Assembly (NCBI RefSeq): GCF_000002985.6
Contig: NC_003283.11
Location: 13,702,001-13,766,000, forward strand
Source of the DNA: Caenorhabditis elegans
Taxonomy: Eukaryota; Nematoda; Chromadorea; Rhabditida; Rhabditidae
Direction of reading: 5' to 3'
Length of the DNA: 64,000 nucleotides
Shown: positions 1 to 64,000 of the stretch, one piece after another
How positions within the stretch are numbered: the first letter of the stretch is position 1
How the letters are laid out: every line of letters starts with the position of its first letter
The notes under the pieces: model-generated
Told to the model about the DNA's origin: nothing
Database searches by the model: none
The model's input: the letters and a program-made list of their open reading frames with translations, nothing else
Translations under genes and position numbers: made by a program

Positions 1-1243
1 ATCACATCGGTTTCCAGAACCAACTTCCCGGGTCACACCCGATACTACAAGAATCACAGATTTTTATACGAGAACAACATCCTCTGGAACTACATCGGAA
101 ACTTCAACTAGTACGAGCTCCCAAACCGTTTCTGAAACAGATGGAACGACGTCAATGTTTCAAACATCAGAGCCTTCAACATGGCAGACGTCAAATGAGC
201 CCACTTCCGAGCCTACTACAGTACCCTTAGAAACATCTACTTGGCAAAACACGGATGGTACATCGATGGAACCTACATCGGTGACACCAGAGGAAGGACA
301 GACGACGTCTCCTACAGCTACCACATTGACATTTGTAGATTCCACTCTTGAAACAGTTACCACAACTGAAGCGACGACTACTTCTGAAGGCACGACTTCC
401 CAAGAAGATTTCGGAACAACCTCTATGACAACATCGGAATCTGAAGGAACATCTCCGGAGTATATCACGTCAGAAGCCACTTTAGAACCTATCACATCGA
501 CTGTAGAGTCAACCACAACAATAATGATCTCTACCATATCAGAATTAATTTCTACGTCTGATTACACAACACAAAGTTCCGATTCCACTTCAATGGAACC
601 TATAATGTCATCAACATCAACTTTTGAATCTTCCGCGTTCCCAACACCCGATGGGTTTACTTTAGAGCCAATCACAACAACTATGACTACTGAATACCCA
701 GACGGAACAACTATGACTTCTCCAGATGCTACTCTTCCGATTCTCACGACAACATCAAGTGAATATTATACATCAACACAGGAATCAATAGCTTCTTCAA
801 CTTCTGAAGTAACAATCATTCTTCCAACAGATTCCACCACGTTTTTGACACCTCCGCCTAGCACAACCACGGAGCTTATTTACACAGTATCTTCTGATGG
901 AACACTGGAGCCCATAACATCTGCTCCAACAACAATAGGCTCATCATCGGAAGGACCAACAACAGCAACATCTACTGAGCCCATTTACACTGCCAGCCCG
1001 GACACTTCTCCTGAAACAGAAGCAACAATTGGGCCACCAATTCGGATATCTACAGTTGGAGGTGGAGATACATATGTTACATCAACTCCTGGACAAGGAT
1101 CTACAGTTACCACTCAGAGTCCAATAGATGATACTGATCTGGAGTGTGCTTCAACCACTGCCGCGTTATCTGCATATTCGAAAATCATATGCGATATTCA
1201 AGCTATTTCACGACGCAGACAACGATCTCAAACTTCTTTTTAA
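1..1243 (+). CDS. Mucin-like Ser/Thr-rich protein, 3' part
   Basis: The frame is open from the left edge (first full codon at base 2) to a TAA at 1241-1243, so only the C-terminal ~413 residues are visible and the start lies outside the window. Composition is extremely rich in Thr, Ser, Pro and Glu, with loosely repeated units of the type TSEGTT, STSEP and LEPIT. This is typical of a heavily O-glycosylated mucin/PTS domain. No globular domain, Cys cluster, membrane segment or GPI signal is visible; the last ~30 residues are basic and include a single Cys pair. An AATAAA at 1309-1314 fits a 3' end just after the stop. Function is inferred only from composition: an extracellular or cuticle/epithelial surface coat protein. 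Long antisense open frames here are by-products of the biased composition. Confidence 0.75.
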   Translation, partial: SHRFPEPTSRVTPDTTRITDFYTRTTSSGTTSETSTSTSSQTVSETDGTTSMFQTSEPSTWQTSNEPTSEPTTVPLETSTWQNTDGTSMEPTSVTPEEGQTTSPTATTLTFVDSTLETVTTTEATTTSEGTTSQEDFGTTSMTTSESEGTSPEYITSEATLEPITSTVESTTTIMISTISELISTSDYTTQSSDSTSMEPIMSSTSTFESSAFPTPDGFTLEPITTTMTTEYPDGTTMTSPDATLPILTTTSSEYYTSTQESIASSTSEVTIILPTDSTTFLTPPPSTTTELIYTVSSDGTLEPITSAPTTIGSSSEGPTTATSTEPIYTASPDTSPETEATIGPPIRISTVGGGDTYVTSTPGQGSTVTTQSPIDDTDLECASTTAALSAYSKIICDIQAISRRRQRSQTSF

Positions 1244-3093
1244 TTTTATTAGTCGACTCCCTGTTTATCTTTCAAAGATTTGAATTTGCGGGTTTATCTA
1301 TTGATTTTAATAAATGTTTAATTTTTTTACAGATCATGAAAAGTGTTTCTGCACACTTTCAGAGTAAGTTCTATAATTCAGAAGAAGATTTTTTTAAAGG
1401 TCTTACTAATGATGGAACCACTGATTAACAGTTAAACATATTTTCCTAGTCTAATTTTGATTTTAGGATGTTTTGTAAACCTGGAAACCACTTCTGGTGT
1501 TTTCATAAATAAGTATTTGATCGAAAAAAACTGCAATTTTTATAGTTGACCCTTTGAAAGTCAAGTTCAGATTAAAAATTCAGATTTAAAAAAAATATTT
1601 AAAAAATAAACTTTTCAATATCGTTACCATTACCGTTATCTACACCTCTTCAAAACTCAATAATCAAAAGTCAACAAAATCATCTTGGAGCAATAAAAGA
1701 GCCATCAATCATATTGAAAAAATGAACTTAAAAATTTCAGATTCACTTTTTCTATTTCAAACTGATTAGTTTGCTTTATGTCTAAACCTTGAATCAGAAA
1801 CCTTTAAGCATTAAAAACACACATTGAGCTTGTTCCTCAATTGCAATGTGTCCACAGTGCTCACTGAGACTGTGGTTGGAACCTGACAATTATGCAAAAA
1901 AATTTTAGAAGCACTTTGAATTTATTTTTTTACGAATTTTAAACATTTGTCCTTCAAAGAGCGGTGGCATTTTAAAATAAACGAAAAAAAACTGTTTCTA
2001 CTCGAATGTATACCCCCTTGTCCATTTCCGGCAAGGGTACCACCAATTGTTGTGTTAATGGCAGTAGTTGTATTAGTAGCACGGAAGCGGATGGTAATAG
2101 GTGCCTTCAGTTGACCCCCTCAAGGTCGGATTATGAAGCTTAGAGAAACAGGGTGGAAGGAAAAATGAGACATGCGACACGCTCTGGACAAACGCCCAAC
2201 AACGACAAGGTCGGGACTGTTATGGGCGGGAAATTGTAGAGAAAATGGAGAAAATGGGCAGAAGAGACATGTGATTGACAATGAAAATGTTTCCAATTTG
2301 TCCATCATGGTGGTTGGTCTTGAAAATAAGTTGTTTTTTGCTGATTTACATTTTTTGTGGTCATTTTTGCAGTTTTTCAGCATGCTAGTTAATTTTTTGT
2401 GTTGGATTCAGAATAGTTAGATCAACTCTTTTTTCTTGTAGAACTTGATCAATTCTGATAATATGTATTTGAGGGTAAAGTAGAGATAGTAGGGATTTTG
2501 CCAAAATGTACTAAAATCGATCAAAAAGGGCACTTTCTTGTAAAACTTATAGCAGATTGCTCAAAACTATAGTTCTAACTAATTGTAAAATTTTTAATTG
2601 TATTAAGGTGTTTTTTGACCAAGCTACATCCAATTCCATAAAAGTTCAACCTAAATATCGACTTTAATGGCTAATTCAGTTCAATTTCCTGTCATCTATT
2701 TCATCAACATCATCATTCTTCTCGTTTGGATTAATTTCGCGGACCACTACGGCCAACCGTCTGTCAAAAGGCACTCAAACCTCTACACCTGGCCCCAAAT
2801 GCTTTGAACACTAATTTGTCGAGTCGATTCCCGTGAACAACCCCTTGATTTATAGCTGCTGACCTGCGTTCTCCGCCAAAATAACCGCCTCTCATCTGCC
2901 TTAATAGGATATACGGGCGACAATCAGAACAGGAGGGTCCCCCCTCACTCTTTACCTTTTCATTTCATAATTGCTCTTTCTATCGTTCTCCTTCTTTTTC
3001 AAGGGGTATGACACACTTTCATTTGTAGGTCAGCCAATAAAGAAAGTGAGACCTCTTGAGCAGGAGCCTAAAAAAGTTTTAAAATACTAGGGA
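1244..3093. other. Intergenic, no gene seen
   Basis: About 1.85 kb of AT-rich DNA. It holds the polyadenylation signal of the mucin-like gene (AATAAA, 1309-1314) and, towards 2700-3090, pyrimidine-rich sequence that probably forms the promoter of the next + gene. Short open frames on both strands around 2120-2420 have no coding character. Confidence 0.5.
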
Positions 3094-6000
3094 ATGCTTC
3101 GTATTCTCCTATTAATTGTTATATTTTCGTCAAGTTGGAAGGAAGTTCATGGACAGTTGAGTAAGTGTATTTTGACTCCAAGGCAACGTATGCCTGCACC
3201 AGGAGTGTTTCGTAAAATTTACTGGGCTACAGAAATTGTTGTATTTTTCTAATAGACTCAAAACTATACCAAAACTGAATTTCATAATGAGACCTCTTGA
3301 AAATGTCTTTCAAAAAATTTCAGTTGTGGTTTAAAGTTTCGAAAACTGAGAAAAAAGACCCACACTAATGCTAAAATAAGAAAATCAAAAAAAAAAAACC
3401 GAACTTCACAAAAAACTACGAAAGTTACGCAGGTATGATACCTGCAGATGTGCCTGCCTACCACATAATCGATAGTTTTAACTGCTTATTTTTTTTAGGA
3501 TTATGTGAAGCCGAAGGATCATGTCGACATTGTGCAGACAGTAGATATTCATACTATCGATGCCGTATGCAGGATGACTGTTTTATTGGCGAAATCTGTG
3601 ATAATGGATTTTGCTGTCCCAACGTTTTGCCAACATTTTCTCTTCAACGAGAACGTGAGTTTCTATCTTGTTTTATTTTTTGCCTACAATTAACTATCAA
3701 TACTTTTACTAACATAATCTAACACACTGCACTATTTCTCAGCAACTAGTCCTAAACCAAAAAGACCATTAAATATCACATCGGATCCCCCAGCTGATGA
3801 GCCATGTCCAGATGAATCTAGATGGTCAAAAAGGTGCTCAAGAGATGAGGATTGTACTCATCAAGAAGAACTTTGCATCGAGGGAAAATGTTGTAAAAGT
3901 GCGTTTATTTTTTAAATTTGAAACCAAAGTGTTTATCTTCTTTGAAATTAGCGTAATAAAAAAAGAAATAAAATAAAGTTGGAGGTCATAGAATTGAGGA
4001 AACAAATGTGATCGAGTCATTAAACTGTTTAGAGGAAATCGAAGTATGACGAAAAATATTTGACTCGACGTAAAAAGTTTCACTTGTTTGATTCAAGATC
4101 ATTCGATAGTACGGGGTTTTATAAGCGCCCAGGTTGAAAATATCGAAATGCATTTTTGATATAACTTCAGAATCTGAGATATCAATCAGTGAATATAATG
4201 ACATTCCTTTGATATTTGAATCTGGGTAAAATGGGTTATTAAGCAACTGATGAGCTTTTTCATCAGCAAATGTTATATGAAGATCGATGGATGTAATGAT
4301 AACAAATGAATTAGAAGGAATGGTTACTGTAGAAAGAACTGGAGTAGGCATTGGATAACATGCAATCATTCTAGTATTTGTATTTGGACCCATTGTAATT
4401 TCTAGACGAAGAACCTTGTATCCAGGTGAAGCACGAACTGCATCCTTGTTTGCTCGCTTTGTGAGACTAGATTTAACACGTACGTTGCACATTTGAGGCC
4501 AATTAAGGTCACAATAGTTAAGGGCCTGTAAAGAGAAATTACTACATTTAGTCAAAAAATTCTCTGAGATTGTGCGAAAATGACTCCAAAATGATTCCAG
4601 TTAGGAGTTGCTTTTAAAAAACAGAAAAAAAATTAAAAATATATATTAAAAATAATATATATTTTTAAAAAATGTTTTAAAAATTATTGCAACTTAATTA
4701 GGCTACAGCTGTAAGCTTAAACTTCTTTCCATACTTGATTTCAGGATGTTTTTGTGAAAGTTCAAAACTTGTAACTATAATAAAATATTTTTCCTGAATT
4801 TAATTATGTTAAATCAAAAACTTAAAAGTTACCGAGTTAAAGCAATTGATATCCTGTTCATGAATATAATCAACCATCGCGTTGCCAGTCATTTCAACTT
4901 GTGACAAGCCCAAGTAAATACTAATAGTTTCACTTATGTAAAGTACATCTCCGCGCCTGTCCAGTATCACAAAGAATCCATCTAGTAGCTGAAATTGAAA
5001 TTAAAAAAAAAACGGTAAAAAACCATCCTTACATCTAAATGATTGTTAGTCCATAAAGAGTCACTTCCATAATAATAGTCAGCTGAACTGTAGGCTCTTT
5101 GAGATTGCCCAAATATATTGTGAAGTTTGATATAAGCAGTTGCTAATCTAACCATCGTTGTTTTATCAATATGCTGTCCAGAAATTGCTCTTGCCAATGG
5201 AAGTTCATTGGCTAGCTGTGAGAATTCATAATTTTCCATTTGTCTTCTCTGCTGGGCTTGTGATTTTGACGGTTTTTCTAAAATATTGATTTGTTTCTTT
5301 CAAAACATATTTTCTAAAATTGCTTACGTTTTTCTTCAGAAAGATTAGTCTCCATTTCTCAAGTGGTTATAAGTCAAGCGACAAATAAAATACATATAAA
5401 AAATAAATGAATGACCCAATATGTACAAGCTCTCATAATATATAATTAGCATGCAGATCATGCCATTCGAGAGCCAAACTAATTACACAATATGACATAC
5501 AATTGAATTCTCCCCTCTTTGTCTATTTCAAATTTTTGTAGCATGTGCAATGAGGAGACGAGAGCTTCTCGATGAGCTTAGATCGTTGGAAATTGTTGGA
5601 CAAGCGATACCACTATGTGAGGAAAGTGGATTGGCATGGAGAAGAAGGTAAAAGGGAATTCAGATATTGAATAGGAACATAGTGAGAACAGTATTAGTTA
5701 CAAAGTTTCAAATTTAGCTGAAGATACCCAATATTCTCAAAAATATTTGTAGCATCACAGACATCTCACTATCAGACTACAATAAACCCAATTTCAGACA
5801 ATGCTTGGCTGGAACAGAAGTTTGTTGGTGCGTGACAAGGTATGGAAGAAGATTATCCGGAAAAGAAAGCAAAGACGAAAAGGGATGTGAAACTGTGAGA
5901 AGAAAACAAGAAAATCTTGCATTGAAAGCTGCTGCATTATTAAGAGAACAAAAAGAAAGGGAAGAGGTATCAATCAGTTCTCTAATTTCAAAAATTCAAG

Positions 6001-8963
6001 ACATATTTACAGACATGCAAGAGTACATCACCTGGAGAATGCCCCCTCCCGTTGAACACTTCTATAACCACACTAACCCGTTGCTTCTGTGATTCTGAAT
6101 GTGAACGGGGATCTAAATGTTGCCCCGGTTCCATAACTAACTCTAACTATCACGCTTGCTTACCAGCATTAACAAAAATAATGAACGAACCTATTTCTAA
6201 TGAAAGTCTGTTGTCTGCCTAAACTAGCTTCTTATAACATTTTACATTTTTTCAGTAAACCCAACGATTGCCATGGTATGTGGCGCGAATGAGCAATATT
6301 CAGCATGTTTCTCCTCTTGTCAACCATCATGTCAAGATCCTTCAACACCAGCTTGCCCGGCTCCCGGATGCCAACCTGGATGCATTTGCCTACCAGGTAA
6401 CTTTCGATAGTTAACTATATATTAACTCTTCATCATTGCTAGGATACATCCGACGTGACAGCTCTCCCCGTTCAGCATGTGTTCCGCGAGGCTTGTGTCA
6501 AGCTTATGATCTGACGATTCGTTGTGCAGACGAGAAAAGGCAATATCAGACATGTGGAAGTGCATGCCCAATTAGTTGTGCTACAAGAAATCAACCGAGA
6601 TGTAATGAGAGATGTGTGACTGGATGCTTCTGTAAAATTCCGTTTATCCTTGAAAATGCAGACGATCCTCTTCATTCAAGGTAGGTTAAGCTTAAACTCG
6701 GAAGTGGCTGCTGATTTAAAAAAAATTCTCCATTTTTATATTACTTTTACAAGAAAAATATTCACATTGGGAAAACTTTAACAAGATTTTGAACCGAATG
6801 GACAAAACTCGATTAAACCGTAACAGAAACTTTAAAATTGGTCTATTTTCAGATGCATTCTTCCATCTTCGTGCCCCGAAATCCCAACACCAGCGCCAGA
6901 AATAGTTGAGCAATTTGTGCAGCGTAATCCTGGAATGATTGGAAGTTTTGGAAATACGAATATTCAATATCCAACCTCCCCAAGAGCTACACCATCTCCC
7001 GTATTCACTACTACCACTCGTGGATTAACAACTTCACAACAAAAACTTCCCACTCTTATTCCCGAGCAACACTGTGAACATCCATTGAAAAACTATCAAA
7101 GCTGTGGAAGCAAGTGCCCTGCATCTTGTGATCGACCTCTTTCACAAGCAGCGTCAATTGACTGTGCTCTTTCTTGTGAACCTGGATGTTTCTGTCGACT
7201 TCCGTATGTTCTTGCCGATTCGAAGGATCCAAACTCCACATGCATTCTCCCTCAATTATGTTCTAGAAAATCAATTCCACCATCAACTGCAAGCGTTCCA
7301 GCATCCCAATCTTGCCCGGATCCAAGAAAAGAATGGAGTCAATGCGGAGCTCTGCATTGCTCAAGATCATGTGCGAACCCTCTGGGTCGATGTGGCTCCG
7401 GACAATGTTTTTCAGGATGTGTTTGTCGTCAGCCATACGTGCTCCTTCATCCAAATGATCCAACATCAAGATGTGTTCTTCCTGCAGAATGTGACAGAGG
7501 ATGTGAGGATCCGACAAAGGAATTCATGACATGTGGTAGTTCATGCCCAATGGGATGTGATAATCGTCATCCAAAAAATTGTGCTCCATGCCAGACTGGT
7601 TGTTTCTGTAAGAATGGCTTGGTATTTGAAAACTCTGCCACGTGGCACACTTCTAAATGCATTAAAATAGAAGAATGTCCTCCCGAGGAAGAAACAACTA
7701 CAGAAGAATCTACAACAACCACTACTACAGGTAAACTCACAGAGCCAGTTTATAAAAAACTTTGATGTTAGTACTGCAAATCAAAGTGAAACTTAATGAT
7801 TTTTCAGAAGCATCAGTCCCTCCAGCCACCACCGTAATAGCTGAAGTACATGAAACACGTGGTCGTCCATTTTCATCCGATTCTGATCTTCTTGCACTCA
7901 AGCCAACTGTATCACAATCCGAATGCCCTGCTACAACTTTTGATGTCGGCGGTCGTGGATGTAATACTGATATGGATTGTCCAATGGAACAAAGATGCTG
8001 TCGACCAATGATCGTCTCCCTGGGAGTGAATCCTCAGCGATGTGTATGCCCGGATAAACATGCAGTCTGGTCTTCTTGTGGAACTTTATGCCCAGAGTAT
8101 TGTGGACAACCATCAGTTCCAGTATGCTCGGGTACATGCAGTGCCGGTTGTCATTGTGCCCCTGGCTTTGTGAGAGCTCGAAATGATGTTACTGCTCCGT
8201 GTGTTCCAAGAGAAAGTTGCTCATCTTCACTTGGATCATCGACAACAAGCCGGATGAGGATATCTCCTGTTGCTGCGAGTATGGATGAACCTATGAGATT
8301 TGCAACAATTCGAGAAATAACTCCACATGATGCGTTTGTAGATGATACAGTGAGTTTTTGAACTGCTCCAATAAAAGATTGAATAGAAACTTTTTCCGGG
8401 TAGAGTAATTATTTTTGGTAATTCTACAAAATGATTGTAGAATAATAAGGACTGTTTTGTGAGTATATTTCAAAATTTTATAACTTATTTCTCATTACAA
8501 AACTGTAAATTTTTCAATTTTCCAGATAGCAGTCGCAATTTTAATTACGAGAGAGGGAGCACATATTGGCCGTTTCACATTTTCCCAACTGACAAGTACA
8601 GCTCTTCGAATTCACGGAGAAGTATATACTCTTCCAGTTGGTCGTCATGCAGTTGTTCTTCATCAATTCGGTGATTCTTCTGAAGGATGCTCACGCGTTG
8701 GCGCTCCATTTTCGAAATCACTCAGTCCATCGTTGGGTGACATCACTGAAACTGGAAAATTTGATCGAATAGTTGAATGGCCAGTTATTGATGTTGTTGG
8801 AAGAGCTGTGGTTATTTATTCGTAAGTCATTTGAAACAGTGAGAAATTGGAAAGTTATGATGTTTTCAGATTTTCCACAGCCGAATGGAGTTTACGAGCA
8901 CATTTCGGTGAAAAACCTCTTGCTTGTGGAACGATTGGAATCGCTAAAGTTAGAGCCCGATAA
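3094..8963 (+). CDS. Secreted Tg-1/WAP-like/TIL protein with C-terminal Cu/Zn-SOD-like domain
   Basis: My model has 12 exons in consistent phase: 3094-3160, 3499-3654, 3743-3898, 5542-5647, 5798-5966, 6013-6205, 6256-6396, 6443-6680, 6853-7730, 7808-8349, 8526-8821, 8870-8963 (about 1011 aa). The donor at 6206 (GTCTGT) is weak. Order: signal peptide (1-21); two CC-ended cysteine modules; a thyroglobulin type-1 repeat (~127-218, with CWCV); a WAP-like module; five trypsin-inhibitor-like (TIL) domains (~285-600, CxxGC and CxC patterns); a Thr-rich linker; a WAP-like module; a sixth TIL; then ~883-1008 resembling Cu/Zn superoxide dismutase ([23 protein letters not shown]). TIL, WAP and Tg-1 domains commonly inhibit proteases, so a secreted inhibitor is the family-based guess. 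The SOD-like part keeps the disulfide cysteines but lacks most metal ligands. AATAAA at 9067-9072. The third intron contains hlh-34. Confidence 0.8.
3986..5355 (-). CDS. hlh-34: bHLH-PAS transcription factor (SIM/NPAS type)
   Basis: Exons on the minus strand: 5355-5328, 5277-5033, 4988-4833, 4525-3986, giving 322 aa. All phases agree. A basic helix-loop-helix lies at ~10-65 (basic [12 protein letters not shown], then a second helix [12 protein letters not shown]). PAS-A starts at ~92 ([19 protein letters not shown]) and a PAS-B-like region occupies ~225-320. It should be a nuclear DNA-binding protein that dimerises with an ARNT-class partner (AHA-1 in nematodes). The whole gene lies antisense inside intron 3 of the TIL/SOD-like gene, in a 1.64-kb intron. 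Minus-strand AATAAA at 3904-3909. The ~185 bp between its ATG and the host's exon 4 is all that is free for a proximal promoter. I recognise the sequence as hlh-34; the protein is short for the family and lacks a long transactivation tail. Confidence 0.85.
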
Positions 8964-9371
8964 CTTTTTTTCATTTAGACTCTTCAGAAAATGATCTTTT
9001 TCTAAATCTTGACTTCAAAAACTTGAATGGTACCCTTGCTCATATCACATTGCTTGTTAATTGTTTAATAAAACATCTATTAAAATTTTAAGGTCGTTAG
9101 TTTGGATTCGTCAAGTTGAAGTTTTATAGAGACCCGAAAACCCTGAACGTCAACAGACATGATTTGGTTTACATAGAAAAGTGATAAAAATATCAAATTA
9201 CCAGAAAACCAACGATATGATCCTAATCAGATTGTTTTTGTGAACTACATGAATCAGAATAATATGCCATTCTTGTAAAAATATTCAGAGAATTTCCAGT
9301 TAGCCTTTTTTTTTAATTTTAGATTTTTTTGCATTCTCTGATTGAACTTCTAATTATCGATGGATTATGAA
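8964..9371 (+). other. Intergenic between TIL/SOD-like gene and srx gene
   Basis: About 400 bp that includes the AATAAA (9067-9072) of the upstream gene and presumably the promoter of the srx gene. Nothing else was recognised. Confidence 0.5.
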
Positions 9372-11017
9372 ATGAGTCAATCAATTTCAGATAGGCTTGT
9401 TGCTGGAATTTCAGTAATTTTGGTGTGCAAGTTTTTTAAAGAACATTTCAAAAATTGAACATTTCTAGATATGCTTCATCGGCTTATTTCTGAACGGTTT
9501 AATATTTTTCAAGTTTGCATGCCCAAAACAATTGAAAAATGGATTTCACGTTTTGTGCCTTTCGAAATCAATAAGTAACTCAATTATTTGTATCATCAGC
9601 TTGTTTTGGGTTGGTCCGGCCATTCTCTTGTAAGTTCTTATAGGGACCTGGCAGGAACGAAACTTTATAGCTACAGTACTTGCAAGTGTTTTGACATTTA
9701 ATCATATTTATCCTTATTTTGCCCGATTATTCAAATATTTTTTGATAATCTTGTTGTAAAACACAATAATTGAAAAGCTATGAAAAAAGAAAATCACAAA
9801 ATATTAAACAAAACGATATTGTACTTGCGGGTACTGTAGTTAAAAAGATTTCCTCGTGCAGAGACCCAAGTCCGTGATCTTGAAGACTTACTACAATATT
9901 ACACAAGGAAAAATAACGTTTCCAGAAATAACTTATTCCTCCCACTTTTAATTAATAAATTTCTGGGTCAACTGACTGAATACGGTGTCTATCTTATGGG
10001 TCCACTGACTCAAACTTTGATGGGTGTTGAGAGATTTTTTATCATATTTTTTCCTCTAAAAATATCAGATTATCAAAGATGCAGGATTGCAGTATTTTCT
10101 ATAATTTCCTGCTGGATAATGTCATCTGGTTTTACGGCGGTTACGTATCGAGGTTAGATGTTTTTCCCTTTATAAAATATATTCAGATTTTCGTGAGGAA
10201 AATTTTATTTATCTTTTTTAAAAATTTTTGTTAACAGTTTCAGTTTTTCAATTATTACTATTTGAAAGAAAGTTATAAATTTCAATCCGTAACCGTCTTT
10301 CGCGGTGGGACTCATACTGATAGATCCGTGTGCATTTAAGTGAGCGTATCAGTAAACTGTAGAGTTACGATACTGTACTTTTTAAAGGCGCACAGCTTTT
10401 TATGCGGTATTTATTTCTGTTAGTTGTGAGAACCGTTACAGTACTTTTGAGTTACTCAATGTTACTGAATTTTCAGATAATTGCTGGGTCTATTACTCTA
10501 TCATTTCTTTCAACTACGACTCAGAAAACGATAATTGCGACAATGTTAATCTCGATATTCTCAAATTAATCTGTTTGGTTTTAGCCGTTTTCAACGTTGT
10601 TGTACAGATTCTTAATTTGATTAAGATCAAACTAATGGTATTATATTTTAACTAGAACTATTATTTTCTCCATAAATTAATTTTCCAGTTTTCAAAACAA
10701 TCAAGAACAGCTTCAAGTCAAAGACGGCGCCGTACATTGAGACTTTTCATTCAAGTTAGTAGCATTTTATCATGTTTTTCTAATGAATTGTAAAATTTCA
10801 GAGCGTTATTCAAGATTGCCTGTATGGTTTAGATCTTTTAAATTCCTGCAATTTCTTCTCAGTTCACAGCGTGCTTGGCCAATTTTTCATATATACATTC
10901 TCATTGCTGTTCGTCCATTCTGCCGATGGACTTATAATATGCCTTTTCCATTTCAATGCTTCCTGCCGTCGAAGAAAAATTCAAAACTCTAATGGTAACC
11001 TGGTAATTGTGGCGTAA
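9372..11017 (+). CDS. Serpentine chemoreceptor, srx class
   Basis: Six exons in my model: 9372-9422, 9469-9629, 9926-10152, 10477-10637, 10689-10754, 10802-11017, ~293 aa. Seven-TM nematode receptor features: TM1 ending in GLFLNGLIFFKF, TM2 with LCLSKSISNSI, TM3 NKFLGQLTEYG...GPLTQTLMGVERF (the srx-type 'GPLTQ...NRF' motif), FFPLK at the cytoplasmic end, a Cys-containing loop (DNCWVYY), basic loop 3 (RRRRTLRLF), and TM6/7 with LFVHSADGLIICL. Such proteins act as chemosensory GPCRs in ciliated neurons. Most phases fit well. The exon 1 donor (GTGTGC at 9423) is weak, so the N-terminus is uncertain and exon 1 damage cannot be excluded. The stop overlaps an AATAAA at 11016-11021. Introns 2 and 3 carry dispersed repeat sequence. 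It converges with the zinc transporter. Confidence 0.75.
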
Positions 11018-11278
11018 TAAATTAAGAAAAATGGTACATTCTATATTGAAAGAAATGCTAAATAGTTTGTATGTACAGGAAAGTAGCCAAATACCCATAA
11101 GCAGAGAAACAGAAGTGGGGAAAGGAAAACAGACAAGAAAAACAGCTAGAAAGGAAAGTAAGAGATATTAATCACAATGAAACGCGGATAACATTGATAA
11201 GTGATAATGTTGATAAACTCTGTGATGATGATAAAGCCTACATACACAAACACACGGATGAAAATACTATTCAAATGC
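11018..11278. other. Convergent 3' intergenic spacer
   Basis: Roughly 260 bp between the 3' ends of the srx gene (+) and the zinc-transporter gene (-). It can only hold the two 3' UTRs; I saw no further gene. Confidence 0.5.
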
Positions 11279-13270
11279 TCAATGAGAGTGACCAGAAGCT
11301 AGAATTGCGGGGACGACGGCTCCTCCAATTATTAACAGAAGCTCTTTGATCGTGTAACTTGCTCCAGATGAATGAGAATGTCCTATTGAAGATGGTGCAG
11401 TTGCATCCACGACAAGAGAATACTCTGTCTGCTTGTTGTTAGCCTGAAAATGAATTTCCAATTGGAATAGATCAGGTCCATTAGTGTTCGAGAGTTCAAT
11501 TTTCTGTTGGAATTTCCGGGAACAAAATTTTTTAATCCGATTTCAAACATTTTCTTCCATTTTTTTTTTGAAGTTTGAACTCAACTGATAACTACACTCT
11601 ACTTGATAATAAAAAAAAACTCACTAATTCTGGTAGCACATGTACTGTAGCCACGTAGAGGAATGTGCCAGCTGAGAAGAGCATTAATACACCTGTTGAT
11701 GATTCTGATCGCATTGATTCACCCATCTGTAAAATTATTACTAATTTTAGAAAATCGACTTTTCGATAAGATAATCTTTAAATTTTGACAATTTTGTTCT
11801 TTTTAAGAGAAAATAATATGTTTTCTTACGTTTTTTCTCATCATGAAAAAAATGTGATAAAAATTAATTGTTTTGCTTTGTTATTTTTTTAAACTTTTTT
11901 TTTTTGATTTTCGTTGAAAAATAGAATAATTTTTTGATGACATGCTAACAATCGACTAATTTAGAAATCGAAAATTGATTTAAAATTTTTTTTTACCTTT
12001 ACCTTTTTTTAATAATTATGTTTTATCAATACATTTTTAAAATAGAAAATCATAAAAAACTGAATCATTTGCTGAATAATTTTAAAACTTCAATTTTCGA
12101 AACAATTTTTGCTCTCACCTGCATAATTAATACAAATGTGACGAGTGCGGCAAGTGGTGCAGCAGCTGAAAACACAACGAGATGTTTGCGAATTGCTCGT
12201 CGATCAATCGATTCCATTAATAAAAATGAGACAAGTCCGAATGCAGCGGGTGCTTTGTGAAGCATTATAGCAACAAAAACAATTATTTGAACATCGGATT
12301 TGTTGATGACTGAAGCACTTCCTAATGCGACACCGTCCGCTGAAAAAAAATATTTAAATTTTAGCAGAAATAAACTGGAGGATTTTGTAGAAAAATACTT
12401 ACCTGCAGCGTGTACCACGAGCCCAATTGTGGCAGAGATTCCAATTCGGCTTCTCCCTGCTCTATCATCTGAAAATTCAACTTCCAATGGCCATTTCAAT
12501 TAAAAAAAAACAAACTTCTTGCCACCGTGACACTTCCAATTTGATCAACAAGAAGCATGAGTACAAATCCCAAAACTAGTGAATATCCTATTTGTGCGTG
12601 GATATTTCCATGTGAATGCTGCTTCTCTTCGTGCTCTTTTTCGTCGTGTTCGTTGTTCGAATGTGTTTCAACTAAAACATCTCGTTTCTTGCGACTTGGA
12701 GTGTCCGGCGAAGCTGGCGGTGAACGAACAACTCTTCCTATTCTGAAATTTTCTTTTTAATAAAAATAAATATTTTTTATAAGCAAATCCTTTTTTAATC
12801 AAAAACTCACGCTTCGTTTAAAACTGCATTTTTTGGTATAATTCTTGGTAAGTTATCCTCTTTATCCTTCGCATTTTCTAGAATTTGCTTTGCTTCAGCT
12901 GGATTCACAATCGCTCCTTCAGGTGATACAACCGGATTTATATGGTCGTGATGGTTGTGTTGATGGACAGCGCCTGAAAGTTGGTTTTAAATAATAATTT
13001 TTCACTAAAAAATATATTTACCACACTGTGCTCCATACAAAGCTTCAATTCCTTCTGGAATAATAACCGAAAGCGCAGTTCCAACGAGCAGTCCAGCGCC
13101 GAATATACTCACTAATCGAATTCGAGACTGCAATTAAAAAAAAATTATTTGAATCAGAAAAACAAAAAACTCACTTCAGATAAACTGAACATCAAAGGTA
13201 TCGAGCCGGCCATGTAGCTGCCAAAAAACATTGCCGATGAGAGCACCAAGAGGAAACTTACCCCCTCCAT
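11279..13270 (-). CDS. zipt-9: ZIP family zinc transporter, SLC39A9 type
   Basis: Eight exons: 13270-13175, 13127-13022, 12973-12811, 12742-12516, 12468-12403, 12339-12119, 11726-11625, 11443-11279; 381 aa, phases consistent. It follows human ZIP9 along its length: N-terminal TM pair with [12 protein letters not shown], then [18 protein letters not shown], the TM4 metal motif HAAADGVALG, TM5 [29 protein letters not shown], and a hydrophobic C-terminus ending GHSH. It should move zinc into the cytosol from the secretory pathway or outside. It is ~75 residues longer than human ZIP9 because of a charged, His-rich loop between TM2 and TM3 (HQHNHHDH, and a [13 protein letters not shown]-type stretch). 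A splice acceptor ends 3 bases before the ATG (exon begins at 13273), as for SL1 trans-splicing. The symbol comes from family similarity plus memory of this locus. Confidence 0.82.
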
Positions 13271-13774
13271 TGTCTGAAAATCAATAATTTATGTAAATAA
13301 AATGTTTTAACAAATAGAAAAGTCCAGGTTACGTTTTTTGGCAAGTGAAAGAACATGAATTGGCAAAACGAATAGAGATGAAGCGCCGATAAAACTGAAA
13401 ACAGTGAAAACAAAGCAAAAGAAAAAATTCATTTAATGCGTGCGGTAGAGCGCGGTTGCGTTGACACGTCACACACGCTGTGGGAAACATTATCTGGAGA
13501 AACGGATTTCTCATGAGGTATGTTAACGAGGACGCAATTTTAAATTAAATAATCTGTTAGAATATTCTCAAATTCCATAAACGTTATTTGAAAATTTATA
13601 CTTGTAGCTGGAAAAATAGGGATCATTAGAATTTGTAATTCTGCGGAGTGTGCCTTTCCGGGAATTTGTGTGATCTCATTTTGATATGTGGATTCAATGT
13701 GACATTGAAACATTAAAACAGCGACCTGAAAACAAAAAAGAATTACCCAGATGCGAAATTTTGCGATGTATGCG

Positions 13775-14059
13775 CTAAAAATACGATAGCCGGTATCGAC
13801 ACGACAAATTTCTGTCAAATGCAAAAGGATGTGCGCCTTTAAAGAGTACTGTAAGTTGGAACTTTTGTTTCTGGCGAATTTTAATCGTTCAACAGTAAAA
13901 AAAAACATAAATTTACACAAATTGTGGCAGAAACTTAGAAAAATCGATAAAATTCGGCAGAAACGAGAGTTCGAAAATACAGTACTCTTTAAAGGCGCAC
14001 ATTCTTTCGCATTTGACAAACACTTGTCGTGGCGAGACCGGGCACCGTATTTTTGGTGC
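13775..14059. repeat. Foldback MITE containing CCTTTAAAGAGTACTGTA
   Basis: Two inverted arms, ~13775-13853 and ~13978-14059, share the order TAAAAATACG, CGACACGACAA, TGTCAAATGC, then CCTTTAAAGAGTACTGTA, with scattered mismatches. A second, partial copy of the TTTAAAGGCGCAC part lies near 10380-10400 inside an srx intron. This is a non-autonomous dispersed element. I could not assign a superfamily or find a clear target duplication. Confidence 0.65.
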
Positions 14060-14807
14060 AAAAGTCGTATAATTTCACTGCTGGCTAATGTAAATATCAG
14101 CGTTCGATTTTTTAAATTAAATAACAGTAAATTTTGAAAATTTTGTACCCATTTCAATTCTTGAGCATGATATATATTCTTCAAAACAATTTTCAACTTT
14201 CCAGTGGGCTGCAGGCTACACCCGCGTGGGAGAGACCACCTGTGCCCTTTCGATATCAGAAACTTGAAACCACAAGACCTTCATCAATAAAACAAATAAT
14301 ATTGAACTTATTATCTTCAAAAGTTTTATTACGTGTGCCGACGATGTAACTTGTGCCAGTCTCATAGAACATTGTTCTAAAGTTAAAAATTTTCTAGATG
14401 AATTCCGCATAGGCGTGGTTTCAGAAAGAAGACCAAAGAAACAATTTTCGCACGATCTTCAAAAAAAGTCATCATTGATTCAGGAAATGGTAAATTATCG
14501 GAAACAGCTGAAAGGTTAATTACTCACGTTTTTCTCCGAGAAGCTTCAAAGAGAATCATGACGAAAACGATGATGATGAGTTGATAGTTTGCACCCGAAT
14601 TATCGTTTTCTTTACAATTTCTTCGCTCCTCCAATCTTCAGCATTTCCCTATTCAAATATATAACACTATGATAATCGCCTTCAACACTATGAATCAAGT
14701 GGAAATGTCGCGGAGCACACTGATAATAATTGTATTTGTGGGAAAAGAGCAAACTAGTCCAACGATGTGAATTCTATGACGATGATTTCAGGTAGAGGGC
14801 AGAAACT

Positions 14808-14830
14808 CTGATAAGAATAGTTTATAAGGG
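14808..14830 (+). promoter_or_regulatory. GATA site and TATA-like box of vWD-protein gene
   Basis: CTGATAAG at 14808-14815 matches the extended GATA-factor site used by intestinal genes (ELT-2), and TTTATAAGGG at 14821-14830 is TATA-like, 38 bp before the ATG at 14869. Core promoter and gut expression are inferences from these motifs. Confidence 0.5.
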
Positions 14831-14868
14831 CCTGAAGAGTTTCAGTTTGTGTGGAGAGGAAGAGCACA

Positions 14869-17800
14869 ATGGCTCTCTTCAAACATTTGGCTTTATGCCT
14901 TCTTTTAACTCTCGCTGCAGCCGAGGATGACCTCAAGTGTTATGGAGCTGATTGTGAGGTTCCACATTATATGGATGATACGTAAGTTCTGAAGGGTTAC
15001 TGTAGAAATTTGTGTTCATAGATTTTGACTTAAAATTAAATACTATGAAATGTGATTTTTAAAAACATACTTTTTCCTTATACTGTTATTTGTTCAGAAA
15101 AGTCGGAATGAGAGTTAATATTTTTTTTAGAATAAACAATTTTTAGCTAGATCTGAAAAGCCCAGTGAATATCAATTTTTCTTCAAAATCTAGTCCAACA
15201 AGACAGTACTCTATTTTCTCCAATTATCTATTTATCTAATTCCAGTGAACAATGCTCCGGCCTCGAATGTGAATCGAAAGAAACTCTTCTCGCCATGATC
15301 AGCCATTACCAAAAGGAGAAACACGATGAATACTTGGCACCACTCACAAAGCCGATTAGGGACGAAAGTGCGGTTCGCAATTTCCTGAACGAAGTGAGTG
15401 TTTAATCTTAAAACTTTTTAGAACAAAGATTATTATTTCAGGTTGCTGTCACCGGAGACCTCGCCGCCACAGTATCACCACAATGCAGTATTTGCAGTCA
15501 ACCAGGACTTTGTAACAGCGGACAGTGCGTTCCAGACGCACGATTCCCATGGCAATATTTCTAGTACGTTTAAAGCTTCAACAATTTAAAAAAAAGTTCT
15601 ATTTTCAGCTGTGTCTGCCCAGACTATGCATCTGGAAGATTCTGCCAAAATGAGATAAAGTGTAAGGATAACTCTTGCGGAAAGAATGCCGATTGCTATG
15701 TGGCAAACCATCAGCTTAACTGTATTTGTAAGCCAGGATACACAGCCCGTAGAAATGGAAGAGATTGTGATATGAAAGTTCAACAAGCTTGCATGAGTGG
15801 AGATCCTCATTATGTCACTTATGATGGTCTTCGTTTCGACTACCAAGGAACTTGCCCATATGTATTCTCTCAACCATGCACAACACTTCCAGCTCCATAT
15901 TTGTGGTATTCAGTCAGAGCCAAGAACGAGCTGCCAGGAAAGGGATATCAGTAAGTTTAACTACTCGTAAACCATAGAGATCAAATTTCATTCACTAATT
16001 TTCAGCATCTCTCAAGTATCTGAAGTTGAAGTTGATCTTCACAACTTAACAATTCACGTTGATGGACGCTCAAAGACAGCTCTGGTAAATGGAGTTCAAG
16101 TTCTTACCCCATGGTACTTCCCAAACAAAAACACCTGGACCGTGAGAGTTCGTTTCTCTGGATCTACATTCACAATTGAAAATGATCAAGGAGTCGTTGT
16201 CACTTTCACAACTTACAATTCTCTTTGCGTTCAAGTACCAGACATCCCAGAGTTCAACGGAGCTACCACCTTGTGTGGATTGGCTGGAAATATTGATGGA
16301 AAGAAGTTGGATGACGTCGTCAACAAGAATGGATCCGTATTGGCAATCAAGTCGAGTCGTCAACCTGAGAACAACAATCATGCCGATTTCATGAAGACTG
16401 AGGTACGGATTCTGAATGAATGACTTGAAATCATATGTAATTATTCAGGATACCTGGATCACCGACAAGTTCCTGATCCTTCGCCCAGGCCAAGAGAACT
16501 GTATCAACGGCCAGACACTCGATAACAACACAAATTGCGTCAGTACTAGTATTAGTCTAGCCCAGAGTTGCGCGGTACCGCTCAACCTCTCCCTTTCCAC
16601 CTGTTTCTTTTGCAAAAACTTATGATTTTTCAGGATGTTGCAACAGCTTCTCAAACGTGCTACCCAATTCAACAAGCTGAGATGGGACTCGGAACATTCG
16701 GGGCTTGTCAGGGACTTGGAAATGATACTCTTGAAGATTTCTACTACAATTGTATTTACGATATCTGTCGTAATCCAGCATTTAAGTGCACAGAGTTCAC
16801 ATACTTCCTTCAATACTGTCAATTGGCTCTTCCACAAGTTGCAATGAACCAGAACTGGCGCGCCCAGATCAACTGTCCACTTGCTTGCCCATTAAATGCT
16901 CATCCATCTACTTGCACATCATCTTGCCCATCAACTTGTGCTGAACCATTCCCAGAGTATTGTGATCAAGGTTGTGTTGATGGATGTGAATGTGATCCAG
17001 GATATGTCATTGATAATACTGTAACTGGATCTATCAAATGTATCCGACTTGATCAGTGTGGATGTGTTGATTCCGATGGAAACGCTCACAGACCAGGAAA
17101 ACCATGGGTTACTCAGAACTGTACAATCTATCACGAATGCCAAAATGGAACAATGTGGAGTGACTATCGTCCATGCTCAGATGATGGAAGTTGCGTTCTC
17201 AATTCAATTGATATGCAATGCAAGTGTAACAATGGATACCGTGGAGATGGATACAACTGTACTGATATCAATGAATGTGTTGAGACTCCCGGAATTTGCG
17301 GACATGGACAATGTGTCAACACTCCTGGATCTTACCACTGCACCTGCGATGACTTCTGGCTGGGAGACAACTGCAACACCTACAAGCCACGTCGTCACTG
17401 TGCCGATTTGTATGTCTACTGGGGAGTCAGAGAAAGTGGTGTTAACTCCATCAATCCACCATTCGTTCTTCCACAAAGAGCTAAGTTTGCTCCAATGAAT
17501 GTTTATTGCGACATGACAACCAACGGAGGAGGATACACTTTGATGTCTTCAGATACTGCAGATTTGAATACTAATAAGACATTCCAAGTGAGTACTAATT
17601 CCAAATTTGTGAATTGATTGTGAGACAAATAATTTTAAAGTGAATTTTTCAGGACTACTTGATCGGATTCGGAAATCCAGCAACTCAATCTGTGTGGCTT
17701 GGACTCGAGTTCATTCACCAACTTACCACCTATCAGCCACAAAATCTTCGTTTGAACCTCTTCAGATGTGCCAGCAACGGACGCCCATCCCTTACTACTG

Positions 17801-18288
17801 ATTGTACATACCCAACATTCAGTGTTCTTGACTCTACCACTCAATACTCTGTGGTGATCCGTGAGGCTTGTACCGGATCTGAAGCTGATGAGCATTACTA
17901 TCAAGATGGTTGGGCAAGATGGGATTTGACTCAGAATGGACCAAAGTTCTCCACCTGGGATATTGAAGCACAGACCACAATTCCACCAACATTGAGAGCC
18001 AAGATGGAGGGCGATGCAAGTAAGTTTTCGAGCTATAACTTTTCAAATTTCCTAACTAATAATGCATTTTCAGTTTACTACACATGTTCCAAGTCCAACT
18101 TCAACACTGGATGGTGGTATGTCGAGGATCAACTTTGTGGAGCTGCCAACTTGAACGGTGTCCGATACACATGCCCAGTTATTCCAGTTGAAAATGAGCG
18201 TTACTTGAGATGGGCCGAGGGAACACTCGGACAATCGTGGATGTACTTGCGTCCAGTTGGATTCCCAAAATATGACACTAATATGTAA
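14869..18288 (+). CDS. Secreted vWD/C8/TIL/EGF/fibrinogen-like protein
   Basis: Nine exons: 14869-14981, 15246-15393, 15442-15563, 15609-15950, 16006-16402, 16449-16538 (or to 16574), 16634-17587, 17653-18019, 18074-18288; about 915 aa. It has a signal peptide (MALFKHLALCLLLTLAAA), a short N-terminal region, two EGF-like modules (~95-165), a von Willebrand type D domain opening with SGDPHYVTYDGLRFDYQG, a C8-like Cys region, a TIL domain (CPLACPLNAHPSTC...), a vWC-like part, EGF modules including a calcium-binding one (DINECVE), and a C-terminal fibrinogen-like region (NVYCDMTTNGGGYT) ending at Met-stop. The architecture resembles alpha-tectorin, zonadhesin and FCGBP-type matrix proteins. Exon 6 has two in-phase donors; GTCAGT at 16539 looks better than GTACCG at 16575. 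Codon choice is strongly biased, suggesting high expression. Confidence 0.82.
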
Positions 18289-18818
18289 TATGTTTGGGTT
18301 TTGAACATTCTCACATGAAATTGTATCTTTGAAGTTTTCAAATCTTTGTTACGAGTAAAATAATGAACAATTCACATTCTGAAACCACTCGCACATCAAA
18401 TAATAATTAGCTTCACCGAGGATCTGATCCTGAGTTTGACAAGAAATTTAATAGAAAATGGCATGCCCACGAGTCTGCCGATTGGGTATTTCTTTATGAT
18501 TCGGCTCTAAATTTAATAGTTTGTTTTAAATTATTCAAAAAAACATATTTAATTTTTCGATAGGCCAGTTGTGCAATCAAATATTTTGACAGAGAAACCT
18601 ATAGAAAACGATTTTGCAAACACTCTGAATGCGAACAATGCTTTGCAAAATTCTTTTTTATGAACGCTCCTATATTTGATTTTTTTTGCAAAAGTGCAGT
18701 GACTGAAAAATGACTCCAAATTGCAAATAAACTGCACGTCAAAAACATGGAAATTTTGCCAACACAAGTTCACAACAAAAATCGGCGTTCAGTCTGTCTT
18801 GAAACGAGTTCAGAAAAG
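18289..18818. other. Intergenic upstream of scl gene
   Basis: About 530 bp of AT-rich DNA following the vWD-protein stop, presumably containing its 3' UTR and the promoter of the scl gene. No motif was recognised with confidence. Confidence 0.4.
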
Positions 18819-20196
18819 ATGCTTTATCAATTGGCTCTCTTCGCACTTCTTGGTACCTCGGCATTCAGAGGCAACTTTCTGCCACACTTTGCCAACGTAT
18901 TTAGTGCCACTAAAATAAGTTGCCAAACTGCTGGCAGGAAGTTGCCAAGTTGTTGGCAGGAAGTTGCCACAGTTGTGGCAGCAAGTGGGAAAGAACGCTC
19001 AGCAACATCTAAATGTTGGCAGGAATGTGCAAAAGTTTGGCGGGAAGTTGCAAGTAAGCAAAGTTTGGCAGAACGTTGCCTCTAAATGCCGAGGAGCGTT
19101 CTTTCCCACTTGCTGCCACTACGCGGCAACTTCCTGCCAACAACTCGGCAACTTTCTGCCAGCAATTCGGCAACTTATTTTAGTGGCACTAAATAAGTTG
19201 CCAAAGTGTGGCAGGAAGTTGCCTCTGAATGCCGAGACAGTATCTGCATTCAGTCCAGCTGCTCAAGCTTCCATTGTAAAGATCCACAATGACTTGAGAT
19301 CTGAAATCGCTAAAGGATTATTTTTGGCTAAAGGAATTGAGAAACCTCCAGCATCTGATATGATGAAAATTGTAAGTTCGAAAATTTGAGCTATACAATC
19401 ATATTATTTTCTGCAGTCTTGGGATGATAGCATTGCTGAATCAGCTCAAACATTCATTGAAAAATGCCCAATGAATCACACAAAAACTGAGTACGGCGAG
19501 AATATGCACAGATCTTGGTCATCCAAAGAGATTACCGATCTTGATATTTATGTAAGTTTTCTTGAATTCTTATTTGCATAGCTCTTAATATTAAGGGAAC
19601 AAAAGCGGCAGAGTCCTGGGCTGGTGAATTCCAGAAAAAGGGATGGGAATCTAATATTTATACAAAAGATACCGAAAAGTCGGGAATCGGGCATGCAACC
19701 CAGATGGTTTGGTCTCAAGCCTACTTAATTGGATGTGGAGTTAAGGATTGTGGTCCTGATAAAACAAAAAAGAACATGCATAAGATTACAGTAGTGTGTC
19801 GATATATAGAAAAGTGAGTAAACATAAATTTAATTTTAATAAAAAGTCACTGACAACTAATCTAAAGCCTTGATCAAGGCTATGTGGATCAAGGTCAGTG
19901 GCGAGCAATCTTTTTTGGCAAATTCGGTCATTTGCCGTTTTTCTACATAAAGTCTGACAACTGAACCCACCTTTGCCACCCATCATTTGGAATGTTTTTC
20001 CAATTCTGGCACACAGGAACTGGAGACAATTATTTCATATGTACTTTCTACTCATACTTTCCAGCCACTACTACATTTCCTCAAGCTTATTTTCAGAGGA
20101 AACATCAAAGATACCAACATCTACAATGAAGGAAAGACGTGTTCTGCGTGCCCATCTTCAGCAAAATGCGAGCCTGAATCCGGTCTTTGTACTTAA
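18819..20196 (+). pseudogene. SCP/CAP (scl) gene interrupted by a foldback element
   Basis: Exon pieces: 18819-18856, then the inserted element, 19239-19371, 19417-19551, 19596-19813, 20097-20196. The start encodes a signal peptide (MLYQLALFALLGT). After the element follow the CAP domain hallmarks IHNDLRS, the HATQMVWSQ signature and the C-terminal CSAC...GLCT cysteines. With the 380-bp element and one copy of its AC target duplication removed, all phases join to a 207-residue protein, the usual scl length. As it stands, the frame from the start codon enters the element and ends at 19085, and the downstream CAP frame is a different one. Family members are secreted CAP proteins of unclear biochemical role. 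Removal of the element by splicing cannot be excluded, so this may be a rescued gene rather than a dead one. Confidence 0.7.
18857..19236. mobile_element. 380-bp palindromic MITE in scl exon 1
   Basis: Terminal inverted repeats begin CTCGGCATTCAGAGGCAAC and mirror each other at 18857 and 19236. The arms continue through CTGCCACACTTTG and TTAGTGCCACTAA-type sequence, and the interior repeats the words GGCAACTT and CTGCCA many times. AC flanks both sides (18855-18856, 19237-19238), the likely 2-bp target duplication. There is no coding capacity of its own, although frames stay open through it by chance. Confidence 0.75.
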
Positions 20197-20253
20197 TTTT
20201 GTCGTGTTCACAATATTTACAAAGCTCAAAAGTTTTAAATGGTAACTTTTTTA

Positions 20254-22881
20254 TTATGAATAAATAAAATTTGAAAACTTTAAATAAAAGCAAATTACAA
20301 TAATCATCGAAATTGTTAATTCTGACTTTTTAAAATTAATTTGCTTCATGTCAAAACTGACAACTGCCATTGAATTTCGATCCCATCCATCATATGAAAT
20401 TTGCATAAAATTACCTTTCGCTTCTCTTCGAGTCCAATAGTCGGTGCTTTCGGAAACACTGGAACTTTGTAAAATTCAAAATTTTAGGAGGAACAAATGT
20501 ACATACAATTCCTTATATGAAAAGTTGTTTGATGCAGTTGGCCCTGTTTTTATGGTCAATGATTCTCCGGTCGCTGAAATCCGAACATCTTTCACATTCA
20601 CACCGAACATGAATTTTTGATCTCGATCTTCTGGAAATGAAAACACCATGTGATATTTTAATATGAAATTCTTGGTGAAATTAAGGTTTGGAGTTTATAA
20701 ACACTCAACTTACGATGTGCACATAAAGTCTACAATAAAGCTACAGCTATTCAATCACTATTTGTAAACACAAATAAAAATAATAAAGTCAAACCATTTC
20801 GAAACTACAGAGTATTTCGAAACATAACACAATGTTAGGAAGTTTCTTATGAACTGTCAGCTGCTTGCGTGTTTATCTGTATATAAACAACCAATCATTT
20901 TCAGCATTTCAGTTCGGTCCGGAGTTGATGGGTTATTTATTCTCTCGATTCAAATGCTCTTCACAATGCTTCACAGTGGTTAATAATGCTTGTTTCTCCC
21001 ATCAACAACAACTTGACCGAATTTTTTTTGATTTACTTAACTTGCTGGCAGCGCTATTGGCACACATACATCATGCACTCGCCCCCTTTCTTCAAAATTT
21101 CCATTAAAAATTACCGAATTGAAAAGAGAATGCAGGCGCTGTGAACGGGTCCCAAAGAGACGGTGAGAAAATAGTCCCTCTCCTTCCATCATACGGTTTC
21201 AGCCATTTTTCAGCCATTGATTCTGAAACGAAGTTTTTGAAACTCTGATCGAGCTAGCCCAAAACTAACTTCTTGTAAGCTTCGAAAAAATTTTACTCAG
21301 GTCACAATTTTGAAATTGTGTACCTATGAGTTTGAAGAAAAAGGAAACTTTCAATAATTAGCGAAAGAAAATCTTACGGGTCAGTGAAGTGTCCAATGTA
21401 ACTGCGATGCCACTGTAATGATTTATCATTGTGAACATTCGCGCGGGAATCAATTGAGGAAAGTAAGAGTCCAGTGCAGAAGACATCGTATAGTTAAGCA
21501 GGGTTGAAGTGTTGTAAGTAGGTGACAACGGACGGAGTTCAATGTAAGTTTTTGAGATCTGAAAGATTTTCAATTAGCTGTAACCATATCATTTATCAAT
21601 ATCACATTTGTTTTTGATTTATGAAATTTGAGTACTGTCCAATAAAAATGTTGACAATCCGAGCATATCCAAGTATAAGCTGTTCCCTGATCACTTGCAT
21701 CAAACAATTCTCCAGTTGTTCTTTGATTTCGGCTTGTCAAAATAGCTTTATACTTTGAAAACACCACAATTTCTGTAAAAGAACATTGATTGCAACTACT
21801 CAAATTACTCGAGAACTCTCACTTGAAAAGTCATTTCCAATCAAATAAGATGGAGATTTAACGTCGTAAAAATTCACAATAGTGATATTATTTGATGTTG
21901 AGTATTTTTGTCTTTTTAAGAAATTCGAAAGTCGAGCGACCATTCTGCAATTTGTAACATCTCCACAGTCATAGACAAATATAAAATCGAGAAGAGCGTC
22001 GTAATCCTGCGTGTTTTTAACAGCAATGTTGAGGGCAACCTGAAAGGAAAACTATGTGCTTTAAAAATAAATAAAAAAAGAACTGTATAAACTGTATCAG
22101 TAGTCCGGATTTAGATTACCTAAATAACAACGCGCAAGGAAAAGCAAGAACCACTTTTATATTGCTATATTGAAATAAACATTTCAAAAAAAGTGATATG
22201 TTTTGAAACTTAAATTCTATGTTTCATGAAATACACTTACCCTATCCTTATCCTTTGAATGAAAAGTATAATACCGATTTTTCATGTTTCCCAATGAAAA
22301 ATACTCTCCAGTTGGAATAAGAACATGTTGATACTTTTTTGCAATATTCACAAATTCGTAAATTGCAAACATTTGACTTGTGTTACTGATTGTATTTATA
22401 TGAAGTATTGCACTTGGAGCCGATGACCATTGATCAATGTGTTGATTTGGGGTGATAAGTCTCTAATTCATTAATTTCAAATTTTTTAAAATTTATTTCC
22501 TACATATGAACAACGCCCAAACTATCCGTAAACGTGATATTATCTCCAAGAAGTTGATCATAATGTGTGCTGATCGAGAAATGAAGTGCCCAGCCGGGAT
22601 AAACGTAGAAATTATAAGCACAGTCATACAGGGCAGGTATTACTGATAGACCAACACGACCATATGGTATCACACCAATTGGACCACTTTCAGCAGTGAT
22701 GAAGTTACTCGGACATACTGAAATGAAGGAGATGGGCCACTTTATGAAATTTCGGTTCACTTTTGCAAGTGAATATTTTCGAAACTCTCGGAAAACAAAT
22801 CTTATTAAACCTACCGAAACTATTTTCGGCAGAAATTGAAGTGTATGTCAAAAAGTCAAGAATCAACGTGATGAAGAACAT
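20254..22881 (-). CDS. CUB-like domain protein with hydrophobic C-terminus (copy 1)
   Basis: Eight exons: 22881-22815, 22717-22504, 22460-22241, 22039-21823, 21772-21585, 21558-21378, 20630-20507, 20464-20254; 473 aa with consistent phases. Signal peptide MFFITLILDFLTYTSISA, then a nematode CUB-like (CUB_2) domain with FIFVYDCGD and YLIGNDFS, and a second half with TYTWICSDCQHFYW and MISYDGWDRN-like strands. The last ~20 residues are hydrophobic (SMIIVICFYL), which suggests a GPI signal or membrane anchor. It is the most divergent member of the array. It converges with the scl gene: its stop lies only 57 bp from the scl stop. Intron 6 (20631-21377) contains one arm of a long-distance inverted duplication. 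Many relatives are induced by infection in the gut, but their molecular function is unknown. Confidence 0.75.
20802..21032 (+). repeat. Inverted duplicate, left copy
   Basis: A ~230-bp segment in an intron of CUB-like copy 1 that recurs in opposite orientation at 32038-32265. By eye the two are about 95% identical, including CTGTCAGCTGCTTGC, CCAATCATTTTCAG and CCCATCAACAACAACTTGAC. Confidence 0.8.
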
Positions 22882-23904
22882 CTTGCTCAGAAATACATAT
22901 TTTCATCTTCTTGTTCGTTCTTTTTGTATTGACATGTAGTAGACAGCATCAATTTTTTATGTTCCACCCTCAACTATTTCATAGACTCTTGAACCGTCAG
23001 ACAAAAACAAAATCGTCATAAAATAAAAATATGTTTTATTGCAGAAAAAGTGATTTTTAGAATATCAAAGCAGATATGACGAGCAAGGCATTGTAGACAA
23101 TATAAACATGTGTTTTTGTAATAGCAGTTTTTTTGTAAAATTTGCTATGTTGGAAACTCGGGCTATAAAGGAAAGTGCTTGAATGTTTGAATGGCGTTGT
23201 GGAATGTGAAATCATAACACAATTATTACGGGAAAATTGATGATTCAATTTACTTAAATACAGAAAATTTTAAACAAAAATAAATAATTATGAGCAACAA
23301 TTTGTCAGTTGAAAATTGTTTGATAGGATTTTTAGTTACAGAGTTATGCTTGTTTGAAAAGTTTGATTTTTAACAATACCTGAAAGGGGATACCTTTATG
23401 GCCAGCACTGTTTGCTATGTTTGTGTTTATAGTTTGACCTATCGATCTAAATTCCTGCATGTAGTGATCTGCCCTTAGCCCGCTTGTTTTTGCATTGCCA
23501 CCCTAGGGTGGCAATGCTGTTAATGCTGTTAGGCAATGCTGTTTTGTGTTAAAAGATTTTAGGAGTCGAAACATGCGACAAAGGTCTGGATTGCCTTAAA
23601 AGCTTATACTTTTCGAAAATTTGGCAATTTGCCAAAAATTTGACTGGAATTTTTTTAAATCTAAATTTTTTTTAGTGTTTTGTGATGATATTTGATCGTT
23701 TTGGATCACTATAAGTGTATTTTGACAAAGTTTCCACTTGCGCTACTCCTCCTTTAACTATTTTTTCAACAGCTTTTCTAGTTTTCTTGTCAAAATTTTG
23801 TAGATTATTCGTATATTTTGAGTGAAAATGAAACCACCAAAACACCACTATATTCAAATCATTGATTTTTCAGGACCGATCCAGTTCCACCTACTTTGGA
23901 GACT
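22882..23904. other. Intergenic with repeat fragment and palindrome
   Basis: Region between the divergent CUB-like copy 1 (-) and the F-box gene (+). It includes a 26-bp perfect palindrome (23492-23517) and, at ~23540-23780, a half-copy of the dispersed element found complete at 38683-39118. The promoters of both genes must lie here. Confidence 0.5.
23492..23517. repeat. 26-bp perfect palindrome
   Basis: GCATTGCCACCCT followed directly by its exact reverse complement AGGGTGGCAATGC. It is followed by three near-direct repeats of AATGCTGTT. Confidence 0.85.
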
Positions 23905-24908
23905 ATGCCTTTAGACGTGATGAACAAAATTGTGAACACACTGGGATTCATCAACTCGTGAGAAACATTTTATAGAAACTTCAAAACGTTTAATGAAACA
24001 TTTTCAGATTGGTGCTGATGAAAGTGTCAAAAAAATTAAGTGGATTTGTGAAAGACACTAAATTTGAGATTGATGAGCTTGAAGTATATTTTGAAATTGG
24101 ACGATCCGAAATCCGTTTCAAGCGATACGTTATCGAATTTGTGGCTGAGGTACAACCGTTATCCTTTTCTTACGATTCTTACGAAGAAGATGGCTCTAGA
24201 AAAGACAAAAAGAAAACATTTGTAGCTGGAAAGGGCCAATTGGACCAATTTTCCGAGAATCTCAAGTGGTTGTTTCAAAATAGAAAAATTTCATTGAACA
24301 AATTCAAGTTGGTTATTCCTGACGACGATGATGAGGAGTCCCGCAAGAAATATATGGACTGCGTTGTGGAAGCTCTGAGATCGGCGGAAAATTTGAGTTC
24401 AAGGAATGTAAAAACTTCTTGTCTTTCGTCGGCAGAAATTTCACAAATATTGCCTATCTTCCCTGCAAAAAATCTGGAATACATTGAATTCTTTGAATGC
24501 GACTTTGCTGGATATGAGCAGCTGGTCCATTTGGAGCAATGGAAGAAAGCTGAACGATGTATTAAATGTTCCGAATTGAATATTCCGATGGAGTTCTTCT
24601 TGCAGTTCAAGCGTGTTAAAGTTGATATTGAGCCAGGAGAGGATCCAACTGTAATTCGTGATGTGAGATTTTGTTTACATTGTCTAGTTAAAGCTGATTA
24701 TCAAAATTATTGAATGATTTTTTAGGTGATCGATAATTCCAACAATCTCGAAAGTGTTTTGATTCAGTGTTGCTCAATGAACATCAATTATATCAATGAA
24801 GTCGTCAGTGTCTTTAATTTGAAGGAAGATTCAATGTATCTTACTCCAAACAAGAAATCGTTTACTGTAAATGTTTCTGAACGTCAAATCTTCATTAAAA
24901 CACTCTAA
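23905..24908 (+). CDS. F-box protein with FTH domain (FBXA family)
   Basis: Exons 23905-23957, 24008-24662 and 24726-24908 give 296 aa from ATG 23905. The F-box spans the first intron (MPLDVMNKIVNTLGFINS, then LVLMKVSKKLSGFV). An FTH/DUF38-type C-terminal region follows (EISQILPIFPAKNLEYIEFF, VIDNSNNLESVLIQCCS). F-box A proteins are thought to be substrate adaptors of SCF E3 ligases (Skp1-Cul1). The coding frame is open upstream of 23905 to an acceptor at 23873, so extra N-terminal residues from an unseen upstream exon are possible. A trans-splice directly to that acceptor is also possible. AATAAA at 24992-24997. It is the only + strand gene inside the CUB-like block. Confidence 0.8.
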
Positions 24909-25812
24909 GAATACGACTTGTTCCAAATGAATTTTTATTCGACGTTTGAATGTAATTTTTGATTTCTATTTGATATGTGTACACCAAAAAGAATAAACGT
25001 TTTTGATTTTTCCCAAAATAAAGCTCAATATTCAAAATTTGCTCCTGGAATTGTTCAAGTTTTTGCTGGATGCGCTTGATGGAGTAAAAACGTTCAGGTG
25101 TCCGGTATCAGAATAATTTGCTAATATTAATGTCTGAAACAATCACAATTAGTGAAAGTTACGAATTAAAACGCTAAAAATGGAATAAAATTGCAGTCTG
25201 TGTGCAAACAATAGTTACCGAAAAATATTTCAAAACTGATTGCCGCGCGTTTGCTATAAGACCGCCTGAGATTTTCGAGAAAATTTTTTTGTTTTTTTAC
25301 AAATTTTCTCATTTTCAGACGTTTAAGCCTAAAAAGAAGCTCTCAAACAACTTTTTTTCCAGCCTTGATTCAGTAAAATATAGTGGGATTTCGCAAAATA
25401 AAGGAAATCCTATACTAATTCTAATTTTTTCGAGTTAATGTCTTGAGACCCGAAGAACTCGGGGGATGTCCAATTGGGGGGATTACCAACTCGGGGGATT
25501 GGCCCCGCCCACAGAACCGTGGCTTGCAATACGCCCATTTCTGCAACTGCCGCACGGTTTTAAAACTGTATTTTTATCAATAGAGCGAGGATTAACAAGA
25601 AAACATAATTTTAAAACCGTGCGGCAGTTGCAGAAATGGGCGTATTGCAAGCCACGGTTCTGTGGGCGGGGCAATCCCCCGAGTTGGTAATCCCCCCAAT
25701 TGGACATCCCCCGAGTTCTTCGGGTCTCAATGTCTTGAAGGAGCACAATTATGACTGGTAAAATGCACGAATAAATTTTTATTAAAATAAAATAAACATG
25801 TTTTTGTTGATA
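24909..25812. other. Intergenic with hAT-like MITE
   Basis: Contains the 3' end of the F-box gene (AATAAA 24992-24997), the palindromic MITE at 25445-25728, and a minus-strand AATAAA (25778-25783) that serves CUB-like copy 2. Long mirror-image open frames here belong to the MITE arms. Confidence 0.6.
25445..25728. mobile_element. 284-bp palindromic hAT-like MITE with 8-bp target duplication
   Basis: Two ~120-bp arms (25445-25565, 25609-25728) form a nearly perfect inverted repeat starting GAGACCCGAAGAACTCGG, around a ~43-bp loop. AATGTCTT is repeated exactly on both sides (25437-25444 and 25729-25736). An 8-bp duplication is characteristic of hAT transposases; the element itself encodes nothing. 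One single-base difference (GG/G near 25500) is the only arm mismatch I noticed over the outer 60 bases, so the copy is probably young. Confidence 0.85.
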
Positions 25813-28773
25813 TTATAGCGTTAAAGCTGAAATGACAATGATTAGAAAACCAGCAGAGAATAGAGATGATGTTCCTTTCGTTGTTGTTTCCACGTGAACA
25901 CTTGTTGCGGTGGAGCCCGTCTGCAAAATTATATTGTAAGTTTTAAAACGAACATGGTCATTTCTTTTCGTATAAACTATCGTACCAAACGTTTTGGATT
26001 AACAGTGCTGATTTCTGTGAAAAATTGGGTAGTGCCAATTGTGAAGGAAGAAGGTGTTGTGTGGTGTAGAATTGGGTCGGTAGATATAGGAGTTTGAACC
26101 GATTGAGTTGCAGTTGTGAGATCAACAGTTTTCGAGGTAGTTTTAGAAGTTAAGACACCGGGAATTGGGGTTGTATGAGTGGTAATTGTTAAAGCTGAAG
26201 TAGACGGCGCTGCGGAAGTAGGTGTAGCTGTGTAGGCAAGACTAGATTTTGTGATGACAATTGGTGATAGTTTTGTTGTGGAAGATCTTGTAGTTATGAG
26301 AGAAGGAGTGATTGGGGTTTTTGTAGAAGGTGTTGCGATAGAGGCAGTGGAAATATTTTGTGTTGTTATGGGGATTGGGGTGGTGGATGCAGTTGAACTA
26401 GCCTGTGCCAGTTTTTGGTAAGTCGTTGTACTTTGCATGGGCCTTGTTGATTTTGTGGTTGAACTACTCACATTTATGCTAGTGGTAGTTTTTGATGTGA
26501 TTGGTGAAGATGACTTATTTGTGGTAACAATGGATTGTGATGTAATGGTGCTTGTAACGGTGGAAACAACTGGTGCAGTGCTAGAACTCACTCGAGTAGC
26601 TCGTGTTGAGACTGAGGTAACTATCGGTGCAGTTGAAAAGCTTCCCGAAGGCTAAAACAAAAGAATGCCATACAAAACGATACATGATGAAAAACTCACA
26701 ACTACTGTAGTTCCAGGGCTCTGAGTTGTTCCATCAGGATTCAATCGATCGATCATAACAAAGTTAAGAATGACTTCTGATGTCTTCGATCCTGTATACT
26801 TCAAGTTTAAGTATCTTCCGATCCCTGATAAATAAGCGTCGCTTTTAGTGTCTTTGTTGTATCTAGAAATGTACGTTTAAAAATATATAAGTTAGGATCT
26901 AATTTTCATACTTCTTGTCTAAAGTTGTGAGACCATCAACAGATCCTACTTGCACATCCAGCTCATCTCCATCATTTTCCAGCTTCACTGTTTGAAGATT
27001 AATGGAGAAATTGTAGACTTTCACTGGATCCGAAAAAGTGTAATCAAACTTTGGTTCCGCGGCAGGATTCCAAATTTGTGGAGAGTAGACTGATCTTGAT
27101 TGCCCTGGTGCTGCCGCAAAATCGTTTTGGGGAACTCCAGGCTTTACTACAAAAGTGACAGAAGCATTGTGAATATGGAAGGTAGCCATTGGAGATGGAA
27201 TAAGTTGTGGGAAACTGCTGTTTGAATTGGTGGAATATCTGAAATTGTAGACGTTTTAATAGAATCACGCAAGTATCAACACATACGGATATTTAAGTAC
27301 TGGCTGCAATTTTTGAGTCGGAGACATTCCTTGAACTTCGATATATCCCGATGCATTCTAAACTCATTTTCACTGAATTTATTTTTCTGCGCCTCCTCAA
27401 ACCTCAAATTTCCTGTCAAACGTCATTGCCCCAATTGTGAAGCTCGAGCAATCATTACAAATGAATGTGTACCACGAATCAGGCTCAAGTTCATAATTAC
27501 CCATGTATCCGTCCAATTCCTTATCAGAGTCAATCACAAAAACCGAATATTGACCCATATTTTCGACGGCTGAAAATAATTATTTCCTGAATATTTGATA
27601 TTTTCCGCAACATACTTGATGCATCATTTCCCAAAAGCAATGAATCCGATGGCATTCCATACAAATCCAAAAGTGTCAAAGTGTTTGAAGTTGAGGAAAC
27701 ATCATATTGGGGTCTGCGATACAACTCTGTCAATCTTCCCAAGTATTTCGAATTCAAAATATCATTTCCATCGAAAACGAAAACCTCGTAGATACTTGTA
27801 TCGACAAATCCAGTCTGACGTGACCCATATTTCAAGACTACCTAAAAATTAAAACAAAAACTTGTATAATTTTCCGAAAAAAAAAAACTATAACTCACCT
27901 GATCGTTATCAGCTGCTTGAACAGTGAAATATTTATCAGTCTCAAGTGTTGCATTGAAGTAAGTTCCAGTTGGCTTGATTACTTGTTGATAATTTGTCAC
28001 TGAAAAATGCAGATATTCGAAGTTTACTTGCTCTACCTGCCTATGTGCCTGTGCCTACAGCATGATTTTTTACACATTTAGATTTTGAATTTGCCGTTGT
28101 ATTGACTTTGAATAGTTTATGACGTATTTTTTGAAAATCAAATACTTACTGTCAATGTATGTGTAAGTTGCGAAAAATGTCAAATTTCCAGTTTTAGAGA
28201 TAACTTCATATGGTAGTGTCTGGTTGACAGCATATTCGACTTCCTTTTCGGCTGGTGAAGAAATACTAAACCCGATTATTTTGAAATTAATGAATTGAAT
28301 ATTATTCTAAAATGACTTACTAAAAATAATCGAATTTTATAGAATCACCAGGCGAGACATCGTACACTGCTGACGTTTCCATTTTTATTGCAAATCCCTT
28401 GGGAATATCAAACTGAAATATTTATTCATCTAGAGTTCAAACTGAAAGCTAACTCACAATGTATGTACAGTCAGTTCCAGCCGGAATTTTAGTCATTGAC
28501 GTGGCTCCAGCTGGGATTGCTCCAGTCATCCCGGTGTCTTTGGTAATATGGATTGTAGGACATGCTGAAAATTTTAAATTTATGTACGAAATGTCCTTCT
28601 TACGAGCTCACAAGTATGATGGTTTTGAAATTCCAGACAATACTTATTAGGTAAACTTTCAAAAACTGTTTATTGTAAAAAATATTTTAAAACCTACTGA
28701 AGTCATCGTCAGTTTTAGACAATATAATTAAATTTGAAGTGATTAACAGGAATGCAACAAATCGAGCCGACAT
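25813..28773 (-). CDS. CUB-like protein with mucin-like linker and GPI-type tail (copy 2)
   Basis: Twelve exons: 28773-28698, 28564-28458, 28412-28321, 28265-28150, 27999-27899, 27841-27616, 27569-27403, 27357-27287, 27238-26912, 26862-26700, 26651-25986, 25920-25813; 739 aa, phases consistent. Signal peptide; CUB-like domain with CPTIHITKDTGMTGAIPAGA, FDIPKGFAIKMETSA, EVFVFDGND and LLLGNDAS; a second CUB-like half (WYTFICNDC, GYIEVQGMSPTQKL, YSPQIWNP). Then comes a ~220-residue Ser/Thr-rich segment encoded by one 666-bp exon, and a last exon encoding a hydrophobic tail (FLIIVISALTL), as for GPI attachment. An acceptor lies 3 bases before the ATG (trans-splicing or 5' UTR intron). It is the longest member of the array. 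A cell-surface or luminal coat role is inferred. Confidence 0.82.
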
Positions 28774-29505
28774 GGTCTGAAAATTAATTCTGTGAAATAC
28801 ACATATTGAACACAATTCAGAATCATGTTTAAAAAAATCTCGATGGCAAATATTTGTAGTGTAGACTGTCTGAGTTGCAATTACGTGCATCTTTTTATAG
28901 GAAAAACCCCCGCAGAAACTTATCAGGGCGTTGCTCTCAAAACGGTTATCATCAAATAACGTAAAGTTTCGCAGAAGAAACGATGACGCTATCTTGAGAC
29001 CTTTGACATTGGCGGTAGTTCTTTTGAGACCATTTATCATCATTTTGCGTTCCATTATGGAAATTATTGAAATTGTTTACACTTGGGTGTTTCTTCTGAA
29101 AATGTCTATAAAATAACCACATTAAAAATTGAGCCAGTATGTATGTGCATCATCGTTAGCTCAATCGTTGATTTGATTTTTTCACAGTTTGAAAATCTAT
29201 ATTCACAGTTGATATTCAATGTGGCAATAAAGAACCACGTATGACACTGTGGACTGGCGGAAAAATAACGGTGTTAGTCTTTCAGGTACACCAGATGGAA
29301 AACATCATAGAGTGCCCGGATCTTCGTTACGACAGATAAATCAAATTTTAGCGCAAAAATTTCCTCAATTTGTGCTCTCCGAAAACTGTATTTACGAAGG
29401 ATGTTGCAGTTTTGTGAAGTACGATTTAATTTACTGAACTGAATGTATTTTTCGTTTTAGGCAGAACACAATTATTTTAATAAAAATTTTCATTTAAATT
29501 GAAGA
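28774..29505. other. Promoter region of CUB-like copy 2 and spacer
   Basis: Holds the promoter block described at 28889-28951. The remainder up to the tail of copy 3 at 29506 shows no gene; a 62-residue open frame at 29249 lacks recognisable features. Confidence 0.5.
28889..28951 (-). promoter_or_regulatory. TATA box and paired GATA sites of CUB-like copy 2
   Basis: On the minus strand, TGATAA at 28946-28951 and again at 28920-28925 flank a GAGAGCAACGCCC-type core, followed by CTATAAAA near 28890-28899, about 120 bp before the ATG. The same order of elements recurs upstream of copy 4. Confidence 0.6.
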
Positions 29506-31387
29506 TCATAATAGCAAAATAACAACGATAATTATGAAGGATGATGCAGAAAAAAGAAAACTCGCTCCTCTTGTTGTTGCTTCAGCGTAACCGGTTGTCA
29601 TCGAAGAGCTAGCCTGAAAATTTTGAATTTTAGAAAAAACATGAATTGGCAATTTTTTTTCGATATCAGTATCAGTTGTAAAAAACCAAAAAAGAAAAAG
29701 AGTATATTGAAAGTGCATGGTCGAAAGATACTTTAAGTATAACTTCAATTGAAGAACTTTCTCCGAAAATAAAACATTCTTACATGGCTGTTTACTTCCT
29801 TTAATTTTTAATGTAGTTGATAGTGTTGTTGAGGAGTTAGAGGTAATGTCAGGATGAGTTGTGTAAACCCGTTCAGACGGAACAATCGAACTTACAGATT
29901 GGGAGGCACTAGTAGTACCGACTACTTGCTGATAATTCGGTTTAATGGAAAAGTGAATACATGCGCTTTGAACATGAAAAGTCGCAATCTGGGATGGAAT
30001 TAATCGATGAATATTTTTGTAGGTGTTAGGAGAATATCTGAATAAACAATTATTGACTTGTTCAAAACAAATAAACTTACGGATACTTGATCATTGGTTG
30101 AAGCTTCTGCGTCGGGGTCATTTCCTGGATTTCAAGATAACCGTTTTCACCACCTTTGTATTTTGAATCGAAAGTAATTGACTCGAGGAAAAACGTGGCA
30201 CATTGATTGAAGATAAAAGTGAACCACGAATCATTTTTATTATTAACATTCACCATTGTTCCATTTAACTTTTTGTCCGAATCAATAATCAATATTCGGT
30301 ATTGATCCATATTTTCGATTGCTGAATATTCATAAATGAAGGAACAATTTCAATTGATTAACCTACTAGATGCATCATTTGTCACAAAGAATGATTCAGA
30401 CGGTGTTCCATAAAGATTCAATAATGTCAAAGTGGTTGAAGTGGAATACACTGCAAATTGAGGTGCATTGTACAGCTAAGTGAATCTGCCCAAATAATTT
30501 GAAGGGTCAATAGTTTCTCCATCAAATACAAATATTTCGTAGATCGAGTGATCATAGATTGTTTCCGGAAGAGAGCCATACTTTAGCCCCACCTGAATTG
30601 AACACTTTTATTATTTTAAATTTAAAATTTCTTCAAACCTGATCGTTCTCCAATGCTTTCACAGTGTAAAACTTGTTTGATTCGAGAGTAGTATTGAAGT
30701 ATGTGCCAGTTGGTTTGATAACTTGTTCATAAATTGACACTGAAAATGATTTACGGTATAATGGCTCAAATTGCTACGAGCAAAGAAATATTATGACAAA
30801 TTTCAATTCTATTGACGGACCCGGATAATGAGAATTTTTGTTTCACACTTACTATCAATGAATGAGTAGGTGGCGAAAATGTCAAATTTCCAGTCACAGA
30901 GACAACTTCATAGGCGAGGGTCTGGTTGACAGCATATTCTACTTCTTTGACTGCCGGAGAAGCAATGCTGTTAATTTAATTAAATGTCTAGAGATGAACA
31001 CTTTAAAACTCACTAAAAATTGTCGAATTTGATATGAACATCATGTGAAGCATCGTAAATGGCCGATGTTTCAACTTTCATTGCATATCCTTTTGGGATG
31101 TCGAACTGAAACATTTTGATAGATTTTTTCATAGTTTTTGGGAAACTAAAATGAGAAATAAACAAACTAAATATGTGCAAGATGTCCCTGCAGGCACTTT
31201 GACCATGGAAGTTGCTCCGGAAGGAATAGCTCCAGTGAGACCATAGTCTTTTTTGATGGATGGATTCGGACAAACTAAAAAAAACACATTACAAGACAAA
31301 ATAGCATATTTGCTCACCAAATTCAGCGTTCAAAAGGGCAGCAAAACTTGAAGATATTAATATATAAACCCAGCACTTGAAGATCAT
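29506..31387 (-). pseudogene. CUB-like pseudogene (copy 3): frameshift and nonsense codon
   Basis: Nine exon-like blocks: 31387-31318, 31274-31168, 31105-31014, 30967-30853, 30739-30639, 30592-30367, 30321-30081, 30037-29896, 29613-29506. All splice sites look usable. Block 4 is 115 bp where intact paralogues have 116 bp; the lost base is in an A/T run at 30876-30879. Block 6 carries an in-frame TAG at 30476-30478 where paralogues have GAG (Glu). Without those two lesions the frame would span ~400 residues, ending in a GPI-like hydrophobic tail (FIIIVVILLL). The equivalent of two paralogue exons is fused into one (30321-30081), and the second CUB-like half is shortened. A recent loss is inferred; the gene may be intact in other strains. 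Confidence 0.72.
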
Positions 31388-32383
31388 GGTTGGAAAAAAG
31401 CCATTGGCGGAGAAACTTTTTTTTTGAAACTTAAAAAAGATTGAAATGGACTGTTGAACTGTTGAACTGAGAGAATTAAATAAAGACTGTTGTGATAACG
31501 TTTTCTATGACTAACTTGGGTGTGGTGCAGAATCATAAATGACTGAAAAGGAAAAAATTCACAAGAACACAAATGAGAGCAAATTGTGATAAAACATTTG
31601 AAAGAAGTAATGTTGAATGGGACACCGTCCCAGAACATAATAGGGATTGATATTTAACAGGTGGCCTCAGTGTTCAAAAGGAAATTTGAACATTTTTGGG
31701 TTACGTCTGAGTTTTCGAAACCTCATTGCTTGAGAAGCATATTTAAAAAACTGAAATATTCATAAATTTGTTCTTCTTATTTCCAAATGTTTATCATCCC
31801 TTCTTATCAAAAAATACATTGATTCTCCATTGGGAAAATATAGCTTTTAAAAATTTGAAAACTTACACAGATAATTTGCACAATGCGAAGACCACGAATG
31901 TAAACATACTGTAAACAGTCCCGGTCCTCGATTGCAATGCGCATTATGCTGATAGTGAGACAAAATGTGCACAACCGTGTCTGTTCAAAAAAATAAAACA
32001 CGTTAACTTTCAGTACAAGAAAGAAAAACTGCACCAAAAAAAATTCGGTCAAGTTGTTGTTGATGGGAGAAACAAGCATTATGAACCATTGTTAAGCATT
32101 GTGAAGAAGCATTTGAATCGAGAGAATAAATAACTCATCAACTCCGAACCGAACTGAAATACTGAAAATGATTGGTTGTTCATATACAGGTAAACATGCA
32201 AGCAGCTGACAGTTCTTAAGAAACTTCCTAACATTGTGTTATGTTTCGAAATACTCTGTAGTTTTGAAGTTGATTGATTTTTAAATTTTTGTCAGTGTTT
32301 ACTAATACTAATAAAATAATCGCAACTTTATTTATGTCTGCCATTAAGTCATAAAATTGTCCAGAATTTATTGATATCTTCGT
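31388..32383. other. Spacer with inverted duplicate copy
   Basis: Upstream region of CUB-like copy 3 and downstream region of copy 4. Apart from the repeat at 32038-32265 and short meaningless open frames, nothing was recognised. Confidence 0.5.
32038..32265 (-). repeat. Inverted duplicate, right copy
   Basis: Reverse-oriented counterpart of 20802-21032, about 95% identical by eye. Similarity stops abruptly on both sides. No terminal repeat or target duplication was found that would mark it as a known transposon. Confidence 0.8.
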
Positions 32384-34151
32384 TCAATTAACACCTTGAA
32401 TGCCATACGTGACACGTGCATTGAAAGTGTGGAAAGTTGCCATTTGTGAAGAAATCAATTGTGGGAGACGGTTGCTTGGGCTTGTGGATGCTCTGAAAAA
32501 TTGTACATTCAGAAGAAATTGATGCACTGAAACTCACGGGTAGTTGAGCTTTGCTGGAAGTTTTTGAGTTGGGGACATTTCAGCGACCTCGAGATATCCG
32601 GCGCCATTCTGCAAGTTTACATTTTGAATTTAAACAAAAAATCTCATCGACGTTTGGCGCCAACTTGCTGCTCTTTGCTCAAAAGTATATACACTTGAAT
32701 AAGTTGGAAAACGGTCAAGACTCACCTTATACTTTGAATCGAAAATCAGAGTTTTGATGTTAATACTGGAGCAACCATCACAAATGACAGTAAAGTATGC
32801 ATCAGCATCATCATAGTAGTTGGACATGTATCCAGAATACGGGTTGACAGAGTCCAGAACCATAATGTTGTAAACTTCATAGTTTTCGATGACTGAAAAA
32901 TGAATTCGTTTGTGAAAACATATACATATAAATTCTAATGAGAAATAGTTACCTGATGCGTCGTTTGCAAGTAACATTGAATTAGATGGAGTACGGTACA
33001 AGTTCAAGAATGTGAGAGTATTAGAAGTGGAGTAAATTGCATATTGTGGTGCATGGTAAAGCTCAGTGAATCTTCCCAAATACTCCGCATTTGTGATATC
33101 GTTTCCATCGAAAACGAAAATTTCATAAATAGAACTATCGGCAAATCCACTTTGAAGAGAACCGTATTTAACTGCTACCTGTAAAACGCTAGTTGTGGAT
33201 TCAAACCTGAAAATTTTAAATACCTGTTCGTTCTCTGCTGATTTGAAAGTCAAATACTTGTTTGCCTCGAGAGTAGAGTTGAAGAATGTTCCAGTTGGTT
33301 GCACCACTTGTTGGTAGCCCGTCACTGTAATTATCTCAGTGAGCAGAATTTATTGAAAGAAGAACTCACTGTCAATATAGGTGTAGGTTGCAAAAAATTG
33401 TAGATTACCAGTGACTGATACCACATGGAAAGGAAGTGTCTGGTTGACAGCAAATTCAATTCTTTTCTCAGCTGGAGAAGAAATGCTGAAACAATTAGAT
33501 GTGTTATTGAGAAAAACCATTAGGATAACTCACTAGAAGTAATCAAATCTGATAGAATCTCCAGGTGAGACATCATACAGTGCAGTTGTCTCAAGTTTCA
33601 CTGCAAATCCTTTTGGAATGTCGAACTGAAATTGAAGTACTTATTGCAGTTATTGAATATTAGTTTTTCTGTTATTAAAATGCCACCGCTTTTCTTTAAA
33701 GTTAATTCTACACAAATCTGTTAAGTATTTAATATATGCCTAATTCTCCCAATTCTTTAAAAAAAAACGAATTTATGTAGAAAAAGTTGGCTGCAACTGA
33801 AAAGCGGCGATTTAACTTCAACCGCTTTCACCAGTTTTTCTTCAATCATTTACAATTTGATATCGACCTAGAAAAATTTCGAGAGCTCCAACTTCTACAG
33901 ATAACAATGTACCCAAAAGTTCAAAAACTTACAAAGTATGTGCAGTCTACTCCAGCTGGAACTGTCACCATTGAAGCGGCTCCAGTTGGAATAGCTCCAA
34001 AGATACCATTGTCTTTTGTGATGTGGGTTGTTGGGCAGCCTGCAATAGTTTTTATGAATCGAAATCAACTAATTTGACATCACTTACTGAACTGTGCAGC
34101 CACCACATTCAAAGTCACTAGGAAAACCAAAGCAGAGACTTGACACAGCAT
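32384..34151 (-). CDS. Secreted CUB-like protein, compact form (copy 4)
   Basis: Nine exons: 34151-34088, 34039-33933, 33625-33534, 33485-33370, 33324-33224, 33178-32953, 32892-32726, 32608-32538, 32492-32384; 350 aa, all phases consistent. Signal peptide MLCQVSALVFLVTLNVVAAQ, then CPTTHITKDNGIFGAIPTGA, FDIPKGFAVKLETTA, EIFVFDGNDI, MLLANDAS, YFTVICDGCSSINIK, GYLEVAEMSPTQKLP and a final MATFHTFNARVTYG strand. It stops where copies 2 and 7 continue into a second region and a tail, so it should be fully secreted. An acceptor ends 3 bases before the ATG, suggesting trans-splicing. Exon sizes (107, 92, 116, 101, 226, 167, 71) match copy 2 exactly, evidence for tandem duplication. Confidence 0.85.
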
Positions 34152-35091
34152 GGTCTGCAACAAAAAACTATTCTATGAACAAAAATGGGCTAAAAAAATG
34201 ATGACCGAACCTTGAACTATAACACAAACCGCTTACAATTCAAGTTCCGAAAGTCACGGTTATGCCTAGTTTTATAGGGAAATGCACCACGCCTACTTTC
34301 ATTTGTTTGACCTTATCAAATGTGGGCGTTGCTCTCGAAATGGTTATCAGACTAAACAATAAACAATGTGCGAAAACTTTTTTTGCTGTTTTATGATCGC
34401 TGTATTTGAGTTTTTGTCATCAATTGTGTCAGAAAATGGCATTTTCAAAATCGTAAGTTAGAATATGCCAATAATCAGTGAAAAAGATCATCCCTCAAAA
34501 TGTTCATTGTAATTTTTCCGAGGGACGGCAATGGACTCAAAGGATTAATGTTATTTTTAAATAATAATAGTTAGAACCACCCAAGATTCTGAATTCCTAC
34601 AAAAATGCACAACGAACATCTTCGAAAAAATTATGGACGTCCCATTAACTCATTCCCCCTGATTTGTTTACAAGCAGGCCTGGTTTTGCAGTTGTGTTAA
34701 TAAAACAAAAAGCTCAAATAGTTTTGAACTATTGGAAAATTTATTAAGCTCAAATATGAAAAGATGAATAAATTTATTTGAGCATTTTAGTTTTTCAAAA
34801 TACTGATATGAAAAAAAAACCAATTAAATTTGAAAAATCTGATCCGACAGGTGCGTTTCTATGAAAGCTGAAATGACTATATAAAATTAAAATTTTAATT
34901 AGTGTTTTGGTTCATTTTGAGATCAGAAAATCAAAATACCAAGCTTAAAAAAACTTGCATTACATACCCCCATGAAAGATTTTCAAATTATTAAATTCAA
35001 AATTAATGAATGTTCAAATATTTATTTAATAAAAAAAACATGAAAATCTTATCAAAAATTTATCTGACTTTAATTCACTCCAATGTCCATT
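34152..35091. other. Promoter region of copy 4 and spacer
   Basis: Contains the TATA/GATA block at 34270-34349 and then ~700 bp of AT-rich DNA without a recognisable gene. Confidence 0.5.
34270..34349 (-). promoter_or_regulatory. TATA box and paired GATA sites of CUB-like copy 4
   Basis: Minus-strand TGATAA at 34344-34349 and 34313-34318 flank a GAGAGCAACGCCC core, with CTATAAAA around 34270-34278, ~120 bp before the ATG. The layout is the same as in copy 2. Confidence 0.6.
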
Positions 35092-36471
35092 TCAGTTTTC
35101 ACCTTGAACGGTGAACGAGACACGTGCTTTGTAGGTATGGAAGGTAGTCATTGGAGCCGAAACAAGTTGTGGAAGTTGGTTGTTTCCAGCTCTGAAATGT
35201 TTAAATTTCAGAAGAAAATTCACAGTCTCCAACTTACTGGAATCTGAACTTTGGTGGAAGCTTCTGTGTTGGGGACAATTCTTGAACTTCCAGATAACCC
35301 TGTAATATTTCAAATTTTTAATAGATTTTCATCTTCAACCTACATTGTAACTCGTATCAAAATCCAAAGATTTGATATTGATACTGTTGCATCCATCGCA
35401 AATGATTGTGTACCATGCATCAGCATTATCATGGAAATTGTACATCAATCCAGAAATTTGATTGGCAGAGCTAACAACAAGAATTTTGTATTGGTCGTAC
35501 TTCTTCACCGCTGAAAATAGTTTAATGAATAGTTAAACTGAAATATAGTGACTTACCAGATGCATCATTGGAAATGAACAGCGAATCGGATGGAGTACGG
35601 TACAAGTTCAGGAGAGTAAGAGTGTTTGATGTGGAGAAAGCGGTGTAATCAGGTCCATGATAAAGATCAGTGTATCTACCCAAGTATTCGGAATTCATGA
35701 AATCATTTCCATCAAAGACAAATGTTTGGTACATTGTCTCATCATGGAATCCAGTTTCACGGGATCCGTATTTCAATGCAACCTAAAATTCAGAACGTTT
35801 GATCCAAAAATGTTTTGCCCCAGCTTTACATCAATTTCAAAAATTATAAAAACTATTTCGAAACAAAAACTGGATAAATTCTAAGTTAGCACTGTAGTTA
35901 CCTGATCGTTATTTGCTGCTCTGACAGTAGTGAACTTGTTGGCTTCGAGAGTAGTGTTGAAGAATGTTCCAGTTGCCTTGATCACTTGTTGATAATTTGA
36001 GACTGAAAACTTTATTTTCAAAAACTAATAGTCAATTCAAGAAACTCACTGTCAACATAAGTGTAAGTGGCGAAGAATTTAAGGCTTCCGGATTTTGACA
36101 CAACATTGTATGGAAGCGTCTTTCTGACAGCGTACTCAATCTTCTTTTCAGCTGGTGAAGTGATACTGTAACATTAAAATCATGAAACAGTTTCCAAAAT
36201 GTAGGGCTTACTAAAAGTCATCGAACTTGATTGAATCTCTTTTCGAAATATCGTAATCTGCAGTAGTCTCTATTTTCAAAGCAAATCCTTTCGGGATATC
36301 GAACTTAAAAGTACAGGTACTTCCTGCTGGAACCTGTACCATTGATGCAGCTCCAGGAGGGATTGATCCAGACATTCCATTGTTCTTACTGATGGTGTTC
36401 AATGGGCAACTGAACTGCGCAGCTACAAAAGTTGATGTAGCTAGAAGCAACACGACGGAACGGGATAACAT
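35092..36471 (-). CDS. Secreted CUB-like protein, compact form with fused first exons (copy 5)
   Basis: Seven exons: 36471-36212, 36165-36050, 36002-35902, 35782-35557, 35510-35344, 35299-35238, 35191-35092; 343 aa, phases consistent. Signal peptide MLSRSVVLLLATSTFVAAQ, then CPLNTISKNNGMSGSIPPGA, FDIPKGFALKIETTA, QTFVFDGNDF, SLFISNDAS, WYTIICDGCNSINIK, GYLEVQELSPTQKLP and a C-terminal FTVQGEN. Exon 1 (260 bp) corresponds to the first three exons of copy 4, so two introns have been lost. No C-terminal anchor. TATATAAA-type TATA box at 36561-36570 and a GATA site at 36603-36608. An acceptor just before the ATG again suggests trans-splicing. Sequence is closest to copy 4. Confidence 0.85.
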
Positions 36472-39388
36472 GACCTGAAAGAAAATGCTTGCAGTGAGAA
36501 TGATTGAAAGACTGAACCAAAAATGAAATGGTATGATTTCGAACTGTGTCCGTCGCTCCTTTTATATAAAAAAAAACCCCGCCCATATCCAGTGCTCAAA
36601 CATTATCAAAAATTTTATTTGAATTACCGTAATGTAACCGACTAAAATGATATCATCCAGGTCGATAACAGATGTACGTAATTCAGCGTAGGCTGCGAAT
36701 ACGTTCAGCCCACTTTTATCGGCATTAATTTGCGTTTGTGAGCGTTTTTTTGCGTTTTTTTTAAATGGTTTTGGGCTGGAAATTGTCATTTTCTGGAAGT
36801 TTAATTGTAAAGCTTCATCTGAAAATTATGAAACCAGCATGACTTGGATAATAAAGGTTTCTTTGAGGATTATGACTACAGGAAATGTACGACACAAGGG
36901 GCTCGTTGTGACAAAAATATATTTGACAAAAATTAGTATTGCAGTCCCTAAAAGTCCCGCGTTAACTTTTTTTGTTCAATCCCGCCTGACTAATTTTAAG
37001 ATTTAAACAATATTTTCTTCCCATTTTGCAACAATTTTTCCCAGACGTTTATATAAGATTGAAGTTACTGAACCATTGGTTACAACGAAAGTAGAAAAAT
37101 GATTTGAAAATTAGTTGCACACTTTCTTTTAGTATTGCAAGCGGGATACCTCTGAAAAATAGTATTGCAGTCATACTAATAGAAGAAATACGGTAACGAG
37201 GGTTACCTTGAAATACAACACGAGGACCTGATCTTCCAAAATTGCTTACTGTAAGCAGCGCATTAGGTTAGTTTCCAACTTCGAAGAAAATTACCAATAA
37301 TAAAAATATAAAGCTATACAGTTTTTAATAACATGTGGTCGTTTTATCCGGTTTTAAAAATCCAAATAGAACCTTTTCAAGTTGAAAAAAAAAGAATCGT
37401 CAATTTATTTGATTTTTCTCGAAAACATTAGCTAGGAAACATTAGCTAAGTAACTTTAGGTCAAGTTTTCATTGAAAAAATGTATCAACAAAATACATTG
37501 AAATCAGTTCAGGGTGAAACAATTTTATTGGTTTTGCCTTTTTTTTAGAGCAGAGCTTGAGCTGCCAAGAATGCATCTTCAAATCGTTGATCAGCTTTTT
37601 TACAGCGGAAACAGGTACAACCTACCAAGTGATTTTGTGATTTTCATAAGGATCCAGCCATTCTATTTCCGTTGAAAATTTTGTTCTTCGTAATCTAAAA
37701 ATCATGTTAATTTACATTAACGGCTTTTCCCTATCAGATTTGCAATTATTTTTTGTTCTTTTTTAACAGCTTATATCTAGGTTATCTTTGGTTCTTTCCA
37801 AGAATATGAACTGACAAAGTACGTGCAAAATATTTGAAAAATTGTTTTTTCTATATTTTAATAGTGGAATATATTTTGATAAAACTGAAGACAAGACATA
37901 CATATTAAAGTAAAGAAATGGAGATGCAAATCTAATATTTATAATACGGTATATCTTTTTCATCTTCAATATTTTGTTCTCTCGCAGTCTCCCATCACAG
38001 AAATCAATTTATCAATATTCTAAAATTTTAATCGCATACTCCTACAGTTTCCCGTTATCTCGACTCCACAGTATCTTCAATGACGCCCACTACAAACTAC
38101 AGAAGGCATACAAACTTCAATGTGGAGCGAACAACGAAACGACAAAACCATATCATATGCGTGGGAAGTTGTTACAGATAAGTTCGTATTTTACACAACC
38201 TTTGATTTTTCAGATTTTTTGTCAGCATTTGTCTATTATCTTTCCTCAATATTTGTACAAACTGGGATATGATGTGACATTTATTTGACTTTTTTTTATT
38301 GATGATCATTTGAACTTTTGAATTTCTGAGTTGTACTCATATTTTGCCAATTTTGACTTGTTATACCAAGTCTGTAATAATTTTCCTGATTTGTAAAACG
38401 ATTTTATAATGCAAATTTTGAATTCCTAAAAATAGGGAACAAATGAAGGGGTCCAAAACTAATAGAGAGTGCAAAACTAATTTTCGATGAGTGATTTTAG
38501 ATGCAAAACTAATAGAGGCGCCTTACTAATAGAGAATATACGGTATATAACTGTAAACTGTATGTAAAAAGTGATTTTTTTTCTTAAACTTTACTGAAAT
38601 TACACGGAACTTTACCGGAAAGAAAACGGTATGCAGAAAATTTTTGTAAAATCTTGAATTGAATATCATTTTCGACATTTTAAAGTGGAGTAGCGCCAGT
38701 GGGAATTTTGTCCAAATGCACTTATGATGATCCAAAACAAGCAAATATCGTAATAAAACACTCCAAAAAAGTTTAGATTTTTCATAATTTCCGGTCAAAG
38801 TTTTGGCAAATTGCCAAAATTTAAAAAAAAACATGAGCTTTTCAGTAAATTTAAAGAAATGTCGCATGTTTTGACCCCTACAATGTTTTAATACAATAAG
38901 TTTAAACAAAATTATAACATAAAAAATGTTAAAAAAATTTTAAATTATGAGTGGCAAAAATTATGAGTGGCAAAAACTGAGTAATTGCCACTTTTTGACA
39001 GTGAATAAAAAACTTTAAAAATTTTTTTTTGAAAAGTTTTATCATGATATTTGGTCATTTTGGGACCATATAAGTGGTTTTTAACAATTTCCCCACTGGC
39101 GCTACTCCACCTTTAACCACTGTTTTAGCGATTTTACAAATCTTTCAAAGCACAAAAGGTCATAATAACACTTCCTAATAAAAAAATTGGATAACAAATA
39201 GTGAAATGTAAAAAATTAAAAAATCAAACTACCTTGTGGTGTCTGGCTAGAACAAAATTGTTACAAACTTTGTTCATCTGTGTTTGTTTTTGTAATCTGT
39301 CTAGAAAAAGAGGTTTAGAACTGTTTTTAGTAGCAAAATAATTTATTTAAAAAATAATAATAAAACGATAAATAACATATGAAAACAA
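36472..39388. other. 2.9-kb spacer rich in dispersed repeats
   Basis: The proximal part is the promoter of CUB-like copy 5. Repeat material at ~36930-37195 and ~38440-38540 shares the words ACTAATAGA and TACGGTA, and a foldback element sits at 38683-39118. Short open frames (e.g. 37974-38288 and 38526-38909) have no protein-like features. Confidence 0.55.
38683..39118. repeat. Foldback MITE, TIR contains GTGGAGTAGCGCCAGTGG
   Basis: The left arm begins TTTTAAAGTGGAGTAGCGCC (~38680) and the right arm ends GGCGCTACTCCACCTTTAA (~39118). Inside both arms are matching segments around GATCCAAAAC/TTTTGGGACC and ATATTTGGTCA/ATATCG. A truncated relative occupies ~23540-23780, ending GCGCTACTCCTCCTTTAA. 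Non-coding. Confidence 0.7.
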
Positions 39389-42300
39389 TTAGAAAACATT
39401 GACAATTGTCAAAAAGATAGCAGGCAGAATTCCGATTGAAAATGAAGATTTGGACATCTCAAATTGAAGTCGAACATCAGCTGCAACTGTTGCACTTAGG
39501 CCAATTTTCAGATAGTTTCCATTTTAAGAAACTTTTCCCGTTGAACTTTGATCACGCGGGTACCTAGAAAATTTTTTTTATGCGTATAAAATAGCTTAAA
39601 ACCTACATATTATTCAAAGTTGGGTTGCCGGTAGTAGGACCGATTATCAAAGTCATCTTATCGCTACTCGCGGGGAAACTCATTTTATTTATTGTAACCG
39701 CAAAGTTATACATCTGTGAATCATCTCGAATCTCGTAGCTGAAACTGTTCGGAGTCGACATCCACAAGTTTGGTGAGAAAATCATTCCTTTCCGGCCATC
39801 GTATGCTTTCTTCCATTGAGTATCATCATTTACATTGTTGAACATGAATCCAACTCGAGCCAGGTACACGTTGAGTGTGATGATGTTAGATGGCATCATT
39901 TGTGGGAAATACTTATCCGTGACAGTCATCATACTGAAAATGGTATTCAGCTGTAAAAACTCTATCACTTCGTCTCACGCAAAATGAACAGATTTTTGCG
40001 AATAAATAATAAGTAAGTAAGTAAGTTCAGAAATTTTTAATTTACTTTATCGTATTTTGAGGTGCAATACGGTCAGAGGTAATACAATTGAAAATCATTC
40101 CTATGACCAAATGACCAAATATCATAATAAATCATTTCAAATTTCAAACAATTTAGCAGAAATCTCTTTGAAACAATTCATTATGATATTTGAATTTTTT
40201 TGAATTTCTTTTAAAATATTTTAATTCGATTTCGAAACCGTAAGGTCATACTTCGTCTTAAATAAAATTTCAACCACCGAATAGACTTCCCACAATATAG
40301 AGATTGGACCAAGTTTTTGGACCCCTTTTGTAAACTACTTGAGCAGGTGTGTCCGGTTAAAGTCCGGTCAAAGAATAAATCGTACGTGTGAGAAATAAAA
40401 ACTAACTAACGGTTTAATACCATGTAACGACAATTAAACATTTTTGTACAAATTACTAGAAACAAAGGCTAAAAACCATACTTTTTTCTGATCCATTTAG
40501 AAGAAACGCATGTGGTTTTACTGACTGATTTATGAAATCTCTTTTTGAATTAAGATTCAGTATCTGAGACTGATTTGTGAAATTACGCCTTCTACAAGTT
40601 TTGCATAATTACTCAAAAATTGACATTTGTATGGTCAATGTATATGCCAATTTAGCAAAACTGACTCATATTTGATTAATTTCTCTTTTTTATGAGTTGG
40701 TGTCATCCCTTGGAATGTGACATATGCACGGTTGGAAACCGGCGTCATACTGTCAAAACGGAGTTGTGTGTAGTAAAATGTTGAGCAATCGACGCAGATA
40801 AATGTATAGAGACCACCGTTTGTAGCCAGAGAAGTCATATTTCCAGATGCGGTTGTTCCTTTCGATGTCATTAAAACTGTGTATTTATCATAGCCTTGAA
40901 CAGTGGATGCATCGTTTCCAAGAGCGTACGAGTTTGATTTTGTGCCGCCGTAAAAATTGACGATTGTCACTGATCTTCCAGAAGAAACAGTGATTTTTCC
41001 TCCAATGGTATCCAGATTTCCAATCATTGTCGCATTATTAATATTATCACCATCGTATACATAATAATACGCAAGTAGCTTGTCTTCGTTCACTCCAACT
41101 CGCATGGCATATGACAGAACAACCTGAACACATTAGGGTTGTACATAATATTTTGCAAATCACTAAACCTTCTCATTGGGGTTGTCACTCGTAATTGTAT
41201 AATATGAAATTCCTGTGACAAGGCTTAATGGAAAATATTCTCCAGTTTTCTTGATTGTTTGCTTGTATGCTTCCACTGAAAATAAAAAAATTGAAAAAAG
41301 AATACTTGATTTGTATTCATACTTTCGTTTTAAGTTATAAAAACAAGACCATTGAACATGTATTTTAATCAAAATTAAAAAGATAAATCGTTGTTTTGAA
41401 ATTTCCGGATGTTTCTTCATTTTTGTTGCATTCAGGAATATTGTATACATTTTATTACACTTTTGAAAGTGAACAAATATTATAATAAAGCTTTTCAAAA
41501 AAGTGTTTTGAAAACTTCAAAAGTCCAAAAGTGACAATTGTTAGGGTTTTGCCAGTTTTTGAGAAATCTAAAGCACTGGCACATGTTGGAATCCTTACAA
41601 TCCCTTTGAGTGTTAATATTTCAATCATAAGTTGACAATAAAATTCGAAGGCAACATTTTTTGATCGACGACGTTCAAAAAGTGGTGAAAACTAAGGGTT
41701 TTCCCATATTCATCATCATTTAAACTTTAGAATTAAAACAAATTTTCTTAAAATTTCCTTAAAACAAATTTCCATTTCCATTGCAGTGCCATAGGAGTGT
41801 TATAAAGCAATTCTCCACTAATGCTACCCACCTGTGTGTTTATGAAAAGTTTGAAACGGGAAATTCGAGTTAGAAAAATAAAACATGCTATTTTATGCAT
41901 CCAAACATATTTTTCTGGAGATCACTGGGTTACTGTGTAATTAAACATTTAAAACATTTCAAACTTACGAGATTTGTACAAATATGTTAGCATGAATGAG
42001 CTTTTACCAGACACTCCAACAACATTTACTCTCGCAATTGTAGGTGAAACATACAACTCAACGTTAGTAATGTTTCCAGTGTGAATTATGCTGAATAATT
42101 ATTCGAGTAAGTTTTAATTTGAAAATATAAAAACGAACTACATCCCTGCACCAGTGTTGTCATAGATGTACACTTGGTCGTTATCTGATTGAAAATCAAC
42201 TGAGAATGTCAAAGAAAGTGCATAATTAGCAGGAATGTTGAACTGAAAATCATAATTAAAGGTGGAATATCGCCTTTTTGTGCTCATAGACGATTAAGAT

Positions 42301-42878
42301 AAGGAAAAAGTGATATCAGTTTGATTTTTGTTCAGTTGTACATAAAGAAATATTTCACGTAAGCGGAGTGCTGTCCAAGAAATATAATAGAATATCACGT
42401 ACGAAAATGATGAGTTTTTGGAGAAGCTATAATGGAAAATAAGGTTTCATTTATTTTGGAGATCGACCTCAAAAAATTTGCTCCAAATGATTATTTACTT
42501 TCGGGATCTGTTTGGATTTATAGAACATCCCGAATCTATCAAATATTGTCTTTTTTTACAAATAAACTGAAATTAGTACAAAAAAGCCTAGTTTCAAATG
42601 AGTCTTATTTTCAAAAAAAACGGTTGAATGCAAATAAAATCTTGAAAATTACCACAATCATGACAAGATACTATAAAGCATGTTCAGGCAAAAATTAAGG
42701 CAACGTTTTTTCATTATTAAAAAGTTTTTTTTTTTAATTTTTGTGTCAAGCTTCCTTACTATATCACAAATATGTATGAAGCATTTTTCAAAGCCAAAAA
42801 ACTTTTAAAAAACTCACTAAATGCCACCCCATGTGCGGAACAAACCAAGAAAGCCAATTGCAATACAAGTTTGAGCAT
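39389..42878 (-). pseudogene. CUB-like gene with lost exon 2 and premature stop (copy 6)
   Basis: Recognisable exons: 42878-42818 (signal peptide MLKLVLQLAFLVCSAHG), 42242-42142, 42090-41969, 41275-41169, 41123-40666, 39933-39607, 39563-39389. The ~105-bp exon that carries the first Cys and the 'GxIPxGA' strand in every other copy is not found in 42243-42817, and exon 1 cannot be joined to 42242 in phase. In the last exon a TAA at 39524-39526 replaces a Ser codon present in copy 7 and would remove the last ~45 residues, including the hydrophobic tail (IFLTIVNVF). The rest is well preserved (YYYVYDGDN, YALGNDAS, YTFICVDCSTFYY, FQGMTPTHKK, AYDGRKGMIFSPNLW). It may be a pseudogene, or a gene with a replaced 5' exon that makes an anchorless product. 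Confidence 0.6.
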
Positions 42879-43789
42879 TTTGAACAAACTGAATTTTTTA
42901 ATATCTGATATAATTAGAATGGAAAAATTTTAGTCGGGAATCCAACCATCGAAGATAAGAAAAAATAACCCAAAATCACAATAAAAAGCACACAACAAGA
43001 AGGGAAAACTGTGCCATCTATTTATATATTTTTCAAACGACAAAAGAGACGAAAGGCATGGAGCAGAACAAGCTGATAAGGAAACACGGAAGACTCAAAA
43101 GTTCAAAGCAATGTGGGTTGGTTGAGTCAGAATTTTTGTCAATATTACACAATATGTCGAAGAAATATTAAACATAAACCCGAAAATTCGCTATCTGATA
43201 TCATCAATTGAAATTTTAATGCATACTGAAATTGAAATCGGAGATTAGGAACTTAACTTTTGAATAATGAATCATAATTTGACACGCATTAAATTTTGTA
43301 TTTTGATTTTGTGAGTAAAGCCTTTTAAATAAAACTTCAAGTCTGGCACATAACTGGTAGGTGATGGGTTATGTTTTGTGATACTTTCTACTTTTCAAAT
43401 CAAATTAAAATAGTCTTCACGGTCAATCGCGCGTATTTGTTTTTCAGATAAAAAGTTGCAGGCACACAATTGCCTATGCGTGCCTCGTATATATGTACGA
43501 TATAGGCATACTAGGAGTTTTTCAGAGGAATTGAACTTTTCCCCATGTTCTTCATCAGATTTTGTTCATTTTTTTGGTAGTAAGACTGTTCCATGTGTGA
43601 TTCTGGTAACAAATAGAGGATTTTCATTACACACACACGATCTGCAAATTTCATGAAAAAAACACACACATTTTCTAAATAATCGAGATAGCAGAAGTCA
43701 TTAAAAACGTTTATTATGATGCCATATAAAGAAAAGAACAGAAGCAATCAAGAAATATCCGACATGTTTCCATTGATAAGATGAATAAC
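42879..43789. other. Promoter region of copy 6 and spacer
   Basis: TATA-like TTTATATATT at 43021-43030 and TGATAA at 43074-43079 lie ~145-200 bp upstream of the copy 6 ATG. A TGCCTA-containing dispersed repeat is present near 43465-43510. No gene was seen. Confidence 0.5.
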
Positions 43790-46350
43790 TTAAAATACTC
43801 TCAATAATGTAACAAACAAAGTGATAAAGATGCCGATTGAAGTTGCAGAATTATATTTCTTGAATTCAAATGCAACTCGAACTTCGGTGTTGGAACTAGC
43901 GGTGAGTCCTACTTTCATGTAATTTCCATTTGAAGAGACTGATCCAGTGGAACTTTTATCACGTGGGTATCTGAAAAAATCTTAATACAAAAATGTTCTA
44001 CAAAATATTTATTCAACTCACTGGTTGTTGATAGCTGGATTTCCAGTTCCTGAACCAATTTGAAGTGTCATTTGGTCATTCGAACTGAATTTCATTCTTT
44101 CAAAGTCAACTTTGTAGGTGAATAGTTGAGTGTCATTTCGGAAGTCATAGTTCAAATTGTTTGGATTTGCATTTGGATTCCATAGACTCGGAGAAATAAT
44201 GTATCCTTTACGTCCGTCGTATGGTCTCTGCCACGTGGCTTCATCATTTCCAGTATTAACATCAAATTTAATTGTTGCCAAGTGAATGTTGATCGTGAAC
44301 ATATTAGTCGGAATAACTTGTGGCATTTGGCTTGATGTGTATGTTTGAGCACTGAAATTCAGAAATGCCAAAGTTAATAATTAAAGTTTTGTGGCGCTTG
44401 TCCACGAAGAGCTCAACGAATTTGATACAGTTTTTTGTGAACTCACTCATATTGAATCAACGTTTCTTTTTTATGAGTTGGTGATTGCCCTTGGAAATTG
44501 ACCCATCCATTGGAAAAAGTCGCAAATTGCAATTCTGTGAAATAGAACTGATTGCAATCAAGGCACAGAAAAGTATATCCGCCCACATTTCCGGACAGAT
44601 CACCCATATTTCCATAAGTTTTTCTTCCGGAGTTTGAAACGATAAAGCTATATTTACTGTATCCAATCATTGTAGTTGCGTCATTTCCAATAACGTATGA
44701 CGTGGATTTTGTACCGTAGAAATTGACAAGTGTCAGTGATGTGGATGACGATTTGATATCAGATTTAGGCGAACCAATGTCAGCAAGAGTTCCAATCATT
44801 TTAGCAGTGGTAAGGTTGTCCCCGTCGTACACAAAGATTTGATCAAGAGCATTATCTTCAGCATCCGATGTTTTTTTGCCATGTGCTACCCTAACCTGTA
44901 AAGAAAATTAAATTCTATAAATATAAGAAATGCGTATTACTTAAAAATTCGCAATACTGCTACACAACAAAGCATTAACCAAAAATTATAGTTTATACTC
45001 TGATTCAAGATTGAATTTTTTGAAGCGTGGCAGCTTGATTTATCAATCAAAAGAGAAAGTTCTTTTTTCTTGGTTTAAAACCATTTTTACGTTGTTGCAC
45101 ATGAATTATACTACAAAATATTTATAAAACTCATGAGGCTTAACTGACTTTAGAAATATCGAGGTATATTTTGTGTATGAAAACGCTAGGTAAGGCTTGA
45201 ATGCGGAGTTTGCCGAAAAGTTACCAGCAACTCCTCAAAGCACACAGTTTCTGAAGTGTTAAAATTTTCTGAAGCTTCTAACTAACCTTGTCATTTGGTG
45301 ATGAGTTGAATGTGAAGTAGGTATTTCCGGTCAACTGAGATAAATCAAAATAATCTCCTGTTGTTTTCTTTACTTGAGTGAACCCGATCACTGAAACAAA
45401 GTGATGATTACACATTTTTAAAATTGTACAATATTTAAAATTTAAATTTTTTGTTGAGAATTCTATGCTAAAACTTACATTGGTTAAATCGATAAGTGAC
45501 CATGAACTTGCTGTTACCAGTTGTTCCTTTGATTTTAATTGTAGCAATTGTAGCAGCTAGCCATACAGGAATAGTTGTATCATTTGTTGTAGGGCGTACT
45601 CTGTAATCTTTTTTTTCAAATTTTTTTCTGGCTTTCCACATACTCTCTCTGTTGATTATTGTTGTCAATTAACAAAATATGATCATCTGCTTGAAGAGGA
45701 CCCACAGACAATTGAAGGAAAAGTGCATATCCGTTGGGAATGTCAAACTGAAAATAATGTTTTCTGTGTTTCGATGTGAAATCTCGAAAATTACATTAAT
45801 TGTGCAGTCTGTGCCTTTTGGTATTACAACTGAACTTGTGGCTCCTTCAGGAATATTACCATTTTGTCTAACCGAGGTGATATTGTTAGCGGGACAATCT
45901 GAAGTTGTAAAATTGTATGTTTTAAACATGTCTATAAAATTGTTAAGTGTTTTTTATCTTTTGAGGTACACTGTGGTATCGAAACTGTCTATGTTCGTGA
46001 CACCATGGAAAAGATACAAAATGCCTTTAGAATTTTGGAAGTTGTCTTAAATGGTAGGTAGGAAATTTTTCACTCGTGCCTGCTTACCTTCGTTTCATTA
46101 AAATTAATTTACGCAATTCATGGAATACAATTTATTGAAAAAGTTTAAAAAAAAGAAGAAATAACATTTACTTTTGCAAAATAATTTTTTGAAAACCATA
46201 TTTATCTATATAATTTCTTTAATTTAATGAATAAGAATTTTTTTTCTAAAATCCCAAATAAATTTAAATTCTAAACTCACTAAAATCAACAGCTTCAGAC
46301 AATCCAAAAAAGAACAATAAAAACACTGGAACCCGCATTGTGAAGACCAT
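43790..46350 (-). CDS. CUB-like protein with GPI-type tail (copy 7)
   Basis: Eight exons: 46350-46281, 45898-45795, 45747-45644, 45600-45479, 45390-45287, 44895-44447, 44351-44022, 43970-43790; 487 aa in consistent phase. Signal peptide MVFTMRVPVFLLFFFGLSEA; CPANNITSVRQNGNIPEGA; FDIPNGYALFLQLSV; QIFVYDGDNLTTA; YVIGNDAT; YTFLCLDCNQFYFTEL; FQGQSPTHKKETL; PYDGRKGYIISPSLWNP; IQIGSGTGNP-like strand; and a hydrophobic end (IGIFITLFVTLLRVF), as for GPI attachment. It is the functional sister of copy 6, sharing the fused 449-458-bp central exon not seen in copies 2, 4 and 5. A TATA box (46458-46468) and CTGATAAGG (TGATAA at 46496-46501) lie upstream. An acceptor immediately precedes the ATG. Confidence 0.84.
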
Positions 46351-47237
46351 CTGGAAATTTTTTAAGCATTTGAAAAATATTTGGAAAAAGAAACGTATTA
46401 AAAATTTTGCCGAAGTTCAAATGACAGACTTTTGCCATCTGTCGTTCTAGGGCTAGCTTATATAAATAAAACTTGCTTGCGGTGCAGACACATACTGATA
46501 AGGATTTTTTGAAAGTTTAAAAGTTCAGTGACTCGACACTAATAACTATAAGTTCTGACATCATGAACTAATGGTCTGGAACTATAAGAAAGTAACGAGA
46601 AATGAGCCAACTACTAACAAATTCTACTCCCCTAAAGCCTAGATTTTTCCTTTTGTTTCACAAAAAAGTTGTAGATTTTTCTTACTAGGAATGTCAAACA
46701 AATGAAAAAGCTGTGCAAGTGGAACAAATATATTTACCTCGTGTTTATAATGGATTTTCTGTCTGAAAGCTTCTCCCTCCTCCTCAATCAAATGATTGTC
46801 ACCCCACGCCCCCGGTTACGATTTGTTTATTTTCATGATAACTGCAGCACAATGAATCTGGAAAGAGGTGATTCATCTTTGTGAAACTTTATATTTCTGG
46901 AAAACAATAATTGTTAAATGACTCAGTGTTGCCTGAAAATCTTTCACATCAAAATAGGAAACCCATGAGAATTTAAGGGAACGAAGGACCATCGTTGTAT
47001 GAAGGTACCTGTCAGAAGAGGTATGTAGTGGATCACATATCAAATACCATCTACGTTTCATTTCAAAATTAGCCGTCATTAAAAACTAGATCACAAAGAA
47101 ATCATTCCTACATCATGCTCTTCATAGTTTGTAGTGTTTGGATTTTATAGTCTCTGACGTAACGCCTCTTCTCAACTTCATCTAATGCAAATAATTTATT
47201 GAGTTCTTCGAATATTAAGAAAATTAAGATTTTATAG
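46351..47237. other. Promoter of copy 7 and spacer
   Basis: Apart from the TATA and GATA motifs noted for copy 7 (46458-46501), no gene or repeat was recognised in this ~890-bp stretch. Confidence 0.5.
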
Positions 47238-49891
47238 TCAACAGTTCAAAAATAAAGCAATCAACAGACTAATTCCACTTGCAATACCAAATGTATTCTT
47301 CAATCCCGATTTAGTAGTTGATTGAATAGAAGAACTTGTAGATTTACTTGGTAAATAACTTGTCCCCTGCTCTCCGTTTGCATTGGCCATTTCAAATGTG
47401 ACAATGGATGATGAAGAAGTTGAATCGCCTATGTATTCAATCATTAAATAAGTTCCATTGGCAAGTCGACTTTGATCCGAAACACTGTTAGTGAATGTCA
47501 AACTCGATGGTTTAAATCCTGGTAGTCCAACTTGAACATGCATCTGTTCTCCAGCCTGATGAATAATGGCCTTTTTAATATTGAAAGTAAATGTCATGAC
47601 ATTAGTTGATACTGAAACTTTAATAATTGTGATGTATTTAAAACAGGTATAAACGTACCAAATGTATGATTGTATCCTGATGTTGCTTCAGGTGTCCATA
47701 GAGATGATGAGAAAATACTTCCTTTCCTTCCATTATAAGGGGTTAACCAATTATCAGCAGTAGAAGACAAAGTCAATGAAAGTTCTGGGCCTAGTGTTAC
47801 CATACTGAATAGCTTTGCCGGAATCATTTGAGGCATTGAGTTCTGCACTGCATCAGTTGCTCTGAAAATTTAGATAATTGAAAAGAAAAAAGTGATTCGT
47901 AATGAACACTAGAATTTTTACAGCTGAGTAGAAGGCCGAGATATCAACAACTATATTGTAAAGATTGAAAAAACGTGATCTACAACAAAAAATTGGCAAA
48001 AATAGACTCTATTGAAGTGACTTCAGAACAGTAAAACTGGCAAAAACCATAGACTGAAACAGTTTTTAACTAGGGCTAGAAAAAAATGGGTTTAAATGGC
48101 AGGTAAGCAAGTTTTTAGGTGACGTTGCCTGCCTACCACCTATTTTTAACGTAGATCAAACCAATATGACACACTCTGACACCACGTGAGACGGTTGGGA
48201 TGGAAAATTTATGATTTCTGTTAATTCCATAAATGTTTTTTTGCTATCAAGAACGCTTATCCTTAGTTTAAAACAACTTAAAAACTTACAAATAAGTGAG
48301 ATAAGTTATCTGATTATCCGAAGGTGTCAGTGTTTGTACATCAACTTTGTGTCCATTTGCTCCAAAATTCAAATCAGTGAGATAAACCATACTAGATTGA
48401 GTACACAAGAACGTGAACGCACTTGACGTGAATGGTATACCTTTCACTTTGAAGTTTTTAGGAACTGTTACATTTTTGGAGAATGCAACAAATGTGTACT
48501 CTTCGAACGAAGAAAGCGCTGAAATTGAGTAAGGTAATTGTGTTTTTTTAATGTATTTTCCAAGTTCTAAATATGCTTACATTTGAAATCATTTGCCAAT
48601 GCGTAGGAATTACTTGTTGGCCCATAATAGTTAACCAATGTAGTCGAATTTCCACTTGATTTCATGAGCGTCGGAGAATTCACGTAATCATACAAGTTGC
48701 CCACGAATCGCGAGTTAACATTGGGACCGTCATAAACATAAATTAATTTTATAACTATATCAGTTTTTCCAATTTGATCAACTAGAGCCACATTTATGAC
48801 AACATTATCGTTGGTGGGAGACTCAAGTGTGTATGTTTGTGTAGGTTGAAGGTTGAGATTAAGAGGAGTTCCGGTTGGCAGCGTAGGATTTTGTTCAAAC
48901 AAAGCAACTGAATATGATTAATGATTATAAGTAAGTTTGAATCAAAGATCGTACGGTTTTGATAATCATAACTGAACCAAAATTCAGACGTTGCAGTTGA
49001 GGTGTCGATTGAGACAGTAGCTGCTGTTGCCGGAGCAAAGAAGGTACCAGAACCTTGATTGTAACTGAAAAATATTTGAGAGTTTCCAATTTATTAACTT
49101 TCCTCATAATACCCTTCTCAATTTTAAATTTCTAAAAACATCTCTAAGAACAGAAAAATCAAACAATGTTAGGTTTCGTGCATGCCAACATGCCTACTAG
49201 GCCTATTTAATTGGTTTACCAGTACTTTATGACTGATTGCCAACTGAAGCTACTGCACTGCATGCTTACCTACATGCCTACTTCAAGTAAACTTGCCTAC
49301 GTGCCTACCTATGCGAAATAAATATTTCAAAATAGGTTGGGAAACAATTATGATAGGTGCAAATTGAGTTTCCACTTTTTGTGAATTAAGAAAAACTGTG
49401 AATCAAAAAATTCAAAACATATTTTAGAAAGTTATCTCAATTTAGCACTATAGGAGCGGTTTTAAACTATTTTCCAATTGGCGATTCAGCGTAGTAAAAT
49501 GCGTTTTTAATCGAAAATAGTCAGAAACTCATGAGCTCTATGTATTTGGATGTTTTTACAGTTTCTTACGCGTAAGACGATCCGAGCACGTTGCTCACAA
49601 TGATAGAATCTGCCGCAGTTGCTTTTGAAGAAAACGTAAGTCTCACTACAAATCCATCTTGAATTTTAAACTGTAATCATATTCAATTAAACAGAAAGTT
49701 TAACGTGTTCATACTTGTATTTTACAATGATAATTTATCGGAAACTGGAACCTTGCTGCTGAATCAGGTGGAAATGTTCCAGTTCCACCCACAATCGGAT
49801 TTTGCGGACATGTGAAATTGACGGATTTGGAATATTTTGCAGAAAATAAAAGAAATAAAGCAAATGTCAAAACGTTTGTTTGACTAGACAT
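47238..49891 (-). CDS. Divergent CUB-like protein with GPI-type tail (copy 8)
   Basis: Seven exons: 49891-49715, 49670-49570, 49064-48955, 48907-48581, 48518-48290, 47861-47659, 47611-47238; 506 aa, phases consistent. Signal peptide (NVLTFALFLLFSAKYSKS), CPQNPIVGGTGTFPPDSA, FKIQDGFVVRLTFS, LIYVYDGPNV, YALANDFK, FTFLCTQSSM, PYNGRKGSIFSSSLWTP and a Ser-rich linker before a hydrophobic C-terminus (IASGISLLIALFLN). It belongs to the copy 6/7 subfamily by exon plan but is more diverged. It lacks the CxDC motif of other copies, having CTQSS instead. A cell-surface, GPI-anchored product is inferred. Confidence 0.8.
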
Positions 49892-50334
49892 GCTGATTTC
49901 TGCACTTTGGCCAATCAAACTGAAAATGAAAATGCCTGTTATATATGCATTGATAATGACGTGAAGTTGCAAGTATTGACAATGTGAATCACACAAATCA
50001 TAAAATTATCACACGTATTTAGTTTGGAGCAACAAAAATGTTAGCGTTAGGGTATGTTCTATTAAGGGCGTTTTCAAGGATACATCATTTTTCTGAAACA
50101 AAAATTAATTTAAGATTATTATTGGGAAATATTTATCATCATTTGTTATCACTTCGTATGTATAGATTACGCTTTTAGTTTTCAATTTTGATGGAGATTC
50201 TTTCTCTTTCATAATTTTTTTCACTTGAGATTTGGAAACTGCCCCGTCACGATTGCAATTCGGAAAGATGTTTGAAGTGTTCATTCAAAAAGTAAAAAAG
50301 GTATAAAAATAATTATTGATTTCAATCATGCTTT
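49892..50334. other. Spacer between CUB-like copy 8 and SDR gene 1
   Basis: Upstream region of copy 8 with a TATA-like TATATATGC near 49938-49947, and the 3' flank of the first dehydrogenase. Nothing else was recognised. Confidence 0.45.
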
Positions 50335-51564
50335 TTAGTTTGGAATAACAGTGAGGTCCGCATTAAGGTAAGCACCATGATGGGCGTCACCAAGGATGAG
50401 AATGTTGTCGGAGAGGGTCTTGGTAGCATCATCTATCTGGAATTTAGCAAGAATTTATTTAACGGTTACTATTGTGAAATCTTGATCATTATTTTCAAAC
50501 GTTTTGGTGTCGATGAGTGAGGAATTACTTTTTTCGAATTGATTCCCAGCTCATCTAGTATGATTGTTAATCACAACAATTGTTTTTGTAAAGAAAGGTA
50601 AAATTTCATACTCGCCGTAAAATTCAACAGTTACGCTATCATTTTCAGATTATTTCCAAACGTCAAGATTACAAACACGCGTTTCTGTCAATAAATTCCG
50701 AGTAAATCATTTGAATTTTTGACATCTCTTACTTCAAGTTTCCCGTTTGCACCTCCCATATCTGTCTTCACCCATCCTGGGCAGAACGTAGTAACCAAAA
50801 TATGATACTTGGCAAGATCCACCGAACACGACTTGCCAAAGGAGTTAAGAGCCGATTTGCTCATGCGATAAGCAACCTTAAAAATTAAAAGCACGTGATA
50901 ACTGTTGTCCATTTAGGAAATTACCAATGGTATGTTGTATGATGCATCAATTTTTGTAATTGAACCAGCTGTCGAGGAGATGTTGATAATTGCAGATCTA
51001 TTGATGGAGTACCCTTCTCCTCTATTTTTGGCAGCAGCTCTTTTGAGCAATGGAAGTAATTCTTGAGTAATAAGGACAGTTGAGATTGTATTTGTCTCGA
51101 GCTGACGAATCAATGTCGATCGGCTTTTTTCTCCATCAATATCATAAGGGACGAAAATTCCAGCATTGTTGATCAGAACAGTAAGCCCATCCTCACCGAC
51201 TAGTTTTTCCACCTTAAAATCTCGATATTTTGTGTTGTTTTAAAAAATGTTTTTGTTTCAACACGTTTACAGGCTCTGCAAACAAAGTAAAAAACTCTAA
51301 CCTCGGCTCCCAACTTTCTGATTGAGTCGTCGCAATCGATGTCCAATTGTAAAATGTGAACGCGAGTATCTTTGATGCTGTTCAGCTCCTAGAAATTTTT
51401 TCATATTTCTCTGCTCGATTATAGATAAAACAAACTGTAGCGTTTGATGGATCTCTGCACGTGCCGATAATAATTTGGACATCCTTATTTTTGATAAATT
51501 GCTTCAAAAGACCGAGTCCAATTCCGCGGTTTGCACCGGTGATGAGAATACTTTTCGGGGCCAT
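50335..51564 (-). CDS. Short-chain dehydrogenase/reductase, C-factor-like (1)
   Basis: Five exons: 51564-51436, 51388-51302, 51212-50925, 50876-50733, 50436-50335; 249 aa, the standard SDR length. Rossmann nucleotide-binding motif TGANRGIG at residues 9-16, DIDCDDS after strand 4, NNAG at ~90, the ISSTAGS strand with the catalytic Ser, and the YRMSK catalytic Tyr/Lys motif followed by SALNSFGKSCSVDL. The downstream CPGWVKTDMGG segment is typical of the family. It should be a cytosolic NAD(P)-dependent oxidoreductase; the substrate is unknown. It is a tandem duplicate of the gene at 53048-54393 with an identical exon plan (129, 87, 288, 144, 102 bp). I recall similar nematode genes such as sdz-8 but cannot assign the name. 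Confidence 0.88.
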
Positions 51565-53047
51565 ATCAACGGGTTAAAACTGGAAGATCATTATACAAGA
51601 AAAAAGAAAATACTTAAGAACACTTAGATGTTTTCACATTTGAAGATGAAAACAAATTATTATGGATAAAAATTCAAATAAATGGCAAGCTTTGTTTGGT
51701 TCCTAAAACCGTATATTAAGAAAAATAAAAGGCTAATAAGTTGAAAAAGGTTCATTCGATAATAAAGCTATCTTATCTTTTATATTTTTAAAATTATCTA
51801 CTAGCTTTAATGAAAAAATAGTGTTTAAATACATATTTTAGAACAAACGATTATGATCGTATTGCACGAAAGTTCCCGGTTTTATAGGAAATCATTTGTG
51901 CCAACAACTAGAAATTGTGCTAACTTGTAGGTTCTATGCGTGTGTGCTTGATTTTCGATCTTTACCTTTTTCACTGCGTTTCTCAAAATTTGGAAAGAAA
52001 CTGTGACATTCAAGCAAATAGTGTCAAAGTGGAAGAGATTTAGTTGGCGTAGTCACAATTCATGGTCAGAAAATGAAGAAATAACAAACATCAAAAGATT
52101 ACCTCAACAGCTCTATCAAAACGTGTGCTTTGCAGAAATAAAAAAACTAGATACCATGTAAAAGTTTAGAAATGTATCCCATTTTTTATTATTTTTAATG
52201 ATGATTTCAAAAATTTGTTTCAGCTCATCTGGAGTTCGTCTAGAATATCATTTCTGTGGAAAATACTCCAAAATTTCACCATTTCCCATGATTGGCAAAT
52301 CTTCTGTCTACGAGCTGACTGCGAGAAAAGTTACCTAATTGATACAAGCCTCAATACGGTTTTTTAAAATTAAATGAGGACTAACGGTTCGGACGATTCC
52401 AAACGTATAGATCCAAAACGGGCTCAAATTAACAAATTTCGTAATGAAACTTCTCAAAAATTATTCAAATTAAACGGATTTTAACTAACTATAAAATCTC
52501 GAAATTTGGCCATTTATCAGTGTCACATCTGTCCGAAGTTGACTTTTTTGGAATTGTGAGCCTTTCTTGCATATTTTGGTAGTTCAACTCACATAATTTT
52601 GTTGATTAAGGTAGATTTAAGGCCGATAGGTAACCAAAAATGATCGAAATAGGTTGCCAGTCGGCTTTAAATGTACCTTAATCAATGAAATCAAATGAGA
52701 TAAACTTAGCAGTTTAGCAGGTAGTTAGCTTAGCAGGAATATGCAATAAAGGATGATAATTCCAAAAAGCCAACTTCGGGCAGATGTGACACTTACGAAA
52801 TTCGTCCATGAGCCTTTGGTCTACACGTTCAAAATCGTTCGAACCGTTAGTCCTCCTTTAAGTTGTTTTTCAATTCCTAAAGCGCCTCTAATCATCACTT
52901 CAAAACTGACCATGGCTGATGATGACCGGCAATCTGTGCAATTTTAATTCATTTCCTTTTTGGAAATTGAAAACGGTGAAAACTCTTATTTCCCGCTGAA
53001 ATAATTCAATAATGAAAACAGCTTTATTAACAATTTTGAACAAGAAT
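51565..53047. other. Spacer with foldback element between tandem SDR genes
   Basis: The promoter of SDR gene 1 lies next to 51565. The middle is occupied by the inverted repeat at 52366-52866. No gene was seen. Confidence 0.5.
52366..52866. repeat. 500-bp foldback element
   Basis: The outer arms share GAGGACTAACGGTTCG and its inverse CGAACCGTTAGTCCTC. Further inside are the pairs GTGTCACATCTG/CAGATGTGACAC and CGAAGTTG/CAACTTCG. Near the centre GTTGATTAAGGTA is mirrored by TACCTTAATCAA. The arms differ at many positions, so it is an old non-autonomous element. Confidence 0.7.
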
Positions 53048-54393
53048 TTAATTTGGAATAACAGTGAGGTCTGCGTTGAGGTATGCTCCGTGATGGGCAT
53101 TTCCGAGGGTGAGAATGTTGTCGGAGAGGGTCTTCGTAGCATCTTCAATCTGAAAAAAATTAGATTTTTTTTCAATACATTGAGTTAAAAACATTTTAAC
53201 GTTTGTTCGTTTACCTCAAGCATTGCATTTGCACCTCCCATACCAGTTTTAACCCATCCTGGGCAGAATGAGGTGACCAAGATATGATACTTGGCGAGAT
53301 CAATTGAACAGGATTTGGCAAAAGAGTTCAGAGCCGACTTGCTCATACGGTAGGCAACCTGAAATTCAACATCAGTGAGGCCTATGTATTTCAATAGAGG
53401 TTACTAGCGGTCCGTTGAAGGTTCCATCAATCTTCTCAACTGATGCGGCAGTAGAAGAAATATTAACAATTGCAGCTCGGTTAATTGAATAACCATCTCC
53501 TCCATTCTTGGCTGCAGCTTTTTTGAGCAATGGGAGAAATTCTTGAGTGATGAGTGCAGTTGAGACGGAATTAGTCTCAAGCTGACGGATCAATGTTTTA
53601 CGGTTCTTTTCTCCTTCGACATCATAAGGGAGCAGAATGCCAGCATTGTTGAGAAGAACAGTTAGACCGTCTTCGCCAACCAGCTTTTCAACCTTAAATT
53701 TACATTTTGATTGGATTTTTCGACATATTTAAAAGCGTATAATTTTGAAACTATTTAAAGTTCATATTTCAAGTTGAAGCAATACATGTCAATTTTTGGA
53801 AAATACTGAATATAACATATTTTTCTATAGATATTGCATCCCACAACTTCGTCCTGGCAGATCTCAGACACTATAGAGTCTAAAAAATATCTGTAAATTT
53901 ATAGAGCGATACAACTTCTTATAAATGGAGAACAATGACAAATGCCGTCAAGATAAAGCACTTTTATTTATATTTCGAATTTTAATAAAATTTAAAAACA
54001 AAGCTGGATTTAACTCGGGAGTATGCAATTCCACTTTCAAGTAAAGTTTCTAAATATCTAAATTATTGTTCATCCTACATCTACCACGTTTTAAAAGTTG
54101 TACAATCATGCTAAGTAATTAATCTTCTTACCTCTGCGTACAGTTTGCTGATTGACTCGTCACAATCAATGTCCAATGGCAAAATGTGTAGACGAGAGTC
54201 TTTAAGGTTGCTGAGCTCCTGGAGAGAGTTCAATAAAGTGTTTAGTTCTGTGGAATACGCGTACCTCAGCCTTTGAAGGATCTCTGCACGTGGCAATGAT
54301 AATTTGAATGTCCTTATGCTTGAGGAACTGCTTCAGAAGACCGAGTCCGATTCCGCGGTTGGCACCGGTGATGAGAAGACTTTTTGGGGACAT
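53048..54393 (-). CDS. Short-chain dehydrogenase/reductase, C-factor-like (2)
   Basis: Five exons: 54393-54265, 54218-54132, 53692-53405, 53358-53215, 53149-53048; 249 aa. TGANRGIG cofactor motif (9-16), [31 protein letters not shown] with the catalytic Ser, YRMSK catalytic motif and [11 protein letters not shown]. It matches the neighbouring copy over its full length with conservative differences and the same intron positions; the last exon ([20 protein letters not shown]) is nearly identical. Expected to be an NAD(P)-linked oxidoreductase of unknown substrate. The third intron from the 3' end is short, whereas intron 2 (53693-54131) is ~440 bp of AT-rich DNA. Confidence 0.88.
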
Positions 54394-56159
54394 CTTTAAG
54401 CGAGAGCTACTGAAAGAAAATATATAAATTATAGGTTTTGAGAATGTTGATTAAATTAAATAAATAAGAGCTAAAATTAGGAAAAATAATTGGGAAAAAG
54501 GTTTTATTTATATTTGAAAAAATCATGTTTATAGAAGACGGTGTATCGAAACAAAATACATGGAGTATCATAGTATAGTCCAAACCCAACCCCACACAAA
54601 CAAACACACACAAACGTTCCTTTTCTCTTTTCACTCTCCATTCTTCGTACAGTCTCTAGCTCTCAAGGTTAGAATAATTGTCCACAAAGGATCGATTACC
54701 AGTTGTCTCTTGTTTATGATGCTACAAATAAATAGATACAAATTAAAACCTTCTGAAAAAAGAAAAATAATCCGAAAATAATTGGGGTTCGTCTGATTAA
54801 AACTCTGCTAATAAACGAGTTTTGTGCTTCGTTTTTTATCATTATTTCCTCGATTTTCGAACTTTCATCTTCTTACTGCGTCTCTCAATGTTTGCAGGAA
54901 AAAGATGACAAAGTGAGAGAGGACAAGAATTGAAGATTTAGATTGCTTGGACACAACTGTCGGTCAGAAAATTTGTAAATAACGAGATTGTGTTTTGGAC
55001 AGCAACAATAACTTCTAGATATTTTAAGTATTATATTTTTTATTGCGTTGCGCCCAAAACCCTATTTCTTTGAACCCGACTTTTTTGAACGGGCTGGATA
55101 ATTTTCGCATGCAAAAAAATGTTTGACACATGGAAATCTCGGAAAGTTTATTATTTAAAAAGTGTGAAGTCACCCAAATGAAAAAAGACGCTAGTGGAAC
55201 GAGACACATTTCCAAAATAAATTTTCCGCGATTTTTGAAGTACGTTGCTTATTTTAATAATTAAGAGAGTTTCTGTCTTTTTTCAAAATTCCAAAGTTTA
55301 CGTCATAAATAAACAGATTATGAAGATTAATTAAAGAGTTTAAAGTTTTTTTCAGCGATGAGATCTAATTTCAAACATACAACCTGACATGGTTTAATTT
55401 CAAAGTGTTATATTTTTCCTTATTTGTTTCTTTTTCTATGCACACTTTAAAAAAATCGTTTGGTATTAAACATTGTGTGCCTCATAAATCTGCACTGTGC
55501 AATCGCGCTCCATTTTTAATATCACAGGCAGTCCACATTGTTATAGCACACTAGCTTCTCAGAAACTCTCTATACTTTCATATTCATAGATGTATATTGT
55601 CACATTTGTCATAAAAGCTCGGCCACGGAACACCATTGATTTTATTTCTCTGTTTCTCCCATCTCTAAATCTTTCTCTATCTGTCTTCATTTTAACTTTT
55701 CAAAAATCGCTTTTGAAAACATTTAATTAGAATATGTTCTTCAAAGTTTTTTCAGGCAAATTTGAAAATTTTGTATTAAATCAAATTTTTTTTAAATGAA
55801 CAAAAATTGAATGTTGTTGAATAAATGTTAATTGTGAAAAAAAAACCGGGATTCGAGCTTTCGTGGACAAAAATTCCACACCAACTTTTGGGTTGAATTT
55901 TTTTGTTCCAAAGGGATTTTTATGTAAAAGATTTTTCCAATGATACGTTTAGCTAAAAAAAAATGAACCCGGCTGTATTTTTGTATTTTTTGGCAGATTT
56001 TCACCTCAAATTTACTCAAAGTTGATTAAAATAATGTTTTTATTTTGGTTGATTTAAATATATAGCGTCTTTATTTGAAGCTTTTCGGTGTAAAAATATC
56101 TTGTGGCAGACTAAATATGTTCCAAATTTTAGAAAATTGTTCTCCAATTTCTTCTGAAA
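54394..56159. other. Intergenic between SDR gene 2 and F-box B gene
   Basis: About 1.77 kb of AT-rich DNA between divergent genes. A CA-rich run (CACACAAACAAACACACAC-type) near 54590-54615 is the only simple feature. Open frames on both strands have no protein-like character. Confidence 0.5.
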
Positions 56160-57752
56160 ATGGACACATTTCATTTGCTCCAGTTACCATATCCAGTGTT
56201 CAAGAAAATAATCGATTATACTCCACTTGGTAATTTGTAAGTTGTTCCCTCATTTGAAACACAAATTACAACCTGTTTCATGTGTTTCTTCAGAATTCCA
56301 TTTATATTTTTGAACAAAAGTATTCGAAATATGGTGAAGCTGAAGGATTATGGGAATGTTAATCTAAACGTTACCTACAAATCTAATATTTGTTCAATTA
56401 ATGTTACATGCGACGATGGAAGTTCGACATTCATTCAGTTTTATCAGCTGACAAAGTGCCCAGAATTTGGCCATACTGCTGTCAGATACGAAGAATGTGA
56501 TTTCAGAATAAGGTGATTTGTTTTCCTAAAATGATTTAAAACAAGAAACTTCGGCATTTTGATTGTGAATTCCACTGTTTAGAAATCCGTTATTTTAATT
56601 TAAAATCATGAAAATTGGTAGCTCGTGGTGCGATAAGAATTTTTGACCGAAAAAAAGAGCATTTTGCTCCAAACCCCAAAAAATACCAAACAAAAAAGCT
56701 CGATTTTTCGGTTCTTAAATTCACATGTTTTAAAAAATATTTTCTGTTTTTTGGTCCGAAAAAACCAAAAATATATGACTGTGGAAGTTACGGTAGTGGT
56801 ACCGTAAGGAACGACGAAATCTAGTATTTATGTATTTGAAACGTTATTTTCGAATTTTTCAGTCTGCCCGTTTTCAAATTCTTCGTGCGGATAATACGAA
56901 AAATCCCTTCGAAAATTGAATCAAGATCTTCATTTCTTTTTAAAATTACAGTAAAACTAAACAAAATGCAATGGTGTACACTGGACAAAAAATGGATGAA
57001 GCCATAATGATTTTCATCGATGCAATCATCCGTTTGTTCAGTTCTTCAACATTTCATCTGACATTTTCAAACATTGAAACCTGCAATTATTCCCTATTTC
57101 TCTAGTACAAGTCATTTACATATTTGAAGTCTCTGAAAGCAGGAAGAAGGAATCCGAATCTGTTTCCGGAAGATTTTTTTATGGAAGCCTGTGTACCAAG
57201 ATCCATTGATTTTGTTCCATGCAATGAGAAAATACTATCTAGACAAGAAGAGGTATAGTGTTCGGCTAATGAAATCAAGTAGTAAGATATATTTTCAGAT
57301 TCATCTGCCAGAAACTGACCCGAAAAAGTGGATGGAACATTTTTTGAATTTGGATTGCAACAAAGTGATTCTTAACACAATGTTATCAGATGTTGCAACC
57401 AAATGCTTACATAATTTTCTCAAGAACTGGAGAAGTGGTATGAATTCTTGTTTTCAACACTTGGACACTTACACTTTCGAATTCGTGGACCATAGTAAAT
57501 TTTTGGAAGGAATTTCCGATAAGACTAATTGGCTGAGCAACGGAAAACAAATCGCTTTTGAGTAAATTATTAGTGTTGGAGTTAGAAAGTTTCTGATATT
57601 GACAACATTTCAGTGCTAACAGAGAAATCCGATTGAAGTATGGATATGATATCAAACGAGAAGACGGATTATGCTTATCACTCGTGTATTTTGCACCGAC
57701 AGATCGTTCCATTTTATCGTATTCTTTGAAAGTGGTCATTTGGAGACCATGA
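56160..57752 (+). pseudogene. F-box B (FBXB) gene with a single in-frame stop
   Basis: Exon blocks 56160-56236, 56294-56512, 56952-57252, 57299-57561 and 57614-57752 fit in phase to 333 codons, but block 3 contains TAG at 57103-57105. The N-terminus is an F-box (FHLLQLPYPVFKKIIDYTPLGN, split by intron 1, then FIFLNKSIRNMV). The rest resembles the nematode FBA_2-type region (FLKNWRSGMNS, LEGISDKTNWLSNGKQIAF, LKYGYDIKREDGLCLSLVY). Protein-like sequence resumes immediately after the TAG in the same frame (SLKAGRRN, FMEACVPRSIDFV). Using the TAG as a splice acceptor would break the phase with every upstream donor I could find. FBXB proteins are putative SCF ligase adaptors. A recently inactivated gene is the simplest reading, but the block 3 start is my least certain boundary. 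Confidence 0.62.
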
Positions 57753-60700
57753 AGCTTTTAGCTTCAACTCTGGAAACTATAATTAACGTTGTAACAATAA
57801 GTTCTTATAGGGTAAATTCAATATAGAAATTTTCAGTATTTCTGAAGTTTTTAGTATATTTTCAACGAAGATAAATAGAGTAACAAATAGTAAAGTATAA
57901 ATCTTTTATCAAGGGTCCCGATTCCAACTCTTACTTGTATAAATGCCATAATCATCAATCATTCAGATCAGTCCCAGACTCTGAATAATTGTAACAGTAT
58001 CTTCCTACATTCACTGTTTCAAAAACACTTAATAAATTATTAATTTTCTTTCGAACGGTTGAAAGTGTTAAAATGTTAATGTTTTACAAAATTTCAGACT
58101 GAAAACAAAATATTTTTCCTTTGAAATTTGGATATGATCTCAGAAGAGATGATGGAACGTGTGCTTCCATTTTTGTTTCTTCCCTTCGAACAAGGCATGA
58201 TTTGCTACATTCTGGCAACTTGGTTCAGTTTGTCAAACTATGAAATTTAATTTGATGAAAATTGGACTGTAATTCAAGAATAACTTCACTCGTGAACCAA
58301 AGAATGCACATAATTGACAATATATGTATAATCTCAAGACTATAAGGTTGAGATAAAAAATTTCTTCGAGATGATACAGTTTTTTGAATTTATCAGTTTC
58401 ATCGCGCAATGCGAAATTTGAGAAAATTGATTTCTTTCAGCTTTAAAGTGGACCTAACCATACCAAAACTCAAAAAAAAACATATTTCACTTCCTTTTTA
58501 GTGATTCACGTTAGTGCTTTGATTCTTTAAGTCAAAACAATTGACCAACATTTGGTCTCTGAGAGCAGGTGTTTCTCACTTTCCCTAGACATCACTTGTT
58601 TTATATTATTCCTTCTTTTTCTTGTCCATCTGACTTTTTCAATTACTACTGGGTGGTATTTTGGTGATGATTTTTGTAATAGTCACGAGTTTCGTAACCT
58701 TACTCAAAGCTAGACTGAAACATTAGGATTTTTGTTTCCATCAAATTTTAAACCAGAAAATAAAATAATAACGAAAAATCCTTACTAGCTATCTTTTTGC
58801 TTCAAATCATTTGGAAATTGTCCAGAAGGAATATGGGACTGAAATTTTTGATAAGGAATCACCATTGCAATCAAAATGTTTTTTGTCCTATAAACTGAAC
58901 TCTGGGATTTAAAAATGTCTTTATTCTGATTTGGTTAAATGTACTCAAGCTAACAAGGACGTTCGGGATTCTCAAAAAAGTTTGAAAAACAATTTTAATT
59001 GGCTTTAAAAGAGTTTTATCATACCAGCAAATGTATTTTGAAAGCTGGTAAAAGTTTCAATTTGTCTTTTCAGAGCTTTTCAAGTTTGAAATAAATTTAT
59101 GGAATCAAAAATTTCACGACTCTCAAACAGATATTAGACTAAAATCTGGGTTTTAATTCTGAAAAAAACCTGAAAGCATTGCTTCTAAAACATTATCTGT
59201 TCAAACTTGTGACATGTTGTATTTTTCTAGTAACCTTTAATTGAAACTTCTCTTATTTGCAGTATATTTCACATTAATCATCCTTCTTTATATAAAAAAG
59301 ATTAAAAACAAGTTTATAACATTAAATACTCTATTCTTAAGAAATGTATAGATCTATGAAATACTGAAGTAAGGTGGTGATGAATATACATCTACTTCTG
59401 GGTATATCTAATCATAGTTTTTACAATAAAATTTGCAATTTTTGCTAGTTTTTGATTGCTTTCAGTAGAACTTAGAAGGTCACATTTTTTATGTATCAGA
59501 GCCAAAAAAAATTAGTTTTGCTAATCTAATTTTCCAGTTAACATTCATAACTTTTCAAATTTATTTTTAGCCTACTACAAAAGTAGGATCTACAAATTAT
59601 TAATTCTGAGATATTTAGATCATTCTCGATTCATTTCTCTTTAGCAGGTGTTTTATTTCCAAGTCAACGCATAGTAAAAAATCACGTTCTCATTGTATTT
59701 GTCATGTTCAATAAACTTCTTCTATTCAAGTCAGAGCAATACAATTGGATTTTAATTCAAGTCAAACACTTGGTTGATCAAAATTAAAAAAAAAGAAATT
59801 TTCAGTTTGCAAGTACTCACGCTCAACGTTTTAATATTGAAAGCCAATAATATATTAGGTGCTAATAATGCCTGTGTTATAAGAAAAACAACTGTGTGTA
59901 ATTGAATAAATTGGGAAATTAGGCCAACTTGTGCCCAAAACAGATAGATTTGTTCCTCCTAGATTGACTCCACTTTTCATTTTCAATTCTTCCGGAATTA
60001 TGTACATGATGGTTACACTGCACTCTATACTTCTGTGCTTTTGATTCATGTATTCTTTGAATTACTGGGTATATAAATTTTGTCAAAATTAACAAATGTT
60101 CAACAGTTTTAATCTAGTTGAAACTAAGTTTTTAATGAATTTCTCAAAACTGCTCCAAACTTCTTTTGATAAACCTGGAGGAGTTAATTTTTAAAAGGTC
60201 ATTTTTTATGAATTGAAGTTGCCTCGTTGAAAAATATTGGAATTGCCAAACCCTCTAAAGTTCCACCAAGGTTAATTAAAAGTATGAAACATTTTATAAC
60301 ATTTCAGATAGTTTAAAAATTTTTAGGACTTCGTCCACTTAAGGTCTCATGGGTTCAACTTTGTGATTCTGTGAAGCCTCTGAAATCAATATTTTCTCTT
60401 TAAATGTTGTTTTCTTGAGTGGCTTCTGATCTGCCGGCATCATTTCACTCATTTCTGTAATAAATTTACTTCCTTCTTCTCCTCCATTTTCTCTTAAATA
60501 TTTCCAGCGCTATTGGTCTTTCCTTCAACCAAACACAAGGCAAAAACAAGGCAAAAATGTGTGACGGTGCTAATTATGTTCCCGCGCTACGAAAACGGAA
60601 TTAATATACTTGGAGAAGAAGGGGAGAGTGGAGCCAAGCGAGATAGAGAAGTAGAGCACACGCGAGCCAGTATTTGATTAGCGCCCGTGCTCACCGTGAG

Positions 60701-62616
60701 CCAGAACAAGGGCGTGAGCCATGAGAAAAGGAGGTTACCGTGACAACCCCAACCCAATTTTTCCATCTCCTTTTTTCCATGCGGGTTTTGGTTTTCCACG
60801 ATTTTCTTCTGTTTTCTTCACAAAAATCCACACATTGGATAAGTTGTTCTTGTCTTTCAGTATCTTCCATTGTTTTCAATTAGATCATTGTCATTTGATT
60901 TCATAAATTGTATCCATTGCCATTTGTTATTGTTATCATTGTCATGACATAGAAATGATGTAATATTGAGAACAGAGTTGAATACAAAATATTTAAAAAA
61001 AAAAGAGAATAGAGACGTCATCATTTTTTGACGGATTAGAGACACACACGTATTCCATATAATTTATCATTTTTTCATGAATACCCGACCATCCAATTAT
61101 GCTCTTTTACTCTATTCCTTGTTATCTTTCTTTCCAAATTTTCTAGAAGTTTTCTTATGTTTTTTTTTCAAAATGCATCCAATTCTATTCTCGAGAAAAA
61201 CAACGCCAATAAAAATAAATTGAGAACGTCATCAGAAGAGCGGAACTACGCAGGTGGAGTCTTGTTTTCTGTAGGTTATACTCGGAAATTTCGTGAGGAA
61301 AATATCAGAATCGCCTGCGATCCTAGGTCTTTTTTACTTAAATGTTTTTTAGTACTTTAATTTGTTATGTTTGATAATCGAACTTTAGGTTTAGCATTTC
61401 CGTTTTTGAAAATAGATTGTACAGCCAATTAATTTCACCGCACTCTGGAGACTAACAGCACCACTATTAAGCTTTTATCTGCAATTTCTTATGAAGGAAT
61501 ATATTGATTAAACCTACCTAATTAGGCACGTAATTGCCTACCTGAGTGCCTACAAATCAAGCCGTGAAACATTTTAAATTCAAGACGAATTTTTAGAAAA
61601 TAAAAGAAGACTAGGTGCACATGTTATGTCTAGGCAAGTTGGTATACATTTTCGTACCTATTCGGTGGACTAAGCAAAAATAGAAAGCATCATCCTGAAA
61701 TCATTTAGCTAAATTCCTATTCCGTCTCGTTCCAACCTTACCTAAACAGAAGTTTAAACTACCCATCTGAAAAGCTACTGAAAATCTTTAAATTTTCTAA
61801 ATCTTTCGTTTTTTCTCATGACGATGGCAGCACGAGGCCAATTCCCTTTTTCTCACAAACGTTACTTTTTTCTTTCCCGAAACTTACATTTTTCTCGTAA
61901 TGCAGTTATGCAATATAACAGCGTGATTTGAAAATCAAATTTTCACATGCTCTCCAATCATTCGTCATACATGACAAATTAGAATTGATGGAGTTGAAAA
62001 ATCTCCGACGTCATGCTTGCAGATGCTGATTGGAGCATATAATTGTTCAGAAAATTATAACGTTTGAGAGGGTATTTAACTTCGAAATGATAGATAATTG
62101 ACACGAAAGTTCGGTTTTTTCTAAATTCATTTATATGCTTAATATCATTTCAATTTTACTTTCTTTTTTTTTGAAATCCATTCCTCGACCATGCAAATGT
62201 TATGTTGACTTATTTTTAAATATAATATTTTTTAATTAATGTTGCATCTACAACTATTTTATTTTATTCTACACATATTTTATATTATTTGAATCACCCT
62301 TCCATATTGGACGTCTTAAGATTTTGAATAGAATCGCTGAGTTAATCAAAAATTGTATGACTTTAAAACATTTCGCCAGTTGAACATTTTTTGATAAACC
62401 CGAGTTCAACAAAGCTGGACCAATGAGAGTGCAAAAAACAAGGTTTATATTATTTTGTTAATATCCGTTCATTTGTTTTTCTGAGCTGTTTCTATATATT
62501 ATTTCTAATTCTCTGAAAATATCTTTTTTGTTTCTACTCTTATAGTTCAACTTGTCTAATTTTCAGACAGAAGCGTCGTTCGTGTCTGTCATAGAGAGGT
62601 TCTGGGTGATGATCAG
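57753..62616. other. 4.9-kb intergenic stretch
   Basis: Contains the relic F-box B exon (58098-58243) and otherwise AT-rich DNA. There is a GC- and purine-richer block at ~60590-60790 and TGCCTAC-type repeat sequence at ~61510-61555. Open frames such as 61157-61360 and 60587-60906 have no recognisable domain. The extracellular exon(s) of the last gene may be hidden in the 3' part. Confidence 0.5.
58098..58243 (+). pseudogene. Relic terminal exon of an F-box B gene
   Basis: A splice acceptor (ATTTCAG, ending at 58097) is followed by a frame reading LKFGYDLRRDDGTCASIF and a TGA at 58241-58243. This aligns with the last exon of the adjacent FBXB gene (LKYGYDIKREDGLCLSLV), while the sequence beyond has diverged. 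No other exon of this copy survives nearby, so it is a remnant of a tandem duplication. Confidence 0.7.
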
Positions 62617-63744
62617 ATGGACATGTCCCGTGTTCTGGTCATTGCTCCTCTCGTCGTATTTGCCTTATTCTTTTTGACTATTCTGATGTTACGTTCATTT
62701 TTCTCGATGAGGTGAGTGACTCAATGTTTTTCACGAAGTTTGAATTTGCATAGTTCTGGTTTTGACTTTTTTTGTTGAGATGTATGTATAATTAATTGGA
62801 ATCTATGTTATCAGTTGATAATAAAACAAGCTCAAAAGAACAATGCATATATGCACAGACGGAAATTAGAACATTGTTTTTCACATATTAATAATTAGTT
62901 TATTTTTATCACAGAAGGTTTTATCATCTTTTTAGAAGCCTCTTGAGAGTCGTATCTGAAAATAACAAATTGAATTCCGCAGGGAAAGTTTTGAAAAATG
63001 TATTTTGACAATCTAAAATTTTTAAAACTATATTTGTTCCGGTTCAAAAATAACAAAAAACCAATTTAAAATTTTAATCATGCGCGTAGAGGTTGATCAA
63101 TTGGTGGCGCTAACTTTTTGTAAAATAAGGTCAGAAGTAGGCAAAAGTTAGCTGGTCAGACTTATTTTTATTCAAACCTTAGCTACGAGGAGAATAAACT
63201 ACCAAATAATACTATCATTATTTAGCAGAGATAAACGGCGACGTGCTCGACGAGGGTGTCCACAATCAAGTATTGCTAACAATGACACAGAAATATCTTG
63301 TAATAATTTCAATTCAAATAGCTCATTTAATCGGAACAACAATTCCAATAATACATCAAATCCGAGCCCACCTAGTTATTATGCCGAAGTAATGGCTACC
63401 AATTCATCGGCACTTTATCCAGTTTATGTGCCACCTTATGCGGCGCCTTTGATGTCGTTACGAGACCCACGGCAATTTCAGGTAAGATTTTAAAGATAAG
63501 GGTTCAGGAAGATATTATAATTGTTTCATTTCAGGGTTTACCTGGATTGGCAGCACCACCGCCTTATCCTCCGCCTCCTAGCTATCATCAAATTAGTAGT
63601 TTTCCTGAATTACCGAGTGGTTGGTTGTTAAAGCAATACCCTTAAATGTTATTTTCACAATTTTCAGCTCCACACGCGGTGATAGACGTTGCGCAACAGC
63701 CAAGGATAACAAAAACGCGTCTAGAAGTTACACCAGTCGAGTGA
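62617..63744 (+). CDS. Small single-pass membrane protein with PY motifs
   Basis: Exons 62617-62711, 63229-63481, 63535-63619, 63668-63744; 169 aa from ATG 62617. A single hydrophobic segment (VLVIAPLVVFALFFLTILML, ~5-25) is followed by a basic stop-transfer stretch (DKRRRARRG), an Asn/Ser-rich region, and a Pro/Tyr-rich cytoplasmic tail with PPSYY, PPPYPPPPSY and a C-terminal TPVE. PPxY motifs bind WW domains, notably those of Nedd4-class ubiquitin ligases; membrane adaptors of this layout include Shisa and VOPP1/WBP1-type proteins, but I cannot place it in one. The frame is open upstream of the ATG to an acceptor at 62566 and encodes RSVVRVCHREVLGDDQ, so an upstream exon with an extracellular part or signal peptide is possible and the start is provisional. 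Confidence 0.7.
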
Positions 63745-64000
63745 TAGATGATTTCTTCAAACTTTCTTGAATTTAATTATTCAAAAATTCTATGTAAATT
63801 CGGTATACATAATGATTTGCCATAATTATGTCTTCTTATGTTTTTTTTTGTTTAGCATTTTCGCTTTCCTTTTAATTGATCGGGTCACATGCCTTTTGCT
63901 CTTCATTACACTTTTTACATTGTATATTACAGATAACTTTATTCTTTTTTGTCACAAACTGATATCATAACATTGATAATGAAATTGTTTTTGCCTTGCC
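63745..64000 (+). other. 3' flank of the PY-motif gene
   Basis: 256 bp of AT-rich sequence, presumably 3' UTR. The 67-residue open frame at 63767-63970 is compositionally AT-driven. Confidence 0.4.

Follow-up and report, generated by a model that had tools for sequence, protein, structure and literature searches.

Organization of the gene and its surroundings

The window analysed here is a stretch of 64,000 nucleotides of Caenorhabditis elegans DNA, taken to belong to chromosome V (NC_003283.11, positions 13,702,001 to 13,766,000), and positions below are counted from its first letter. A gene predicted to encode an array of TIL domains and a C-terminal domain similar to Cu/Zn superoxide dismutase (SOD) was identified on its plus strand. 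We refer to it as the TIL/SOD gene and take it to be T01D3.3. The following features were assigned, residue numbers in the SOD-like domain being those of human SOD1.

3094-8963, plus strand: whole gene as predicted, 12 exons, 1011 aa, one open frame across GT..AG introns, rebuilt by hand
3094-3160, 3499-3654, 3743-3898, 5542-5647, 5798-5966, 6013-6205, plus strand: exons 1-6
5544-5879, plus strand: thyroglobulin type-1 domain in exons 4-5, aa about 128-189 (Pfam Thyroglobulin_1, E 1.9e-12, isolated fragment)
6031-6132, plus strand: WAP-like domain in exon 6, aa 225-258 (Pfam WAP, 2.5e-5 for the better of 2 stretches; genomic ends set by hand)
6256-6396, 6443-6680, 6853-7730, 7808-8349, plus strand: exons 7-10
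6279-8218, plus strand: six TIL domains (Pfam TIL, 4e-33, 6 stretches, whole protein)
6279-6496, 6523-6872, 7073-7259, 7313-7490, 7502-7678, 8041-8218, plus strand: the single TIL domains, approximate
8526-8821, plus strand: exon 11, contributing 98 codons plus 2 bases to the SOD-like domain
8822-8869, plus strand: intron 11, 48 nt, in frame, containing TAA and TGA
8870-8963, plus strand: exon 12, encoding the final strand of the SOD-like domain (LACGTIGIA, with the second Cys) and the stop codon
9067-9072, plus strand: AATAAA, which may be the gene's poly(A) signal (pattern only)

All 11 introns of the model are bounded by GT..AG. The donor of exon 6 is weak (AAA/gtctgtt), and an alternative GC donor after position 6157 likewise keeps the frame, giving a protein that lacks 16 residues in the stretch linking the WAP-like domain to the first TIL domain. 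Exon 11 covers the SOD-like domain from its first strand onwards, includes the first Cys and the zinc loop, which is shortened, and stops shortly after the His120 position. Its stop-to-stop frame contains no Met, which makes it unlikely to be the start of a gene. In a codon-usage comparison trained on exons 1-10, exons 11-12 scored 0.264 per codon in frame. The two remaining forward frames scored -0.411 and -0.709, but one reverse frame reached 0.206, so codon usage backs the frame of these exons only mildly. The first-pass annotation had assigned the last two exons to the inhibitor-like gene, and this agrees with the model, in which they continue exons 1-10 within the single 1011-aa frame. 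The five peptides that it quoted are all present in the translation, and its length of about 126 residues for the two exons becomes 129 after rebuilding.

The N terminus of the protein resembles a signal peptide when judged by eye. The Thyroglobulin_1 match was obtained with the fragment only and is not listed for the whole protein, its genomic ends being set by hand. A Cys-spacing pattern recovers 5 of the 6 TIL domains; the fifth domain and the end of the fourth were placed by eye. EB- and Dickkopf-like matches near the N terminus lie below the Pfam cut-off. The protein contains 96 Cys, only two of which fall in the final 131 residues. Taken from its signal-like N terminus and Cys-rich domains, the protein is apparently extracellular, and its TIL domains make it look like a predicted serine-protease inhibitor. 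The TIL, thyroglobulin type-1 (Tg-1) and WAP domains found by Pfam thus bear out the earlier description of the carrier as inhibitor-like. When paralogues of the TIL and the Tg-1/WAP parts were sought in the worm genome, with 6 and 3 candidates scored, only the TIL/SOD gene itself was recovered. Other TIL genes presumably exist in C. elegans; together with the small numbers of candidates, this means that the search does not imply that these parts are unique.

Several other genes lie nearby. A bHLH-PAS gene is located on the minus strand within intron 3 of the TIL/SOD gene (about 3986-5360), with Pfam matches to bHLH_HIF1A (3.3e-6), PAS (2.9e-7) and, below the cut-off, PAS_11 (8e-5); we take it to be hlh-34. 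Directly downstream, exons of an Srx-type 7TM chemoreceptor occupy about 9840-11017 on the plus strand (Pfam Srx, 4.5e-16, 2.1e-5 and 8.1e-11), and the Ser/Thr-rich, mucin-like coding end of an upstream gene, probably T01D3.6, occupies 1-1242 on the plus strand. These Srx exons and this Ser/Thr-rich end agree with an origin from cosmid T01D3. The name T01D3.3 was not found in the literature searched. In the passages searched, T01D3.6 and T01D3.4 were the only T01D3 genes found, the former listed as a MUC2 orthologue (PMC11083455) and the latter named srx-96 (PMC3651406).

Homology of the C-terminal domain to Cu/Zn SODs

The Pfam Sod_Cu profile matches the 131-aa C-terminal domain, aa about 881-1011, with 30.0 bits (E 7.9e-7), above the cut-off of 28.9. 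Against the whole protein the score is 23.4 bits (8.5e-5), below the same cut-off, and an annotation relying on that cut-off would therefore miss the domain. The Sod_Cu match reaches profile positions 3-55 only. A phmmer search of the PDB, run with E up to 1, returned 131 distinct sequences, and the 60 of these that were listed are all named superoxide dismutase; among them the best single-domain match has 1.1e-6, and the top match (1.7e-10) consists of two stretches. A SOD profile built from 80 bacterial and 3 worm SODs matches the N and C halves of the domain in the correct order. The N half scores 23.3 bits (best of 1000 shuffles, 7.9; 796 shuffles with a reported score) and the C half, which the Pfam match stops short of, 7.4 bits (best of 1000 shuffles, 4.3; 714 reported). 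With a second profile, made from 160 SODs and human SOD1, the N half scores 30.1 bits and the C half only 4.9. Profile alignment by hhalign gives 97.5% over 123 columns and, in a second run, 97.7% over 125 columns. The domain shares 28-29% identity with SODs, and its local alignment scores against the three worm SODs, human SOD1 and one bacterial SOD are 91-107, compared with a top shuffle of 50 (300 shuffles each). On these comparisons, the C-terminal domain is a real Cu/Zn-SOD homologue, with a similarity beyond chance. The SOD landmarks named in the first-pass annotation are thus upheld by Sod_Cu, phmmer, the shuffle-controlled profiles and hhalign, and the profile search it proposed for exons 11-12 succeeds on the domain alone, though not on the whole protein.

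The genome of C. elegans (100,286,401 bases, 7 contigs) was searched for related sequences, only the best candidates being scored, exon by exon. Sod_Cu has 8 matches at E up to 10, one in the TIL/SOD gene and 7 in three other loci, which are presumably sod-1, sod-4 and sod-5. The SOD-like domain itself has 5 matches, two in its own gene and one in each of the three SOD loci; a second copy of the domain was not found among these candidates. Relatives of exon 11 were also sought in viral contigs, where 12 pattern matches yielded 0 confirmed cases. Among the worm enzymes, the extracellular SOD-4 scores highest by a small margin (99, compared with 95 and 91 for the other two), and human SOD1 scores 107. 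The intron donor of sod-4 lies 4 nt from that of intron 11 in the aligned codons. Around the codon for ligand 120, window positions 8808-8833 are near-identical to sod-4 (L015, reverse strand), both reading GTGGTTATT, followed by CAT in sod-4 and TAT in the window. The nearly shared donor and codons, and the slight lead of SOD-4 over the other two worm SODs in score, are weak hints that the domain descends from an extracellular SOD; SOD-4 differs from the domain in keeping all seven metal ligands.

Structure prediction was also performed. AlphaFold without an alignment gave no usable fold (pLDDT 30.7). Supplied with 77 bacterial SOD rows, it gave a model with pLDDT 74.8 and pTM 0.73, in which the first strands reach about 90, seven strands have at least 3 residues, compared with the eight of the SOD barrel, and the stretch 103-126, which includes intron-encoded residues, is poor. 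A Foldseek search with this model gave 206 PDB matches at E up to 0.001. Every one of the 50 listed is a Cu/Zn SOD, and among these the query TM is 0.56-0.64 and the rmsd 3.9-5.9. Since the model was guided by an alignment of SODs and includes 16 residues from intron 11, it constitutes no independent evidence for the fold. The structural check that had been proposed thus comes out SOD-like with SOD rows, as dependent evidence, and fails with the single sequence. The domain would fold as a SOD barrel held by a disulfide.

Loss of the metal site

In Cu/Zn SODs the metal ligands are six His and one Asp, and a catalytic Arg precedes the final Cys. In the SOD-like domain, His48 (the His of HQFGD) is retained and is the only certain ligand of the seven. 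His46 is replaced by Val, His63 by Pro and His120 by Tyr, and in the hand pairing His71 and His80 have no partner, as they fall in a shortened loop. By the same pairing, the stretch from Gly61 to Asp83 has 13 residues compared with 22, that from Asp83 to Gly114 has 20 compared with 31, and that from His120 to Cys146 has 20 compared with 26; the last loop of the bacterial SODs aligned is also shorter, so this third difference alone says little. The catalytic Arg143 is replaced, the sequence here being FGEKPLACG. The disulfide positions Cys57 and Cys146 are both Cys in the hand pairing and are the only two Cys of the last 131 residues, the bond itself being predicted. For comparison, each of the seven ligands and Arg143 are present in 160/160 SODs, Cys57 in 84/160 and Cys146 in 142/160, although these 160 are the best matches to active SODs and were retrieved partly with patterns that demanded the His46/His48 region.

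Most of what the first-pass annotation reported about this site stands, namely the retained His of HQFGD, the two disulfide Cys, the loss of the remaining His ligands and the replaced Arg. Its statement that the Asp of LGD remains is unsafe. The hand pairing alone keeps this Asp at position 83; hhalign and MAFFT both place a Ser there and set the Asp of the window opposite Asn86. Judged from these residues, the domain very probably no longer binds Cu or Zn in the manner of SODs and has no dismutase activity, and a working dismutase is very unlikely. With its metal site lost, it probably serves as a binding or structural module rather than as an antioxidant enzyme. Homology, ligand loss and the TIL/Tg-1/WAP carrier together support the earlier reading of a structural pseudo-SOD in a secreted inhibitor-like protein, and the sequence and model comparisons produced none of the outcomes that the first-pass annotation had named as refuting it.

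Relation to known SOD derivatives and possible role

Metal-less extracellular SOD-like domains are already known as a kind (PMC13017621). Cavortin and dominin of oysters and pernin of mussels are described as SOD-derived extracellular proteins without SOD activity, members of which reportedly bind metals or microbial molecules (PMC6530089), and four of the six extracellular Cu/Zn-SODs of C. gigas are stated to be inactive (PMC9118643). A passage citing Scotti 2001 describes pernin as a serine protease inhibitor (PMC3660371). The worm protein resembles these bivalve proteins in having a SOD-like domain whose Cu site is lost, His46, His63 and His120 being replaced here. It differs in that the bivalve proteins consist of SOD domains (three in pernin) and are major plasma proteins that form particles, a TIL array going unmentioned in the passages concerned (PMC6530089, PMC3660371). 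CSRPs are predicted to be made of extracellular SOD barrels without the zinc site, and some of their repeats, as well as whole CSRPs of some arthropods and tardigrades, also lack the Cu site; the passages on this family report no CSRP in Nematoda (PMC13017621). They form tandem arrays of 4-12 SOD domains, unlike the worm protein with its one Sod_Cu stretch. Domain II of CCS is likewise a SOD fold without the Cu site within a multi-domain protein, but CCS combines it with an ATX1-like domain and retains, in the human protein, an intact Zn site (PMC13017621), neither of which was found in the worm protein; its Pfam scan at E up to 1 contains no ATX1-like family. Compared with TIL serine-protease inhibitors, which it resembles in its six Pfam TIL domains and in the Cys pattern of 5/6 of them, it differs in its SOD-like C terminus. 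A SOD domain fused to another secreted protein is described for Daphnia vitellogenin (PMC2678069).

The explanation we favour, with a probability of about 0.6, is that of a secreted-looking inhibitor-type protein whose C-terminal, SOD-derived domain is metal-less, is no dismutase and holds the TIL inhibitors in position by binding or capping. Whole-domain homology, ligand loss, shortened loops, the Cys pair and one continuous gene model form the part of this explanation read from the sequence; to these we add by inference the SOD barrel with its disulfide and the binding or capping role. The SOD-like domain would bind a protein or a surface, or form a cap, and would thereby place the TIL inhibitors; it may have been recruited for binding, as the metal-less, extracellular SOD-like proteins found in bivalves seem to have been. 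The first-pass annotation had already inferred that it is possibly a binding module. A bolder and rather unlikely version holds that the metal-less barrel is joined covalently to serine-protease inhibitors as a targeting module, and that a dead SOD and protease inhibition have been paired at least twice in animals, in the bivalve pernin type and in the nematode. Such proteins might serve innate immunity or regulate the cuticle or extracellular matrix. The pairing is suggestive in view of the serine-protease inhibition reported for mussel pernin.

Three other roles for the domain appear improbable. It might heterodimerise with an active worm SOD, most plausibly the extracellular SOD-4, and so tether or regulate it, as domain II of CCS does with SOD1 (PMC13017621); C. 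elegans is moreover described as having no CCS (PMC11083455). The interface motifs FGD, VGR and GIA are retained. However, of 17 dimer-interface positions, 9 are kept, compared with a mean of 6.6 in matched draws, and 601 of 5000 draws reach 9. As a test of heterodimerisation, interface retention was thus negative, these positions being no better kept than equally conserved ones elsewhere. Nor is it likely that the domain retains some loose metal binding by other residues, with a role in sequestering metal or with weak activity. Cavortin and pernin reportedly bind metal ions though SOD-inactive (PMC6530089), and about 1% of SOD activity per chain is reported as kept in D. magna (PMC2678069), but in the worm domain at most 2 of the 7 ligands are left and the zinc loop is cut. 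A domain that drifted after loss of the enzyme and has no role beyond capping the C terminus would fit the high divergence (28-29% identity) and the single copy found in the genome; the conservation of both halves, both Cys and several core glycines in an open frame makes such a relic doubtful. By far the least probable alternative is that the SOD similarity arose by chance or that the exons belong to another gene. The sub-threshold Pfam score of the whole protein points that way, and it is opposed by the profile tests, the Met-less frame of exon 11 and the in-frame splicing from exon 10.

No nematode protein in which a single metal-less SOD domain follows a Tg-1 domain and six TIL domains was found in the open-licence literature searched, although databases such as InterPro and WormBase may already have this domain annotated. 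SOD derivatives are the subject of a 2026 review, which treats CCS, Cu-only SODs and CSRP and mentions dominin, and whose main text contains neither the word elegans nor trypsin (PMC13017621); in an account of worm redox genes, sod-4 is called the last sod gene (PMC3415087). The gene that encodes this predicted binding or capping module would add a nematode branch to the metal-less SOD derivatives, in an animal that is easily knocked out, and would open to test what the SOD fold does after it has ceased to be an enzyme.
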